NCBI RefSeq assembly: GCF_024022995.1
Contig: NZ_CP099582.1
Coordinates: 682,001 to 746,000, forward strand
DNA: 64,000 nt
Direction of reading: 5' to 3'
Source of the DNA: Thermococcus aggregans
GTDB lineage: Archaea; Methanobacteriota_B; Thermococci; Thermococcales; Thermococcaceae
Below are positions 1-64,000 of the stretch, one piece after another. A model generated the notes under the pieces. That model saw only the letters and a list, made by a program, of their open reading frames with translations, was not told the origin of the DNA and made no database searches. How positions within the stretch are numbered: the first letter of the stretch is position 1; every line of letters begins with the position of its first letter. A program made the position numbers and the translations under genes.

Positions 1-68
1 GATGCAAATTTCAACAGTTTCTTTTAAAAGACTTTTGTAAAAGCCCAAATTAACAATAAAAGTACAAA

Positions 69-92
69 AACCCTTGTTTTTAACCAAGGGTT
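69..92. repeat. 8-bp inverted repeat (hairpin)
   Basis: AACCCTTG (69-76) and CAAGGGTT (85-92) are perfect complements around an 8-nt AT-rich loop. The site lies in about 310 bases with no convincing gene at the window's left edge. It could be the end of a transcript entering from the left, but there is no run of T after either arm, so its role is unclear. The rest of 1-236 is AT-rich and shows nothing else that I recognise. Confidence 0.4.
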
Positions 93-236
93 ATGTTAGA
101 AAATGTTCATTTATATCATGTCATTAACCAATATGACCCAATAATATATATCAAGCAACGTTTAAGCACATTGTTGTTATTCATTACTCGCAAATTTGGA
201 ACGGAGAAGCTTCTTTAAATATTTTGGCAAAAATGC

Positions 237-252
237 AAACCTTTATAAACCC
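237..252 (+). promoter_or_regulatory. TATA-type promoter for the TRAM gene
   Basis: The stretch reads AAACCTTTATAAACCC, a good archaeal BRE/TATA match. Initiation about 25 bases downstream (near 270) would leave a leader of roughly 45 bases before the ATG at 315. Assignment is by position and motif only. Confidence 0.5.
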
Positions 253-314
253 ACAAAAGAACTAAATCTGGCACTCTTCTGGAGTGCTGAAAATTTGAAA
301 GGAGATTGTTGGAA

Positions 315-530
315 ATGTATGGAGATAGATTTGGTGGAAGAAGGTTTGAAGCTCCAGTTAAAGTTGGAGAAAGGTATAAGGTAAAAATAGAGAGCATCGG
401 CCAAGGCGGAGATGGAATTGCTAGAATCAAAGGGTTTGTAGTCTTCGTCCCAAACACAAAAGTAGGGGATGAAGTAGAGATCGTCATTAACAGTGTGAAG
501 AGAAAATTCGCCTTCGCCGAAGTTATCTGA
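315..530 (+). CDS. small TRAM-domain protein
   Basis: A 71-residue protein made almost entirely of one TRAM domain, a small beta-barrel that binds RNA. Visible family features are the [13 protein letters not shown] start of the barrel, the [17 protein letters not shown] core and the VGDEVEIVI segment. Free-standing TRAM proteins are common and abundant in Euryarchaeota; one in methanogens has been described as an RNA chaperone, so a chaperone-like role is plausible but inferred. I chose ATG 315 because AAAGGAG lies about ten bases upstream; in-frame TTG codons at 306 and 309 sit almost on top of that site. The gene appears monocistronic, with its own TATA box near 242. Confidence 0.85.
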
Positions 531-607
531 TGTTTATTTAACCTTAAAAGTCATCCTAAGAGTTAAATTCGACTTTTCTCTTAATTTTTACACTTGAACT
601 GCGAAAG

Positions 608-617
608 GTTTATTTAC
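608..617 (+). promoter_or_regulatory. TATA-type promoter for uppP operon
   Basis: GCGAAAGG followed by TTTATTTAC forms a BRE plus TATA box. A start about 25 bases downstream (near 638-640) gives a very short leader before ATG 651. It would serve the three overlapping genes uppP, nucleotidylyltransferase and DUF835. Confidence 0.5.
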
Positions 618-650
618 TATGATGCTAGTTAGTCTCTATAGTGACCTACA

Positions 651-1469
651 ATGGAGTATTACCAGGCCGTTTTTATTGGGCTATTGCAAGGAATTACAGA
701 ATGGTTGCCGATAAGCAGCTCTGGGCAGATAATGCTGTTTTTGATAAATCTTCTAAAGATTCCTCCAGAACAAGCTTATTCCTACTCAATACTTTTGCAT
801 TTAGGAACCCTTATGGCTCTTCTTTTTAAGTTCAGGTATGATTTAGGAAAGATCTTACTTAAATTGATCCTTCTTAGATGGGACGAAGAGGAGAGATTTT
901 TATTTTACTCTACGTTATTCACGGGCATAATAGGCTTACCTATTTACAAAACGTTCAAGATAATCGCATCATCATTTAATGGAGAAGCCATTAATGGTAT
1001 AATCGGCATAGCCTTGATACTTACTGGCATAATTTTAAAGAAAGCCCAAAAAGCCCCCTTGGAAAAGCTGGAAGAGGGGCTAAAAAAAGAAAAAGAAGAA
1101 GTTACAATACTCGATGCAATAGTTGCAGGAGTTGCCCAAGGAATAGCAGTAATCCCCGGAATATCAAGATCAGGAATGACAATAGGGAGCCTTTTGCTTT
1201 TAGGCGTAAAACAAGAAAAAGCCGTAAAGCTTAGTTTTTTAATGGCCATTCCGGCTATTACTGGAGCACTGTTTTTAGAGTTACCTGAAGTCTCAAGCAC
1301 TCCTGAGACCTTAACAATTACTCTAACTGCAGTAATGACTGCATTTATCGTGAGCCTTCTTACAATTGAGGCTATGCTAAGAATTGCCAGACGGCTTGAT
1401 TTTTCCAAGTTCTGCATTTTCTTTGGCTTCATAGCCTTAGTAGTCTCTCTCCTGGGGGTGTTGATATGA
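651..1469 (+). CDS. uppP: undecaprenyl-diphosphatase family protein (UppP/BacA)
   Basis: A 272-residue integral membrane phosphatase of the UppP/BacA family. The two conserved signature regions are visible: QGITEWLPISSSGQ near residues 14-27 and the PGISRSGMT motif near 173-181, which together form the active site. In bacteria the enzyme dephosphorylates undecaprenyl diphosphate; in archaea the likely substrate is a dolichyl or other polyprenyl diphosphate used as a sugar carrier, which is inference. About seven to eight hydrophobic segments are seen, and the length is normal for the family. The stop overlaps the start of the following sugar nucleotidylyltransferase by four bases (ATGA), indicating translational coupling and a shared role in glycan precursor metabolism. 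Confidence 0.9.
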   Translation: MEYYQAVFIGLLQGITEWLPISSSGQIMLFLINLLKIPPEQAYSYSILLHLGTLMALLFKFRYDLGKILLKLILLRWDEEERFLFYSTLFTGIIGLPIYKTFKIIASSFNGEAINGIIGIALILTGIILKKAQKAPLEKLEEGLKKEKEEVTILDAIVAGVAQGIAVIPGISRSGMTIGSLLLLGVKQEKAVKLSFLMAIPAITGALFLELPEVSSTPETLTITLTAVMTAFIVSLLTIEAMLRIARRLDFSKFCIFFGFIALVVSLLGVLI

Positions 1470-2725
1470 AGGGTGTAGTACTCGCAGCCGGAAAAGGCGA
1501 AAGGTTAAGGCCTCTCACAGACGATAGACCGAAAGTCATGCTCAAAGTTGCAAATAAAGCGATAATAGATTACGTATTTGAAAACATATACCCATTCGTC
1601 GATGAATTTATAGTAATCGTGAGGTACCAAAAAGAAAAACTCATGGAGCACTTAGGGGACGAGTATGGCGGAAAACCAATAACTTATGTAGAACAAATAG
1701 AAGGAGAAGGAACAGCAAAAGCTATTTACTCTGCAATTGAGTATATTGAAGATGAGGAGTTTTTAGCCGTTAACGGAGACATATATTTTGAAAGGGAAGG
1801 CATAAAAACGCTTTTACAATCCTTCAGAAAAAGTAATGCTGATGCTGCATTGCTTGTGAAGGAATTTGAGGATCTAACTCATTTCGGAATGGTAGAAGTG
1901 GAAGGAGAACTCGTAAAGAGTATTAAAGAAAAGCCGGGGGCTGTTCCTGGATATGCAAACTTGGGAATTTACATCTTTAAGCCAGATGTTTTTAGGTTCA
2001 TAGAGAACACTCCCCAGAGCCAACGGGGCGAGTACGAGATAACCGACACAATAAATCTCATGATAAAAGAGGGCAAAAAAGTCACATACGCTGTTTATGA
2101 TGGTTACTGGAACGATATAGGAAGGCCATGGAATCTTTTGGAGCTAAATGAGTATATCCTCAAAAACCATCTCCAGCACAGCATAAAGGGGATTGTAGAG
2201 GAAGGAGCAGTAATCCTTCCTCCCGTGGAAATCGGGGAAGGAACAGTTGTTAGGAGTGGAGCATACATCATAGGGCCAGTAAAAATTGGCAAAAACTCAA
2301 AGATAGGGCCAAATTGCTTTATAAGGCCTTACACAAGCATTGGAGACAAATGTCACATAGGAAATGCCGTTGAAATCAAAAACTCAATAATAATGGATCA
2401 CAGCAATGCCCCCCACTTGAACTATGTAGGGGATTCAATTATTGGAGAAAACACTAACTTAGGAGCAGGAACAATAACCGCCAATCTAAGACACGACAAG
2501 GGAACCGTAAAGGTGGAAGTAAAAGGCAAACTCGAAGATAGCGGAAGAAGAAAGCTGGGAGCAATAATAGGACATAACGTGAAAATAGGGATTAACGTAA
2601 CAATATATCCAGGAAGAAAAATAGGGAGCAACTCCTTTATCGGCCCCGGAATTATAGTTGACAAAAACATTCCTCCAAATGTGTTGGTTATCGCAAAACA
2701 AGAAAAAGAGATTATTGAACGGTGA
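1466..2725 (+). CDS. bifunctional sugar-1-phosphate nucleotidylyltransferase/acetyltransferase (GlmU-like)
   Basis: A 419-residue two-domain enzyme. Residues 1-230 are a nucleotidyltransferase domain with the LAAGKGERLRPLT...RPKVML signature for nucleotide and Mg binding. Residues from about 250 to the end are a left-handed beta-helix of hexapeptide repeats, as in acetyltransferases. Related archaeal enzymes make UDP-GlcNAc by acetylating glucosamine-1-phosphate and transferring UMP; some also use dTTP and glucose-1-phosphate. The exact substrate cannot be read from sequence. It overlaps uppP by four bases upstream and ends at 2725, six bases before the DUF835 gene, so the three are probably one transcript for cell-surface glycan synthesis. 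Confidence 0.85.
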   Translation: MKGVVLAAGKGERLRPLTDDRPKVMLKVANKAIIDYVFENIYPFVDEFIVIVRYQKEKLMEHLGDEYGGKPITYVEQIEGEGTAKAIYSAIEYIEDEEFLAVNGDIYFEREGIKTLLQSFRKSNADAALLVKEFEDLTHFGMVEVEGELVKSIKEKPGAVPGYANLGIYIFKPDVFRFIENTPQSQRGEYEITDTINLMIKEGKKVTYAVYDGYWNDIGRPWNLLELNEYILKNHLQHSIKGIVEEGAVILPPVEIGEGTVVRSGAYIIGPVKIGKNSKIGPNCFIRPYTSIGDKCHIGNAVEIKNSIIMDHSNAPHLNYVGDSIIGENTNLGAGTITANLRHDKGTVKVEVKGKLEDSGRRKLGAIIGHNVKIGINVTIYPGRKIGSNSFIGPGIIVDKNIPPNVLVIAKQEKEIIER

Positions 2726-2730
2726 GTAGT

Positions 2731-3840
2731 ATGGATTTTGTTCCTTATCTAAATTTTTTATCGAGATGGTTGCTTTTCCTTGCTGTGCTGTATAAAACAA
2801 CAAAAACCAAGGAAAAAAGGTGGGGGTTAATAGCTACTGCTTTGCTTATAAATGCTCTTGACGCAGAGAGCTATATCTTAGTTCCTTTCGGCATTCCTAT
2901 TAAGCAAGAAGCATATGACATTGCATCTAGCATTCCGGACTTTCTCATAGCTAGCCTGCTAGTTTGGGGAGGGATTCAGTTAAAGAAAGAGAGAAGTGAG
3001 TTTAAAGATGTTGTAGGGCTGGGGATATATGCTACCGCAGCTTATATCTGGCTCTTCCTTCTGGCAACAGAATTTTTTGATAAGTTCGAATCTTCGTTTG
3101 CAATTAAATTCTTGTTTCCCTACTTCGCCTTGGGGGCATCTTTGATTTATCTTGGACACACATTGAGGAACTATGTAATCTCCAAGAGCACTCTTGAGGA
3201 GCTTTTCCCCATAGGGCTCATCCTATTAGGAGCAATAAACCTCACGTATCCATTTACAAGAAACGTTGAATCATTTGCCTCAGCAATGTTTTTATTAGCG
3301 GCAATCTTTCGACTAATGGCTGCAGTTGGAGCATTAAAATTTGCAATATATCCCGCGGCAATATTTGCGAAGCCAAAAGAACAAATGCCATCAAAAATTA
3401 AAGGAGCATTTATGTTCAAGAGCAAAGAAGAGCTGAAAAAAGCAATCCCAAACTTCTTTAGCCAAAATGTTGTTGTAATAACGAGAGACCTACCACGGAA
3501 CAAAGTTCCGGAGAATACTCTCGTCTACTGGCTCACAAAAATGGAAGAAAACACAAAAGCAGACGGAAATATTTACACAGTGTCGCCAACAAGGATAGAT
3601 GTTTTAATCCACCTCCTAACTAAAAACCTCAAAAGTGGATACAATGCAGTTTATATCGACGGATTTGAGTACTTAATGATAGAAAATGGCTTCGATAGTG
3701 CTGTTAAGTTTCTGTTTGACCTAAAGGATAGGGTATTAAGCGAGGGAAAGGTTATAGCCCTAGTAGTAGATCCAAGGACTCTAACCGACAAGCAAATTGC
3801 ACTTTTAGAGAGAGAGTTTAGCAATAGAATAGGGACATGA
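2731..3840 (+). CDS. DUF835 membrane protein
   Basis: A 369-residue protein with about six to seven hydrophobic helices in residues 1-215 and a soluble C-terminal DUF835 domain from about 230, recognisable from VVVITRDLP...Y.VSPTRID...AVYIDGFEYLMIENGF. DUF835 domains are common in Thermococcales, and no biochemical function is established; the fold-like spacing resembles a degenerate P-loop or signalling domain, which is conjecture. ATG 2731 is preferred because GGTGAG lies a few bases upstream; GTG 2722 is an alternative that would overlap the previous gene. It is the last gene of the uppP operon and converges on the CBS gene with an 11-base gap. Confidence 0.7.
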   Translation: MDFVPYLNFLSRWLLFLAVLYKTTKTKEKRWGLIATALLINALDAESYILVPFGIPIKQEAYDIASSIPDFLIASLLVWGGIQLKKERSEFKDVVGLGIYATAAYIWLFLLATEFFDKFESSFAIKFLFPYFALGASLIYLGHTLRNYVISKSTLEELFPIGLILLGAINLTYPFTRNVESFASAMFLLAAIFRLMAAVGALKFAIYPAAIFAKPKEQMPSKIKGAFMFKSKEELKKAIPNFFSQNVVVITRDLPRNKVPENTLVYWLTKMEENTKADGNIYTVSPTRIDVLIHLLTKNLKSGYNAVYIDGFEYLMIENGFDSAVKFLFDLKDRVLSEGKVIALVVDPRTLTDKQIALLEREFSNRIGT

Positions 3841-3851
3841 AAAGAGAAAGC

Positions 3852-5024
3852 TCAGAAGCCAAGGTACTCTATAAACCTTCTGGTGTGCTTCGTCTCTCTT
3901 TGGAGCTCTGCTTTTTGAAGTATCTGTCTTTCTATTGCCCTTAGAGCGTCGTGAACTGCTTGTATTGCACCCCATGTTTCTCCTGTAGCCATAAACTGTC
4001 CTTTGTCAGTTACAATCCTCATTCTTGCTTGGTACAGGTGAACTCCACGAAGCTTTTCTGGGAATCTCCTGATTCTAAGGTATATGATTCCCTCATTACC
4101 AAGTAGCTCTTCGTAGCCCTCTACGAACCTCTTTATGTCAGAGATTATTCTTTCTCTGGTAAAGTCGCTTAAATAGTGAGCATCTCCCCCAAGCTGTAGG
4201 TAGAACTTCGCTTTCTGCTCGACCATTCTTGAAATTGGAAGCAACAGGTCTTTAACTGTAAGGACACCTTTAACTACATTTTCACTATCCACTACAATAA
4301 GCCCATCGATGTTGTGCTCTTTCATTAGTGCTACAACTTCCCTGACGCTTGTTTCTGGCTTCACTGTTACAACTCCTCTAATCATGACCTCCCTAAGTTG
4401 GGTTGAGAACGGTGGGACCTTTTCTCCAGCTACTTCTCCAAACTGTGCTCTGAATCTGGGTTTTATAAATCTGATAATTAAGTCATGAAGCGTCACTAAA
4501 CCCTCAAGCTTTCCATCCTCATCTACAACTGGAATTCTGGAAATCGCGTGATCTCTCATTGTGGCGAGTGCCTTGGCAACTGTATCACCGGGGTTAAGTG
4601 TAATGACATCCTTGCTCATAAACTCCTTAACAGGTTTTTTCCCGAATTCTTCCATGGAGACTCTCTCAAGCAGGGCAATATCACTTATTACACCAATAAT
4701 ATTGCTCTTATCCTCTCCAACAGGGAGTGAACGTAAATCCGTCTCTATCATAAGTTTAGCCGCCAAACTTAGGTCCTCATCAGGCTTTATAACGGGTGCA
4801 GGCTTATACACATCCCTAACCTTAGCTTTGGTTGGATCCCATTTCAAATGGGAGCGAATTATCAAATCTTGGGTTAATACCCCCTTGTAGATATCTCCAT
4901 CAAAAACAACAATTAAATCTGGGTCTTCTTTTTCAAAAATTCCAATCGCCTCAGAAAGAGGGGCGTTTATGTTAATTTTTGCAAATTTTTCTGTCATAAC
5001 TTCCTGGACAGAAATCCCGACCAT
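3852..5024 (-). CDS. four-CBS-domain protein with HPF-like C-terminal domain
   Basis: A 390-residue soluble protein. Residues 1-280 hold four CBS repeats (for example VQEVMTEKFAKI, VRDVYKPAPVI, VKEFMSKDVITL, LREVMIRGVVTV), modules that bind adenine nucleotides. The last 105 residues are not CBS: RIRRFPEKLRG...YQARMRIVTDKGQF.A.GE.WGAIQAVHDALRAIERQI resembles the beta-alpha-beta-beta-beta-alpha core of HPF/RaiA ribosome-hibernation factors. I infer an energy-sensing ribosome inactivation factor. ATG 5024 is chosen because GGAGGTG lies just upstream; an in-frame start at 5078 would precede that site. A likely promoter (GGAAAG then GTTTAAATG) lies near 5060-5072. Confidence 0.8.
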   Translation of the reverse strand: MVGISVQEVMTEKFAKININAPLSEAIGIFEKEDPDLIVVFDGDIYKGVLTQDLIIRSHLKWDPTKAKVRDVYKPAPVIKPDEDLSLAAKLMIETDLRSLPVGEDKSNIIGVISDIALLERVSMEEFGKKPVKEFMSKDVITLNPGDTVAKALATMRDHAISRIPVVDEDGKLEGLVTLHDLIIRFIKPRFRAQFGEVAGEKVPPFSTQLREVMIRGVVTVKPETSVREVVALMKEHNIDGLIVVDSENVVKGVLTVKDLLLPISRMVEQKAKFYLQLGGDAHYLSDFTRERIISDIKRFVEGYEELLGNEGIIYLRIRRFPEKLRGVHLYQARMRIVTDKGQFMATGETWGAIQAVHDALRAIERQILQKAELQRETKHTRRFIEYLGF

Positions 5025-5120
5025 TCTTGACACCTCCTTCAATTTTATTTGGTTTTTATTCCATTTAAACCTTTCCAAAATAGATTTTATTTACATTAGG
5101 TTAATAAACTTTTCGCCTCC

Positions 5121-5771
5121 TTAATGTTTCAAATTTATCTCAAATGGGTATTTTCTTTTGAGAACTAGGTACAGAGCGGATAATCCTCCAAGTGCATTCA
5201 TAATACTATCCCTTACTTTGTTCACAGTGCTTTCATGGATGAACGAGATTCCACTCTCACTAAGCTTTTCAGCGACTTCCCACCCAAAACTTAGAAAGAA
5301 GAGAATTAAAAACGAATAAAGAATCAGCCTTCTCCTTGTTAAATTTAGATACCCCTCATTTGACAGGTTAAGAAGGATTTCAGTTGTAATGAGCCAAACA
5401 ACCATGCCTCCAAGAAAATGGCTTACTATGTCTGCGTTTCTCCACTCTTTATGAAAAAGATCAATTGTAGTGAAGGGAACGTTTACGAGGGAAACATGCA
5501 CCGCTATGAATATCCCCCAAGAGCGCTATTGTGTTTTTATTGTAAAGTGGAGCTAAAAAGGCCTGAGTTTGTAAGGAGAATTAGGAAGATATTTCTCAGC
5601 TATGTCAGGTATGTAAAGACCCATTAACGCTACAAAAGTTCGGTATATATGATCTACCCTTCGATAGATAAGAGCTGTTATAAGTCCCAAGAAAACAATG
5701 AACCTGCTTATATTGAGCACCGTCTTAGACTCTATGGAAATCACCAAAATAGTAATATGCGAACCTTCCAT
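5121..5771 (-). pseudogene. frameshifted membrane protein (YjdF/DUF2238-like)
   Basis: Two open segments in the same frame, 5553-5771 and 5121-5501, look like the two halves of one small membrane protein. The first half gives two hydrophobic helices ending AEKYLPNSPYKLRPF. The second starts in a helix and continues LFHKEWRNADIVSHFLGGMVV, then a helix, WEVAEK, and a last helix near ALGGLSALYLV. The stretch between them has TAG stops at 5553 and just before the second half. Reading frame +2 through that stretch instead gives a sensible helix start (APLYNKNTIALLG), so one shift near 5560 and a second near 5515 restore a full protein. This suggests a pseudogene or sequencing errors. The D.xxHFLGG and WE motifs resemble the YjdF family; function is unknown. 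Confidence 0.6.
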
Positions 5772-5800
5772 TTAAGCGTTTCTGAAAAATGAAAAAGAAA

Positions 5801-6145
5801 TCAGCCAACAACCTGAACAGCCAGGTCTGCTCTGACTATGCCATAGCCATAGTCAGGATCCCATCCTGATGCTCCAAGATCATCAGCTGTTGAATGGAGT
5901 ATATTTCTGACATCTTCCGGTGATAAAACACTGATATCTTCGTTACTATGGTCATTGTAGCAGACCGCCTGAATCAGCGCAACAACACCACTAACATGAG
6001 GACATGCCATAGATGTTCCGTCCAATATAGCGTAGGTGTCGTCAGGATATGTGCTCAGTATACCAACACCGAGAGCGCTAACCTCCACTCCTCTGTTGCT
6101 CCACCATGGTACTTGGTCATTAATGTCAGTCGCACCAAAGTTGTA
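5801..6145 (-). pseudogene. C-terminal remnant of a subtilisin-like serine protease
   Basis: Translation upstream of the first possible start codon gives NFGATDINDQVPWWSNRG, and then VEVSALGVGILSTYP and GTSMACPHVSGVVALIQA, which is the catalytic-serine block of subtilases (S8 family). It ends with DPDYGYGIVRADLAVQ, the usual end of the catalytic domain. An in-frame TAA lies just before this stretch near 6145-6160, and the regions carrying the catalytic Asp and His, the signal peptide and the propeptide are missing. The usual PG of the S-x-PG motif reads LG here, a further sign of decay. The fragment sits immediately upstream of the malP promoter, so it is probably debris from a deleted protease gene. 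Confidence 0.75.
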
Positions 6146-6170
6146 TCGTAGTTTTTAGTTTCCCAAAATC

Positions 6171-6196
6171 CTTATAATGTATCACTGCGAATGAGT
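6171..6196 (+). promoter_or_regulatory. malP promoter with degenerate TGM-like operator
   Basis: CTTATAATG (6171-6179) is a TATA box. Directly after it, TATCAC (6180-6185), five bases, then ATGAGT (6191-6196) partly matches the Thermococcales glycolytic motif TATCAC-N5-GTGATA: the first half is exact and the second matches at only three of six positions. In glycolytic and maltodextrin genes the motif lies downstream of the TATA box, where the TrmB-family regulator (Tgr/TrmBL1) represses. The position fits; the weak right half leaves doubt. Confidence 0.5.
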
Positions 6197-6228
6197 AACA
6201 AACTTGTATGGACTCATGGGGTGATAAC

Positions 6229-8724
6229 ATGGAGAGAACTGTTAGTCAAATAAAATCAAAACTCCCGGAAAATTTGGAGGGTCTTTTGGAACTCGCATAT
6301 AATTACTGGTGGAGCTGGAACAGAAGAGCTACAAAACTTTGGGAAAAAATAAACCCCGAACACTGGCGAGAATATAAGAATCCCGTTAAACTTCTCCTCG
6401 ATACTCCCGAAGAGAGATTGAAAGAACTTTCGAAAGACGACGATTTTGTAAACTTGTATGAACTTGTTATCGATCAGTTCAGACATTATATGAATCCTGA
6501 GAGCACATGGTTTTTAACAAATTATCCAAAATGGGAAAAGCCAGTAATATACCTGTGTATGGAGTATGGAATAAGCAAAAGCCTCCCAATTTATTCTGGC
6601 GGACTAGGGATACTTGCTGGAGACCATATAAAGACGGCCAGCGACTTGGGGATACCACTTATTGGAATTGGTCTTCTCTACAAGCATGGATATTTCAAAC
6701 AGGAAATCGACAAAGATGGAAGACAGATAGAAGTTTTCCCTGAGTACAACCCAGAAGAAATGCCAATCAAGCCCGTAACTACAGATAAGGGAGAGCCAGT
6801 ACTCATAGAAGTTCCGATAGAGAATAGGATAGTGTACGCAAGGGCATTTGAGGTTAACGTGGGTAGGGTAAAGCTGTATCTTCTCGATACCGATGTTCCA
6901 CAGAACTCTCCCGACGATAGAACCATATGCGATTACCTCTACAATGCTGAAATAGACAAGAGAATAAAGCAAGAAATACTACTGGGTATCGGTGGAATGA
7001 GACTTTTAAGGACACTGGGAATCGAACCGGCAGTTATACACCTCAATGAAGGACATCCAGCATTTGCAAACTTCCAAAGAATAGCGTGGTACATGGAAGA
7101 AGGCTTAAACTTCTTGGAGGCCCTAACCGTTGTAAGAAGCACAACAATCTTCACAACCCATACTCCCGTGCCAGCTGGACATGACAAATTCCTCATAGCG
7201 GAGGTAGAAAAGAGACTTGCCAAATTCCTCGAAGGCCTTCCAAAGGAAGAGTTTCTCAATTTGGGCAGGGAAGGAGACCAGTTTAACATGACGCTTCTCT
7301 CAATAAGAACTTCAAGCTACGTGAACGCTGTAAGCAAGCTCCATTCAAAGGTAACCAAAGAAATGTGGAGCCACTTGTGGCCTGGTGTTCCTCTAGATGA
7401 GATCCCCGTAGAGGGAATCACAAATGGTGTCCACACAAAGACCTGGCTTCACAATGAGATAAAGAAACTCATTGACAGGTATGTGGGAAGAGTTTGGAGA
7501 GACTACGCAGAACTTGAGGGTCTTTGGTACGGAGTAGAGAGGATTCCAGATGAGGAACTTTGGGAAGCACACTTAAAGGCAAAGAGGGAGTTCATAGATC
7601 TCATCAAGAGAAAGATAAAAGAGAGAAACGAACGGCTTGGAATTGACGAACCTCTGCCAGAGATAGATGAAAACGCCCTTATAATAGGCTTTGCAAGACG
7701 TTTTGCCACATATAAAAGAGCGACACTGATATTAACTGACCTGGAGAGGCTCAAGAAAATAGTAAACAATCCAGAAAGGCCAGTCTACATAATTTTCGGT
7801 GGAAAAGCACATCCGAGAGATGAAACAGGTAAAGAGTTCCTCAAGAGGGTTCACGAAGTCTCTCAGATGCCCGAGTTTAAGAACAAAATCATAGTGTTTG
7901 AGAACTACGATATGGGGTCTGCAAGGGCAATGGTAGCTGGAGTTGATGTATGGCTTAACAACCCAAGGAGACCCTTAGAAGCCAGTGGGACAAGCGGAAT
8001 GAAAGCAGGATTAAACGGCGTTCTGAACTTAAGCGTATACGATGGATGGTGGGTTGAAGGTTACAACGGTAAAAACGGATGGGTCATAGGAGACGAAAGC
8101 CTTGAACCCGAAACAGAGGAAGATGACATCAGAGATGCTCAGAGCCTCTACGACCTCCTTGAAAATGAAGTCATTCCCACATACTACGAGAACAGATCAA
8201 GATGGATTTACATGATGAAAGAAAGCATAAAGAGCATTGCGCCCAAGTTCAGCACCCACAGAATGGTGAAAGAGTACGTTGATAAATTCTATTCAAAAGC
8301 CCTGACAAATGCAATAATTCTCCGGAGAGACAACTTTAAAGCAGCAAGAGAAATCGCATCATGGAAAGCAAAAGTCCTCAGCTCTTGGGATAACGTGGAG
8401 ATAGAGCGCATTGTAACTCAAGATGCCACCGCAGTTGAGGTTGTAGTAAATCTAAATGGCCTAAGCCCAGAAGACGTCAAGGTTGAGATTTACTACGGGG
8501 TTAAAGCAGAAGGATACGCCATAGAAAAGCCATATGTTATAGAGCTCAAGCACCCTCAAAACCTCGGAGGCAGCAGGTGGCTTTATCGCTATGAGGGACC
8601 TGCGCTCAAGAATCTCGGCCATCCTTGCTGGCATTATGCCGTTAGAGTTTATCCATACCACGACAAACTCCCCCACAAGTTCTTGCTTGGCCTTATCAAG
8701 TGGAAGGGATTCTTTGAGTCCTGA
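6229..8724 (+). CDS. malP: maltodextrin (alpha-glucan) phosphorylase, GT35
   Basis: An 831-residue cytoplasmic enzyme that releases glucose-1-phosphate from maltodextrins or glycogen using phosphate. It has the archaeal/bacterial short-type layout with YNYWWSWNRRATKLW near the N-terminus, EYGISKSLPIYSGGLGILAGDH, HLNEGHPAF, and the pyridoxal-phosphate motif GTSGMKAGLNG, in which the lysine falls at residue 592. The last 110 residues form an extra C-terminal beta-rich segment. ATG 6229 is chosen over ATG 6208 because GGGGTGAT lies immediately before it. The gene stands alone behind a promoter with a possible sugar-responsive operator, as expected for starch and maltose use in heterotrophic Thermococcales. 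Confidence 0.95.
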   Translation: MERTVSQIKSKLPENLEGLLELAYNYWWSWNRRATKLWEKINPEHWREYKNPVKLLLDTPEERLKELSKDDDFVNLYELVIDQFRHYMNPESTWFLTNYPKWEKPVIYLCMEYGISKSLPIYSGGLGILAGDHIKTASDLGIPLIGIGLLYKHGYFKQEIDKDGRQIEVFPEYNPEEMPIKPVTTDKGEPVLIEVPIENRIVYARAFEVNVGRVKLYLLDTDVPQNSPDDRTICDYLYNAEIDKRIKQEILLGIGGMRLLRTLGIEPAVIHLNEGHPAFANFQRIAWYMEEGLNFLEALTVVRSTTIFTTHTPVPAGHDKFLIAEVEKRLAKFLEGLPKEEFLNLGREGDQFNMTLLSIRTSSYVNAVSKLHSKVTKEMWSHLWPGVPLDEIPVEGITNGVHTKTWLHNEIKKLIDRYVGRVWRDYAELEGLWYGVERIPDEELWEAHLKAKREFIDLIKRKIKERNERLGIDEPLPEIDENALIIGFARRFATYKRATLILTDLERLKKIVNNPERPVYIIFGGKAHPRDETGKEFLKRVHEVSQMPEFKNKIIVFENYDMGSARAMVAGVDVWLNNPRRPLEASGTSGMKAGLNGVLNLSVYDGWWVEGYNGKNGWVIGDESLEPETEEDDIRDAQSLYDLLENEVIPTYYENRSRWIYMMKESIKSIAPKFSTHRMVKEYVDKFYSKALTNAIILRRDNFKAAREIASWKAKVLSSWDNVEIERIVTQDATAVEVVVNLNGLSPEDVKVEIYYGVKAEGYAIEKPYVIELKHPQNLGGSRWLYRYEGPALKNLGHPCWHYAVRVYPYHDKLPHKFLLGLIKWKGFFES

Positions 8725-8738
8725 CTCTTTTATTTTAA

Positions 8739-9470
<732 letters not shown>

Positions 9471-9693
9471 TCTCCAGAGCCTTTTTATTACTTTTTTGTG
9501 TTGTGAATTGTTAGGCTTAGAAGAGCACCCAATTTTTGTTGAATGGCTTTCGGTAGATTTGCCAGTTAAATACGGCACGAACAGTAGTTAATTTTTCCGA
9601 CTCTTTCGATACCTGTAATCATTAGTAAGAAACTTTTAATATCAAAAAAGTTTATAAAGTCCCTACGCATGAGATATATAACGGTGGTACTCT

Positions 9694-10041
9694 ATGTGCG
9701 CTGAGAAAAACTGGAAATCTACTTTGGAAGAAATAAAGAAAAAAACTGGAGAGCTTGTCGGTTCTGCATCAGAGTTGTCTAAGTTTCTGGAATATGTCCA
9801 TGCAGCTGAAGCACCGAAGGCTCTTGATACAAAAACAAAAGAGCTTATATCCTTAGCAATAGCGGTGGTTGTACGTTGTGAGCCTTGTATTCTCTGGCAC
9901 TGTGAAGCTGCTATTAAAGCTGGGGCAACAAAAGAAGAAATTCTCGATGCATTAAAAGTTGCCGTGGTGATGGGCGGAGGACCAGCCTTAATGTACGCCA
10001 CAAAGGCATATGAAATAGCGAAAGAGTTCCTCAAGGAGTAA
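9694..10041 (+). CDS. carboxymuconolactone decarboxylase family (AhpD-like) protein
   Basis: A 115-residue all-helical protein of the CMD/AhpD family. The redox motif CEPCILWHCEAAIKAGA contains the CxxC pair and the following His that define AhpD-like alkylhydroperoxidases, so a thiol-based peroxidase or disulfide reductase role is likely; its reducing partner is not apparent. The upstream region 9471-9693 contains a T-rich terminator-like end of pyrH and a TATA box (AGTTTATAAAG near 9648-9658). GGTGG precedes ATG 9694. A disulfide reductase family gene follows at 10131, which would fit joint thiol redox chemistry, but the composition change after 10.26 kb suggests that neighbour may be more recent. 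Confidence 0.85.
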   Translation: MCAEKNWKSTLEEIKKKTGELVGSASELSKFLEYVHAAEAPKALDTKTKELISLAIAVVVRCEPCILWHCEAAIKAGATKEEILDALKVAVVMGGGPALMYATKAYEIAKEFLKE

Positions 10042-10130
10042 ACATCCAAAAAATTTGTTTCTTTAACTTTTTCAAAAGCTGCATACTCAATACTTCAAAC
10101 TCAAAACTATCGTCAGATGGTGATGATAAC

Positions 10131-11447
10131 ATGAGAATAGTTGTTATTGGTTCAGGTACAGCAGGAAGCAACTTTGCCTTGTTCATGAGAAAGCTTGACA
10201 GAAAGGCTGAAATAACCGTAATAGGAAAAGAAAAAACAATGCAGTACTCCCCCTGTGCCCTGCCGCACGTCATCAGCGGTACTATAGAGAAGCCCGAAGA
10301 CGTTATCGTCTTCCCGAACGAGTTCTATGAGAAGCAGAAAATAAACCTAATGCTCAACACCGAGGCCAAGGCCATAGACCGCGAGAGGAAAGTCGTGATA
10401 ACCGATAAGGGAGAAGTTCCTTACGACAAGCTCGTGTTGGCTGTGGGTTCAAAGGCAGTCATCCCGCCAATAAAGGGCGTGGAAAACGAGGGTGTCTTCA
10501 CGCTCAAGAGCCTCGACGACGTGAGGAGAATTAAGGCCTACATAGCCGAGAGGAAGCCGAAGAAGGCCGTCGTCATTGGCGCCGGGCTGGTAGGCCTTGA
10601 GGGAGCCGAGGCTTTTGCCAAGCTCGGCATGGAGGTTCTGGTCGTCCGGCGCGGGGACAGAGCAACGACAATGCTCGATAAGGACATGGCAAAGCTAGTC
10701 CAAGAGGAGATGGAGAAGCATGGGGTTTCTTTCCGCTTCGGGGCCTGTCCCAGCGAGATAATTGGAAGCCCTGTTAAGGCTGTCAAAATCGACGACGAAG
10801 AGGTTGAGGCCGACCTTGTCCTCGTGGCAGCGGGTATGAGAGCAAATGTTGACCTCGCCAAGAACGCGGGCCTCGAAGTCAACCGCGGCATAGTGGTTAA
10901 CGAGCACCTCCAGACAAGCGACCCGGACATCTACGCGATAGGCGACTGTGCGGAGGTAATCGATGCAGTAACCGGTGAGAGGACCCTCAGCCAGCTCGGA
11001 ACGAGCGCCGTGAGGATGGCGAAGGTCGCTGCTGAACACATAGCCGGAAAAGACGTCTCTTTCAGGCCAGTCTTCAACACCACCATAACCAAGCTGTTCG
11101 GCCTTGAGATAGGCGCCTTCGGAATAACCGAAGAGCGCGCGAAGAAAGCGGGCATTGAAATAGCGGTCGGCAAGTTCAAGGGCTCCACCAAGCCCGAATA
11201 TTACCCCGGCGGAAAGCCGATAACCGTCAAGGTCATCTTCAGGAAGTCCGACAGGAAGCTCATCGGTGCCCAGATCGTCGGTGGCGAGAGGGTATGGGGC
11301 AGAATAATGACATTATCAGCTTTGGCACAGAAAGGCGCCACCGTTGAGGACGTTGTCTACCTTGAGACCGCCTACGCTCCGCCGGTGAGCCCAACGATAG
11401 ACCCGATATGTGTGGCCGCTGAGATGGCCCTTAGGAGGTTTCACTGA
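10131..11447 (+). CDS. CoA-disulfide reductase / NAD(P)H-dependent sulfur reductase family flavoprotein
   Basis: A 438-residue FAD/NAD(P)H flavoprotein. The N-terminal FAD fold starts IVVIGSGTAGSNFA, and the active-site cysteine is Cys42 in SPCALPHVISG. The NAD(P) fold is VVIGAGLVGLEGAEAF near residue 147, then DIYAIGDCAE and a C-terminal dimerisation domain. Pyrococcus and Thermococcus homologues reduce CoA disulfide, elemental sulfur with CoA, or oxygen; sequence alone does not choose among them. GGTGAT precedes the ATG. The first 130 bases are AT-rich, whereas from about 10260 onward the gene is strikingly GC-rich with G/C third positions (AGG, GCC, CTC, ATC), suggesting mosaic origin by recombination with a GC-rich relative. 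Confidence 0.88.
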   Translation: MRIVVIGSGTAGSNFALFMRKLDRKAEITVIGKEKTMQYSPCALPHVISGTIEKPEDVIVFPNEFYEKQKINLMLNTEAKAIDRERKVVITDKGEVPYDKLVLAVGSKAVIPPIKGVENEGVFTLKSLDDVRRIKAYIAERKPKKAVVIGAGLVGLEGAEAFAKLGMEVLVVRRGDRATTMLDKDMAKLVQEEMEKHGVSFRFGACPSEIIGSPVKAVKIDDEEVEADLVLVAAGMRANVDLAKNAGLEVNRGIVVNEHLQTSDPDIYAIGDCAEVIDAVTGERTLSQLGTSAVRMAKVAAEHIAGKDVSFRPVFNTTITKLFGLEIGAFGITEERAKKAGIEIAVGKFKGSTKPEYYPGGKPITVKVIFRKSDRKLIGAQIVGGERVWGRIMTLSALAQKGATVEDVVYLETAYAPPVSPTIDPICVAAEMALRRFH

Positions 11448-11450
11448 GCG

Positions 11451-12296
11451 GTGTTTCGAGGGATAGTTTCTCTCTTCCGTCTCAAATTTTCCCTCCCTTC
11501 TATTGTCCCCGGGTTAGTTGCATTTACAATAGCGCGCTACCACTACGGTGTTTTCTTCACGATGGATTTCCTCATTGCAATGCTCGTGGTGTTCCTCGTA
11601 ACTTCCGCAGGGCTCATAATCAATCAGTATCACGACTATGAGCTTGACGTTCTATCAAACAGAACCGACCTTCCCCTCGTGAAGGGAGAGGTAAGTCTAA
11701 AAACTGCCAAATTGCTTGGCTATAGTCTCTTTATCCCTGCTGTTCTTCTCGCAGAGCTGATATCCCTCCGAGCTGTATGGATAACTCTCGTTGCATCGTT
11801 CTTCGCTATAGCGTATTCCGCACCACCCCTTCGCTTCAAAGCAAGGCCTTTTATCGACTCCTTCACTAACGGCCTCACGTACGGCCCTCTAGTAATGGCA
11901 CTCATCTTCGAGTCCCTGCGCCTTCCGGTTAGGTGGGCGGTTGTTTACTCCCTACCATTCTTTGTATTCCTCTCAGCTGGTCACATGCTTCTAGCTGTTC
12001 CGACAATAGAGAAAGACCTCTCGTCTGGGGCGAGGACTTCTGCGGCTTTACTGGGACAGGAAAGAGCTATAAAGGTGGGAACACTTCTCTTCATTATCTC
12101 CTCGATCATGGCAGTTGCTTACTGTCTCCTCGGCTATTACCCCAAGGCCTCGCTTACTTTCTTGCCTTTTATGACCTACTCCATACTTCAGCTCTGGAAA
12201 TGGCTTCGAGGGGGAGATTGGAAAGAAGCCTTCAGAAGAATGGAAGTGGCTTTCGTCTTCGGTGCTCTGGCGTTCTTGATACCCTTTTTCTTATAA
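11451..12296 (+). CDS. UbiA-family prenyltransferase
   Basis: A 281-residue membrane protein with about seven to eight helices. The first aspartate-rich motif is NQYHDYELD near residue 63, and a second, degenerate acidic motif is PTIEKDLSSGARTSAALLG near 183-201. UbiA enzymes attach polyprenyl chains to aromatic or glycerol-phosphate acceptors; archaeal members include DGGGP synthase for ether lipids. The acceptor cannot be deduced, and this paralogue lacks the exact DGGGP synthase signature as I recall it. It starts with GTG four bases after the previous stop, with AGGAGGT in the end of that gene, so the two are co-translated. Base composition is intermediate, within the GC-rich block. Confidence 0.8.
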   Translation: MFRGIVSLFRLKFSLPSIVPGLVAFTIARYHYGVFFTMDFLIAMLVVFLVTSAGLIINQYHDYELDVLSNRTDLPLVKGEVSLKTAKLLGYSLFIPAVLLAELISLRAVWITLVASFFAIAYSAPPLRFKARPFIDSFTNGLTYGPLVMALIFESLRLPVRWAVVYSLPFFVFLSAGHMLLAVPTIEKDLSSGARTSAALLGQERAIKVGTLLFIISSIMAVAYCLLGYYPKASLTFLPFMTYSILQLWKWLRGGDWKEAFRRMEVAFVFGALAFLIPFFL

Positions 12297-12362
12297 GCCG
12301 TGCCGTTAAAATATCAACAAGGTTTAAGTGCTTTCTTTCCAACTTAGGCTTTAGGTGATTTT

Positions 12363-14105
12363 ATGAAAATAAAGACAGAGATAAACTAATGCTCGGCATC
12401 GGGACGGGAATACTGTTTGCGTCTTCACTTAGGGTCTTCGTGGCTGGCGCCTATGCAAGCCTTGAGAAGACATTCTTTTACGGTGTGAACTTCCCGTCCG
12501 GAATTGGGATAATACTCTTCATCGTGGGGGCACTACTCGTAGGAAGGCTGAGCAGAAAAGCTGGGGCAACCCTAATGGCGGCGTATGCCCTCGTGCTCCT
12601 CGCCACTGATGCGACTGAATATACCCACCTCCTCGCGGCATTTACACTTCCTGTCGCACTCTCCCTCGTAAAGGAACTTGAGGTGAAATACCTAACGACG
12701 GGCCTCGTAGCTGACCTAGGCCTCCGGGTACTGACAGTCGGGGGTGAACCTGTGGACTTCCCCCACACGAGAGTTGTCCTTGCGGTTCTTGTGCTCCTAG
12801 GAGCGTATGCCTTATGGAAGGAGCCCGGGACACTTAAGAAGCCTGGTTTCGGCCTCTACGCCTTCGCAGCTTTGCTTGAACTTGGCTTGATATATCCAAA
12901 CGCGGTGCTCCGCTACTCTGGAATCAACGTCTATTACCTCCTCACGTTCGTGGGCTTTTCCTTCGTAATCGCTCTCGCGTTACTGCTAGGCCCCTACCTC
13001 GCGAAAAGGCAGGACGTTGCCATAACACTGCTTGTCCTCGGCTCGACGACTCTCTTCTTGAAGCCCCTCTCACTAGTAGGCCTTCCGCTTGCCTTGGCAT
13101 CCGCCATTGCTCTTCTTGAGAGTGCCAAGGGCAGCAGGGGAGGAGTCATGGGTGCAGTTTACCTGTTCATTGTAGCGACTTTGGCTTTGGGCGCATACGT
13201 CGGCAGGGATATCGGTTTACAGTTCATGGAGAACAAGCTTGAGGTTCTCATTTTGGGAGCCTCCCTAGTCTACGCCCTCACTGCCTACGGGAAGAGCTGT
13301 GAGGTGAGCCTTCCAAACACTAAAGAAATAGTAGGTCCACTTGGTGGCCTAGTGATCGCTTCGCTTATAGTCCTGGCGCTCTTCTACACGGGGCCGAGCT
13401 ACGTTGAAGCCAAGAGGGAAGTTTTAATCTGGACGTACAACGGCCACCAAGGCTTTGGGCCCTACGATGGGACTTTCAACGGCTATGAGCTTGTGAACCT
13501 CCTGAAGGAGCAGAAGCCAGACATCTGGGCGGCGCAGGAAGTTGTGGGGGGAATGATAGGCAACGGCTACCAGGACGTCCCACTCTTCGTCTCCGCTTAT
13601 CTCGGCTATGCCTACGAGTACAAGCCCGCTGTGGAAGGTACATATGGGGTAGCGATCTTCTCCCGCTGGCACATGAAGACTGAGAGAGCTCAACCTTGAG
13701 AGTGTTGCTCAAGCTAGGCCGGCTCAGAAGGTAACCATTGAAGAGCTCGGCCTAACCATTGTTAACGTCCACATGGGCCTCAGTGAAGAAGAGCGCGCAA
13801 TGCAAGCTGAGGAACTTTTAAATTTCGCCAAGGAACCGCCGGTGGCCCAGATAATAGCCGGTGACACCAACGCCGAGCCCGACGAGAAAGCCATAGCGAT
13901 ACTCACCCGTGATTACAGGGACGCCTTTTCAGAGAGGCCGCCATATACCTTCCTCTGGGAGCGCGGTGGCGTAGTAGACAAGGAGAACATCGACTACATT
14001 CTGCTCAAGAAGGACTGGCCAGCCAAAGTTAAAGACTACGGTTGTCTCTGCGACGTTGAGGTATCTGACCACAGACCAGTATGGGCACTAATTGAGATAT
14101 CATGA
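12363..14105 (+). pseudogene. membrane protein fused to endonuclease/exonuclease/phosphatase domain, two frameshifts
   Basis: Three pieces form one gene. ATG 12363 follows AGGTGAT at 12353-12359, the best ribosome site, but its frame stops after eight codons; one added A in the A-run at 12366-12369 joins it to the main frame. That frame (12389-13699) encodes about ten to twelve membrane helices and then the start of an EEP domain (NGHQGFGPYDG, DIWAAQEV, VAIFSRWHMK). It ends at a frameshift in the GA repeat near 13681-13687. Adding one GA unit gives KTERELNLESVAQ and continues in the third piece to 14105 through TIVNVHMGL, IIAGDTNAEPDE, IDYILLK and SDHRPVWA, the catalytic blocks of EEP phosphatases. 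The gene is a pseudogene as written, or the sequence has errors. Confidence 0.75.
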
Positions 14106-14138
14106 GGTTTTTTTAATTTCTTCCTCCCATTTTTCTCC

Positions 14139-14678
14139 ATGCCGTCAAGGACTAAAGTCAGCAAGCTGATGGCATATATTCTCCGCCACTCGCCAGAGAA
14201 GTTTGGGCTTAAACCTGACGTTGAGGGCTTTGTTCCACTAGATGAGCTCGTAAAAGCCCTCCAGAGAGTTTATCCCGACGTCACAGAAGAGTTTGTGCAT
14301 GAGATAGTTGCCCACGACCCAAAAGGCCGCTATGAGATTAGAGGTAACAAAATTCGCGCTCGCTACGGTCACAGTTTTCCCGTCTTGTTAAACCATGAGG
14401 AAGACAAGGATTCGAAGATCCTCTACCACGGCACACCGAGGAGGAACTTGGAGAACATCATGCGCGAAGGGCTAAAGCCAATGAAGCGGCAGTTTGTCCA
14501 CTTGAGCACGAGCAAAAGCGAGGCAATAGAGACCGGTAGGAGGCATGGGAAGGACGTTGTCCTCCTTATTATCGACGCGGACTGCCTGAGGAAGAAAGGG
14601 CTAAAGATATACAAAGCAGGAAAGAATGTAAGGATAGTGGAGCACGTCCCCCCAGAATGCATTATCTTGGCGGTCTGA
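14139..14678 (+). CDS. kptA: RNA 2'-phosphotransferase (Tpt1/KptA)
   Basis: A 179-residue Tpt1/KptA enzyme, which removes an internal 2'-phosphate from RNA using NAD+. The N-terminal winged-helix lobe shows [20 protein letters not shown], with the conserved Arg-His pair. The C-terminal ADP-ribosyltransferase lobe shows the [29 protein letters not shown] motif. Length is normal. In archaea the natural substrate is uncertain, because archaeal tRNA splicing does not leave a 2'-phosphate junction; roles in RNA repair or ADP-ribose capping have been proposed. It lies 33 bases after the frameshifted EEP gene, inside the GC-rich block, and no convincing ribosome site precedes ATG 14139. Confidence 0.9.
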
Positions 14679-15019
14679 GCTAAGGAAAATGCCAGCTCAA
14701 CGGGGAATTCCACTTACTTGGCCAAAGCTCACCATAACGTTTAGAAAGTCCGAATGACATCATTTTCCATTACTTTTAACAACGCCTATAACGATGACCA
14801 AAATTTCCTTCAAATTCCGAACTCTTTTGACTTAATGACTAATAAACCAGGAAAAAACTTATATGTTACAAAGACATTCCAATGCGTTGATGCCCTATGA
14901 TGTTCAGGAGTGAGTGTTTTTGGAAGTATAGTTGGTGATACTCTTCTCATGTTCACGTTAGCTCAAGGAAGGGATTGTTTTTGGTACTGATTTGATAGAA
15001 CTTTTTGGAGGTGTAGTTT
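14679..15019 (+). promoter_or_regulatory. 341-base region: NSS transporter promoter and long leader
   Basis: The region separates the GC-rich block from the NSS transporter and is AT-rich again. A TATA-like AACTTATATG lies at 14859-14867, predicting a transcript start near 14890. The remaining leader of about 130 bases is long for this genome. It contains the small open frame described separately and several GTGA/TCAC tracts. No other gene is visible. Confidence 0.45.
14897..14938 (+). CDS. possible 13-residue aromatic-rich leader peptide
   Basis: ATG ATG at 14897 opens a frame ending at TGA 14936-14938 that encodes MMFRSECFWKYSW. Five of thirteen residues are aromatic (two Phe, two Trp, one Tyr). 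It would start within about ten bases of the predicted transcript start, so leaderless translation is possible, and it lies about 80 bases upstream of an amino-acid transporter gene. A role as an attenuation-type leader is conjecture; such short frames also arise by chance. Confidence 0.2.
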   Translation: MMFRSECFWKYSW

Positions 15020-16303
15020 GTGGCAAGAGAAACTTGGGGAAGTAGAATAGGGTTTGTTGCAGCGGCTATAGGAAGTGCAGTAGGGCTGGGAAACATTTGG
15101 ATGTTCCCAATGAGGGCAGGTCTTTACGGTGGAGCGGCATTCCTAATTCCTTACTTGATAGTGCTTTTTGCGATAGGGGTAGTTGGACTTACCGTAGAGT
15201 TGACTCTAGGAAGGGCTACTAGAGGAGGGCCAATAGAAGCGTTCGCTAAAACACTGCCGGGCGGAAAATACCTTGGAATACTCGTGAATGCGATAATGGT
15301 TATGATATTTGCCTTTTACTCTCTGGTACTTGGTTGGATACTAAGATATTTCATAGCATCTCTTACGGGAGAACTAACAGGGGTTAACCCGGGAGCATTC
15401 TTCGATAGCTTGGCGTTCAGCAAAGAAGCTCTCTTATGGCAGTTTATCATGATAGTGATGACGGTAGCAATAGTTGCCATGGGAGTTCAAAAGGGAATTA
15501 AGAGGGCCAACAAAATCATGATGCCCGCTTTGTTTGTGCTTTTGGTGGTATTGGCTATAAGGAGCGTTACATTGCCAAACGCATATGAGGGCTTAAAGTT
15601 CTATCTCCTCCCAGACTGGAGCAAACTGATGAGCGGAAAAACCTGGATAGTAGCCCTATCCCAGATGTTCTTCTCTCTAAGCGTCCTGGGAACGACGATG
15701 GTAGTTTACGGAAGCTACCTAAAGGAGGAAGACGATATTCCTTTGTCGGCAATAGCAACGGCCTTTGGAGATACAGCAGTGGCTGTTACGGCAGGATTCT
15801 TGGTATTTCCGGCAGTTTTCTCATTTGGCCTTGAGCCCACAGCCGGCCCGGGTTTAGTGTTTGTGACGCTGCCAATGGTCTTCCAGAAAATGCCGGGAGG
15901 AGCGTTCTTTGGGGCGTTGTTCTTCCTTTTGCTAATATTCGCTGGACTATCTTCAACAGTCTCGATGCTCGAAGTCTATGTGGACTCTGCCATAACAAAG
16001 CTTAACATGAGCAGAAGAAACGCTTCAATCCTTCTAGGGCTTTTGACTTTCTTAGTGGGGGCACCTTCCACAGTGAACCCATCTTACTTCGACTGGTTAA
16101 TCAACATCTCAACGGTTTACATAGGACCATTGGGGGCCTTGATAGCCGCTTTGGCGCTGATAAAACTTGGAGTGGATAGGGCATACGAGGAACTCAAGAA
16201 AGGAGCCCTTATAGAGGTGTCGGAGCTCTGGAAGCCATGGGTAAAATACCTGTACCCGATAGTGATAGCAGTCATATACGTCTCACAGTTCCTGCTGGGA
16301 TGA
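15020..16303 (+). CDS. NSS (SNF) family sodium-dependent amino-acid transporter
   Basis: A 427-residue sodium-coupled transporter of the neurotransmitter:sodium symporter family. The first helix shows the family signature IGFVAAAIGSAVGLGNIWMFP, which forms part of the sodium and substrate sites; about eleven to twelve helices follow. Prokaryotic members carry neutral or aromatic amino acids; the specific substrate is not known here. GTG 15020 is supported by TGGAGGTG at 15006-15013. The stop is followed after four bases by a tiny membrane protein, an arrangement seen for NSS carriers that need a small subunit. Composition is AT-rich like the bulk of the window. Confidence 0.92.
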   Translation: MARETWGSRIGFVAAAIGSAVGLGNIWMFPMRAGLYGGAAFLIPYLIVLFAIGVVGLTVELTLGRATRGGPIEAFAKTLPGGKYLGILVNAIMVMIFAFYSLVLGWILRYFIASLTGELTGVNPGAFFDSLAFSKEALLWQFIMIVMTVAIVAMGVQKGIKRANKIMMPALFVLLVVLAIRSVTLPNAYEGLKFYLLPDWSKLMSGKTWIVALSQMFFSLSVLGTTMVVYGSYLKEEDDIPLSAIATAFGDTAVAVTAGFLVFPAVFSFGLEPTAGPGLVFVTLPMVFQKMPGGAFFGALFFLLLIFAGLSSTVSMLEVYVDSAITKLNMSRRNASILLGLLTFLVGAPSTVNPSYFDWLINISTVYIGPLGALIAALALIKLGVDRAYEELKKGALIEVSELWKPWVKYLYPIVIAVIYVSQFLLG

Positions 16304-16307
16304 TCAA

Positions 16308-16406
16308 ATGGACGTGGTCTACATAATAGCCCTATTTGTGGTATTGATAGTATACGGACCGCTGATATGGGCTCTCCACAGACTTTCGAAGGCTTCGACC
16401 CCTTAA
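16308..16406 (+). CDS. MetS-like small membrane subunit of NSS transporter
   Basis: A 32-residue frame starting four bases after the transporter stop: MDVVYIIALFVVLIVYGPLI followed by WALHRLSKASTP. It is one membrane helix with a short basic tail. Bacterial methionine/alanine NSS transporters (MetP) have a similarly tiny essential partner, MetS, encoded directly downstream, and this has the same size class, topology and position. The family assignment is inference. It is shorter than MetS as I know it, but the uninterrupted helix and the tight spacing to a transporter make chance unlikely. Confidence 0.6.
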   Translation: MDVVYIIALFVVLIVYGPLIWALHRLSKASTP

Positions 16407-16491
16407 ATTTTATTTTTGGTGATGCAGATGCTCGTAAAAAGTTACATCAGGATAAGGATTCCCAAAAGTGCTGAGGAATTGATAAAGGGGG

Positions 16492-17736
16492 TTACCACCG
16501 CTTGAGCTTTATAACTGCCTCTACATGGTGAGTATGCGGAAACATATCAACTAAAATAGCGTCCTCCACTCTATAAATGTCCTTCAGGTGAGAATAATCC
16601 CTGCTAAATGCTTGAGGGTTGCATGAGACATAAACGATGTTTTCCGGCCTCTCTTTTTTTAGGCTTTTTACAGCTTCTTTTAAACCTCTGCGCGGTGGGT
16701 CAACAATAACTGTATCATACTCTCCCACAGGGAAGGATTCAGCGTCCTTTACAAGAAAAGAAGCGCTCACACCATTTATTTCAGCATTTTTGTTAGCCAT
16801 GTCTATGGCAAAGGAATTCATATCCACTCCTTCAACCTTAAACCCTTCTTTTGCTAAAAACACTCCAAAAGTTCCCACACCGGAATAAAGGTCAAGGATT
16901 CTGTCCCCTTCAACAAAATTTAAAACCTCTCTTAAAAGGATAGGGAGAGCATAAGAATTTGTCTGGAAAAAGCTGTTTGGATGTATTAAGTAGGTAATCC
17001 CTTCAATTCTTTCCCTTATAAACGGCGAGCCACCTACAAGTTTCGGTACGCCTCTGGGGTCGTCTCTTGGGTCTTCGTTAAAGCTCCAATAAAGGGAATC
17101 CGCAAACTCAAAGTAATCTAAAAAGCTTTGCGGAACTTCTTCCCGGTGTGAAATCACATTAACCATAACTTCCCCAGTAAACTTCCCTTCCCTGATGGAA
17201 AGGTAGTGAACATCGCCAATTTTCCTTTTCGGATCCCAAGGATAAAGCCCTTCTTCATCCATAAAGCGCTTTAAAGCTTTTATGAATTCCGAAGTGCGGG
17301 TGGAAAAAACGGGACAGTGCTTAATCCCAACAACGCTTTGAGAATCTCTTTGCTTAAATCCAATACCGTTCGTTGAGACAATAAAATTGCTGATGTTTCT
17401 AAAACCCCAAATTTTGGGAGAACCTTTTATTGGAGCTTCAATCCCGGTTATCTCTTCGAAAATTTTCTTCTTAAGAGTTAACTGCTCTTTGTATTTTATG
17501 TGCTGCCAAGAACAACCCCCGCATTTTGAGAAATGCGGACATCTGGGATTTTGCCTCAAGGGGGATTCCTCAAGAATTTCAAAGTCCCTTGCAATTAAAC
17601 GTCCAAACCTCCTAAATGTTTGTCTAACCTCTACAAAATCCCCAGTAACAGTGTAAGGAACGTAAATCTCTTTTTCAAGTTTTAACACGCCGTAGCCGTC
17701 TGGACTTACCTTTGTTATGTAGCCTTTTCCCTTCAT
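16492..17736 (-). CDS. RNA (uracil-C5)-methyltransferase, TrmA/RlmD family
   Basis: A 414-residue SAM-dependent m5U methyltransferase. Residues 1-55 are a TRAM domain (GKGYITKVSPDGYGVLKLEKEIYVPYTV). A [4Fe-4S]-type cysteine set follows (CPHFSKCGGCSW plus a later Cys in KHCPVF). The methyltransferase domain shows DLYSGVGTFGVFLA, DPPRRGL and the catalytic SCNP. Thermococcales have two paralogues, one for tRNA U54 and one for 23S rRNA; I cannot say which this is. ATG 17736 is preferred; GTG 17745 overlaps the previous gene's stop by one base. It is the last gene of a run with the small membrane protein and MFS genes. Confidence 0.88.
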   Translation of the reverse strand: MKGKGYITKVSPDGYGVLKLEKEIYVPYTVTGDFVEVRQTFRRFGRLIARDFEILEESPLRQNPRCPHFSKCGGCSWQHIKYKEQLTLKKKIFEEITGIEAPIKGSPKIWGFRNISNFIVSTNGIGFKQRDSQSVVGIKHCPVFSTRTSEFIKALKRFMDEEGLYPWDPKRKIGDVHYLSIREGKFTGEVMVNVISHREEVPQSFLDYFEFADSLYWSFNEDPRDDPRGVPKLVGGSPFIRERIEGITYLIHPNSFFQTNSYALPILLREVLNFVEGDRILDLYSGVGTFGVFLAKEGFKVEGVDMNSFAIDMANKNAEINGVSASFLVKDAESFPVGEYDTVIVDPPRRGLKEAVKSLKKERPENIVYVSCNPQAFSRDYSHLKDIYRVEDAILVDMFPHTHHVEAVIKLKRW

Positions 17737-17744
17737 TACCCTCA

Positions 17745-18077
17745 CTAATAACCAAACTTTATCTCATTTTTAAACTCGTCGCTGGTTATCAGCACAAGGG
17801 AAATTGCAGCCAAAAACGTCAAGCTGGCGGATGCGGGCTCGAAACTTACAAGTACCCACAATATGCCAAAAATAAGGTCTAGAAGAGTTATGTAAGTTCC
17901 GATTTGAATAACAAACTCCTTGCTCAGCAAAATCCCCAATAAAACAAGGAAGTGTATCAATGCAATTACAAAAAACCCCAATGAAGTTGATCTTTCTTCA
18001 AGACTCAAAACGCCCATTCCTGCGAAATAAATCCCCATTAGGAAAAAGAAGAGAGAAACAATGGGCTTAAGCTTCAT
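17745..18077 (-). CDS. small four-helix membrane protein, unknown
   Basis: A 110-residue hydrophobic protein with four predicted membrane helices (roughly residues 5-25, 35-55, 60-80 and 85-100) and short charged ends. I do not recognise a family and see no catalytic motif. ATG 18077 has GGAG just upstream and overlaps the end of the MFS gene by eleven bases, so translation is coupled. It touches the start of the methyltransferase gene, which places it in the middle of a three-gene run. No function can be assigned. Confidence 0.65.
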   Translation of the reverse strand: MKLKPIVSLFFFLMGIYFAGMGVLSLEERSTSLGFFVIALIHFLVLLGILLSKEFVIQIGTYITLLDLIFGILWVLVSFEPASASLTFLAAISLVLITSDEFKNEIKFGY

Positions 18078-19269
18078 CTCCAAGCTCCTCCACTGGCAGC
18101 TTCATTCTTGACACTGCTATTAAAGTCAGTATTCCCAATATCGGCATAAACGCAAGCTCTGCAAGTGCCAATGCTTCGCTGTATCTTGCTAGGGCTTCCG
18201 TTATGGAGGGGGCAATTGCGTTCGCTGAGTTAGAGATCAATCCCAATGCAAAGGATGCCTTTGGATAAATGCTCTTTGGATAAGTCGCAGGGGCAGAAGT
18301 CCAGAACGCTGGACCGGTACCTTGAAGAGCGCCAATCAGCCACACTGATGCCAATGCTAATGAGTATTTACTTTCGAGCATTGCCCAGGAATAAATACCC
18401 AGTCCAATAAACCCCACTGCGTAGGAGAGCATCATAACCTGAACGATGGCCTTAAATAGCCCTCTTGGGCTTGGATTTTTCTTGGAAAGCTGGAAGCCCA
18501 CATACCCCATAACTATTGACCACAGTGCTTTTGACACATTGAGGTTTGTGCTTAGAGTGGTCACTTGGTCTTTACTCCATCCAGCTTCGTAGCCTAAGGA
18601 AGATGAAAATCCAACTATTGTGAAGATAACCCAAAGCGCGGGAAAGAAAGTAAACCCGAGCACCCAGGTAAACTTCATCTTCCAGATGTTTACTTTTTCT
18701 CCGCCCTCTTTCTTGTGAATTATCTCAAAGTCTTCTGTAAAGAGCCACCATATCAAAAGAACGGCGTACATTATAACAACCGTTATTAAGAAAGCCATCT
18801 TCCACCCAAAGGCACTTACCAGATATTTGGCGCTTATTGATCCAAAGACTCCTCCCCAGAATATACCCGAAAGGATAATACCCTTAGCAAACGGCCGCTC
18901 TGCCACAAAGTAATTGGCTATTTGTGTGCTGAAGAGAGGAACCAGGCTCACGACAAAACCCTGAATAAACCTGAGAAATACAACCAGATACCAGTTCCCC
19001 ACGTAAGGTATTAAGGCTTGTGGAATTGCGGCAAAGCTGAGAGCTATAGCGACGCTTCTCTTGAAGCTTCCTTCGTAAAGTCTCGTATGTCCAAGCAAGA
19101 ACGCTATAAAGAGACCGAATACATATGCCACATGCTGAAGGTCATAGGCCTCAGCGCTTATTCCAAAGTGGGAAATTATGTCTGGCTTTGCAACGCTCAT
19201 CATGCTCAGAGTCCCAAATCCCGCAGTCATAACGAGTGTATCCAATATCACAGACTTCCAGCGCTTCAT
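18067..19269 (-). CDS. major facilitator superfamily transporter
   Basis: A 400-residue MFS transporter with twelve hydrophobic helices. A loop after the second helix (GHTRLYEGSFKR) corresponds to the conserved cytoplasmic loop 2-3 of the superfamily, and helices four and five (LRFIQGFVVSLVPLFSTQIANYF) look typical. The substrate is unknown; no binding motif points to one. ATG 19269 is chosen because AAGGTGAT precedes it; an upstream in-frame start at 19293 would run into the neighbouring GDT1-like gene. It lies ten bases after that gene, likely in one transcript. Confidence 0.8.
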   Translation of the reverse strand: MKRWKSVILDTLVMTAGFGTLSMMSVAKPDIISHFGISAEAYDLQHVAYVFGLFIAFLLGHTRLYEGSFKRSVAIALSFAAIPQALIPYVGNWYLVVFLRFIQGFVVSLVPLFSTQIANYFVAERPFAKGIILSGIFWGGVFGSISAKYLVSAFGWKMAFLITVVIMYAVLLIWWLFTEDFEIIHKKEGGEKVNIWKMKFTWVLGFTFFPALWVIFTIVGFSSSLGYEAGWSKDQVTTLSTNLNVSKALWSIVMGYVGFQLSKKNPSPRGLFKAIVQVMMLSYAVGFIGLGIYSWAMLESKYSLALASVWLIGALQGTGPAFWTSAPATYPKSIYPKASFALGLISNSANAIAPSITEALARYSEALALAELAFMPILGILTLIAVSRMKLPVEELGDEA

Positions 19270-19279
19270 ATTTATCACC

Positions 19280-19543
19280 TTACAGCTTTCCAAAGAGCAT
19301 CAGCACGCCAAAGATGATGAACAAAATGCCAGCTACCTTGTGGACAAGCTCAGCAGGCAAGGTGTCACCTAGTTTGTCTCCCAAAAATGCCCCTATCAAA
19401 TTAACCAACGCTAAACCCAAAATTGCACCCAAAAATGCCTTAGCCCATCCATACTTAGAAGCAAAGGCTATCGTAGCAAGTTGAGTCTTGTCTCCCAATT
19501 CTGCGAGGAATATTGCAACAAAGACGTAAAGGACTTCCTTCAC
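19280..19543 (-). CDS. TMEM165/GDT1 family (UPF0016) half-size cation transporter
   Basis: An 87-residue membrane protein of three helices with the defining motif ELGDKTQLATIAFA near residues 15-28. Full-length GDT1 proteins have two copies of this unit and transport Mn or Ca; single-unit archaeal and bacterial versions probably assemble as dimers. The start is GTG 19543 preceded by GAGGTGAT. It heads the minus-strand run with the MFS gene. Metal specificity cannot be read from the sequence. Confidence 0.85.
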   Translation of the reverse strand: MKEVLYVFVAIFLAELGDKTQLATIAFASKYGWAKAFLGAILGLALVNLIGAFLGDKLGDTLPAELVHKVAGILFIIFGVLMLFGKL

Positions 19544-19631
19544 ACTATCACCTCAGGTCTTCTTTTCATAGAGAGCCCTAGTTGATGCGTTCCAGATTAT
19601 GTAGCTAAATCCTTAAAAAAGATATAGAAAA

Positions 19632-20807
19632 TCAAAGCTCCTCAAGGGCTTTCTTCATTCTCTCCATAGCCTCTACAAGCTGTTCTTTCTTTGTTGCATA
19701 ACTTATTCTGATGTAACCTTCACCATTAGGTCCAAATGCCGTTCCCGGGATAACAACTACTCTCGCTTTCTCCAACAGCCATTCTGCAAACTCCTCGCTC
19801 TTCATTCCAGTATCCTTTATATTGGCAAAGATGTAGAACGCTCCCTTTGGTTCAAATGGCTTGATGTAGGGCATTTCCCTCAAGTACTCTAAGACAAGTT
19901 TTCTTCTCTCTGCGTACTCCCTGCGCATCTCTTCCACAGCTTTCCAGCTTGCCTCCTCTCTAAGAGCTGCAATCCCAGCAACCTGAACAAAGGAGGCAAC
20001 GTTTCCAATGATGTAAGCGTGAAGCTTTATCATGTCCTTTATTATCTCTTCTGGAGCCACTGTAAATCCTAAACGCCATCCAGTCATTGCGAAAGTTTTT
20101 GAAAAACTGTTTGCCAAGACTGTGTTGTCTGGGGCGTATTTCAGCATTGGAATGTGTTTTGCCCCATCATATAAGAAGTGTTCATACGGCTCGTCGCTGA
20201 GAATGTAAATGTTATAGTCTTGAGCAATATCCGCGATAGCCTTTGCAACTTCCTCATCCAACGTAGCGCCGGTAGGATTGTTTGGATAATTAACCACGAT
20301 CATCCTAGTTCTTTTGGTTATAAGTTCAAGAAGTTCATCCGGATCTGGCTGAAAGCCGTTTTCCTCCTTTAAAGGCAACCTAACTGGCTTTGCCTCTGCA
20401 ATTTTTGCATCTTCGACATAACACACAAAAGCAGGGTCTGGAATTATTACCTCATCACCGCTTTCCAACAGGGTTTCAAAGGCTAAATAAGTTGCTTCGT
20501 AAGCTCCAGCCGTTATGATTACCCTTTCTGGCGGAATTTCCAAGTTATAGTGATTTTTGTAGTACTCTGAGACAGCTTCTCTAAGCTCCGGAATTCCTGC
20601 GTTTGGTGTGTAGTGAGTCCATCCCTCATCAAGGGCTCTTTTTGCAGCTTCCTTTATATTTTGGGGAGTGTCGAAGTCGGGTTCACCTATTCCAAGGGAA
20701 ATAACGTTTTCCATCTTCGAGGCTCTTTCAAAGAGTTCTCTAATCTTTGATCTCTGGATAAGGTTTATACGGCTTGCAACGAAATATTTATGCTTTTTAT
20801 AACGCAT
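19632..20807 (-). CDS. class I/II pyridoxal-phosphate aminotransferase (aromatic/aspartate type)
   Basis: A 391-residue fold-type I aminotransferase. Landmarks are VISLGIGEPDFDTP, HYTPNAGIPELREAV, NYPNNPTGATLDEE, the SDEPYEHFLYDG segment, the PLP lysine in NSFSKTFAMTGWRLG and an Arg near the C-terminus (YIRISYA) for the substrate carboxylate. Thermococcus enzymes of this kind transaminate aromatic amino acids, Asp or Ala with 2-oxoglutarate; peptide-fermenting archaea use them to feed 2-oxo acids to ferredoxin oxidoreductases such as those at 57-63 kb. GGAGGGATG precedes ATG 20807. The substrate class is a family-based guess. The gene is monocistronic. Confidence 0.9.
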   Translation of the reverse strand: MRYKKHKYFVASRINLIQRSKIRELFERASKMENVISLGIGEPDFDTPQNIKEAAKRALDEGWTHYTPNAGIPELREAVSEYYKNHYNLEIPPERVIITAGAYEATYLAFETLLESGDEVIIPDPAFVCYVEDAKIAEAKPVRLPLKEENGFQPDPDELLELITKRTRMIVVNYPNNPTGATLDEEVAKAIADIAQDYNIYILSDEPYEHFLYDGAKHIPMLKYAPDNTVLANSFSKTFAMTGWRLGFTVAPEEIIKDMIKLHAYIIGNVASFVQVAGIAALREEASWKAVEEMRREYAERRKLVLEYLREMPYIKPFEPKGAFYIFANIKDTGMKSEEFAEWLLEKARVVVIPGTAFGPNGEGYIRISYATKKEQLVEAMERMKKALEEL

Positions 20808-20941
20808 GATTCATCCCTCCAAGAGCATTTTATGAGTGATGTCAGATTCTTATAAACTTATCGAGAGAAAAGTTCCAAAATTTGGCACAAATCATAAACA
20901 TTCTTCGAAATTCTAACAAAAAATACGCAATTAAGTCGACA

Positions 20942-21364
20942 TCAACGGACATCAACTAAAGCAGCCTTTTCAAAGAGTTTCTTAACGTATTCCTTTTCAC
21001 AGTCTCCGAACGGAATTTCCTTAGCAGGTATCTTTGAGAGCAGTTCGTGGAGATCTTTTTCTGCATTCTCTCCAAATGCCACTATGAAGTTCTCTCCCTT
21101 TTTTGCTCCAACAGCTTCAATAGCATCTTTGATCTGAAGTGTTCCGCTTGCCCTAAGAAGTATCTCGCCCTTAATCGTTTTTGCTTTGTTTGTACTCCTT
21201 TCAAACGACCTTAATGCTAATATCGTGGAAAAAACTGCATGTTCCCAACATTCTAGGTTTAATATCTGGACGTTATCTGGAAGAATTTCAAAAATATTTG
21301 ATGTATCTTCGAGTAGAATCCTTGCAACTGCGATTTTAATTGTGCCGTAGTTTAATACCTTCAT
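20942..21364 (-). CDS. cgi121: KEOPS complex subunit Cgi121
   Basis: A 140-residue protein matching archaeal Cgi121, the tRNA-binding subunit of KEOPS, which makes N6-threonylcarbamoyl-adenosine at tRNA position 37. Family features are the GEILLRASGTLQIKDAIEAVGAKKG block and the FIVAFGE strand. GGGGAGAT precedes ATG 21364. The gene stands alone between a 134-base AT-rich gap and the divergent ftsZ locus. Another KEOPS subunit, Pcc1, is encoded at 29.8-30.1 kb, so the complex's genes are dispersed here as in most archaea. Confidence 0.88.
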   Translation of the reverse strand: MKVLNYGTIKIAVARILLEDTSNIFEILPDNVQILNLECWEHAVFSTILALRSFERSTNKAKTIKGEILLRASGTLQIKDAIEAVGAKKGENFIVAFGENAEKDLHELLSKIPAKEIPFGDCEKEYVKKLFEKAALVDVR

Positions 21365-21572
21365 TTTATCTCCCCAAGCTTATTGATTTGTTGTTTATTA
21401 AATTTTTTGCTTATACAGAATTGGGTATCCAGTAACAATATTTTAATCATCGCATAAGTTTTCTAAAAATTTTTTGAAATTAATAATACGTCAATATTAA
21501 AACAGAGGCAAAAAGTATTTAACTAATTAAAACCAAACTCACTGTAGATGCAGTCGTGTAATGGTGGGCAGA

Positions 21573-21764
21573 ATGGCGAAGATGAGAATCATTAGTGTTC
21601 AGTTGCCGCAAGGACTCATAAACGCCCTTGATGTCTTAGTCAAAAGAGGGGTATATCCCAACAGAAGCGAAGCAATTCGAGAAGCTATCAGGGAACTCAT
21701 AAAGAAAGAGTTGTATACGACAGAAGCAGAGGAGAAAGAACTCCCAGAGTACGTGGTCGAATAA
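21573..21764 (+). CDS. cdrS: ribbon-helix-helix regulator (CdrS-like) upstream of ftsZ
   Basis: A 63-residue ribbon-helix-helix (CopG-type) DNA-binding protein. The beta-strand [19 protein letters not shown] and the helices [18 protein letters not shown] are standard. Its position 20 bases before ftsZ matches the conserved euryarchaeal cdrS-ftsZ2 pair, in which CdrS of haloarchaea regulates cell-division genes; orthology is inferred from size and neighbourhood. ATG 21573 is preferred because GGTGG lies a few bases upstream, with ATG 21561 as an alternative. The 200 bases upstream are AT-rich. Confidence 0.8.
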
Positions 21765-21784
21765 GGATAGTGGGGGGTATTGAG

Positions 21785-23032
21785 ATGGTGTTTAAACTGC
21801 TGGAACAAGCCGGTATTAATTTGGATATGAATAACAACGATAGCAAAGCACAAGAAGCTTTCAGTGATTTGGAAATGTCAAAATCATTCATTAAAATAGC
21901 AATCATAGGCGTTGGAGGTTCTGGGAACAATACAATAACAAGGCTGTATGAACTGGGCGTTGAGGGGGCAGAGTTAATAGCTATGAATACGGATGCACAG
22001 CATCTTTCAAGAACTAAAGCTCACAAGAAAATCCTCCTCGGGAAGAACATTACTCACGGAAAGGGCTCAGGGGGAGATCCAAGAATTGGTTATTTGGCTG
22101 CAGAAGCTAGTAGAGATGAAATAGCAGAGGCTGTTAGGGACGTAGATCTCGTGTTCATAACCGCTGGTATGGGTAATGGAACCGGAACAGGAGCAGCGCC
22201 TGTTGTTGCTAAGGTAATAAAGGAGGAGGCAAGAAACTCCGGAAGAATTCAAGAACCTCTTGTTGTGAGTGTTGTCACTTATCCTTTCAAGAATGAGGGA
22301 ACAAGGAGACTCGAAAAAGCAAAGGCAGGTATACAAGCCCTTCTAAAGTATTCAGACACAGTTGTAATAATAGAAAACGATAAGCTTCTTGAATTAGTAC
22401 CTAAGCTTCCAATTAGTGCGGCTTTTAGGTTTGCCGATGAGATAATAGCGAGAATGGTTAAAGGCATAACAGAAACAATAATGCTTCCTTCAATGGTAAA
22501 TATAGATTTTGCAGATGTCTACAGCGTCATGAAAAACGGTGGAGCTGCGTTAATTGGAATAGGAGAAAGCGATTCAAACAGGAGAGCCGTTGATGCCATA
22601 AATAACGCCTTAAACAATAAAATGCTCGAAGTGGAGTTTGGAAGTGGGGAAGCTGCTCTAGTGCACTTTACCGTCGGTCCGGATGTCAGCCTTGGTGAAA
22701 TAAACGATGCTATGCAGATTGTATATGAGAAGCTTGGAGCAAAGTCAGAGATAAAATGGGGAGCAAGGATAGACAAGGATCTTGGAAAAGTAGTCAGAGC
22801 AATGGTCATTATGACTGGGGTAAAGTCTCCGCACATTCTCAGCAGTGAAGTTGATGCATTAACAACGGAAGACAATGTGATAATCTCAAACCCAATAAAT
22901 AGAAGAATAAGCAAGGATTCAGAAATTGAAAACCTATTCGATGGAGTTTCAAGGAAGAAAAAAGCAAACGTGATTATTAATCCCGAAATTGAGAGAATAG
23001 TGAAAGGAGCTGTAGATTACGACTTAAGTTAA
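21785..23032 (+). CDS. ftsZ: cell division GTPase FtsZ
   Basis: A 415-residue tubulin-like GTPase that assembles the division ring. Nucleotide-contact loops are visible: [22 protein letters not shown], the tubulin signature [16 protein letters not shown], and NIDFADV near the GTPase synergy loop. The first 40 residues form a variable tail, and the last 60 are charged and probably disordered. ATG 21785 has TGGGGGGT just upstream. Linkage to the RHH gene suggests the FtsZ2 branch, though phylogeny would be needed to decide. Confidence 0.95.
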
Positions 23033-23115
23033 ATCCTTTTACCATATAATCATCTCCTTTATAATAATCAACAGAAAGAGTAAAATCAGAGTGTTAAAAT
23101 CAGAACTCGCTAAAA

Positions 23116-23571
23116 TCACTTACAGAATAGTTCTACTATTCTTTGGATTATTTTACTTGTTTTAGCCACATCTGTTTTGTATGCATAGGGTATTCTAATG
23201 ACATCAGCTTCAATACCGTGTTTTTTGAGTTCTTCCTTAAGGGCACATATATCGAAGTTTTGGTCAGGTCCAAGGGCAATAATATCTGGTTTAAGCTTTT
23301 TAACAAGTTCGAAACTTATGTGATCGGGTTCACCGATTACAACCTCATCTACCATTTTGAGTGCTTTTAACAGCTCAGCCCTCTCATACATAGAGTTTAT
23401 CGGAGGTCTGCCTTTCCTCCGTTTTACTGTCTCATCGTGGGCAACTATTACTATGAGCTCATCACCCATTTCCTTTGCCTTTTTAAGAAAGTGAACATGC
23501 CCAACATGGAGAATATCAAACACTCCCCCAACAACAACTCTTATCTTTTTCTTTTCCTTTGTTTCATTCAT
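23116..23571 (-). CDS. ribL: archaeal FAD synthase (RibL), cytidylyltransferase family
   Basis: A 151-residue nucleotidyltransferase with [18 protein letters not shown] (the HxGH motif), the RKGRPP segment and a C-terminal KTSKIIQRI block equivalent to the TSxI motif. The archaeal RibL type makes FAD from FMN and ATP; related enzymes act on glycerol-3-phosphate or phosphopantetheine, so assignment rests on overall resemblance to Methanocaldococcus RibL. ATG 23571 overlaps the stop of the preceding PUA gene (ATGA), so the two are coupled. It is the last gene of a three-gene minus-strand run with the PUA and HTH proteins. Confidence 0.8.
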
Positions 23572-24080
23572 ACTGCAGTCAACTCCCAGATTTTATCTTT
23601 TGCGTGGTGTATTACTTTTACTGCCTTTCCTCTCTTTTTCTCTTTCATGCTTTTTCCATCCATCAGTGCAATCCCGATTGCCAACGGCCTTCCATATTCC
23701 TCTTCTACCACAAACACAAAATCTCCTTCTTTTATTTCCTCATCTGCATCTACTATGCCTGGAGCCATTACATCGGCACCGTTCAATATATACGGTACTG
23801 CCCCTTTATCTACAACAACTCTGCGCTTCCATTTCCTTAAGTCTTCCTTGTCAGAAAGCTCGTATAGAGTTATAACAAGCGGAAATATAAGCCCTTCCCG
23901 CCGTATAAACCGAGGCTTTCCATTAACAAACAAAATCTGGGTAGTTTTGTCAAATTCGCCTACTAAAACCTGATCGTTCTTTGATATTAACTTCTCAGCA
24001 ACTTCTTCTCCAAATATTTTAGCCATTTCGCTTATTATTTTCTTAACTTCTTTTTTGCTGAGAGGATGTTTTATTTTCAT
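23568..24080 (-). CDS. PUA-domain RNA-binding protein (MCT-1-like)
   Basis: A 170-residue protein with an N-terminal pre-PUA region of about 80 residues ([15 protein letters not shown]) and a C-terminal PUA domain of about 80 ([23 protein letters not shown]...[13 protein letters not shown]). This arrangement matches archaeal homologues of MCT-1, which in eukaryotes works with DENR in ribosome recycling and re-initiation; the archaeal role is unproven. ATG 24080 is chosen with GAGGTG ahead of it; upstream in-frame TTG codons would extend into the HTH gene. The gene overlaps ribL by four bases. Confidence 0.8.
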
Positions 24081-24090
24081 CCCTAGCACC

Positions 24091-24690
24091 TCACTCAACA
24101 AGTTTTTTGATTTCTTCAGGTAGCAGTTCTCCCTTTAAGGTCAACGCAACGTGAATTAAACTTTTCAAGGCATCGGCTTTAGTGTCAGCCCATGTAACAA
24201 TTACAAGATCGCCATTTTCAATGGGAAGTTTTTTAAGATCCTCGGAGAGTTTGGGAAGAGTCTCCTTTAAAGGTCTTCTATCCTCCGGAAAGATTATTTC
24301 ATTATCCTGGACTACTAAAATCATGGCTCCTCGCGCAAAAAATCGAATTGCTTCGTCCCTGAGCTCTATGCTCTTAAATTCTGGGGGATTTTTCACAACA
24401 AGTGCATAAGTTACAAAACCATCGAGAGGAGTCGCTTCCAAAGGTTCCGAGAACAATCTTGATATCTCCTTTACGACTTCAGCGCCTTTTTCGCTTAAAG
24501 AATGTCCTTTTTGCTGGGATTCAACCAATCCAATTGAAGAAAGTTTCTTTAAGAGCGTTCTAACAGTTCCCTCTCCAAGATTTAACTCTTCAGAAATCTG
24601 TTTTCGTCCTTTAGGTGTTTTTAACAAGAAAAGCACGACCACAACATCTTCAATTTCAAATTCTGGATATGCACCTCGCTTCCAATCCAT
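24091..24690 (-). CDS. winged-helix DUF4443 protein, putative transcription regulator
   Basis: A 199-residue protein. Residues 10-75 form a winged helix-turn-helix (GRKQISEELNLGEGTVRTLLKKLSSIGLVESQQKGHSLSEKG). Residues 85-190 are a DUF4443-type domain of mixed strands and helices, possibly binding a small molecule, with GDLVIVTWADTKADALKSLIH as its best conserved block. AGGTG precedes ATG 24690. It opens the run HTH-PUA-ribL, so it might regulate riboflavin or translation-linked genes, but that is guesswork. Confidence 0.75.
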   Translation of the reverse strand: MDWKRGAYPEFEIEDVVVVLFLLKTPKGRKQISEELNLGEGTVRTLLKKLSSIGLVESQQKGHSLSEKGAEVVKEISRLFSEPLEATPLDGFVTYALVVKNPPEFKSIELRDEAIRFFARGAMILVVQDNEIIFPEDRRPLKETLPKLSEDLKKLPIENGDLVIVTWADTKADALKSLIHVALTLKGELLPEEIKKLVE

Positions 24691-24738
24691 TTTTTCACCT
24701 CTGCTTTTGATTTAATGGCAAAATATAAAAACTTTAAG

Positions 24739-25881
24739 CTAATCGACGAAAGGATGTCCGTTCCAAAGCTCCTTAATTTCTCTTGTAGCATCGGGGTAAA
24801 CTCGCTTAAATGTAATCCTCCAGTAGCCTTGGGGAGTTTCTTCTATGTCCTCTATGTGAATCTTTAATCCTAAACGTTCAAAGTGAGACACCATTTTATA
24901 AGCAGTTTCTACGTGCTTTACTCTTACCGTGAAAACCTCTGCTATTTCTTCTCCAGCAACGACATCCCATATACTTTCCACAAAGGGCTGTAGGAGAGCC
25001 CTTCCCAAAGCACTTGCGTATTTTTCAAATTCCTCATCTCTTATTCTTTTTTCAGCTAAATAAAAAGCGAGCCGCTTTATTCTCTGCATAAAGTACCCAT
25101 GTGGAAGGTCGAAAAATATTTTCGAGCCAATTTTGATATCGTTGATGTTCGCATAAGGGGTCACGTATTTTACAATTTTTTTCATATCTGGGCTTTTCAT
25201 TACTATTCCTTCTCGCTTTTCTTTACTTAGCCTTTCTATAAGCTCCCTGAGGTCGTTGATTTTGGATATATCATATAACCCAAACACTTCAACACTTGGA
25301 ATTCCGTATTCTTCCGCAATCTTGAGTCTCTCCTCTACAGGAAGAGACTGTCCAGTTTTCTTTTCTTGGATATCAAAAAGAAAGAACTCTATGTCCTCCT
25401 TTACATAGGGCGGCCCCTCAACAAGGTAGGGACTTTCAGGCCCCGCCATTTCTCCGCAGAGAACCAAGTTGGGATAATCCTTAAAGAATTCCATGTTTAC
25501 AAAATCTTCAATCCGTTCCGTTGTAAAAGGACATACAAAACCACCTCTAGTAAAGGCGAAAACTCTACCATTAATCTGGGCAACCCTTACGTTGTATCCA
25601 TCAACTTTTTCCTCCACATAGAACGGCTTTCTCTTGAATACCCGTTTTATTCCGTTTTCCAGATGAACTACTCTCTTTATATGGGGAAAGCCAAGTATTA
25701 TGTTGTGAGAGTCAAAAACCACAGTTCCCCTCCTTAAGCTTCCGGCAGAATCTTTAAATCTAAGGTACCTTATCCCTTCAAACTCGTCCTCGACTATACC
25801 CCCTTTACTTTCCAGTATTTCAATACGCTCCCGACTAATGCCCAACTCAAGAAGAAGATTTTTGAAATGTGAGCTCACCAT
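24739..25881 (-). CDS. ATP-dependent RNA ligase, Rnl3 family
   Basis: A 380-residue nucleotidyltransferase-type RNA ligase. The adenylated lysine is Lys92 in EEKVDGYNVR (motif I). Also visible are the motif IIIa/IV-like segments EFFLFDIQEK and REGIVMKSPD, and motif V KIVKYV. The last 130 residues form the helical dimerisation and C-terminal domains typical of Rnl3 enzymes such as Pyrococcus Pab1020. These proteins ligate or circularise single-stranded RNA in vitro; substrates in the cell are debated. ATG 25881 is used; the start is uncertain by a codon. A TATA-like CCTATAAACC near 25916-25922 gives a very short leader, so it has its own promoter. Confidence 0.9.
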   Translation of the reverse strand: MVSSHFKNLLLELGISRERIEILESKGGIVEDEFEGIRYLRFKDSAGSLRRGTVVFDSHNIILGFPHIKRVVHLENGIKRVFKRKPFYVEEKVDGYNVRVAQINGRVFAFTRGGFVCPFTTERIEDFVNMEFFKDYPNLVLCGEMAGPESPYLVEGPPYVKEDIEFFLFDIQEKKTGQSLPVEERLKIAEEYGIPSVEVFGLYDISKINDLRELIERLSKEKREGIVMKSPDMKKIVKYVTPYANINDIKIGSKIFFDLPHGYFMQRIKRLAFYLAEKRIRDEEFEKYASALGRALLQPFVESIWDVVAGEEIAEVFTVRVKHVETAYKMVSHFERLGLKIHIEDIEETPQGYWRITFKRVYPDATREIKELWNGHPFVD

Positions 25882-25985
25882 CCCCAGCACCAGTATATTC
25901 TCAAGCTTTGGGGTTTATAGGTTTTTGGCACTCCAACAGCTTGGAATCTCAACAATGGGCAAAAACTAATAAAAAAGAAGTAAAC

Positions 25986-26711
25986 TCAACTCTTCAAAAA
26001 TGACTCAACCAAGTTCCTTGTTTCTTTTAGGGCTTCCAGTGGGATTCCTTTTGGAAGACCACCGATTTCACCTTTCACATCCTTCAAAACACCTTCTCCC
26101 GCTCCCAAGAACATTCCCTCACTCGTTATTCCTCTAAAGTTCACTGGGGGCAGAAGGGCTACCGCAACTCTATGCCCTTCCTTAACGCTCAAATCGTTTG
26201 TAACTACCGTAACGGCCCTATCGCCTATGTTAACATTGCATACGAGGAGCTTATCCGCGTTTGGGTGTTTGCCAGCGCTCATGACTTCGCCCACTTTTAT
26301 GTCCACGGCAATGACGGGATCGTTTATCTTACCTAAGGCCAGCCTCTTATCGAGGTTAAGAATCGTGTTCAAGAAAAAGCGGACCTTGGCAACGCTTTCC
26401 TCGACCTTTTCCCTCTCGTTTTTGTCGGCAAGTTCGAGGAACTTAACGTACCAATCTTCACCGCCCAGCGCCTCGATTATTCCCAAGGCTTTTTCCTTCA
26501 GCTCCTTCATCTGGGGCGTATCGATTAACTCTTGAGGCTCCAGATAGGAGTAGCGTAACGCCTGAATCTCTGGGATCATCTCTTTTGCTAACTTTATTAC
26601 CTTCTTTTTGTCCCACTTACCCTTAAATTTAGCACCTTCAATAGTTTTCAAGAACAGCTCAACTGCTTTCTCAGCAACCAGTAGCCTGTAATCTTTACTC
26701 GTGTCCCACAT
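25986..26711 (-). CDS. tRNA-binding (TRBD) domain protein with helical N-terminus
   Basis: A 241-residue protein. Residues 1-125 are helical and rich in charged residues. Residues 130-235 form a TRBD/Trbp111-type OB fold ([40 protein letters not shown]...[10 protein letters not shown]-like, then [14 protein letters not shown]), the module found in Trbp111, EMAPII and the C-terminus of methionyl- and phenylalanyl-tRNA synthetases. It probably binds structured RNA such as tRNA. ATG 26711 has GGGTGAGG upstream and overlaps the end of the preceding gene by 17 bases. Placement at the tail of an RNA-processing gene row supports an RNA role. Confidence 0.85.
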
Positions 26712-27765
26712 TTTCCTCACCCTCAATCGCTTTTAAAACATCTCTCTTAATATTTTCGTCCGAAATCGCCTCGGCAACCGTAATTGCCTTGAGCTTCTCA
26801 CCTCTTTTTGCATAAGTTAAAGCAATCTTTTCAAAAACTCTAGATGCTATTCTCTCATTCGAAATTATCGCTCCTACAGTTAAAGCCTCTTCGAGTTGCC
26901 CTATTTTCAGGAATTTTAGTGCAATTTTTTCCAACTTTTCATCGTTTGGCTTTATTTTTCTCTCTGCGGTCATTCTAAATGCGTCTTCAACAATGCCCTT
27001 TGCCAGACCTCTTTTGTCGTGGAGAAAGAGCCAGTACGCTATCTCCAAGAGCGCCAAGACTTTTTCTTCATCTGGCAGATATTTGATCACAAACACCGCA
27101 TTGTCAACATCCCTTCTCTCAAGGAACTCAGAAACGAGCTTGCTACCTTTTTCAAGTGCCATCTCTATTAATGATGCCTTCTTTTTTAGTTCTTGGGCAC
27201 TTAAATGTCGCTTTATGTCTTCATAAATTTCTGCAGCAAGTTCATAGAATTCCTTGGCTTCAAAGGAGCGTATCTTTTCAGCGCTTTCCCGAATCTGCTC
27301 GGCTAAGCGATATAAAAACGCTAGAACCTTTGAGTACGGTTCAGAAGACCTTTGAGCACTTTCATATGCTATATTGTAATAGTAAAAGGCGTCGCTAACC
27401 TTCCCTGCAAGCGCCATGTAATACGCGAGGTAGCCGTAACCCTGGGCCTTCCATAGGGAATAGTCAATAGCCCTAACAACTTGGTGAGCCTTTTTGAAGA
27501 AGTATTCCCCTTTTTTGTCGCCGGTAATGGAGAGAGTATACCCAATTAACGCCAATGCCCTTGCCTTTTCCAAAAGTCCCTCAAAAGAGTCAACTATTTC
27601 AAGCATCCTCCCCAGTACTGCCTCCCTGTACTCATTCTCTTCCACATATTGATAGATGAAAGAGAGAGCCTCAAGCCTTGAGAAGAGGTCATCAATTCGA
27701 AGGGCAAGTTCAAGAGCACTTGAAAAGTCTCCTTTTTGTAGAAGGTCTGAGATGTCGTCCATCAT
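26695..27765 (-). CDS. all-helical repeat protein, uncharacterised
   Basis: A 356-residue soluble protein made of about ten to twelve helical hairpins resembling TPR or HEAT units. Recurrent patterns include [55 protein letters not shown] and [17 protein letters not shown], where a small residue pair and an aromatic recur at TPR-like spacing. No catalytic motif is apparent, so a scaffold role is likely. ATG 27765 is preferred with GGTGAT just upstream. It lies between the zinc-binding protein and the TRBD protein, with four-base or longer overlaps on both sides, so all three are co-translated. I do not recognise the family. Confidence 0.75.
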
Positions 27766-27770
27766 AAATA

Positions 27771-28103
27771 TCACCGAGCACCTTTAACCCTCTTATCCCA
27801 CTCCTCAAGCATTAAGTCCAAAGCCAGAAGATTCGTGAGCTTAAGCCTGACCTTACCATTGTCGTAGTCAATTGAACCATTAAATTCATTTAGCAGCTCA
27901 AAAACTTTTTCAGCTTCTTTGAGATTAAGATTCCTCCCATAAAATTCCTCACTGCACTCAGGACATTTAAATACAAATTCCTCTAAAGCTGAGAGGAACA
28001 CGCTTTTATCTTTAAGCAGTTCCCTAAAATTATCAACGATGAGCATCTGCTCTATTAAGTCTTCCCATTTAATCGTTTTCCCGCATACGGGGCATCTGGA
28101 CAT
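27771..28103 (-). CDS. small zinc-binding protein, uncharacterised
   Basis: A 110-residue protein with CPVC near residue 4 and CPEC near residue 48, four cysteines that could hold one zinc ion. Between and after them the chain is helical (WEDLIEQMLIVDNFRELLKDKSVFLSALEEFVF). GAGGTGAT precedes ATG 28103, five bases after the DHH gene stop, and the frame ends close to the start of the helical repeat gene. I do not recognise the family. Gene order suggests that it works with the DHH phosphoesterase or with the helical repeat protein. Confidence 0.75.
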   Translation of the reverse strand: MSRCPVCGKTIKWEDLIEQMLIVDNFRELLKDKSVFLSALEEFVFKCPECSEEFYGRNLNLKEAEKVFELLNEFNGSIDYDNGKVRLKLTNLLALDLMLEEWDKRVKGAR

Positions 28104-28107
28104 TAAA

Positions 28108-29088
28108 TCACCTCAACTTCTTTAGAAACATTTCGATTTCTTTCACTAAAAACTTAACGGCTTCCTCAAGATTTCTTTTTCCATTTGCACCAGCCGCTCC
28201 CGAATGTCCTCCGCCGGAACCGTCTATGATAGGACCAACTTTCTCCATAAGCTTGCCTAAGTGAAGACCTTTTTTAACCAAGCTTTCTTTTGCCCTCGCG
28301 GAAATCCTAACACCCTTTTTCTCGCTCCCAACAATAGCAACATCGGCTCCAAGCTGGAGGAAGACCTTACAAGCCAAAGACTCATAAGCAGAAACCTTTG
28401 AAATAGCTATTATATAATTGCCGACTTTTTTGATTTCCATTCTCTGACACGCCTTTAATATGGCCATTCTCTTTGCCTGGTCTATGTTTTCATCGGTAAC
28501 TGGAGCGACCAGGTTATATATTTCTCCCATCTGAATATTGAACTTTTCTAAGACTTTAGCCACTGTTTTGAATGTTTTTGAGTTCGCGTATCTAAAATTG
28601 GCAGTATCCGTAACTATCCCCGCTAAAATAGCCTTGGCAGAAACTTCATCATAAAAACCAAAGTACTCCAAAAGTTCCCACACAATTTCTGCAGTTGAAG
28701 TTCTCGATGAGTCAACAATCCTTATGTCAGCCTTTATTGGATTCTCCTTTTCAATGTGATGGTCAATTACGATGATGTACCTGTCCTTAGGAATTTCAAT
28801 TGGCTCCAGCTGTTCAAGAGAGGAAGTGTCAAAAATCATAATAACGTCTTCCAAAACAGATGGGTTCTTCTCTACCTGGGCAAATTGAAGGAGGCGTTTT
28901 GCGTAGGATGAAACGCTTTGAGCAACGCCTATCCTATTCTTTAAGCCCATACTCGTGAGGTATCTTGAAAAAGCAATAGCACTACCCAAAGAGTCTGGGT
29001 CAGCGTTATGATGGCATAACAACAAGAAAGAATAATTATTTTCCTTTGCTTTATTCAGGAAGTTCTTGAGCTTTATTTTGCCCCGCAA
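28108..29088 (-). CDS. DHH/DHHA1 phosphoesterase (NrnA-like)
   Basis: A 326-residue phosphoesterase. Metal-binding motifs are LCHHNADPDSLGSA (motif I), MIFDTSS, the DHH of IVIDHHIEKENP and GIVTDTANFRY. The C-terminal DHHA1 domain ends in GSGGGHSGAAGA, which binds the nucleotide substrate. Members hydrolyse nano-RNA, pAp or short oligonucleotides from the 5' or 3' end. This fits neighbours that degrade RNA, because the exosome leaves short oligonucleotides. The apparent start is TTG 29088 after GAGGG; it overlaps the DUF3194 gene by about 38 bases, so the exact start is uncertain. Confidence 0.85.
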   Translation of the reverse strand: MRGKIKLKNFLNKAKENNYSFLLLCHHNADPDSLGSAIAFSRYLTSMGLKNRIGVAQSVSSYAKRLLQFAQVEKNPSVLEDVIMIFDTSSLEQLEPIEIPKDRYIIVIDHHIEKENPIKADIRIVDSSRTSTAEIVWELLEYFGFYDEVSAKAILAGIVTDTANFRYANSKTFKTVAKVLEKFNIQMGEIYNLVAPVTDENIDQAKRMAILKACQRMEIKKVGNYIIAISKVSAYESLACKVFLQLGADVAIVGSEKKGVRISARAKESLVKKGLHLGKLMEKVGPIIDGSGGGHSGAAGANGKRNLEEAVKFLVKEIEMFLKKLR

Positions 29089-29374
29089 TTTCCCTCAACC
29101 TTTTTTCAACTTTTTCATATGCTTTTTCAAGCGCTTCGTCGATCAACTTCTCAACATCAACTTTTACGAATATCGGCACCTCAAGATAGACCTCTATCTC
29201 CAAATCCAGAGTGTCTTCACGGTTTATCCTCGTAGTTACCTCTATGTCTTTCACTTCACTTCTCGTCAAATGCTCGAAGATGTAATCTATAATAACCTCT
29301 TGGGCTAGCTCTCCGATGGATATTAACTCCTCCTCGCTGAGCTCTGGAAGCCCTATATGGAGTACCTTCTTCAT
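29051..29374 (-). CDS. DUF3194 family protein
   Basis: A 107-residue protein with the pattern LPELSEEELISIGELAQEVIIDYIFEHL, alternating strands (DIEVTTRINREDTLDLEIEVYLEV) and a long terminal helix. DUF3194 is restricted to archaea and usually follows prefoldin beta, as here, suggesting a role in protein folding or the superoperon's shared process. No activity is known. ATG 29374 is chosen because a GGGGGGTG ribosome site lies just before it. Confidence 0.8.
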   Translation of the reverse strand: MKKVLHIGLPELSEEELISIGELAQEVIIDYIFEHLTRSEVKDIEVTTRINREDTLDLEIEVYLEVPIFVKVDVEKLIDEALEKAYEKVEKRLREIAGQNKAQELPE

Positions 29375-29406
29375 TTGCACCCCCCATAAAATTTTAAAAA
29401 GAAAGT

Positions 29407-29757
29407 TCACCCGGCTGTTCCTCTCAGAGAGCTCTGTATCTGTTGTGTAAGCTCCTTAATTTTTTCATTAAGCTTCTGCTCCTGTCTCTCCAATGCCCTT
29501 AGGCGAACCTCCAGGGTTTCGACTTTCTCTTTAAGCTCTTCCAATGCCTTCTCCTTTGTTGACCTGACTATCAGAGTGCCCACTGTCTTGTATATTGGAG
29601 CTCCTTCCTCAACTTGCTCAATCTCTTCAAGGGCTTTTTTGGCATCGTTAAGCTCTACTTGGATTCTTTGCTTCTGTTGGATTACAAGTTGAAGCTGCTG
29701 TTGATAACTCTCAAGTTGTCCCAATAAAGCCTGCACCTGAGGTGGAATGTTCTGCAT
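29407..29757 (-). CDS. pfdB: prefoldin subunit beta
   Basis: A 116-residue subunit of the hexameric chaperone prefoldin, which captures unfolded proteins and hands them to the thermosome. Two long coiled-coil helices (residues about 5-50 and 70-110) flank a central beta hairpin (APIYKTVGTLIVRSTKEKALEEL), the hallmark of beta subunits. AGGAGGTG precedes ATG 29757. It follows Pcc1 after 56 bases and leads into DUF3194. Confidence 0.95.
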   Translation of the reverse strand: MQNIPPQVQALLGQLESYQQQLQLVIQQKQRIQVELNDAKKALEEIEQVEEGAPIYKTVGTLIVRSTKEKALEELKEKVETLEVRLRALERQEQKLNEKIKELTQQIQSSLRGTAG

Positions 29758-29813
29758 GACAACACCTCCTTTTAGTCCGAGGCTATACTCTCAGAGAAGC
29801 TTTAAATAATTAA

Positions 29814-30050
29814 CTAAAGCTCAACTACATCAAGGGCAACTTTAATCCATCGGAGATAAGAGTTTAAGGTTCCCCTCAAAGCGGAGTTATCCTTTGCGGT
29901 AAATTCCATTACAATTTTGTTTTCTCTCAGAGAAAAGTCCACCTTGCTTCTTCGGTAAGGGACGGTTTTATGCTCAAAAAGAACACTCTCATAAACAACT
30001 TTCGCTATCTCCTCGCTGGGGAACTCAATCTCGATAACTCCTCTTATCAT
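29814..30050 (-). CDS. pcc1: KEOPS complex subunit Pcc1
   Basis: A 78-residue KH-like protein of the Pcc1 family: GVIEIEFPSEEIAKVVYESVLFEHKTVP, then FSLRENKIVMEFTAKDNSALRGTLNSYLRWI. Pcc1 dimerises and supports Kae1 in tRNA t6A synthesis. ATG 30050 is used because GGGATGGG precedes it; it overlaps the stop of the Brix gene by four bases. A longer in-frame version to 30116 lacks a ribosome site and would lie within the Brix gene. Confidence 0.9.
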   Translation of the reverse strand: MIRGVIEIEFPSEEIAKVVYESVLFEHKTVPYRRSKVDFSLRENKIVMEFTAKDNSALRGTLNSYLRWIKVALDVVEL

Positions 30051-30676
30051 TTCCCATCCCTTTTGATGCCAAGCTTTTCCTTGTAGTCCCATCTTCTTCC
30101 ATCTTCCATTATCCATATTTTGACACTTATCAAAGGTCCTACAGGTCTTTCTCGCGAGATATCAAGGCGATAGAAGTTTATGGCCATTCCTCTTGGATGA
30201 CGCTCAATAACGCCCAAGACATCAGTATTGTACTTGTCGGCTATATATTGCAGGCTTTTTTCTCCCCTTGGGACAAATTTTCCGTTGGTAAGCTCGGCAA
30301 AAACCTGACCAAAGACAATGTGGTCAAGCCCAACTCTTTTGGCAGTCGTAACTATAAAGGGCATCTCCTCCCTAATTGGGGGGATGTTTCTAAACCCCAT
30401 TTCTCTTTGCAGCTTAATTCCATGAAGGTAGAGATAACCCAAGTAGCCCCAGTCATCTGGAGAAACCTTTATGAATGTTATTTTGAGCGGATTACCCTTC
30501 CAAACATTGATTATAAGGAGTCTCTCGTAACCCCTATCGTATGCTTCCATAAGAAGGTCTTGAATAGTCTTCTTACCTCTAGTTAGATAGGTCGAGTTGG
30601 GGAAAACCCTCTCTAGGTCATGCCCAAAGCTTCTCGTTCTTCTTGTGGGTCTGTGGGATGTTGTTATCAGTATCAT
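30047..30676 (-). CDS. Brix-domain ribosome biogenesis protein
   Basis: A 209-residue archaeal Brix/IMP4-family protein that is expected to act in ribosomal RNA maturation. The start ILITTSHRPTRRTRSFGHDLERVFPNS is the family hallmark, followed by LLIINVWKGNPLKITFIKV and FGQVFAEL segments. It overlaps Pcc1 and follows RpoP by 65 bases. The ribosome site before ATG 30676 is weak. Confidence 0.9.
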   Translation of the reverse strand: MILITTSHRPTRRTRSFGHDLERVFPNSTYLTRGKKTIQDLLMEAYDRGYERLLIINVWKGNPLKITFIKVSPDDWGYLGYLYLHGIKLQREMGFRNIPPIREEMPFIVTTAKRVGLDHIVFGQVFAELTNGKFVPRGEKSLQYIADKYNTDVLGVIERHPRGMAINFYRLDISRERPVGPLISVKIWIMEDGRRWDYKEKLGIKRDGK

Positions 30677-30741
30677 CTCCGATCACTTGGGAATTTAACA
30701 GAAAGGGGTTATAAAGCTTTTCAATAGAGAAGAGACAGAGC

Positions 30742-30891
30742 TCAAATTGCCTTAACTCTTCTGGCAACTTTAGGCCTGGGCTTGTAGATTATCTTTGCTC
30801 CACAGTAGGGACAGCGGATTTCTCTTACAATGGCGAGGTCCATTTTAAACTCTTTTCCACATTTTGCACATTTATATAATGCTTCCACCAT
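30742..30891 (-). CDS. rpoP: RNA polymerase subunit P (Rpo12)
   Basis: A 49-residue zinc-ribbon subunit of archaeal RNA polymerase. It reads MVEALYKCAKCGKEFKMDLA with a second pair CPYC, giving four zinc cysteines, and ends in a basic tail (KPRPKVARRVKAI). It is the counterpart of eukaryotic Rpb12. Its place between eL43 and Brix is the standard archaeal order. Confidence 0.95.
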   Translation of the reverse strand: MVEALYKCAKCGKEFKMDLAIVREIRCPYCGAKIIYKPRPKVARRVKAI

Positions 30892-30920
30892 AACAACCAC
30901 CAAAAAATATTTTAGAGGGT

Positions 30921-31178
30921 TTATTTAGCCGCTACAATTCTCTTAGCGACTTTTCCGGCAGGAGTTGCAGGGAGGTATGCTCCTCCAGCGAAGGTTGCAC
31001 CACACTTTTGGCACTGCCATATTCCGGTGCTTATCCTCTTAACGGCTTTTCTTCCACATACTGGGCAAGTGTGCTTTTGTCTCATCTTTTCTTCCACTGC
31101 AGCAACTCTTCTTCTGATCTTGAGACCGTATCTTGGGCCAAATCTTCCAGCGGATCCAACTTTCTTTGTTCTTCCCAT
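30921..31178 (-). CDS. rpl37ae: ribosomal protein eL43 (L37Ae)
   Basis: An 85-residue ribosomal protein with a basic N-terminus ([17 protein letters not shown]) and a C4 zinc ribbon (CPVC...CQKC). ATG 31178 is preceded by GGGGTGATG. A TATA box (GCTTTTAAATGG on the minus strand near 31228-31240) in the 146-base gap to rrp42 suggests a separate or internal promoter. Confidence 0.95.
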
Positions 31179-31324
31179 GATCATCACCCCTAATGATGTA
31201 TGACTGAGATGAATTTTAGGAAGCCATTTAAAAGCCTTTCCTTTAAGTTAAGCCAGCAAATAGTGAAGCTATCCCCTTTATAAACTTTTGCTAAAATGAG
31301 TTTAAAAATGGGAAAACAAAAGGG

Positions 31325-32134
31325 TCACTCTTTCTTAACGCTCTCAAGGACTACTTTTCTTATTTCTTCTGCCTTTTTGTATGCAAGATCAACTGCATAA
31401 ATTACTTCCTCAAGCTTGAAGCTTCCCCCTTCGCTTTTCTGCACTGCTGAGATGTATCCATTTTCGTCGGTTGTTATTGTCAGTTTGCCGTCCATTACCT
31501 GCTCCTCTTCAAAGTTTGGATCAACTACTAGGGTGTTGCCTATTTTGGCAAAACTAACCGGAATTGGTATCTTTGTCACGGGCAGTGGTTCATATTCATC
31601 CAGAACCTTCACTTCGCCGGCCTCTTCATCGTATTCAACTTTGGGTATTTTTGTGCCTAGCAATGCCGCAATTGCACCGATTCCAGAGGCATCTAACAGA
31701 TTTCCGTCGTGGTCGAGAACATGCACGTCTATGAAGACCACCCTTACAAGCTTTCCTGGAACGATTACAAGCTTGCTCAAATCTATGGCTTGGCTTTCCC
31801 TTATTCCTCTGTCCACAACTCTTGCAAGTTCTATGGCCCTCTCATCCGGCGGGCCTGGTTCAAAGGTTGGAGACGCCAAAGGCACAAATTCAACATTGGT
31901 CGTCATAACACCCATTTCTGGCAAATCTGGAAATGGCTCTCCAAAATCAACTTTTATCCCTACAAGAACCTGAGTATTGCCAAGTTTCACAAGTGCAGAT
32001 CCCTCAGCTTTCTCTATTACGTCCGTCTCTATGGTTAGAGGCCTTAAATCCTCTACGCCCCTTCCATCGATTCTTTTACCTTCCCTCAAAAGATTGAGGA
32101 TATGATCCTTCATTATTGAGGCCATTATTTCCAT
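31325..32134 (-). CDS. rrp42: exosome core subunit Rrp42
   Basis: A 269-residue RNase PH-fold subunit of the archaeal exosome ring, catalytically inactive but essential for RNA binding with Rrp41. Landmarks are GKRIDGRGVEDLRPLTIETDVIEKAEGSALVKLG and the C-terminal helix. ATG 32134 is chosen because AGGTGAG lies just upstream; GTG 32143 would overlap rrp41 a little more. Confidence 0.93.
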   Translation of the reverse strand: MEIMASIMKDHILNLLREGKRIDGRGVEDLRPLTIETDVIEKAEGSALVKLGNTQVLVGIKVDFGEPFPDLPEMGVMTTNVEFVPLASPTFEPGPPDERAIELARVVDRGIRESQAIDLSKLVIVPGKLVRVVFIDVHVLDHDGNLLDASGIGAIAALLGTKIPKVEYDEEAGEVKVLDEYEPLPVTKIPIPVSFAKIGNTLVVDPNFEEEQVMDGKLTITTDENGYISAVQKSEGGSFKLEEVIYAVDLAYKKAEEIRKVVLESVKKE

Positions 32135-32135
32135 T

Positions 32136-32879
32136 TTACTCACCTACCTCTTCCGCTATCTTGAGATACTTCTCCTTCAACGCCTCTCTCTGTTTTTGAT
32201 ACACTGCCTTAGCTCCCTTTATTGCCAGTCTTACCGCTTCGAGGAATTCCTCTTTGGTTAGGTATCCGTCCATCTGGAGCAATGTTATATCGTTCTTGAT
32301 TGGCATTATAGCCACTGGAACATCGGCTTCTCCATAGTTGTCCTCTTCTTTGTTTAGGTCAAGGACGATTTCTCCATCTATCTTTCCAGCGGCACACGCT
32401 GCAACAAGGTCTTTCATGGGAATTCCAGCGTCTGCCAAAGCAAGAGATGCTGCTGTAATTCCAGCCACCCTTGTGCCTGCATCGGCTTGGAGCACCTCTA
32501 TGAATACATCTATGGAAGTTCTTGGAAAGAGCTCAAGAATAACAGCCGGTTCAAGGGCCCCTCTAATAACTTTGCTTATCTCAACACTCCTCCTATCTGG
32601 GCCAGGTTTTTTCCTTTCCTCAACACTAAAGGGTGCCATATTGTATCTAACTCTCAAAATTGCCCTGTCAGGTTTTTGAAGGTGTTTTGGATGAATCTCC
32701 CTAGGCCCATAAACTGCTGCTAAAATTTTATTCTTACCCCATTCTACATATGCAGAACCATCTGCACTCTTCAAAACTCCAACTTCCATTTTAATTGGCC
32801 TCAGCTCGTACTTCTTTCTTCCATCAAGCCTTTTGCCGTTCTCATCAATAAGCTTGAGTCCCTCAGGCTTTCCCATCAT
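32136..32879 (-). CDS. rrp41: exosome catalytic subunit Rrp41
   Basis: A 247-residue phosphorolytic 3'-5' exoribonuclease subunit. It shows [17 protein letters not shown], the RNA-binding R-rich region near [15 protein letters not shown]-like residues, [13 protein letters not shown] for phosphate binding and the catalytic aspartate region [11 protein letters not shown]. Six-subunit rings form with Rrp42, capped by Rrp4. The start overlaps the rrp4 stop (ATGA). GAGGGTGA precedes it. Confidence 0.95.
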
Positions 32880-33631
32880 TTCTCTTCACCCTCTCCAGTT
32901 TGGGGAACTTCTTCAATAATCCCCTGTTCTTTAAGTTCATGCAACCTCTTAATCACCATCTCCCTAACTCTGTCAGTTAATCCTTGAGTATGGCTTTCTC
33001 TGTCTACTTTTAGAATAGCCTCTATGGCCAGCTTTTCTAATTCCTCGTTCCTTCCACTAACCCATACCCATCCGTTTTGCCCTACAATTATCCTCGTGTT
33101 TGTGAGCTGTTTGATCATGTTTATCATTGAGCCCCCTTTCCCTATAAGGCGGGGTACTTTAGAAGGCGTTATCTTTACCAGCTGTCCCCCTTTTAGAGGC
33201 CCTCCATTGAAGGGCATCCCCTTTGTTGTCAGGTCTATCTGGTTAATCTCATTGAAAGCCTTCACTTTTGCATAGATTATGTCCCCTATGTCAAATATCT
33301 TTCTCAAATCGGTTTTTAGGATGTCTATCTTCCCTTCAACTGCATCTTGAACTCTCAGCGTAGCTTGATAGGGGGCACCTATGTCAACTACCCAGTTTGA
33401 GAATTTTACATCAACTATCTTTCCTATTACGTTATCCCCTACCTCTGGGATGTACGGACCTTCCAGTGGGACTACTGACACCGTGTCATTTGAAATCCTG
33501 ACCAGTCCGATTACAGTTGAATAAATTCTGTTTCCTTCTTTAAAAGTCCCTCGTCCATTTTTGAACGGTCCCTGAGCCAAAAGCGTCCCTGGAACCACTA
33601 ATTCCCTATTTTTTACAAAAATCTTCTTCAT
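32876..33631 (-). CDS. rrp4: exosome cap subunit Rrp4
   Basis: A 251-residue RNA-binding cap protein with an N-terminal domain, an S1 domain ([29 protein letters not shown] near residues 63-95) and a KH domain ([29 protein letters not shown] near 145-175, with the GKGG loop). It binds substrate at the entry pore. It overlaps SBDS upstream and rrp41 downstream by four bases each, so the genes are translationally coupled. Confidence 0.95.
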
Positions 33632-34338
33632 AGTCCCTTCCTCTCTATAAGTTTAGTTATTGCGGTGCCCTTTGTAAGGGCGTTTAATTTTTCATAAAAT
33701 TCTTCCTCAACTCCACCCGGAATTTCTATTAAAAACATCCAGGAGCCGTCGCTTGCCCACTCCTCCCTCTTTATGGTTCCAAACTTTCTAACTTCTCCAT
33801 AAGCTTTTCCGGCATATTCCGAAGGTATCTTCACTGCTATGACCTTTCTTTCGATTTTAAGGGGTAAAACTCTCCTTAGAGCTTTTATTACTTCTGGAAC
33901 CTGAGATTCTGCGTCTTTGAATATGTCCACTCTGACTCCAACCTCTTCCATCGCCTTCAGGATTCTTTCAGGTGGATGCGGATACCCAGTTCTTGGGTCT
34001 ACTGCGTGCCTGTGGATTATCATCGCAATCTGCTTTTTCTTATCCTCCAGCATTTCCCTTCTCTGCTGTACGGTAAGCTGTACCTCTCCCTTCTTGAGGA
34101 TTATCTTTGCCACTTCGTAGGGATCGCTTGTTCCAAAAATCTTTTCCATTTCGTGTTCGCTTGCTTTATCGCCCTTGTGGGCGTCTTTAAAAATATAAGG
34201 AGTGGCTAAGACTTCCTCAATTGGAACATCTTTGCCTTCTTTGAAGTCTCTGGCCAGGTATGGATCCACTAGTATCTCAAAAACCTCGCCGTGAGTCTTT
34301 AACCGAGCAATCACTGCTTTGTCGACGCTTATGGGCAT
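33628..34338 (-). CDS. SBDS family ribosome maturation protein
   Basis: A 236-residue SBDS protein with the three usual domains: an N-terminal FYSH domain ([28 protein letters not shown]), a central helical domain ([39 protein letters not shown]) and a ferredoxin-like C-terminal domain. SBDS helps release the anti-association factor aIF6 from 50S subunits. ATG 34338 has AGGTGATC upstream. It lies ten bases after psmA. Confidence 0.94.
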
Positions 34339-34348
34339 ATTGATCACC

Positions 34349-35131
34349 TCAGTAGTTGGTGTCTAGCTCGCTGTAGTCTTCTTCCTTCTCTGGAACTTCT
34401 TCGGCCTCAACTTCTTTCAACACTTCCTCAAGACACTTAGCAACTTCTTCCTTGCTGATCTTCCTGAACTTCTTCTCCTTTACTGTAATCACTGCAACTT
34501 CTATGTTATCCGGAGATGGCTCCTCCATGGTTTTTGCAAGAGCAAGCACGGCAAGCTTTATAGCGTTTTCAAGTGTCATGTCGTCTCTGTACTTCTCCTC
34601 GAAGATTGCCATTGCCGTGTTTCTTCCGCTTCCTATTGCAACCGCTTTCCACTCAAAGTATGCACCACTTGGGTCTGTTTCAAAAAGTTCAGGCTTTTCA
34701 TTTACACCCGCCATCAAAAGGGCGACACCAAAAGGCCTAACTCCGCCATATTGCGTGTGCATCTGCTTCAGATCACAAATCTTCTTCACCAAAACGGTGA
34801 GCGGAACTGGCTCTCCATAGGTTAAGCGATAGATTTGAGCTTCTAAACGAGCCCTGTCCACAAGAACTCTCGCATCGGCTATTATTCCACTTGAAGCAGC
34901 AGCTATGTGGTCATCAATCTGGAAAATCTTCTCATAGCTTTCCGGCTCTATAAGCTTACTTGTTACCCTCTTTTCTACAGCCAAAACAACTCCATCTTTA
35001 CACTTTACTCCCACGGCAGTTGCTCCTCTCTTAACTGCCTCTCTTGCGTATTGGACTTGGAAAAGTCTTCCATCAGGGCTGAAAACCGTTATTGCCCTAT
35101 CATACCCAGCTTGCGGTGGTACAAACGCCAT
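34349..35131 (-). CDS. psmA: proteasome subunit alpha
   Basis: A 260-residue structural subunit of the 20S proteasome outer rings. It starts with the gate-forming tail [36 protein letters not shown], the alpha-subunit signature, and lacks a catalytic N-terminal Thr, as expected. The acidic C-terminus is longer than in many relatives. AGAGGTGATG precedes ATG 35131. It is the first gene of the exosome superoperon. Confidence 0.96.
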
Positions 35132-35184
35132 TTTTCATCACCTCTAAAGTTATCGTAATAGGTTATATTAGGAATTCCTTAATT

Positions 35185-35198
35185 CCCTTTATATACCC
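35185..35198 (-). promoter_or_regulatory. promoter of the proteasome-exosome superoperon
   Basis: On the minus strand the sequence GGGTATATAAAGGG is a strong TATA box, with CGGAG upstream as a BRE. Initiation near 35162-35165 would give a leader of about 30 bases before psmA. Confidence 0.65.
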
Positions 35199-35244
35199 TC
35201 CGATGTGTAAGTTATCGGCCAATAATTAAAATTTTTCTCTAAAG

Positions 35245-35607
35245 TTATTTCCACCCAAACTCTTTCAAGAATTTTAACTTAAGCCTCTTTATAGTTCCAG
35301 ACACTCCAAGCGTTCTTATTATCGCTTTTGAACCGTTTATCTCAGTAACCATAGTTAAAGCAAAGCGAAGTTCTTCTACGTATTTTCTATCACACCTCAC
35401 TATTCCAGTCTGGGTTTTCTCATCAAATTTTATAAACCATGGTTTTACCCTTGCTGTGCCAAGCTCGCCCAAGGTTTTAAGGGAAGCATTCCACAGCGCT
35501 TTCTTTATTTCGTCCTTGTTGAAGGGTCTCTCCCCAATTACCTGAAAGGCTATGTAGCGGTGCTTGTCGCGAAGCGTTGGAGGTAAAGTCTTTGGTTTCT
35601 CCCTCAT
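35245..35607 (-). CDS. rnp2: RNase P protein component Pop5
   Basis: A 120-residue archaeal RNase P protein (Rnp2/Pop5), which with Rpp30 activates the RNase P RNA for tRNA 5' maturation. It shows [28 protein letters not shown], then [41 protein letters not shown]. Length equals that of Pyrococcus Pop5. A TATA-like ATTTAATAAATCC on the minus strand near 35628-35640 suggests its own promoter, apart from psmA downstream. Confidence 0.92.
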
Positions 35608-35679
35608 GAGAGGTCTTTCCGCATTTGGGATTTATTAAATTATCTCAAAAACTTTTAATGAACGAAACTCGAATTACTT

Positions 35680-36834
35680 ATGATGAGAAGAGGAATCGCA
35701 GAGCTCCCCCTTCACGGTGGACACGTGCCAAGATGGCTGGCATTGAGAATGAAGCGGTTAGCTGAGCTTGTTATAAAGCTTCTTGTGGACGAATATGGCA
35801 CTCAAGGTGTTCTTGAAAGACTTGCAGACCCGGTTTGGTTCCAAGCTCTCAACAACTTGATAGGCATGGACTGGGATTCTTCGGGAAGCACCACCGTAAC
35901 AGCTGGCATAGTAAAGGAAGTCCTCTCAAAAGAGGACCTTGGGATAAAAGCGGCCGGTGGCAAAGGGGCAAAGAGCAGAAAGACACCGGAGGAATTAAAG
36001 CAGATAAGCAGACTCTATGATCTGGAGGCAGAGGAATACATAAAAACCTCAAGATTGGTTGCCAAAGTCGATAGCGTTGCCCTCCAAACTGGCTACCAGC
36101 TCTATCATCACGTCTTCTTTGTTGACCAAGAAGGGAGATGGGCAATTGTACAGCAAGGTATGAATCCCCAGGTAAAGCTCGCCAGGCGCTTCCACTGGTT
36201 CTCTGAAAAAGTTGAGTCCTTTACCTTAGAGCCGCACAAAGGTATAAGCGGAATTAAAGCAGAGCATGCTTTAAACACCATCGCCCGGGAAAGCAAAGAA
36301 TACCAAAAGACTCTGCTCGACGTAGTTTCAGAAAGCCCCACAAAAATTGAAAGGGAAGTCAAAAGTGTAGAGGCGCTTTCAAAAGGGTACATTCCGTTCT
36401 ATAAGCCCTATGAAAAGAGAGAGGTTTTGTCAATACTGAAAAGATACGAGAGCCTCGGAAAAATTGAGCTCAACAAAAGAGCCCTGGAACTGGCAAGGGA
36501 GCTTGGAGTAAGCAGCTATGATGAACTTCTGCTTATCAAAGGTCTGGGGCCAAGCACCTTGAGAGCTCTATCGCTCGTTCTTGAGCTTGTTTATGACGTC
36601 CACCCATCGTGGAAAGACCCCGTCACTCATCCACCTGACCCCTTCAAGTTCGCCTACGCCGTCGGTGGAAAGGATAGGGTGCCGTTTCCCGTTGAGAGGG
36701 GCACTTACGATGACCTGATATCTTTTCTCGAGAAGCTTCTTGAGAAGGGCAAGGAAGAAAGGGAAGTCGTCAAACAGGTAACAAAAATCACCAAGAAGTG
36801 GAAGTTTCCTGAGGAGGAGAAAAGACCAACCTAA
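35680..36834 (+). CDS. DUF763 family protein
   Basis: A 384-residue protein matching DUF763: start RRGIAELPLHGGHVPRWL, central WDSSGSTTVT, VDSVALQTGYQLYHHVFFVD and GRWAIVQQGMN. Near residues 280-310 a helix-hairpin-helix reads LLLIKGLGPSTLRALSLVLELVY, suggesting DNA or RNA binding. The conserved D, H and Q residues hint at a nuclease or glycosylase-like enzyme, but no activity is established as far as I know. A TATA box (CTTTTAATG near 35648-35657) leaves only a few leader bases before ATG 35680. Confidence 0.85.
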   Translation: MMRRGIAELPLHGGHVPRWLALRMKRLAELVIKLLVDEYGTQGVLERLADPVWFQALNNLIGMDWDSSGSTTVTAGIVKEVLSKEDLGIKAAGGKGAKSRKTPEELKQISRLYDLEAEEYIKTSRLVAKVDSVALQTGYQLYHHVFFVDQEGRWAIVQQGMNPQVKLARRFHWFSEKVESFTLEPHKGISGIKAEHALNTIARESKEYQKTLLDVVSESPTKIEREVKSVEALSKGYIPFYKPYEKREVLSILKRYESLGKIELNKRALELARELGVSSYDELLLIKGLGPSTLRALSLVLELVYDVHPSWKDPVTHPPDPFKFAYAVGGKDRVPFPVERGTYDDLISFLEKLLEKGKEEREVVKQVTKITKKWKFPEEEKRPT

Positions 36835-36837
36835 GCA

Positions 36838-37683
36838 CTAACGAGCCCGAATGCAAAGCAAGCTCCCCTGAGGCAGGTTGAGTTCCCTGGCTATCGGCCT
36901 GCACTTGGCCTTTAGAAGGTAGAAAACCCTTCTATCTTTCCTCTCGCTGAGGGTCTCAAAGTTCCCCTGTCCTTTCGCTATTATCACGTCCGCTTTCTCA
37001 AAGACCTCCATGAACTCCTTCGAGACCAAACCAAAAGGAACTCCCACGATGCGCGTTCCCGTCGAGATTACCTTGCCGACTTCCTCGAAGCCAACTTTTT
37101 TTAAGTCTTCAACTGTAGCGTCGTTTATTATAGGGCCATCTTTAGCCGCGATGTAGATTTCAAGGTGGGGAAATGTCTCCCTGAGCTTTTTAAGGAACAA
37201 CAAGTCGAAGTATATCTCGCCGCAATTGTCCGTAAGATAGAGAAGCCTTTTAGCCATTGAAAGTTCCTTAAGCAGTTCCTCCGATTCATCTATGTAAAGC
37301 TGTTCCTTCATCATTGCCCTCACATCGTCCTCCAGCTCCTCGGGAGAATAGCCAACGGCAAAATCCACCACGTTCCCTATGATGGCAAGCTTGATGGCTT
37401 CTTTAAGCTCCACATCTTCGAAATCCTTTACGATTTCCTCTGCAAGCTTGTTGGAGAGCTCTTTGTATTTTCTGAATGGGTCATAATTCCCAACTGTTCT
37501 GTAAACGCCTAAAAATACCTCGCTCCCAAAGATCGCTGGAATTGAATTTTCACTGATGGAGCTCATTAGTCTAGCGGCTTCTATGATGCCCTTTTTTCTA
37601 AGCTCTATATCCTCGGTAGCCATTTCAACTATTCTCTGACACTGGTTCGCAACGCAGGCAAAGCACTCATAGTGAATCTTCAT
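36838..37683 (-). CDS. DUF89/ARMT1-like damage-control phosphatase
   Basis: A 281-residue metal-dependent phosphatase of the DUF89 family. Motifs are the CFACVANQCQRI N-terminal cysteines, GNVVDFAVG, LTDNCGEIYFDLLFL with the catalytic Asp and Asn, AAKDGPIINDAT and IAKGQGNFETLSE. Homologues remove phosphate from damaged sugar phosphates or phospho-metabolites. ATG 37683 is used because GTGGTGGTGATT lies right before it; further upstream in-frame codons are not supported. It converges with DUF763 with a gap of three bases. Confidence 0.85.
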   Translation of the reverse strand: MKIHYECFACVANQCQRIVEMATEDIELRKKGIIEAARLMSSISENSIPAIFGSEVFLGVYRTVGNYDPFRKYKELSNKLAEEIVKDFEDVELKEAIKLAIIGNVVDFAVGYSPEELEDDVRAMMKEQLYIDESEELLKELSMAKRLLYLTDNCGEIYFDLLFLKKLRETFPHLEIYIAAKDGPIINDATVEDLKKVGFEEVGKVISTGTRIVGVPFGLVSKEFMEVFEKADVIIAKGQGNFETLSERKDRRVFYLLKAKCRPIARELNLPQGSLLCIRAR

Positions 37684-38099
37684 AATCACCACCACACTTA
37701 GCACCGCATAGGGGTTTATTGCTTTTGCGCAAGCAGAGAACCTCTGCAAAGGCAGTCCCATTAAAGTTTGTAGCTCCCCCTTGAGTGCCCACAGTGGGAG
37801 ATTTTAACCAAATAATGTTCACTTTAGGGAGGAGAACAACTCAAGACAAGCTTAGACACAGGGTCCCCCCACTTTTGACACCTTTTGGGCATCGATTTGA
37901 CCTTAAGCTCGTTACTCCAAGGCAATTTAAGAAGTTCTCACTTCAGCTACAAGCTATTCAAAGAGAAAGCCCTTTTTCATAACATCCTTTAAGGAGAATT
38001 CTGCCATCCAAATCACCTCAAAAGTACAAACCTCCCAGAATAGCTCTTTGAAGAAGAATCACAAACCTTGGTCAAACTTCGCGAAGGCGAAGTTTGTGT
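37684..38099. other. 416-base region without an intact gene, probable gene debris
   Basis: Beyond the DUF89 promoter nothing here is an intact gene. CCCACAGTGGG (37789-37799) is a short palindrome. On the minus strand, GAGGTGAT followed by ATG 38007 opens a 17-codon frame (MAEFSLKDVMKKGFLFE) that stops at 37954: a good ribosome site with a truncated gene, which suggests a broken start. A plus-strand frame 37785-37982 has no ribosome site and no recognisable family. The right edge is the hairpin beside tRNA-Val. Confidence 0.45.
38073..38096 (-). terminator. 10-bp hairpin directly downstream of tRNA-Val
   Basis: CAAACTTCGC (38073-38082), four bases, GCGAAGTTTG (38087-38096) is a perfect 10-bp stem. 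On the minus strand it lies three bases beyond the tRNA CCA end. It could act in transcript termination or 3' processing, or be a repeat; no T-run follows. Confidence 0.45.
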
Positions 38100-38177
38100 T
38101 GGTGGGCCCGCGGGGATTCGAACCCCGGACCTCCACCTCGTAAGGGTGGCGTCATAACCAGTCTAGACCACGGGCCC
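38100..38177 (-). tRNA. tRNA-Val (anticodon UAC), CCA encoded
   Basis: On the minus strand a 78-base cloverleaf folds: acceptor GGGCCCG/CGGGCCC, anticodon stem CCACC/GGTGG around loop CTTACGA giving anticodon UAC (Val), and T-arm CGGGG-TTCGAAT-CCCCG. Discriminator A is followed by an encoded CCA. A long variable arm is absent, and no intron interrupts the anticodon loop. A TATA box (GATTTATATTTGG on the minus strand near 38200-38215) precedes it. Confidence 0.96.
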
Positions 38178-38493
38178 GCCCAAAGCATTAAAGTAAAAGT
38201 CCAAATATAAATCTTTCGCTCAAAATTATGGTAGTGCTCCCCCTACTTTATCTCCTCAGCCGCTCTTATTTTCTTAACCAAAGCAACTCTTCAAGAAAAT
38301 CAGTCAGAAAGGTTCTCGTTTTAAGAGAAAAATCCCCCAATAGCAAGAGAGATGCACCAAAACCAGCGTTTTAAACCCTTTGGCAAACTTTCCTGCCCGA
38401 GTAAAGAGCTTATACCTACTCACCCATTCACCGAAAAAGGTATAAAAGCTAAGATTTATATGGGTCTCAAAACAGTCAAGAGAGGCGAGACCG
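38178..38493. promoter_or_regulatory. 316-base region: tRNA-Val promoter, DUF357 promoter, leader inverted repeat
   Basis: The left end holds the tRNA promoter (minus, near 38200-38215). The right end holds GGTATAAAAGC (38439-38449), a plus-strand TATA for the DUF357 gene. GGTCTC (38463-38468) and GAGACC (38487-38492) pair around a loop that ends one base before the GTG start at 38494, so the ribosome site may be sequestered. The middle has only short meaningless frames. Confidence 0.5.
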
Positions 38494-38781
38494 GTGGAGC
38501 GAGAGATCACCGAAGAGAAACTTAAGAAGTATTTTGAAATCACAAGAAAAGCCCTTGAGAAGCTTGAGATAGCAGTCCATGAAAAAAGTCTCCTCTTCTC
38601 TGTAGCGCAAGACTTTTTAACCATGGCAAAGAGCTACTATAGCGACGCTGAATACTACTACAAAAAAGGAGACTACGTCACCGCATTCGCCGCCTTGAAC
38701 TACGCTCATGGCTTTATTGACGCGGGAGTTAGGCTTGGAGTGTTTAAAGGAGAAGATGACAGACTATTTGCGTTCGGGTGA
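38494..38781 (+). CDS. DUF357 family protein
   Basis: A 95-residue helical protein of the archaeal DUF357 family. It reads EEKLKKYFEITRKALEKLEIAV then AQDFLTMAKSYYSDAEYYYKKGDYVTAFAALNYAHGFIDAGVRLGVF, a TPR/HEPN-like helical bundle with conserved aromatic and Asp residues. Function is unknown. The start is GTG 38494, with AGAGGCGAG before it. The gene overlaps or abuts the DUF555 gene and is likely co-transcribed with it. Confidence 0.82.
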   Translation: MEREITEEKLKKYFEITRKALEKLEIAVHEKSLLFSVAQDFLTMAKSYYSDAEYYYKKGDYVTAFAALNYAHGFIDAGVRLGVFKGEDDRLFAFG

Positions 38782-38786
38782 GGAAG

Positions 38787-39179
38787 ATGGGAGATTATAT
38801 AGTCGTCCTTGAGGCTCCAATAATAGTGAGAGACGTTGAAACTCCGGATGATGCGATAAACGTTGCTGTATCAAAGGTGGCAAAGGCTCTAAACAAGGAA
38901 AAGCTCGACTTTGTGAGGGTTGAAATAGGCTACTCTCAATGCCCTGTGTGTGGTTCGCCCTTTGAGAGTGCTTTTGTTATCGGAAGCGTGGGTCTGGTTG
39001 GGATTTATTTAACGCTTAAGGTGTTTAATGCCCAAAGTCTCGAGCATGCAGAGAGAATTGCCAAAGCCGTGGTTGGAAAAGCTCTGAAAAAAGTGCCTTT
39101 AAAGGTTTTTGAGATTAAAGAGCTCCACAACGGAAAAGAGGAAGAAGGCGTAGAGATTGACGATAACAACGGCATTTGA
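38787..39179 (+). CDS. DUF555 (UPF0212) family protein
   Basis: A 130-residue archaeal protein of the UPF0212/DUF555 family: GDYIVVLEAPIIVRDVETPDDAINVAVSKVAKALN and CPVCG with nearby ESAF. Only one CxxC pair is present. The role is unknown; pairing with DUF357 recurs in Euryarchaeota. ATG 38787 is preceded by GGGTGAGG; GTG 38778 is the upstream alternative. Confidence 0.82.
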   Translation: MGDYIVVLEAPIIVRDVETPDDAINVAVSKVAKALNKEKLDFVRVEIGYSQCPVCGSPFESAFVIGSVGLVGIYLTLKVFNAQSLEHAERIAKAVVGKALKKVPLKVFEIKELHNGKEEEGVEIDDNNGI

Positions 39180-39244
39180 ATTTGTGTTTTTCGTTTTTTG
39201 CCGGGATTTATAATTTGGGGTTTATCGTTTTTAGCTTTTTCTAA

Positions 39245-41772
<2,528 letters not shown>

Positions 41773-41887
41773 CTGCACCACCAAGGAAGATAGAAGAGTT
41801 ATGGTTTTAAGGGTTTTGGAAGGGAAAAGATTTATAAGCAAATCTCTAAAATGCCCATAGGGTTAAGATCATCATGAGGTGAGAGTT

Positions 41888-42280
41888 ATGGCTATCTGGC
41901 AGGGAAGATCACTCAAAAAGCCTTCAGGTGGAAGAATTATACTCGCAAGAAAGAAGAGGAAGAGGGAGCTCGGAAGAGAGCCAGCCTTCACAAGGGTAGT
42001 TGAAGACAAAGAAGAAAGAAAAATAATTAGAACATACGGTGGCAACAGGAAGGTCAGGCTCGTAAAGGCAGTTTACGCAAACGTCTTTGAGAACGGAAAG
42101 GGTAGGAAAGTAAGAATCCTCAGCGTAGTTGAGAACCCAGCCAACAGGCAGTACGTTAGAAGGAACATCATTACAAAGGGTGCAATAATACAGACAGAGG
42201 TTGGAAAGGCAATCGTTACCTCAAGACCGGGCCAAGATGGCGTTGTAAACGCCGTTCTTATCAAGGAAGAAAATGCCTGA
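41888..42280 (+). CDS. rps8e: ribosomal protein eS8
   Basis: A 130-residue small-subunit ribosomal protein: [32 protein letters not shown], then [46 protein letters not shown] 41888 has GAGGTGAGAG upstream; the in-frame GTG 41879 lies within that site. A TATA box (AAGATTTATAAGC near 41827-41839) precedes it. Confidence 0.96.
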
Positions 42281-42352
42281 TTTCTTTCTTTTCTAAAGTC
42301 TTATCTCTAAACCCTTATATACTTGAACTCCCTATTTATTTTGGTGTAACCG

Positions 42353-43246
42353 ATGGAATATTCACGCATTGAGAAAATACTTGCGAGTCTTTTTGTTATT
42401 TTTCTCCTTCTGGCGAGCATAAATTTCCTCAGGGAGCTCGAGAACGTTCCCCAGAGGCCGAATTATGAGTATTACCTAGAAAAATATGGGATAAGTGCTC
42501 TTCTCGAAAATCAAAGTCGCTTAAGGGAGCTTGATAGACAGCTCTTCGAGATGTATCAAAAGGCCGAGAGTAATTTAACCGAGGCGGAGAGAGTTTATCT
42601 CTTCAAAAGGGAGGAGTACAGAGTCGCACTTGAAAGTGGAAATGCGACAGAGGGGCTAAAAGCCGAATACCTGAGGGCAAAGGAAGCCTACGAGAAAGCT
42701 TATTTCCAGTATCTAGGAGCAAAGAGCGCCTATGAGCAAACTCACGAAAAGCTGGAGGAGCTCAACTCAAAGATCCAAGAGCTTATGAAGAAGGCAAACG
42801 AAGAATACAACAGAGCATACAATGCATACAGACTTAAGGTTCTTATGCTAAAGCTTTCGTTTGCCATTCCGATTTTCATAGTATCGCTTTTGCTCCTTAG
42901 GCGGTATAGAAACATCTACACGTCTTCGCTGATAGCGTATTCTTCGCTGCTGCTTATTTACCTGCTCCTTTCTGCAATATGGAGCACAGTCCAGCTTATA
43001 GGCATAAGCCTCTTTGGAGCACTTGCAACACTCTTAGCCCTCTACTACCTGAGAAGGGAGTACTTCAAGCCTGAAAGGGTTTACAAGAGGAGAATTGCCC
43101 AGGATAAGTGTTACAACTGCGGCTTCCCCATAAAGGATGACTATCTGCACTGCCCCAACTGTGGAGCAAAGTTAAAAGAAAAGTGCGAGCACTGCGGGGC
43201 TTTGAAGCCTATTCACCTTCAATTCTGCCCATACTGTGGGCAATAG
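42353..43246 (+). CDS. membrane protein with extracytoplasmic coiled coil and double zinc ribbon
   Basis: A 297-residue protein. Residues 10-28 form a membrane anchor, 45-160 a long helical coiled coil (RELDRQLFEMYQKAESNLTEAERVYLF...EKLEELNSKIQELMKKA), and 165-235 three membrane helices. The last 45 residues carry four CxxC pairs (CYNC, CPNC, CEHC, CPYC), a double zinc ribbon. I know of no characterised homologue. The zinc ribbon is probably cytoplasmic and the coiled coil outside. A TATA box (CCTTATATAC near 42312-42322) leads. Its 3' end overlaps the convergent NOG1 gene by 38 bases. Confidence 0.75.
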   Translation: MEYSRIEKILASLFVIFLLLASINFLRELENVPQRPNYEYYLEKYGISALLENQSRLRELDRQLFEMYQKAESNLTEAERVYLFKREEYRVALESGNATEGLKAEYLRAKEAYEKAYFQYLGAKSAYEQTHEKLEELNSKIQELMKKANEEYNRAYNAYRLKVLMLKLSFAIPIFIVSLLLLRRYRNIYTSSLIAYSSLLLIYLLLSAIWSTVQLIGISLFGALATLLALYYLRREYFKPERVYKRRIAQDKCYNCGFPIKDDYLHCPNCGAKLKEKCEHCGALKPIHLQFCPYCGQ

Positions 43247-44264
43247 CCTCCATTTCGGGCTTTATTATTTTTATTACCCTTTCTTTTAGCTCTTCTATTC
43301 CAATGCCCTTTTCAGCGGAAATCCTTAGTGGTTCAATTCCCTTGCTTCTGAGGAACTCTTCTATCTTCTTTATTTTTTCTTCGTCTGCAATGTCTATCTT
43401 GTTCAGTACGACTATGAATGGAAATTCGCCGAATTCCTCATATATTTCCTCAAAAAGGTGCATCTGCTCTTCTATTGGGAAGCCACAGTACTCACTTGGA
43501 TCAAAGATGTAAATTATCAGCTTGCCCAAATGCTTTAACGCCAAGATCGCCTGCTTTTCTATTTCGTTTCTTTCGCTCAGTGGCCTGTCAAGCAAACCTG
43601 GGGTGTCTATAACCTGATACTTCATCCAGTGCTCCTCGAACTGGCCGACGTTTATACCCTTTGTTGTGAAAGGATAGCTGGCAACTTCGGGCTTCGCGTT
43701 TGTGAGCTTTCTCAAAAGGGTGGACTTTCCGACGTTTGGATGACCCGCTATTACTATTGTTGGGAGATCGAGGTCAATCACAGGCATGTCCTTTAAAACG
43801 TCCCTAGCCTTGTTGAGGTACTCAAGGTTGTCGGCTATGTCTTTTATGACGCTGGCTACTCTTCCGTAGAATTCCCTTCTCAGCCTTGCAATCTCCTTTG
43901 GATCTCTTGAATACCGTATCTTTTCCACGTATCTCTCTTCCAGCGTTCTTATGGTTTTTATTGCCCAGTTTACTGAGGCCAAAGCCTTATGAAACATCCT
44001 CCTGTCAACCAGTATATCTAAGAGCTCCTGATAGAATGGAGGAAGGGTTGAAACACCTGGTGTCCTATCGAGAATTTTTCTAAGGTTATCCCTAATAACG
44101 TTTGAGACAGTCCTTATTCTAAGCTCCTCTCTTTGTCTCGCTTTACTAACCACACTCCCCCTTGGATTAAAGGCTGAAGCGGCTTTCTCAGCTCGCCTAA
44201 ACGCTTTGTCAATGAGTTCATCCGCGAGAAGTATAGTCGGCATTTTCTCAAATGGGTTTCTCAT
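43209..44264 (-). CDS. NOG1-family GTPase
   Basis: A 351-residue GTPase of the Obg/NOG1 group. After a helical N-terminal domain of about 155 residues come G1 IAGHPNVGKSTLLRKLTNAKPEVASYPFTTKGI, G3 DTPGLLDRP and G4 NKID. Eukaryotic Nog1 works on 60S ribosome assembly, and a similar 50S role is assumed in archaea. ATG 44264 has AAGGTGAG before it. The C-terminal 38 bases overlap the neighbouring convergent gene. Confidence 0.93.
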   Translation of the reverse strand: MRNPFEKMPTILLADELIDKAFRRAEKAASAFNPRGSVVSKARQREELRIRTVSNVIRDNLRKILDRTPGVSTLPPFYQELLDILVDRRMFHKALASVNWAIKTIRTLEERYVEKIRYSRDPKEIARLRREFYGRVASVIKDIADNLEYLNKARDVLKDMPVIDLDLPTIVIAGHPNVGKSTLLRKLTNAKPEVASYPFTTKGINVGQFEEHWMKYQVIDTPGLLDRPLSERNEIEKQAILALKHLGKLIIYIFDPSEYCGFPIEEQMHLFEEIYEEFGEFPFIVVLNKIDIADEEKIKKIEEFLRSKGIEPLRISAEKGIGIEELKERVIKIIKPEMEAIAHSMGRIEGE

Positions 44265-44333
44265 CTCTCTCACCTTTCCTCTCCTATTGTCTCGCCTTTA
44301 GTAGATTTCACAGTGGGTTTTTAAAGGTGTTGA

Positions 44334-45398
44334 TTAAAACCTATCCAGTATTTTTGGAATCTCCTGTGGCTCAAGGGCAGTCTCGACGATATAGCCCTTT
44401 TCCACCAAAATTTTGTTGAAGAGCTCTTCTCTCTTCCAGCCGTCTAAAGTAAAGTCTCCGTAAAACATGACCTCCGGAAGAAGGAGCACTCCCAGCTCAA
44501 CCTCTGGGAGCTTTTCAACTTCTCTAAGGACATCATGAGCTGTCAATAAACCGGCAGTTCCTATATTACCTCCGAATAATTCATTTTTGACCATTACGAC
44601 GTTAATTTTTGGGAAGAGGCGTTTGATTTCTGGATAAGCTAGTTCCCCGGTGAAAATATACGTCGGTAGGGAAGGTTCAACATTAAAAGGCTCCAGCGGA
44701 ATCTTGAATTCCCCAAGCAGAGCCTGAAATATTGGAGGGATAACTATCTTTAGGTTGAGCTCCTTCTGCTTCTCAAGAGCGACGTTCTTAACAAAGAGAA
44801 GCTCTTCCCGTGTTAATGCCCTCGTCCTTGAATATCTAGTTACTCCAATAGGGAAAAGTCTGGCTTCATGGACACCAAAGTCCTCCAAATCGTCCAAGAT
44901 TTCCCCTATATCGGAAACGTTGTAGCCGGGAGTTAAGATTATATCCGCTATGACCCTAAAGTTCTCCACAACCTTAGGTAGAAGGTCAATAACCTTCCCA
45001 GCGTTTCTGTTTTTCATGAGCCTAATTCTTACGTCCTTCTTTGTGGTGTGGAGAGAAATCTGAATCTCATCAAGCCCCGCTGAGTGCAAACTCTCAATCC
45101 TCTTTTCATCAAAGCAAACGTTTGCACTAGTATCAGTCACCCTTATCCACAAATCATAGTGCTTTCTCGCATAGGCTATCCTGTTTTCGAGGTCAGGATC
45201 ATTAAGAGTATCGTGCTTAGAAACGCGGTATATCATCTGAGGCGGATTCTGCACAAGGTAACAAAAAACACAATCATTCCCACATGGACCGGCTTTTGAA
45301 GATGGAGGAATTATGAGCAGGTCTTCCCTCTCATCTACCATGTCGAGCTCGTACTTGGTTATCTTCCTAAGCTTATAGTCTTCCGTTAACTCATACAT
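44334..45398 (-). CDS. radical SAM protein with DUF512-type C-terminus
   Basis: A 354-residue radical SAM protein. The [4Fe-4S] motif is Cys39-x3-Cys43-x2-Cys46 (CGNDCVFC). A TIM-barrel-like core follows ([28 protein letters not shown]), and a C-terminal domain reads [16 protein letters not shown], typical of DUF512 proteins. The PDZ domain usually found at the N-terminus of bacterial relatives is absent. Substrate unknown. The promoter (TTTTTTAAACCC near 45415-45430, minus) is so close to ATG 45398 that the transcript may be leaderless. Confidence 0.85.
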
Positions 45399-45449
45399 GG
45401 TTGAAAAATTAAAGAGAGGGTTTAAAAAAGGTTGGATGGATAAAATATC

Positions 45450-46769
45450 CTACTTGCCTGCTATCCTCACGTTCTCAAATGCCATTGCCGGAACAACCAT
45501 GCTTCCTCCGAAGGGCAACACTTTTTGCTCCTTGCTTACCTCGTAGAGGTTTGGCAGCAGCTCGTAAATGTTGCCGCTCATCATGAAAACTGTGGAGCCC
45601 TTTATTTCGCCGTTCTCTATCAAGAACGCTGGGTTTGCCACAACTGCAAAGTTTCCGTTGTCTGGGTTGCTTGAGTGAGCCCCTTGGAAGCCGTCCACGA
45701 GGTAGCCGTGCTCTATCTCCCCTATAATCTCATCAAGACTTCTTTTGCCGTTTTCGATTACAACGTTGTGGAAGCCTATGTTTATTCCACCCGTGGACAA
45801 GTTTCTCTTTCCGTTCCCGGTACTTTCAACTCCGTGAACCTTTGCCCAGTAGTTGTCCCAGATGAAGCCTTTAAAGACACCTTTCTCGATTATCACGTTT
45901 TTCCTGGTTGGCACTCCTTCATCGTCCGCTATCACCGGGTTTATGCTGAGCTCATGGAATGGGTCATCGTATATCGTGAGGAGGTCGTTTGAGACGTTTT
46001 CTCCTATTTTGTTGGCTAACGGGGTCGTTCCCTTGACGAGTCTTTCTCCGCTGAACGCTGGGAAGAGAGCATAGGATAGTAGGCTCGAAAGTGCCCATGG
46101 TTCTATAACTACTTTCCCTTCTCCCGTTTTGCTTTTCTCAACCTTAAACGCCCACTTAACTTTCTGCAGAGCATTTTTAACAACGGTTTCCACATCAAGG
46201 TCGAGGGAAAGCTTTGCATCAAACTCGAAAATACCCGGAGTTACTCTGCCCTCTTTCATTCCAACAAGCTCAATGTAGAAGAAAGCGCCTCCACTCTCTT
46301 GAGACACGTTAACTCCGTGAGAATTCATTATCAAGCTTTCTCCCCATTCTGCTCCTCCTTCGCCACCTGCTACTACTATTCCGTCTTCCTTTGCAAGCTC
46401 TATGCCTCTTCTCGCAAGCTCTACAAAGTAGTCTGGGGAAACCTCTTTGAGTTCTTTATCAACTTTTCTCGGCTCCCTGTATTTTCCTGGTTCTGGGAGT
46501 GAAACCCACTTCTCATCGGGTTTGTTGAGTTTCGCCATCTTGTATGCCCTTTCTATGGCTTCTTTGATTTTTTCTTTGTCTGCAGTATCAACTATCGAAA
46601 CCCCGAGCCTTTTGTCCTTAATGCCCCTGATAACGGTAACAACTCTCTCCCTTAAAGCTGAAGTGGAAACCTCGTTGAGCTCAATGTTAACGCTTGCACT
46701 TCTGCTCTTGTAAACGGCAATCTCAAGCTCATCGAAGAACTTCCCTCCAAAACGAATCAGCTCTTCCAT
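45450..46769 (-). CDS. tldE: TldE/PmbA family protein
   Basis: A 439-residue TldD/TldE-fold protein lacking the HExxxH zinc site, so the non-catalytic TldE (PmbA) partner. It shows SRSASVNIELNEVSTSALRERVVTVIRG and GGINIGFHNVVIENG near the C-terminal half. TldD/TldE heterodimers are proteases for unfolded peptides. ATG 46769 is preceded by AAAGGAGGTGAT. That ribosome site is also the end of the tnpB frame, so tldE translation is coupled to tnpB rather than to tldD as would be usual. Confidence 0.9.
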   Translation of the reverse strand: MEELIRFGGKFFDELEIAVYKSRSASVNIELNEVSTSALRERVVTVIRGIKDKRLGVSIVDTADKEKIKEAIERAYKMAKLNKPDEKWVSLPEPGKYREPRKVDKELKEVSPDYFVELARRGIELAKEDGIVVAGGEGGAEWGESLIMNSHGVNVSQESGGAFFYIELVGMKEGRVTPGIFEFDAKLSLDLDVETVVKNALQKVKWAFKVEKSKTGEGKVVIEPWALSSLLSYALFPAFSGERLVKGTTPLANKIGENVSNDLLTIYDDPFHELSINPVIADDEGVPTRKNVIIEKGVFKGFIWDNYWAKVHGVESTGNGKRNLSTGGINIGFHNVVIENGKRSLDEIIGEIEHGYLVDGFQGAHSSNPDNGNFAVVANPAFLIENGEIKGSTVFMMSGNIYELLPNLYEVSKEQKVLPFGGSMVVPAMAFENVRIAGK

Positions 46770-46774
46770 CTTTA

Positions 46775-47872
46775 TCACCTCCTTTGCGAGCTGGAAGCCT
46801 CTAAGGGGAGGAAAGCCCGCTTTGCAATATTTCTTGCTGCATTCAAATCCCTATCCAGTTGAAAACCACATTTTGGGCATTTAAACACCCTCTCATTTTT
46901 AAAGCCCTTAACATAATAGCCACAATTTGAGCACATCTTTGAGGTTCCTCTTGGGCTTACGAAGATGACAGGTACGCCGTGCAACTTTGCCTTGTAGATT
47001 ATCTTAGTTATGAGGTCGGCATAGCTCCAACGGTGCAAAATTTTCCTTAGTTGCTTTGGTCTTTTTTGCCTCTTTAGACCTTTCAGCTTCTCCAGAACAA
47101 TCGCTCTGTTTAACTGCTTTGCCTTTAGAACAAGCTCCTTAGCAATTTTGTGGTTTAGGTCGTTAACAAACTTTTTGTCTTTGTGATTTGTCTTAGCATA
47201 AATGCCAAACTTCTTCATAAGCCTTTGTTGCCTTCTTGCAGTCAGTTTTTCCAAATGCTCTTTGTGTTTTATCAATGCATCTCCTTGAACCCTCATAACT
47301 TCTCTTCCCTTCTCGTCGCTTGCCACTAATAAATTGTAGTATCCCAAGTCCACACCAATTGCTCCAATAGGCTTTACTGGCTCTTTCTCTGGAACATTAA
47401 TTGAGAGAAATGCGTACCAGTCCTTGCCGATGCGTTTTATTATTACCCTACCGTGCTTGTATTGAAGATACTTCTTGAATTTCTTTGGAACGTATAAAGG
47501 CAAGTAAACCCTCTTGCCCATCAGCGGGACGACCAGCCCGTTATTTTCTATCTTGACATCAATGCCCTTGAAATAAATAACATCGGAGTGGAACTCTGGG
47601 AAGTTCCCCCCGTTCTTAAGCCAAGAGCGGTGGATTTCGATTGCTAAGTTCATAGCATCCTGAACGACATTGCTATGTAGTTGGGGGTATTTGTCCCTAA
47701 TTCTCCTATAAGCGAAGCGGTGTAGATTGCCCCTATTAGGCTTCTCCCCGAGTTGTGCAATTGCACTAAGCCAATCATTAACACAGGCTCTGAATGCCCC
47801 TATAGATTGTTCTAACATCCATTCTTTGTTCCTTGTTAGTGGTCTCATTTTCATCTTCAGCGTGAGCTTCAT
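46775..47872 (-). mobile_element. tnpB: tnpB (IS200/IS605-type RNA-guided nuclease gene), intact, no tnpA
   Basis: A TnpB protein of 365 residues (368 from GTG 47881). RuvC residues are seen in IGVDLGYYNLLVA (Asp), AIVLEKLKGL (Glu) and QLDRDLNAARNI (Asp). The zinc ribbon is CSNCG...CPKCG before the last Asp. No tnpA gene is nearby. The promoter on the minus strand (CGAAAAGTATTTAAAAAC, 47902-47919) predicts a near-leaderless mRNA. Its stop TGA (46775-46777) lies inside the tldE ribosome site. The last residues, LPLEASSSQRR, are not followed by a recognisable right end or omega-RNA; a right-end-like sequence lies instead on the opposite strand beyond its start. Confidence 0.9.
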
Positions 47873-47933
47873 CTTACGCACTCATTGTATTTTTGCGTAA
47901 AGTTTTTAAATACTTTTCGCCTAACCTTATAGT

Positions 47934-48047
47934 GAGGGTGCCTCTGGCCGTGCCCGATGACACCAACCTGCCCGATGCCCCGCAGGCGACTGCGGTTAAG
48001 GGCGTTCCCTGTGGGAACCCTCGCCCTTCAGGGCGGGGAGGAGGTCA
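47934..48047 (+). mobile_element. TnpB right-end / omega-RNA-like remnant on the plus strand
   Basis: Read on the plus strand, this stretch encodes VRVPLAVPDDTNLPDAPQ, then GVPCGNPRPSGRGGG, the type of proline/glycine-rich tail that overlaps the omega-RNA at the end of IS605-type tnpB genes, with no TnpB body in front. Hairpins are GTTCCC-TGT-GGGAAC (48004-48018) and CGCCCT-TC-AGGGCG (48022-48035), followed by GGGAGGAGGTCA, where the tldD sequence begins. A TATA-like CCTTATAGTG (47925-47934) lies upstream. It is a remnant of a second element, or a displaced end of the neighbouring one. On the minus strand its terminal TGA is the tldD stop. Confidence 0.6.
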
Positions 48048-49415
48048 GCCTATTATTATTCCTCCATCAAAGCGCATGTGTGGACCACCAGAGCTGACAA
48101 AAGCGGTCTGTCCCTTTCCACATCTTCCCATTTCGAGACCAAAATCATTTCCTACAGCAGTTATCTTCTTTAACGCCTCAATCGCGATTCCGCTTATCGA
48201 GGTGTCCCTTATGGGCTTCGTTATTTCACCGTTTTCTATCATGTAGCCCTCTTGGACTCCTACCTGGAAGGCTGAGTTGAGCTGCGCCTGACCTCCTCTG
48301 AAGTCAACCACGTAGTATCCAAACTTAATGTCCTCTATCATCTCCTCGAACTTCCAGTCCCCGGGCTCAAAGATCGTGTTGCGCATCCTTATTATCGGCG
48401 GATAGGTGTAATTTTCAGCCCTTGCATGGCCATTTGGCTCCATGCTCCACTTGTGGGCGTATTCACGGTTGAGCATTATCTCCTTCAAGATACCGTTTTC
48501 AATGATGTGAATATCCTTAACAGGAACACCCTCGTCATCGTATTTGTCATTTCCAAATCCACCTTCAACGATGCGCTCGCTCATGGTGACGTATTCGGGA
48601 GCAATTTGCTTGCCAATTAAGTCCTTAAACGGCGAGTTTATTGTTAAGTCTGCTTCCGCAAGATGTCCAAGGGCTTCGTGAGCTATAAGGCCAACAATTA
48701 TCGGACCCGCCACTATTGGGAACTCTCCTCTCTTTGGTGCAACTCCCTGAAGCTGGGCGTGAACTTTTCTTATGACCCTTTTGGCAACTTCTTCATTTGG
48801 TTCTTTCTCCTTGAAGAGCTCCCAGCCATAATCCACTGCTCCAACTTCATCTCTCGCAGCTGCAAGCTTCTCTCCCTCTTTACCCGTTGCCCAAACGTAT
48901 TGCCATACGTAGTTCAAATCCCATTTTATCTTCGTGCCCTCGTTTGTTATGAGGATTTTTTCACCGCTTGCGTCTTCATAGCGAAGCCAAGTTGATTTTA
49001 TGGCTTTGTCTTCTTTGAGAAGAGCTTCCAGATCCATTAGCCTCTCAACCTTTTCCTCTATTGGAACATCTCTGGGCTTTATTTTCATCTTGCTCTTCAC
49101 GAAGTCTTGATGGGCTTTTATCTCCGCAAGCTGAATCTTTTCTTTTTTGGCTTTTGCAGTTGCCTTCGCAAGTTTGTATGCACTCTCTATGGCTTTTTCA
49201 AGGTTCTCAAGCCTGCTTGTTGATGCAAATCCCCAAGCTCCATCCGCTAGAACCCTGATTGCAACTCCCATTTGCCCTTTGCCAGCAAAAGTTGTAAAAG
49301 TCCCGTCTTTGAGCTCCAAAGTGTTCTTGCTAATGTTCTCATAGCGAATCTCTATGTACTCTGCTTTAAATTTCTCAAGAGCCCAGTTAAGAGCACTTTC
49401 TAATTTCTCCTCCAT
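48045..49415 (-). CDS. tldD: TldD family metalloprotease
   Basis: A 456-residue TldD protein. The zinc-binding HEALGHLAEAD (HExxxH, near residue 250) is intact, and the end shows CGKGQTAFVSSGGPHMRFDGGIIIG. With TldE it cleaves short or unfolded peptides. The stop codon TGA is the outermost three bases of the neighbouring right-end-like element, so the natural 3' end may have been altered by an insertion. ATG 49415 follows GGTGATAC. The operon tldD-tldE is interrupted by about 1.3 kb of mobile DNA. Confidence 0.93.
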   Translation of the reverse strand: MEEKLESALNWALEKFKAEYIEIRYENISKNTLELKDGTFTTFAGKGQMGVAIRVLADGAWGFASTSRLENLEKAIESAYKLAKATAKAKKEKIQLAEIKAHQDFVKSKMKIKPRDVPIEEKVERLMDLEALLKEDKAIKSTWLRYEDASGEKILITNEGTKIKWDLNYVWQYVWATGKEGEKLAAARDEVGAVDYGWELFKEKEPNEEVAKRVIRKVHAQLQGVAPKRGEFPIVAGPIIVGLIAHEALGHLAEADLTINSPFKDLIGKQIAPEYVTMSERIVEGGFGNDKYDDEGVPVKDIHIIENGILKEIMLNREYAHKWSMEPNGHARAENYTYPPIIRMRNTIFEPGDWKFEEMIEDIKFGYYVVDFRGGQAQLNSAFQVGVQEGYMIENGEITKPIRDTSISGIAIEALKKITAVGNDFGLEMGRCGKGQTAFVSSGGPHMRFDGGIIIG

Positions 49416-49571
49416 TGTGTATCACCCACAATCTAAAGGTTCAGACGATCATTTAAATTAACATTTTAAGACTATAAAAGCATTATCTCAAGCAAAGATG
49501 CACATAAAAAGACATTGTGACGAGAAAAATATAAATTGACCAAGCCGAGAAGAAGGGTTGGAGGTGAAAGA

Positions 49572-50450
49572 ATGTTCGATGTAGTGGCAATTGGTAATCT
49601 CAACTATGATATAACCCTTCTCGTTGAGAGATTTCCTGAGTTTCATGAGAAGGTAATTGCAAAGAAAGCTCACTTTGGATTGGGGGGAGCTGCGGGCAAT
49701 ACCGCTTCTTGGTTGGCACATATGGGAGTTAAGGTAGGATTTATCGGGGCTGTAGGTAATGACGAGATTGGCGAGGCACACATACAGTATTTCAAGAAAA
49801 TTGGAGTTGATGTTGGAGGTATTAAAGTTGTCAATGAGCATTCTGGAATCGCTGTTTCCTTAATAAAGGGCGAAGACAAGAGGATAGTGAAGCATCTCGG
49901 TGCTAATGCCTATAGAGATGTCGATTTCGATTACCTTTCAAAGGCAAGGCACGTCCATATGTCCTCCAACCCCAAAGAGCTCATTGAAAAGACCGTTAAC
50001 TTTGCCTTTGAGAACGGAATTTCCATTTCGCTTGACATAGGAGAGGCGGAAGTGCCAAGCTCTGTTGAAGACAAGATAACATACTTACTAATGAACGAGG
50101 ATGAGTTCAAACGAAAGTATGGAAGCTTGGAGAAAATCCACGATGTTAGGGCTAAAAACGTCATTGTAACCCTAAACGGCGGAGGCGCAATGGTTAGAGA
50201 TGAGAAGGGAAAAGTTTTCGAAGTTAGAGGGCTTAGCGCTGAAGTAGTAGACTCTACCGGAGCAGGGGATGCATTCGACGCTGGGTTCATCTACGGAGTT
50301 CTCAAAGGATGGGAGCTGAAAGATGCAGCAAAGCTCGGAACCCTGTTAGCGTATCTCACAGTGCAGAAAGTGGGTGCAAGAAGTGCGATAATTCCTCTGG
50401 AAGAAATTAAAAAAATAGCAGAAGAACTGAATTTGGGCTTGCCCTTCTAA
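49572..50450 (+). CDS. PfkB-family sugar or nucleoside kinase
   Basis: A 292-residue ribokinase-fold kinase. It shows the GG motif in [17 protein letters not shown] and the catalytic [16 protein letters not shown] (anion hole and base Asp). Thermococcales relatives phosphorylate ribose-1-phosphate, cytidine or inositol; the substrate here is unknown. ATG 49572 has TTGGAGGTG before it; a TATA box (GAAAAATATAAATTG near 49523-49537) lies upstream. It ends overlapping the convergent ABC permease stop by four bases. Confidence 0.88.
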
Positions 50451-51268
50451 TAGCTCTTCAAACCAATTGTTCTTGCCTGGTTTTCGCTCCATTTATAACT
50501 TAGATACCCCAGCAAGGCATAGACTGTTGAAAGAAAAATGAGGTATAAAATCTCCCCAGAGGCTTTTGCATACCCGTAGGCAACGACTTTTCTTACGGCA
50601 TCACTTGTTGGAGCATAGGGAAAAATCTTTGCCATTATCTGCAGTCCCCTGGGCAGGATTGAAATCGGATACATCGCACCGCTTAGGGCAAAGACCAGCA
50701 TTTCGAGAATCGTTATGAAAGGTCCCGGGTCCTTCAAATAGAGAACGATGCCCGCAGCTGCCATTCCCATACCTATCATCCCTACAGTGCCCATAAATAG
50801 TACTGGAAGGGCTTTAATGAAGTTAATGAAGTCGAAGTGGACATCAAATATCACAACGAAAAGGGGAATGTAAATGGACATATAGATGAGAGACAAGAAA
50901 ATTCGAGTAAGCACGTTGCCCATAAAGAAGGTCAGCCTCCTTATTGGCGCTGCAAAAGAATATTCGAGAGTTCCAGCATAGAGCTCATCAACAACGCTCC
51001 ATACGAAGCCACTAAGAAAAGTCAATCCAAAGCCCAACACCATAAACCCCAGCACGGCAAAGGTTACGTAGTCTGAGTACCCCGTGAGACGCTGAAGCGC
51101 GGGGGAGTTTCTCTCTCCGGTAAGACCTATCCCTATCAACAAGGCCTGACCGACAAAAAAGAAACCTAACATAACATCACTAATGAACCATACTCTATAG
51201 CTCAAAAAGATCTTCCAGCTCTTGACAGCAACACCGTAAAGTGCCCTAAGCTCGTTAATAACCTCCAT
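50447..51268 (-). CDS. ABC-2 type exporter permease
   Basis: A 273-residue ABC-2 permease with six membrane helices and the typical late-loop motif ([35 protein letters not shown]). It is the second permease of an exporter. ATG 51268 overlaps the first permease by about 14 bases. Together with 51255-52058 and 52055-53023 it forms a DrrAB-like three-gene operon that exports a drug, lipid or polysaccharide; cargo unknown. Confidence 0.85.
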
Positions 51269-52058
51269 ATCCAACCACCCGGGTTATTTTCTCCGCCCAT
51301 TTAAAAAGAATGTATCCGATTATCCAGTAAAAGGGAATCAAAAAGAGAAGCCATATTATTTCGCCCTGTATTTCTGCATATGCTTTTCCCACGAAAATAG
51401 CTCTTACCGCAGAAGCAGCATGAGTTAACGGAAATATCTTTGAAAATGCAAAGAGCCATTTGGGCATTACACTAAGGGGGAAGAACACCCCAGAGAAGAA
51501 GAGCATTGAGAACTCAAATATCTGGGCAAAAGGTCCTATGTTCTTTAAAAGCATAACAAGACCTGCAAATATTAGCCCAAATCCCAAAAACGCAAAGAGC
51601 GATGCTACAATAACTGGAACAGACCTCAAGACTACCGAGATTGTAATGGGAATATCAAATATTAGGGCACCAATTGCAAAGACAACTCCCATAAGGACGG
51701 AGTCCATTAAAAGCCAGCTAACCGCTAATCCGAAAAGCAGTTCTAAAATCCTGGCTGAAGAAAGGACGTTCATTTCAAAAGTTCCTCTCTGGAGCTCTCT
51801 CCTCACGCCCCAGACGTAAGCCTCCATAGGTGAAACTGAGACCCACCATAAAACGTAGCCAATCAAGGCATACGTTGGATAATCACCCATTCCCGTAGAA
51901 GCGGCGAGCAGTTGGGAATACCTGCCTCCAAGAACTGCCTGCCCAAAGAAGACGAACTGAAGGAGAAAAACCAAGCCAACTAGGATGGAGCTTACAACTC
52001 TTAAAGGATACCTGAAAAACATTCTAAACTCCTTCTCTATTACAGCCAGCAGTATCAA
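51255..52058 (-). CDS. ABC-2 type exporter permease
   Basis: A 267-residue permease with six helices and GVFFPLSVMPKWLFAFSKIFPLTHAASAVRAI, the counterpart of the motif in the other permease. The start appears to be TTG 52058, which overlaps the ATPase stop by four bases and follows CAGGGGGT. The two permeases are divergent paralogues, which fits a heterodimeric channel. Confidence 0.85.
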   Translation of the reverse strand: MILLAVIEKEFRMFFRYPLRVVSSILVGLVFLLQFVFFGQAVLGGRYSQLLAASTGMGDYPTYALIGYVLWWVSVSPMEAYVWGVRRELQRGTFEMNVLSSARILELLFGLAVSWLLMDSVLMGVVFAIGALIFDIPITISVVLRSVPVIVASLFAFLGFGLIFAGLVMLLKNIGPFAQIFEFSMLFFSGVFFPLSVMPKWLFAFSKIFPLTHAASAVRAIFVGKAYAEIQGEIIWLLFLIPFYWIIGYILFKWAEKITRVVGYGGY

Positions 52059-53023
52059 TCTCTCAACCCCCTGCCGGTGAGCTTTATAAAAACGTCTTCA
52101 AGGGTCGGCTCCTTCTGCTCTACACTTATTATTTTCGCTCCCCTCTTTACAAGCCATTCAACCAGCTTAGGAAGGTCTTCTTCATCTACTTGACCCCTCA
52201 GAGTTATAATTCCTCTTTCGGAATCCTCGTTGACAACTGCCATTCTCCAAGGCAAATCATCAAAAGTGACCTTTCCCTTAAGGCGTATCTCAACAGTATC
52301 TTCATCCCTAACGAGCTTTTTAAGACCATCTGGAGTATCTAGAGCTATAATCCTGCCGTGGTCTATTATGGCTATCCTATCACAAAGCTGCTCTGCTTCA
52401 ACCATATAGTGGGTAGTTAGGAGAATAGTTTTGCCCTTTTCGTCAACGAGCTTTCTTATGAACTCCCTAACGAATACAGAGCTCTGCACATCTAAGCCCA
52501 GAGTAGGCTCGTCCAAAAACAGAACTTCCGGGTCGTTTATCAGAGCTTTCGCTATAGCCAGTCTCTGCTTCATTCCTCGTGAGTAGTTCATAACGAGGTC
52601 GTCTTTTCTCTCCCACAGCCCAACCAGCTTAAGGAGCTTTTCAATTCTTTCTTTTTCTTCTCTCTTGGGAACATAGTAAATCCTTGCAAAATATTTTAAG
52701 TTCTCGTATGCACTCAAGCGCCAGTACAGAGTCCTTTCTCCTTCTGCCACGAGGTTTATCCTCTTTCTGATCTCTCTTGCATCCTTTCGTATGTCGTATC
52801 CAAGAATTCTTGCCTCTCCTTCGGTGGGCTCAAGCAAAGTGGTAAGCATTTTTATTGTGGTGGTTTTACCAGCTCCATTAGGTCCAAGAAGTCCAAAAAG
52901 CTCTCCTTTTTTAACCTTAAAGGTGATGCCTTTAACAGCTTCGACCCATTCTACCTTTCTTAAGGGGAGAGGAATCTTTTTAGGATATCTTTTCTTCAAA
53001 TTAAAGACCTCAACTGCATACAT
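52055..53023 (-). CDS. ABC transporter ATP-binding protein (DrrA type)
   Basis: A 322-residue ATPase. It shows Walker A GPNGAGKTTT, the signature YSRGMKQR in place of LSGGQ (common in this branch), Walker B VLFLDEPTLGLD and the H-loop TTHYM. A C-terminal extension of about 80 residues after the nucleotide domain is typical of DrrA-like exporters. It is the first gene of the operon; its leader (53024-53080) is AT-rich. Confidence 0.93.
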   Translation of the reverse strand: MYAVEVFNLKKRYPKKIPLPLRKVEWVEAVKGITFKVKKGELFGLLGPNGAGKTTTIKMLTTLLEPTEGEARILGYDIRKDAREIRKRINLVAEGERTLYWRLSAYENLKYFARIYYVPKREEKERIEKLLKLVGLWERKDDLVMNYSRGMKQRLAIAKALINDPEVLFLDEPTLGLDVQSSVFVREFIRKLVDEKGKTILLTTHYMVEAEQLCDRIAIIDHGRIIALDTPDGLKKLVRDEDTVEIRLKGKVTFDDLPWRMAVVNEDSERGIITLRGQVDEEDLPKLVEWLVKRGAKIISVEQKEPTLEDVFIKLTGRGLRD

Positions 53024-53170
53024 GACTCTTCCCTAAATCATTTATGCTGAGAAGAGTACATAAAAGTAATGGCTTTTAATTATGCAAAGGCTTAAAAATG
53101 GTAACAAAGATAAACCATAAAAGGACTACAAAAGGGCTTATAGAGCAACTATTTCATGGAGGTGACTTCA

Positions 53171-53452
53171 TTGGAAATAATAATTGAGAAGTTCAAACCA
53201 AAAGTTACTCGCCCTTTTAAGAGAAAAAACGAATACTGGGTGAAGCTCATAGATGAAAGCGGCGAGTATATAATGAAGTTTAAAACTCCTTTGGAAGCAG
53301 AGGACGCAATATACGGGCTTCTTGATCTCCAAGTTTATGGGGGTAAAGTTAAGCTTAAACTTAAAGAGGGAAACGTTATAGAGGATATCCAGATTCTTGA
53401 GCTCTATAAACCCTCTGCAAAAGAGCTTGTTGATGAGTATTTTAAAGAATAG
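53171..53452 (+). CDS. small uncharacterised protein
   Basis: A 93-residue soluble protein with alternating strands and helices (RPFKRKNEYWVKLIDESGEYIMKFKTPLEAEDAIYGLLDLQVYGG...DIQILELYKPSAKELVDEYF). I do not recognise it. TTG 53171 is favoured because GGAGGTGA lies seven bases upstream, whereas ATG 53156 sits just before that site. A TATA (GGCTTAAAAATG near 53090-53100) leads. It precedes tfe by about 140 bases and has its own promoter. Confidence 0.65.
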   Translation: MEIIIEKFKPKVTRPFKRKNEYWVKLIDESGEYIMKFKTPLEAEDAIYGLLDLQVYGGKVKLKLKEGNVIEDIQILELYKPSAKELVDEYFKE

Positions 53453-53595
53453 TTGAAGTCTTTTTCTGTACATTAGACTTCTTTTTTTGACAAAAACCTA
53501 TATATACTATGACATCCTAACATATAATTGGATGAACATACAGCGTTTCACGAATCAATTTTTAAGATAGAATCCAAAAACTTGGAGGTTTTACT

Positions 53596-54111
53596 ATGGC
53601 CAGAAAGAAAAACAAAGAACTCCTAGAATTCGCAGAGGAGATAGGAGGAGAAGAAGCTATTAAGGTAATCAAGGCTCTTGAAAAAAAGAAAGAAGCAACT
53701 GATGAAGAGATTGCAGAAATGACAGGGATAAGAGTGAATACTGTTCGCAAAATTCTATATGCCCTCTACGATAACCAGCTTGCAGAGTTTAGGAGAGTTA
53801 GAGACAAGGACACCGGATGGTACTATTACTATTGGCGTCTTGAAACAAAAAGGCTGCCCGAGATTATAAAAGCCAAAAAAATGCAAGAGCTCAAAAAACT
53901 CAAAGAAATGCTCGAGGAAGAGACCAAAGAGGTTTACTACCACTGCGGAACCCCTGGTCATCCAAGATTAACGTTTGATGAGGCAATGGACTACGAATTC
54001 AGATGCCCGTTGTGTGGAGAAATGCTCATGCAGTATGACAACAGCGAAATAGTTAAAGAGCTCCAAGAAAAAATTAAAAAACTCGAAAAGGAGCTCGGAA
54101 TAACAGCGTGA
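53596..54111 (+). CDS. tfe: transcription factor E (TFE alpha)
   Basis: A 171-residue TFIIE-alpha homologue that helps open promoters and stabilises RNA polymerase. Residues 1-85 are a winged helix ([48 protein letters not shown]). A linker helix leads to a zinc ribbon [30 protein letters not shown]. Only one Cys is in the first half of the ribbon, with a His nearby, so the zinc site is not the usual C4. TTGGAGG precedes the ATG. Confidence 0.93.
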
Positions 54112-54147
54112 TTCTGGACTAATTTAATGAACTGCGGGGATGATAAC

Positions 54148-54876
54148 ATGGAAATTGTTATTCCTGAGAAGATATACGGAGATAGAAGTGGCTTTGAAAA
54201 GCTCAATAAGAAGCTTAAATCTCTTATAGGGGAATTGGAAGTCTCATGGAAGATAGGAATTACTCAAAAACAGTGGGCCAAAATAACCTTGGAAGGAGAG
54301 GACGAGGAAGTTTCTGCAAACCTTATAAGAGAAGAATTTGGGGAAATCCCATACAAGCTGAGCAATGTAAAAGAAGGAGACGTATATAGGGGACGATTTA
54401 GTGACCTTGGAAAGGTCGGGTATGGGGTCTACGTTGATATTGGGGTATTCTCACCAGCTCCAAAGGACGTTTTGATACCCCTTTATTATCTCAAGTCCAC
54501 CTTTGGAGACAAACCAGTTAGACAGCTCATAAGGGAGTTCGGATGGATAGACAACATTCCCGTTGAACTGGAAATCGTAAAAGTAGAATTTGGCACTAGA
54601 GAAATGGAAGGAAGATTCACCGAAAGACAGCTAAAACAAATAAAAAAGTGGACAAGTGATGGATACGACAAGATATTCATTGCAGGCACAATAAGTGAAA
54701 AAGTCGAGGAAGCCTTGATAGAGACCGGGCACTCAAGGGACGTGAAGAGGCTCGAAGAGCTTGGGCTTATGGAAACCCTCCTAGTGCTCAAGAAAGGCAC
54801 ACAGGCTCCGGGAATAATCAAGGAAATAGGGCCTTACTTAAAAGCTGCAGTGTTTGGAGCAATTAAGTTTGAGTAG
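54148..54876 (+). CDS. DUF2110 family protein
   Basis: A 242-residue archaeal protein of the DUF2110 family. N-terminal mixed region, a central S1-like stretch (VKEGDVYRGRFSDLGKVGYGVYVDIG) and a C-terminal GHSRDVKRLEELGLMETLLVLKKGTQAPGIIKEIGPYL. The central segment suggests RNA binding. ATG 54148 follows GGGGATGAT. Linkage to tfe is conserved in Thermococcales as far as I recall. Its last 14 bases overlap the convergent membrane gene. Confidence 0.8.
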   Translation: MEIVIPEKIYGDRSGFEKLNKKLKSLIGELEVSWKIGITQKQWAKITLEGEDEEVSANLIREEFGEIPYKLSNVKEGDVYRGRFSDLGKVGYGVYVDIGVFSPAPKDVLIPLYYLKSTFGDKPVRQLIREFGWIDNIPVELEIVKVEFGTREMEGRFTERQLKQIKKWTSDGYDKIFIAGTISEKVEEALIETGHSRDVKRLEELGLMETLLVLKKGTQAPGIIKEIGPYLKAAVFGAIKFE

Positions 54877-56200
54877 GGAACTCGCATATCATTCTAACTG
54901 CAAGAGCGGCTGAGAGGTATTGAACCATTGGAAGGCACTGTGGGGAATAAACCAATATTGGAAGGAATGCAATTAGGAGCCAGAAAAACAGGGCTTTTCC
55001 TCCCCTCATATTTAACAAAGATCTTCTGAAGTTGAACAGCAAGTAGAAAATCAGAATCAGTTGGAGAACTCCTTCTTTCAGTAAGACAAAGATAGGGTTC
55101 AGATCAAGGGATAGAGAAAAATTCGGAATTGAGAAAACGCTTATGCCCAAAATAAAGAAAACAGTACTCAGCCCAAGGTAAAGGAAGTTTCTTATAGACT
55201 TTGTTGGGAGTACAAAAAACGTGAAAAGAGGAAAGACAATCAGATAAGGCCACACTAAACTGCCCACTGCAACGATAAGCGAGAGGAGAAATACCTGCAC
55301 GATTGTTTTAGGAATATCTTCCGTGAATTTCATATTTATCGTAAGTGCCGCAACGAGTACTACAAAAAACATACCAATGTTCGTGGAAACATCTGCAATA
55401 GAACTCCTAAAAGAGGGCGACGAGAAGACAAGCCCAAAAATTAGGAAGCCAAATTCTCTATAGGGTTTTGGTGCTGCAAAGAACATTAATGTGGATGTCA
55501 AGAAAATGAGGAAGAAGTGGAGAACGAGAAGAGCTTCTTCCGTTGGAGAGTAAAGACGGAAGTAAGAACCAAGAGCAAAAGAAAGCAGAGTATCCTTACG
55601 TCCCAGCAGAGCATTTTGAAAAGTGGTTCTAAGGAAGTCCTCTCCAATAGTGAGAGGTATTGTGTTTGGAATCCAAAGTGCAAAGATGGAAACCACAAGG
55701 AAATAAAAAAAGTGAGTATAGTTGCCATGTCTAGAGAACAAAAACACAAAGAAAATAGTTAAAACAGCGCCCATGGATAAGAAGATATAAACTTCTCTGT
55801 CGCTAAACCTATAGTACGAAGAAAACGCGTTCTCTATGAGATACATGCTCTTTTCGTCTCCGGTAAAGAACACAACTTCGTCAAGAACTATGACCATTGG
55901 CTTCAAAGAAGCCTCTGGAGGTAATCCCGTTAAACCCCATAACTTTTTCATTTCTGGATTGTCATATACGTTCCCAACGAGAACAAGCACTTCATTCCCC
56001 CTATCCTTAAACCGGGAGAGCTTTTCGTCAATATACCATCCCCACGCTTGGGAATATTCACTTTCTCCAGGAACTACATGGTACGTTCTTCCATCAAATA
56101 AGAACTCCTCAAAGGCGTTTTTACTAGGATAGAACTCTAATTGAGACGCAGAAGCAAGAGGAAGCATTATGAAGAGTGCCATAATTAAAAGTTTCTTCAT
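54863..56200 (-). CDS. signal-bearing polytopic membrane protein, uncharacterised
   Basis: A 445-residue protein. Residues 1-20 are a signal peptide or anchor (KKLLIMALFIMLPLASAS). Residues 25-130 form an extracytoplasmic domain, then about ten helices run to the end, including FLIFGLVFSSPSFRSS and VWPYLIVFPLFTFFVLP. No family is recognised; the layout resembles glycosyltransferase- or oligosaccharide-flippase-like proteins only loosely. ATG 56200 has GGTGGGGA upstream. Confidence 0.65.
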   Translation of the reverse strand: MKKLLIMALFIMLPLASASQLEFYPSKNAFEEFLFDGRTYHVVPGESEYSQAWGWYIDEKLSRFKDRGNEVLVLVGNVYDNPEMKKLWGLTGLPPEASLKPMVIVLDEVVFFTGDEKSMYLIENAFSSYYRFSDREVYIFLSMGAVLTIFFVFLFSRHGNYTHFFYFLVVSIFALWIPNTIPLTIGEDFLRTTFQNALLGRKDTLLSFALGSYFRLYSPTEEALLVLHFFLIFLTSTLMFFAAPKPYREFGFLIFGLVFSSPSFRSSIADVSTNIGMFFVVLVAALTINMKFTEDIPKTIVQVFLLSLIVAVGSLVWPYLIVFPLFTFFVLPTKSIRNFLYLGLSTVFFILGISVFSIPNFSLSLDLNPIFVLLKEGVLQLILIFYLLFNFRRSLLNMRGGKALFFWLLIAFLPILVYSPQCLPMVQYLSAALAVRMICEFPTQT

Positions 56201-56221
56201 CTTCCCCACCAAATAAAATTA

Positions 56222-56283
56222 TGTAGCCAGGTCCAGCGCGGCATCACAGTTTCGGCCTATGCCGATCTCAGCCGCGCATCGAT
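56222..56283 (-). ncRNA. GC-rich structured RNA candidate
   Basis: In an AT-rich gap between two minus-strand genes lies about 60 bases of much higher GC. On the minus strand GCGCGGC (56277-56271) pairs with GCCGCGC (56242-56236), enclosing an inner hairpin TCGGC-ATAG-GCCGA (56265-56252). The internal loop pairs CTGA on one side with TGTGAT on the other, as in kink-turns, and an ACA trinucleotide sits 11 bases after the stem (56224-56222). A TATA box (AAAATTTAAATC, near 56303-56314, minus) predicts a start near 56283. It could be an H/ACA- or L7Ae-binding RNA, but the ACA spacing is not canonical. Confidence 0.5.
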
Positions 56284-56313
56284 AGGTAATAATCCAGAAA
56301 GGAGATTTAAATT

Positions 56314-57195
56314 TTACTCTTTTTCTTTTAGCTCTTCCAGTTTTGCTAGGAGCTTTTGAGAGATCTCCATAAATGCTTTTGCAGCCGGAGTGTCTTCGTA
56401 GAGAACTATCGGTATACCCTTATCACTCGCTTCTCTCGCCTTTAGGTCTATGGGGATCTTTCCAAGGAAGTCAACTCCTTCCTTCTTCGCTAGCTTTTCC
56501 CCGCCGCCTTCTCCAAAGATATCTATCTTGTTTCCGCAGTGGGGGCATATAAGATAGCTCATATTTTCAATAACTCCTATGTAAGGAACGTTCATCTGTT
56601 TCATCATGTTCACAGCTTTACCAGTATCGAGCAATGCTACTTCTTGAGGAGTGGTAACTATTATAGCGGCATCAAGCTGTATTGTCTGGGTAACGGTTAA
56701 AATCTGGTCTCCGGTTCCCGGAGGAAAGTCCACTATCATAAAATCTAAGCTTCCCCACTTGACGTCTCCGAGGAGCTGTTTAATGGCTTTTGTGACTAAC
56801 GGGCCCCTCCATACTATTGGCTGATCCTCAGGAACCATAAACCCCATGCTCATAACTTTAATCGGAGTTGTCTGGCCTGAGAAGTCATTCATCGGGGGCA
56901 TCATTTCAAAATGACCATCTTCAAACTTCTCTGCCAGAACATCGGCTTTTTCAACGCCAAGCATTTTTGCAACGTTTGGGCCGTGAACATCAGCATCTAG
57001 GATACCTACGAAATAACCCTGCTTTGCAAGGGCTGTTGCTAGGTTCACAGCAACTGTGGATTTTCCAACGCCTCCTTTTCCGCTTAAGACTGCTATTTTA
57101 TATTTCCACTCCTTCTCTTTCTCCTTTATTCTCTGAGTAAGGGGATCAACTCCCAACCCGGGCACGTTAAAATTAGGTGGAGTTTTTATTGTCAT
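56314..57195 (-). CDS. Mrp/NBP35-family iron-sulfur cluster carrier ATPase
   Basis: A 293-residue ApbC/Mrp protein. It shows the deviant Walker A LSGKGGVGKSTVAVNLA, DADVHGPNV, VDFPPGTGDQ and CPHCG, the CxxC that bridges an Fe-S cluster between two subunits. It delivers clusters to apo-proteins, and the downstream neighbours POR/VOR are rich in Fe-S clusters. ATG 57195 follows GAGGTGAT. Confidence 0.93.
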   Translation of the reverse strand: MTIKTPPNFNVPGLGVDPLTQRIKEKEKEWKYKIAVLSGKGGVGKSTVAVNLATALAKQGYFVGILDADVHGPNVAKMLGVEKADVLAEKFEDGHFEMMPPMNDFSGQTTPIKVMSMGFMVPEDQPIVWRGPLVTKAIKQLLGDVKWGSLDFMIVDFPPGTGDQILTVTQTIQLDAAIIVTTPQEVALLDTGKAVNMMKQMNVPYIGVIENMSYLICPHCGNKIDIFGEGGGEKLAKKEGVDFLGKIPIDLKAREASDKGIPIVLYEDTPAAKAFMEISQKLLAKLEELKEKE

Positions 57196-57298
57196 TTTTA
57201 TCACCTCTGGTTTAGGCTGGTCTAAAAAAGCTTATAAGCTTTGCCCATAGTTTACACAACATTACACAAAAATGAGTAACAAAAAAGAGAAGGGAAAT

Positions 57299-58246
57299 TC
57301 ATGGAAGTTCTACTTCTTTGCCGAGAATTCTCCATAGTTCTTTTATCTGGTTCTTGAGCTCTTGAATAGCTTCTGGCCTCTTGAAGAGGTGCTTAAATCT
57401 TCCCTGTAGCTTGAGGTAGTCTTCAATTGGTCTCTTGAACTTTCCGTCCTTGGGGAATCTCTGGAACTTTATGTTGTGGAAGTCTCCATTTTCGATTTCA
57501 AAAAGTGGCCAGAGACCAGTTTCAATTGCCAATTTGGCAACCTCTATTGTCTTCTCTGGTGGAATTCTCCATCCTGGAACACATGGAGCTAATACCTGAA
57601 CGAATGCTGGTCCGTCAACGCTTGCAGCTTTCTTCATCTTCCTGTAGAAGTCATAGGGGTCTCCAATGCTTGCTGTTGCGACATATGGAACTTGGTGAGC
57701 CGCAGCTATAAGGGCAACCCACTTCTTTGGCTTGTCTTCACCAATTGAGTACTTTCCTGGGGGTGATGTGGTTGTCCATGCTCCGTAAGGAGTGGATGAA
57801 GACCTCTGAATACCCGTGTTCATGTAAGCCTCGTTATCATACATGAGGTAAACCACGTTGTGCCTTCTCTCAAGCATTCCAGAAAGTGCTTGGAGACCTA
57901 TATCTGCTGTACCACCATCTCCACCAATAGCGAGGATCTTTCCTTTCCTGCCGAGCTTCTTCCACGCTGCTTCAATACCGCTCGCTACGGCTGCAGCGTT
58001 TTCAAAAGCCACGTGTACCCATGGGGCTTTCCAAGCGGTGTATGGGAATACTGCAGAAACGACTTCCATACATCCTGTAGCATGGGCTATAGCGAAAGCG
58101 TTTGGGTCACCATATTTTTCTTCCATGGCTTCGCTAAATGCCTTTGTGGCAAGCTTCATTACTATTGCAGGACCACATCCAGCACATGCAGCATGACCAG
58201 GTGCCCAGTATTCGCGAGTTGTGATAGGGGGCTTCCTAACGGCCAT
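57299..58246 (-). CDS. porB: pyruvate:ferredoxin oxidoreductase subunit beta
   Basis: A 315-residue TPP-binding beta subunit. It shows [16 protein letters not shown] (Fe-S cysteines), [36 protein letters not shown] (TPP fold) and a further Cys in LAPCVPGW. It catalyses decarboxylation of pyruvate with CoA, reducing ferredoxin. It is the last gene of the cluster. A 76-bp block (57771-57846) is identical to vorB. Confidence 0.93.
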
Positions 58247-58256
58247 CATAATCACC

Positions 58257-59441
58257 TCACAAAATCTCCTTCCTCAATCCTATCCAGTGGACTTCCTCAA
58301 CTTTCTCTCCCTCAAGTGCCTTCTTTGAAATTTCAACGACCTCTTCGAGTTGCCCGAAAGTAACGTCTCTTCCACCAAGGCCCACTATGAAGTCAAGTAG
58401 TATTGGCTTCTCCTTCTCGTTTACGAGTACTCTGCTTGCATCTGTAAAGACTGCTCCACCTATTCCAAAGCTTACGTCCTTTTCAAGAATTGCAAGAACC
58501 TTTGTCTTCTTGGCCAAAGCCTTAAGTTCCTCAATTGGGAATGGCCTGTAAACTGTCATCTTTGCGGCTCCGATCTTTACGCCTTCTTCTCTCTTCTTGT
58601 CTACGAACTCCTTGAGTGTTCCAGCGAGTGAACCCATTGTGAGAAGGATTATTTCAGCATCATCTGTTCTGTACTCTTCAATCATGTGGTATCTTCTTCC
58701 GAACTTCTTCTCGAACTCGTCAAAGACTTCCTTGATTACTTCTCTTGCGTTCTCCATGGCTTCCCATACCTTGTATCTTGCCTCCATATAGTGAGCTGGG
58801 AATCCAAGGGAACCTTGTGTGATTGGTCTGGCTGGGTCGAGATAGGCGTGCTTGGGTACGTACTCTCCAAGGAACTCATCAACTACTTCTTGATCTGGTA
58901 TTTCAACTGGCTCGACTGTGTGGGTTAGGATGAATGCATCGAAACCTACCATTGCTGGAAGGAGAACTCTTTCATCTTCGGCAACTTTGAATGCAATCAA
59001 TATTAAATCGAGTGCCTCTTGGTTGTTCTCAGCATAGAACTGCAACCAGCCAGTGTCTCTCTCGCTTATTGTATCTTGCCAGTCGTTCCAGATGTTAATT
59101 GGAGCGCTCAAAGCTCTGTTACCAATTGCCATTACAATTGGAAGCCTCATTCCAGCGGCTATGAAGAGAATTTCGTGCATTAAAGCAAGACCTTGTGAAG
59201 CTGTTGCTGTGAAGGTTCTAACTCCCGCAGCTGAAGCACCAACACATGCAGAAATTGCAGAGTGTTCGCTTTCAACTTTTATAAATTCGGCATCCATCTC
59301 TCCGTTGGCAACGAATTCGCTGATCTTTTCAGGAACGAGTGTTGATGGTGTAATTGGAAATGCAGCGACTACCTTTGGCCTTGCAAGCTTGGCTGCCCAA
59401 GCTGCAGCTTCATTACCTTTCATAACTTTTCTCATAGGCAT
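58257..59441 (-). CDS. porA: pyruvate:ferredoxin oxidoreductase subunit alpha
   Basis: A 394-residue alpha subunit: [26 protein letters not shown], then [26 protein letters not shown] and [10 protein letters not shown]. Catalytic partner of PorB. Four to eleven bases separate the cluster genes, and its ATG 59441 follows GAGGTGGT. A paralogue of VorA in the same cluster. Confidence 0.95.
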
Positions 59442-59451
59442 TTATACCACC

Positions 59452-59769
59452 TCACTTAGATTCCCTAACCATTTCAATTGCCTTGGTTGGGCATTCATTT
59501 GCGCAGATTCCACAACCCTTACAATAGTCGTAATCAAACACCGGATAGCCCTCCTCGTCGAGATAAATTGCTGGCTCTGGACAGAGAGTGTAGCACATGA
59601 AACATCTAACACATTTATCCTTGTTAAACTGTGGTCTAAAAACTCTCCAGCCGCCGGTCTTGTTCACAACGCTGCTTCCGGGAATGTAAACTATTGCACC
59701 AGGTGTCATTTTTTCGCTATACTCCTTTTGGACTCTTTCAATATCAGCTTTGAATGGACTTTCCGCCAT
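59452..59769 (-). CDS. porD: pyruvate:ferredoxin oxidoreductase subunit delta
   Basis: A 105-residue ferredoxin-like subunit with two [4Fe-4S] motifs, CVRCFMCYTLCPEPA and CKGCGICANECPTKA. It passes electrons from the catalytic subunits to external ferredoxin. The N-terminal 50 residues are the delta-specific extension. ATG 59769 follows CGGGGTGG. Confidence 0.94.
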   Translation of the reverse strand: MAESPFKADIERVQKEYSEKMTPGAIVYIPGSSVVNKTGGWRVFRPQFNKDKCVRCFMCYTLCPEPAIYLDEEGYPVFDYDYCKGCGICANECPTKAIEMVRESK

Positions 59770-59833
59770 ACATACCACCCCGAGTGAATTATCCCCCTTT
59801 TTCTTTAAACTTTTCGCAAAGGAAATTAAAAAA

Positions 59834-60769
59834 TTAGCCGAAAACCTCGGCCTTCTTTTTAAGCTCTTCCCACTCTCTGAGCACCCATTCTTGGAGTGTC
59901 TCTATGTCTTCCTTTGTCATGTATTTGAATCTTCCCTGGAGCTTAAGAAACTCCTCCAGAGGCTTTGGCTCTTTGTTTGGTGAGGGCATGTTTATCTTGT
60001 ACTTTCCGTTTTCATATTCAAACAGTGGGAAATATGCTGTTTGGACTGCTAGGCGAGCAATCTCTATGGTCTTGTCCGTTGGGCTTCTCCATCCAGTTGG
60101 GCACGGTGCGAATAGCTGAATGAAAGCAGGACCCTTAATTGTTTGAGCCTTTTTGAGCTTTCTCATGAAGTCCTCTGGATAGGCAACGCTTGCAGTTGCT
60201 GCATAGGCTGGTTTGTGGGCTATGACAATGTCAATAACCTTTTTCTTTGGTCTCTGCTCAAGGAAGTGCTTCTTTCCACCTGGTGTGTTAGTTGTCCATG
60301 CTCCGTAAGGAGTGGATGAAGACCTCTGAATACCCGTGTTCATGTAAGCCTCGTTATCATACATGATGTAGAGAGCGTCGTGTCCTCTTTCAAGGAAACC
60401 GCTTAGGGCTTGGAGACCTATGTCCGCTGTACCACCATCTCCTGCCCATCCAACGACCATTATGCCATCTTCACCCTTTACCTTGTATCCCTTTGCTTTC
60501 AGAGCAGCCTCAATACCGCTAATTACTGCACCCGTTGTCTCAAATGCTGTGTGGAAGAGAGGAGCATTTAAAGCCGTGTATGGCCATGGACCAGCTATGA
60601 TCGTGGAACAACATGCAGGAATAGTGAAGATTGCTTTTCCTCCGTATGCCTTAAGGACGTATCTTAATCCTAGGGCTGCACCACAGCCCTGACAGGCAGT
60701 ATGCCCAGCGTAAAAGTGCTCTTCAAATGGTAAGGTCAATTTTTTCTTAACATCAGCAGGAAGCTCCAT
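59834..60769 (-). CDS. vorB: 2-ketoisovalerate:ferredoxin oxidoreductase subunit beta
   Basis: A 311-residue beta subunit paralogous to Por[53 protein letters not shown] and LFAPCPTGW. It acts on branched-chain 2-oxo acids from Val, Leu and Ile. Assigned to VOR by position next to the gamma gene, as in Pyrococcus. ATG 60769 has GGTGAC upstream, overlapping nothing. Confidence 0.9.
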   Translation of the reverse strand: MELPADVKKKLTLPFEEHFYAGHTACQGCGAALGLRYVLKAYGGKAIFTIPACCSTIIAGPWPYTALNAPLFHTAFETTGAVISGIEAALKAKGYKVKGEDGIMVVGWAGDGGTADIGLQALSGFLERGHDALYIMYDNEAYMNTGIQRSSSTPYGAWTTNTPGGKKHFLEQRPKKKVIDIVIAHKPAYAATASVAYPEDFMRKLKKAQTIKGPAFIQLFAPCPTGWRSPTDKTIEIARLAVQTAYFPLFEYENGKYKINMPSPNKEPKPLEEFLKLQGRFKYMTKEDIETLQEWVLREWEELKKKAEVFG

Positions 60770-60774
60770 TTTTG

Positions 60775-61956
60775 TCACCTCTTCAAGTGGTACCATTCGA
60801 TTTCTCTATCAAGCTTGCCTTTTTCAATTATCTCTTTCATATTCTTGGCTATTGCTTTTACGTCGTTTACGGTTAGGTCTCTTCCACCGAGTCCAACGAT
60901 GTAGTTCTTCATTATTGGCCTTGCATCGGTGTTGTACAGAACACCCTTAGCCTCATTGAAGAGGATTCCCTCTTGTCCAAATGAGAAGTTTCTGTCAAGA
61001 ACCGCTATTCCCTCGACGTTCTTTGCTAATTCATAGAGCTCCTCCCTTGGGAACGGCCTGAACCATCTCACCTTTGCAGCACCGACCTTGTATCCCTCGC
61101 TTCTTAGTATGTCAACTGCTTCTTTCACAGTTCCCATAAGAGAGCCCATTCCCATGAACACTATCTCAGCATCGTCAGTTCTGTATAGCTCTATCATCTG
61201 GCTGTAATCTCTTCCGAATCTCTCGCCATACTCTTTTCCAACCTCTTTGATGACTTTCTTTGCTTCTTCCATTGCTTTAGCTATCTTGTATCTGAACTCG
61301 TAATAGTCGGCTGGAGTTCCTAAAGCACCAACGGAGAATGGGTTCTCGAAGTCAGTGAGTGTGTATAAGGGCTTTCTTGGTGGGAGGAACTCATCTATTT
61401 CTTCCTGCTCTGGCATGTCAACTACATCGTAAGTGTGGCTCAAGATAAATGCGCTCTCAACTATCATGACTGGGAGATTAACTTTCTCGTGCTCTGCAAT
61501 CTTAAATGCCATTAGCACTCCATCGTAAACCTCTTGGTTGTTCTCAGCATAGAACTGCAACCATCCGGTATCTCTCTGAGATAAAGAGTCAGTTTGATCA
61601 TCCCAGACACTCCATGGGGGAGCCATTGCTCTGTTAACGTCAACCATGACTATTGGAAGCCTTGCTCCAGCAGCCCAGTGGAGCATCTCGTGCATTAAAG
61701 CAAGACCCTGGGCTGAAGTTGCAGTAAAAGTTCTCGCACCAGTAGCTGAGGCACCTATACAGGCAGCCATTGCGGAATGCTCACTCTCTACAGGAACATA
61801 TTGGAGGTTTTCAACTTCTCCATTAGCTATGAACTCAGCAATTTTCTCAATAATTGAAGTCTGAGGAGTGATAGGATAAGCAGCTACAACTTCAACTCTA
61901 GCATGTTTAACAGCATAAGCAGCCGCATAATTACCACTCACAACTTTCTTTGGCAT
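60775..61956 (-). CDS. vorA: 2-ketoisovalerate:ferredoxin oxidoreductase subunit alpha
   Basis: A 393-residue alpha subunit: [58 protein letters not shown] and GLGGRDLTVNDV. It pairs with VorB. It lies between vorD and vorB with short gaps. Confidence 0.92.
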   Translation of the reverse strand: MPKKVVSGNYAAAYAVKHARVEVVAAYPITPQTSIIEKIAEFIANGEVENLQYVPVESEHSAMAACIGASATGARTFTATSAQGLALMHEMLHWAAGARLPIVMVDVNRAMAPPWSVWDDQTDSLSQRDTGWLQFYAENNQEVYDGVLMAFKIAEHEKVNLPVMIVESAFILSHTYDVVDMPEQEEIDEFLPPRKPLYTLTDFENPFSVGALGTPADYYEFRYKIAKAMEEAKKVIKEVGKEYGERFGRDYSQMIELYRTDDAEIVFMGMGSLMGTVKEAVDILRSEGYKVGAAKVRWFRPFPREELYELAKNVEGIAVLDRNFSFGQEGILFNEAKGVLYNTDARPIMKNYIVGLGGRDLTVNDVKAIAKNMKEIIEKGKLDREIEWYHLKR

Positions 61957-61966
61957 TTATATCACC

Positions 61967-62284
61967 TCACTTCTCTTCTCTCACCATAGTTATTGCCTTA
62001 GTTGGGCACTCGTTTGCACAGATTCCACAGCCCTTACAATAGTCGTAATCTATTGCTACGTGTCCATCTTCTTTGATGTATATTGCCGGTTCTGGACAGA
62101 ATTTCCAGCAGATGTAGCACCTTATACACTTGCTCTCATCGACAACTGGCATGAAAGTTCTCCAGTCGCCTGTGAAGTTTAATAGTGTAGTCCCTAGTGT
62201 TATTGGAGCTTCTGGATATTCATCAACAGATTTAAATACCAGTTTTTCAGCTTTCGCCTTCTTCTCCCCGAATAAGGTGTTCAA
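61967..62284 (-). CDS. vorD: 2-ketoisovalerate:ferredoxin oxidoreductase subunit delta
   Basis: A 105-residue two-cluster ferredoxin-like subunit with CIRCYICWKFCPEPA and CKGCGICANECPTKA. Start is TTG 62284 preceded by GGGGTG. Differs from PorD mainly in the first 45 residues. Confidence 0.9.
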   Translation of the reverse strand: MNTLFGEKKAKAEKLVFKSVDEYPEAPITLGTTLLNFTGDWRTFMPVVDESKCIRCYICWKFCPEPAIYIKEDGHVAIDYDYCKGCGICANECPTKAITMVREEK

Positions 62285-62326
62285 GATGTTTCACCCCTTA
62301 TAAATGGATTTTAAAGGAAGGAAAAA

Positions 62327-62884
62327 TCAAAGCTCGTAAACAACAGTCTTCTCGAAGGCTTCTCTTGCAGCCTTAGCGTTCTTTTCACCGAGTTCTCCTG
62401 AGAAGGTCTCCTTGATAGCCTTCTCAACGCTCTCTATCTTAACTATACCTGTTGCTTTTGCAACGGCACCAAGAATTGATGTGTTTGTAATCGGCAGACC
62501 AAGGATCTCAAGGGCTATTGTTGTAGCGTCAACAAGTGCCAATTTAGCTGGCTTCTTTTTGAGCTTCTCAAGAACTTCTTCCTTGCTCTTTTCGGTGTTT
62601 ATAATTACCATTCCTCCATCTTTTAGACCGGCTGTTACGTCAACCGTGTCCAAGAGAGATGGGTCAAGAACAACTACAATATCTGGCTCATAAATCTGTG
62701 TCTTGATTCTAATTGGCTTCTCGTCAATTCTTGTAAAAGCTGTAACTGGAGCACCTCTTCTTTCAACACCAAAGAACGGGAATGCTTGGACATACTTGCC
62801 CTCTAAGAAAGCTGCTTCGGCTAGAATGTTTGCGGCTGTAACTGCACCTTGTCCACCTCTACCGTGAAAACGAATCTCTATCAT
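62327..62884 (-). CDS. porG: pyruvate/ketoisovalerate:ferredoxin oxidoreductase, shared subunit gamma
   Basis: A 185-residue gamma subunit: [49 protein letters not shown]. In Pyrococcus and Thermococcus a single gamma serves both POR and VOR, as appears to be so here, since only one gene is present for two sets of A, B and D. ATG 62884 has GGGAGG upstream. A minus-strand TATA (AACTAAATAAATG near 62928-62940) starts the seven-gene operon. Confidence 0.94.
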
Positions 62885-63105
62885 CGTCTCTTCCTCCCAA
62901 GTTTTGTCGATATTATTTCTCATAGTGCATTTATTTAGTTTTCGGTATGGCAAGAAGCCTCTTTCGGCATCTGTCTTTGGGTAAAAATGAACAGACAGCA
63001 ATTCCGATGGATAAGAGAATACATTAACAGACATGAAATTTGTCTTTACATTTGTAAAATAAAATCAAAAAGCCCAAAGGTCAAATTTTTTAAACACTTA
63101 AGCCC

Positions 63106-63122
63106 CTATATAGACTATATAG
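63106..63122 (+). promoter_or_regulatory. 17-bp palindrome, candidate operator of the PiT gene
   Basis: CTATATA (63106-63112), GAC, TATATAG (63116-63122) is a perfect inverted repeat. A TATA box (ATTTTTTAAAC near 63085-63095) predicts a start near 63117, so the palindrome covers the start region, an ideal place for a repressor. No regulator can be named. Confidence 0.45.
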
Positions 63123-63134
63123 ACGGTGAAGACC

Positions 63135-64000
63135 ATGGAAGAAATAGCAATAGCGGCAATAGCAATTACATTCTACATAGCATGGAATATAGGCGCCAAC
63201 GACAGCGCAAACGCTATGGGGACTGCAGTAGGTGCTGGGTTGCTAAGCTTTCGTCAGGCAACTTTAACAATAGCCATATTCGTTATGCTTGGAGCTTACC
63301 TAAAAGGATACAAAGTTATGAAAACGATAGGCAAAGGCATTGTTCCACCCGAGTACTTGACACTTAAAATCGCTATAATAGCCCTTCTGGCGGCTGGCGT
63401 TTGGGTAACGATAGCCACTATAAAAGGGCTGCCAGTGTCTACTACCCAAGCCATAGTTGGTGGGGTAGTGGGAGTGGGAATAGCAACCAATGCACCGATA
63501 AAATGGACGACTTTAATTAAAATAGTCGGAGCGTGGGTGCTCTCTCCCATTTTGGCAGCAATCTTTTCTCTGATACTCTTCAAGTTTTATGGAAAAATAA
63601 TAAACAACATCAAAAGCATAAGCAGAATTGAGTTTCTTTACAAATGGCTTGCCGTTCTCGGTGGATCATACATGGCATTTAACTTTGGAGCAAACGAGGT
63701 TGCAAATGCAACTGGCATTCTCGTTGGAGCAGGCTTCTTTGACCCAAAAACCGCGGGAATGTTTGGGGCTTTAAGCTTAGCCTTAGGATCCTTAACTTTC
63801 AGCTACGCTGTTATGTACACCGTCGGAAAAAAGATCACTTCTCTTGGGCCCATATCAGCTTTTTCCGCTCAATTCGGATCCGCCATAGCAGTTAGCTTGG
63901 CGAACATGTTTGGACTCCCAGTTAGTTCAAGCCAAGCTATAGTGGGTGGAGTTGCTGGAGTGGGTCTTGTAACAGGAAGAGGAGTTGATAAGAAGGTCAT
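63135..64000 (+). CDS. PiT-family inorganic phosphate transporter, partial (runs off the window)
   Basis: The first 288 residues of a PiT carrier, open to the window edge. It shows the signature WNIGANDSANAMGTAVGAG near residue 18, and its internal repeat FNFGANEVANATGILVGAGF in the second half, with GLPVSTTQAIVGG and GLPVSSSQAIVGG as another pair. Such carriers move phosphate (or in some cases sulfate) with a cation. CGGTGAAG precedes ATG 63135. It lies divergent from the POR/VOR operon. Confidence 0.92.
   Translation, partial: MEEIAIAAIAITFYIAWNIGANDSANAMGTAVGAGLLSFRQATLTIAIFVMLGAYLKGYKVMKTIGKGIVPPEYLTLKIAIIALLAAGVWVTIATIKGLPVSTTQAIVGGVVGVGIATNAPIKWTTLIKIVGAWVLSPILAAIFSLILFKFYGKIINNIKSISRIEFLYKWLAVLGGSYMAFNFGANEVANATGILVGAGFFDPKTAGMFGALSLALGSLTFSYAVMYTVGKKITSLGPISAFSAQFGSAIAVSLANMFGLPVSSSQAIVGGVAGVGLVTGRGVDKKV

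What the first reader, a model, noticed from the sequence alone, without database searches (positions are those of the whole stretch)
46775..48047. tnpB inside the tldD-tldE operon next to an inverted, body-less TnpB right end
Seen: tnpB on the minus strand has all RuvC and zinc residues but no recognisable right end after its stop. Beyond its start, on the plus strand, lies what looks like the last ~37 codons of a TnpB plus hairpins and GGGAGGAGGTCA, ending where tldD begins. A TATA-like box lies ahead of it, back to back with the tnpB promoter. Either one element lost its body and another inserted head to head, or tnpB was inverted relative to its right end. If transcribed, the plus-strand RNA would be an omega-RNA made divergently from its nuclease, with a guide taken from tldD. 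Separation of TnpB and guide RNA would be unusual.
Basis: partly seen in the sequence, partly recalled or inferred. Interest (0 to 1): 0.72.

Follow-up and report, generated by a model that had tools for sequence, protein, structure and literature searches.

The report
Mobile element with inverted TnpB gene
A small archaeal jumping element carries its RNA-guided DNA-cutting enzyme back to front, so that the enzyme and its guide RNA are read away from each other from what looks like one shared promoter, and it inserts at ribosome-binding sites without breaking the genes on either side.

Summary
The plus-strand 'right end' (47934-48048) is Rfam HgcC RNA (122 bits). In the same genome HgcC/sot0042-type RNAs sit in the normal omega-RNA position, just after ordinary TnpB genes on the same strand. 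All eight informative relatives of this tnpB (85-89% identical in Thermococcaceae; 50-66% in a more distant Thermococcaceae genome, Archaeoglobaceae, Methanophagales and one other bin) have HgcC divergent, immediately upstream of tnpB. One unit (46779-48048) thus moved with tnpB inverted relative to its ends. Two empty sites in relatives fix the boundaries: insertion after TCAC, the complement of the GTGA in a Shine-Dalgarno motif, with no duplication. The element's GGAG rebuilds the downstream Shine-Dalgarno, its TCAG gives tldD its stop, and the host TCA gives TnpB its stop. The predicted guide matches the empty tldD-tldE junction of four relatives perfectly, directly after TCAC. TnpB is under strong purifying selection (dN/dS 0.04-0.09), yet no Y1 transposase was found in these genomes. 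The supposed 37 TnpB codons on the plus strand are not conserved. Transcription and nuclease activity are inferred, not shown. Verdict: a new variant of TnpB-omega-RNA elements.

The parts
46779..48048 (+). Whole mobile element, given in its left-end to right-end polarity
   Evidence: Homologous block ends here in copies at unrelated sites; two empty sites in relatives join exactly at TCAC|flank
46775..46778 (+). Host target/TAM tetranucleotide TCAC (GTGA of the tldE Shine-Dalgarno motif on the other strand); also contains the TnpB stop codon TGA
   Evidence: TCAC at 31 of 39 distinct left-end sites; empty site
46779..46820 (+). Left end: CTCCTTTGCGAGCTGGAAGCC plus hairpin; on the minus strand it supplies AAAGGAG to the tldE ribosome-binding site
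   Evidence: Similar to the left end of the canonical five-copy IS605 element in G076; pattern hits in 17 of 94 relatives, none for the reversed control
46775..47881 (-). tnpB, inverted relative to the element ends, 368 aa, intact RuvC and zinc ribbon
   Evidence: dN/dS 0.036-0.093 against relatives
47903..47912 (.). TTTTTAAATA box flanked by AAAG and CTTTT: putative bidirectional archaeal promoter (leaderless tnpB one way, HgcC the other)
   Evidence: An AT-rich box at this place in all nine copies; spacing read from the sequence; promoter activity inferred
47934..48048 (+). HgcC RNA = predicted omega-RNA scaffold and right end, ending GGGGAGGAGGTCAG
   Evidence: RF00062, 122.1 bits; covariation not reached by any of 500 shuffles
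48045..48048 (+). Right-end TCAG; on the minus strand it supplies the stop codon TGA of tldD
   Evidence: Comparison with empty sites GGAATAATAATAGG|GTGA
48049..48068 (+). Predicted guide, antisense to the 3' end of tldD
   Evidence: Perfect match, directly after TCAC, to the empty tldD-tldE junction in G080, G078, G082 and G083
48045..49415 (-). tldD (upstream gene of the interrupted operon)
   Evidence: Pfam PmbA_TldD domains
45450..46769 (-). tldE/pmbA (downstream gene); likely true start is the ATG at 46769
   Evidence: Pfam; relatives' starts

Best explanation
46779-48048 is a TnpB-bearing derivative of an IS200/IS605-type element in which tnpB lies inverted between the left end and the omega-RNA/right end (HgcC). 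A shared bidirectional promoter would make a leaderless tnpB mRNA one way and HgcC the other, with HgcC reading through the right end into flanking DNA for its guide. TnpB would bind HgcC and cut the empty chromosomal site (TCAC + guide match), so that the element is kept or copied back by repair. The element inserts after TCAC, the complement of GTGA, very often in a Shine-Dalgarno motif. Its ends rebuild the downstream Shine-Dalgarno (AAAGGAG|GTGA) and supply an upstream stop (CTGA), and the inverted tnpB becomes a co-directional operon gene that uses the target's TGA as its stop. Shown by comparison: anatomy, polarity, boundaries, target motif, guide match, conservation, selection. Inferred: promoter activity, TnpB-HgcC complex, cleavage, homing.
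For: Rfam HgcC hit. The same RNA type lies 3' of ordinary TnpBs on the same strand in this genome, with sot0042 at the same places. Divergent HgcC upstream of tnpB in all nine members of this TnpB group and in none of the ordinary TnpB loci scanned. Block ends coincide at unrelated sites. Exact empty sites at tldD-tldE and pfkB. Guide matches behind TCAC. TCAC at 31/39 sites, and 17/39 sites within 7-11 nt of an ATG of an ORF against 32/320 background, p = 8e-7. dN/dS 0.04-0.09. RNA covariation.
Against: No expression or cleavage data for this locus. No Y1 TnpA was found in this genome or in any of the Thermococcaceae genomes with the intact inverted form, so present mobility is unproven. Copies are old (dS about 0.6-2.1). 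Single origin of the group is supported but not firmly (58% of bootstrap trees). At least four of the nine copies come from metagenome bins.
Confidence: 0.78

Rival explanations
1. Local accident: an older element lost its body and a second one inserted head to head, or one copy was inverted here by chance.
For: It would give the arrangement at this one site.
Against: The same arrangement, with similar spacing and the same ends, recurs at eight other unrelated sites in other genomes.
Confidence: 0.02
2. HgcC here is no longer a guide for TnpB: it is an antisense or other regulatory RNA, or a relic kept only as the transposon end, and TnpB does something else.
For: HgcC RNAs occur without TnpB at many places, five in this genome, and tnpB-less forms are common. 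P. abyssi transposase-related ncRNAs are expressed from repeat loci and some bind L7Ae (PMC3124441).
Against: The invariant core and covarying helices persist in all nine TnpB-linked copies, the nuclease residues are invariant, and the flank behind the right end still matches the empty site behind TCAC.
Confidence: 0.14
3. The omega-RNA is made from the 3' end of tnpB itself, as in ordinary elements, with the hairpin at 46779-46820 as scaffold and the tldE start as guide.
For: There is a hairpin at the tnpB 3' end, and the HgcC model gives weak partial hits there in relatives, but on the HgcC strand.
Against: The conserved target tetranucleotide lies on this side and the variable (guide) flank on the other. 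The hairpin matches a left end, and full-length HgcC is absent there.
Confidence: 0.03
4. The unit is domesticated: an RNA-guided regulator or defence nuclease kept for the host, not a selfish homing element.
For: Strong purifying selection and no transposase; insertions do not disturb the operons.
Against: Insertion sites differ between genomes with no shared neighbourhood, RuvC residues are intact, and the guide matches the element's own empty site.
Confidence: 0.1

Closest known systems
IS200/IS605-family TnpB-omega-RNA (OMEGA) elements such as ISDra2
   Same: RuvC/zinc-ribbon nuclease, structured RNA ending at the right end, guide from the flank, target motif beside the left end, subterminal hairpins, no target duplication
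   Different: tnpB is inverted, so the guide RNA is divergent and cannot be cut from the tnpB mRNA; target TCAC rather than the TTAC of the canonical relative in G076; no TnpA found
HgcC RNA family (RF00062) and archaeal sot/IS1341 sense-overlapping RNAs (sot0042, RF02656)
   Same: Same RNA family; in this genome both models hit the same kind of place after ordinary TnpBs; HgcC RNAs are transcribed in T. kodakarensis (PMC4247193)
   Different: Here HgcC is on the opposite strand, upstream of tnpB. The T. kodakarensis paper notes that the P. furiosus HgcC is antisense to a transposase gene, possibly an earlier sighting of this layout, untested here
Transposase-related ncRNAs of Pyrococcus abyssi (sRk48, sRk52, sRkB, sRkC; PMC3124441)
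   Same: RNAs related to orphan OrfB right ends, expressed from repeat loci
   Different: Not linked there to an inverted tnpB, a target motif or a guide
tnpB-less mini-elements with the same ends in Thermococcaceae (this work)
   Same: Same left end, TCAC target and TCAG right end; about 175 bp with HgcC, or about 50 bp with one hairpin
   Different: They lack tnpB

Membership tests
TnpB RNA-guided nuclease | RuvC D-E-D and CxxC...CxxC zinc ribbon intact | tested here: met
   Invariant D178, E264, D345, C317, C320, C335, C338; Pfam and PDB profile hits to TnpB/Cas12f
TnpB RNA-guided nuclease | RNA-guided DNA cleavage | not testable with these tools
   Needs biochemistry
Canonical TnpB-omega-RNA locus | omega-RNA on the tnpB strand, overlapping or following its 3' end | tested here: not met
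   No RNA hit after the stop; HgcC lies divergently upstream
Canonical TnpB-omega-RNA locus | Guide is the flank behind the right end, and matches the empty site behind the left-end target motif | tested here: met
   tldD-tldE and pfkB empty sites
IS200/IS605 element | Insertion 3' of a fixed tetranucleotide, no target duplication, subterminal hairpins at both ends | tested here: met
   TCAC at 31/39 sites, empty sites, ends like the canonical element
IS200/IS605 element | Y1 transposase TnpA in the element | tested here: not met
   No PF01797 match in G000, G085, G011, G089 or G025; TnpB-only elements are common, so it would need TnpA in trans
HgcC RNA (RF00062) | Score above the gathering threshold | tested here: met
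   122.1 against 50 bits
IS607 element | Serine recombinase gene and IS607-type ends | tested here: not met
   tnpB is the only large gene within 46779-48048; ends differ from those of the 394-aa TnpB group in G076, whose full-length elements begin with an IS607-like reading frame

The most novel reading that the evidence does not exclude
With no transposase left, the element persists and spreads by TnpB-guided homing alone: TnpB cuts empty Shine-Dalgarno junctions in related strains and repair copies the element in. The same TnpB may also take guides from dispersed tnpB-less HgcC mini-elements in trans, a scattered guide array run by one nuclease whose RNA supply is no longer tied to its mRNA.
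Probability: 0.25. Interest if true: 0.85.

Novelty: new variant of a known kind. Interest (0 to 1): 0.7.

Why it matters
Ordinary TnpB elements encode the guide RNA at the 3' end of the nuclease gene, and TnpB can cut its guide from its own mRNA (PMC10278001, title and abstract seen). Here the two are uncoupled in a stable, widely shared layout, as in CRISPR systems where nuclease and RNA are separate units. The insertion rule (join a Shine-Dalgarno motif, rebuild it, supply a stop for the upstream neighbour) explains how such an element can live inside operons at little cost. It gives the old orphan RNA family HgcC a likely role and a ready target-cleavage test.

Tried and rejected
Plus-strand TnpB C-terminus: frame not conserved. 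Head-to-head pair or local inversion: same layout at nine sites. Right end after tnpB: it is a left end. Minimum-free-energy folding of HgcC alone is only modestly better than shuffles (z -1.86), so the structure rests on covariation. An AlphaFold model of TnpB was of middling confidence (pLDDT 65.6) and was not used. IMG/VR and plasmids gave only about 26-31% identical TnpBs over full-length matches, not members of this group. A phylum-wide search of 115 genomes found no further members. Literature searches found no report of a divergent TnpB guide RNA, but the library is partial.

Full report
What is there. The minus-strand tnpB (46775-47881) is intact: Pfam Cas12f1-like_TNB and OrfB_IS605, profile matches to solved TnpB and Cas12f chains, invariant RuvC and zinc residues. 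The plus-strand stretch beyond its start is not a TnpB remnant but the RNA family HgcC, RF00062, 122.1 bits at 47934-48061. The reading frame that suggested a TnpB C-terminus is not conserved among relatives.

HgcC is an omega-RNA family. In the window's own genome HgcC-type hits fall just after ordinary TnpB genes on the same strand, at 477981 and 1398868. The sot0042 model (sense-overlapping transcript of IS1341-type genes) hits the same kind of place. In G076 a five-copy element with near-identical copies shows the usual layout: TTAC target, left end with hairpin, TnpA, tnpB, and a right end ...CCCTCGCCCTTCAGGGCGGGGAGGAGGTCAG, nearly the same as the end of our HgcC.

The inverted layout is inherited. 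A search of 94 Thermococcaceae genomes gave tnpB relatives in G085 (89%), G011 (87%), G089 (two copies, 88% and 85%) and G025 (52%). HgcC searches put HgcC on the opposite strand just upstream of tnpB in every one. Three more, from an Archaeoglobaceae bin, a Methanophagales bin and a bin labelled 'bacterium', have the same divergent HgcC. No ordinary TnpB locus scanned has it. In a tree the nine cluster (two changes of the label on the tree against a shuffled mean of 8.3), though single origin gets only 58% of bootstrap trees. The next TnpBs are only about 31% identical.

Ends and polarity. Copies at unrelated sites share a block whose ends coincide with HgcC's TCAG on one side and CTCCTTTGCG... 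after the tnpB stop on the other. The latter resembles the canonical left end. A pattern for it hits 17 of 94 genomes, with no hits for the reversed control. Many hits are tnpB-less forms: about 175 bp with HgcC, or about 50 bp with one hairpin, most ending TCAG. The four bases before the left end are TCAC in 31 of 39 distinct sites, while the flank after HgcC varies. So left end = tnpB 3' side, right end = HgcC, and tnpB is inverted.

Empty sites. Relatives without the element read GGAATAATAATAGGGTGATAAAGATG at the tldD-tldE junction. Here it reads GGAATAATAATAGG | element | GTGATAAAGATG: no bases lost or duplicated. A second case, pfkB in G011 against G007, gives the same result. The predicted 24-nt guide matches the empty tldD-tldE junction perfectly in G080, G078, G082 and G083, and with 1-3 mismatches in most other close relatives, directly behind TCAC.

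Fit to ribosome-binding sites. TCAC is the complement of GTGA, core of the archaeal Shine-Dalgarno motif. 17 of 39 sites lie 7-11 nt before an ATG of an ORF, against 32 of 320 TCAC sites in the window (p = 8e-7); the five canonical TTAC copies show none. The element's end AAAGGAG joins GTGA to form a long Shine-Dalgarno motif. Its other end gives tldD the stop CTGA in place of GTGA, leaving the TldD protein unchanged. TnpB's own stop is the host's TGA. In the Archaeoglobaceae copy the proteasome alpha gene likewise ends at the element's TGA and the next gene starts right after the element. The background includes true ribosome-binding sites, so the contrast is conservative; a stricter TCACC background is 23 of 93. 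Selection after insertion, rather than target choice, could also produce the enrichment.

Expression. Between tnpB and HgcC lies TTTTTAAATA (47903-47912) with AAAG on one side and CTTTT on the other, about 26 nt from the HgcC start and from the tnpB start codon. An AT-rich box sits there in all nine copies. A bidirectional promoter with a leaderless tnpB mRNA is inferred from archaeal promoter spacing (own knowledge). HgcC RNAs are made in T. kodakarensis, and the P. furiosus one is reported as antisense to a transposase gene (PMC4247193).

Function. HgcC helices covary (17 double changes; 0 of 500 shuffles reach it). TnpB dN/dS is 0.036-0.093. Both suggest a working RNA-protein pair. No Y1 transposase was found in any of the Thermococcaceae genomes with the intact inverted form, so movement now needs a transposase from elsewhere, or TnpB-driven homing. 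Cleavage and homing are inferred from the TnpB family.

Comparison. It works like an IS200/IS605 TnpB-omega-RNA element but fails one defining feature of the canonical layout, a same-strand 3' omega-RNA, and lacks TnpA. Verdict: new variant of a known kind.

Noticed in passing
L009, L011, L012, L014, L015 (own genome at 929026, 1592739, 444512, 1660660, 393413): Five HgcC-like RNAs with no TnpB within 1.5 kb: solo right ends that might share a TnpB in trans.
   Followed up: partly
L160, L161, L165, L167, L173, L137, L153, L158: About 50-bp elements made of one hairpin, TCAC|CTCCTTTG..GGAGGAGGTCAG, often directly before start codons.
   Followed up: partly
L176:1084-1215: A second HgcC without tnpB in the Archaeoglobaceae bin, ending just before the next gene's start.
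   Followed up: no
L079 (G008:C1 about 444871-445710): Decayed, interrupted copy of the same tnpB with the left end still present.
   Followed up: no
L091-L094, L098, L099 (G076): The 394-aa TnpB group of Thermococcaceae has ends GGGCTG.../...GGCAGAACGG; elements L091-L094 begin with an IS607-like reading frame.
   Followed up: no
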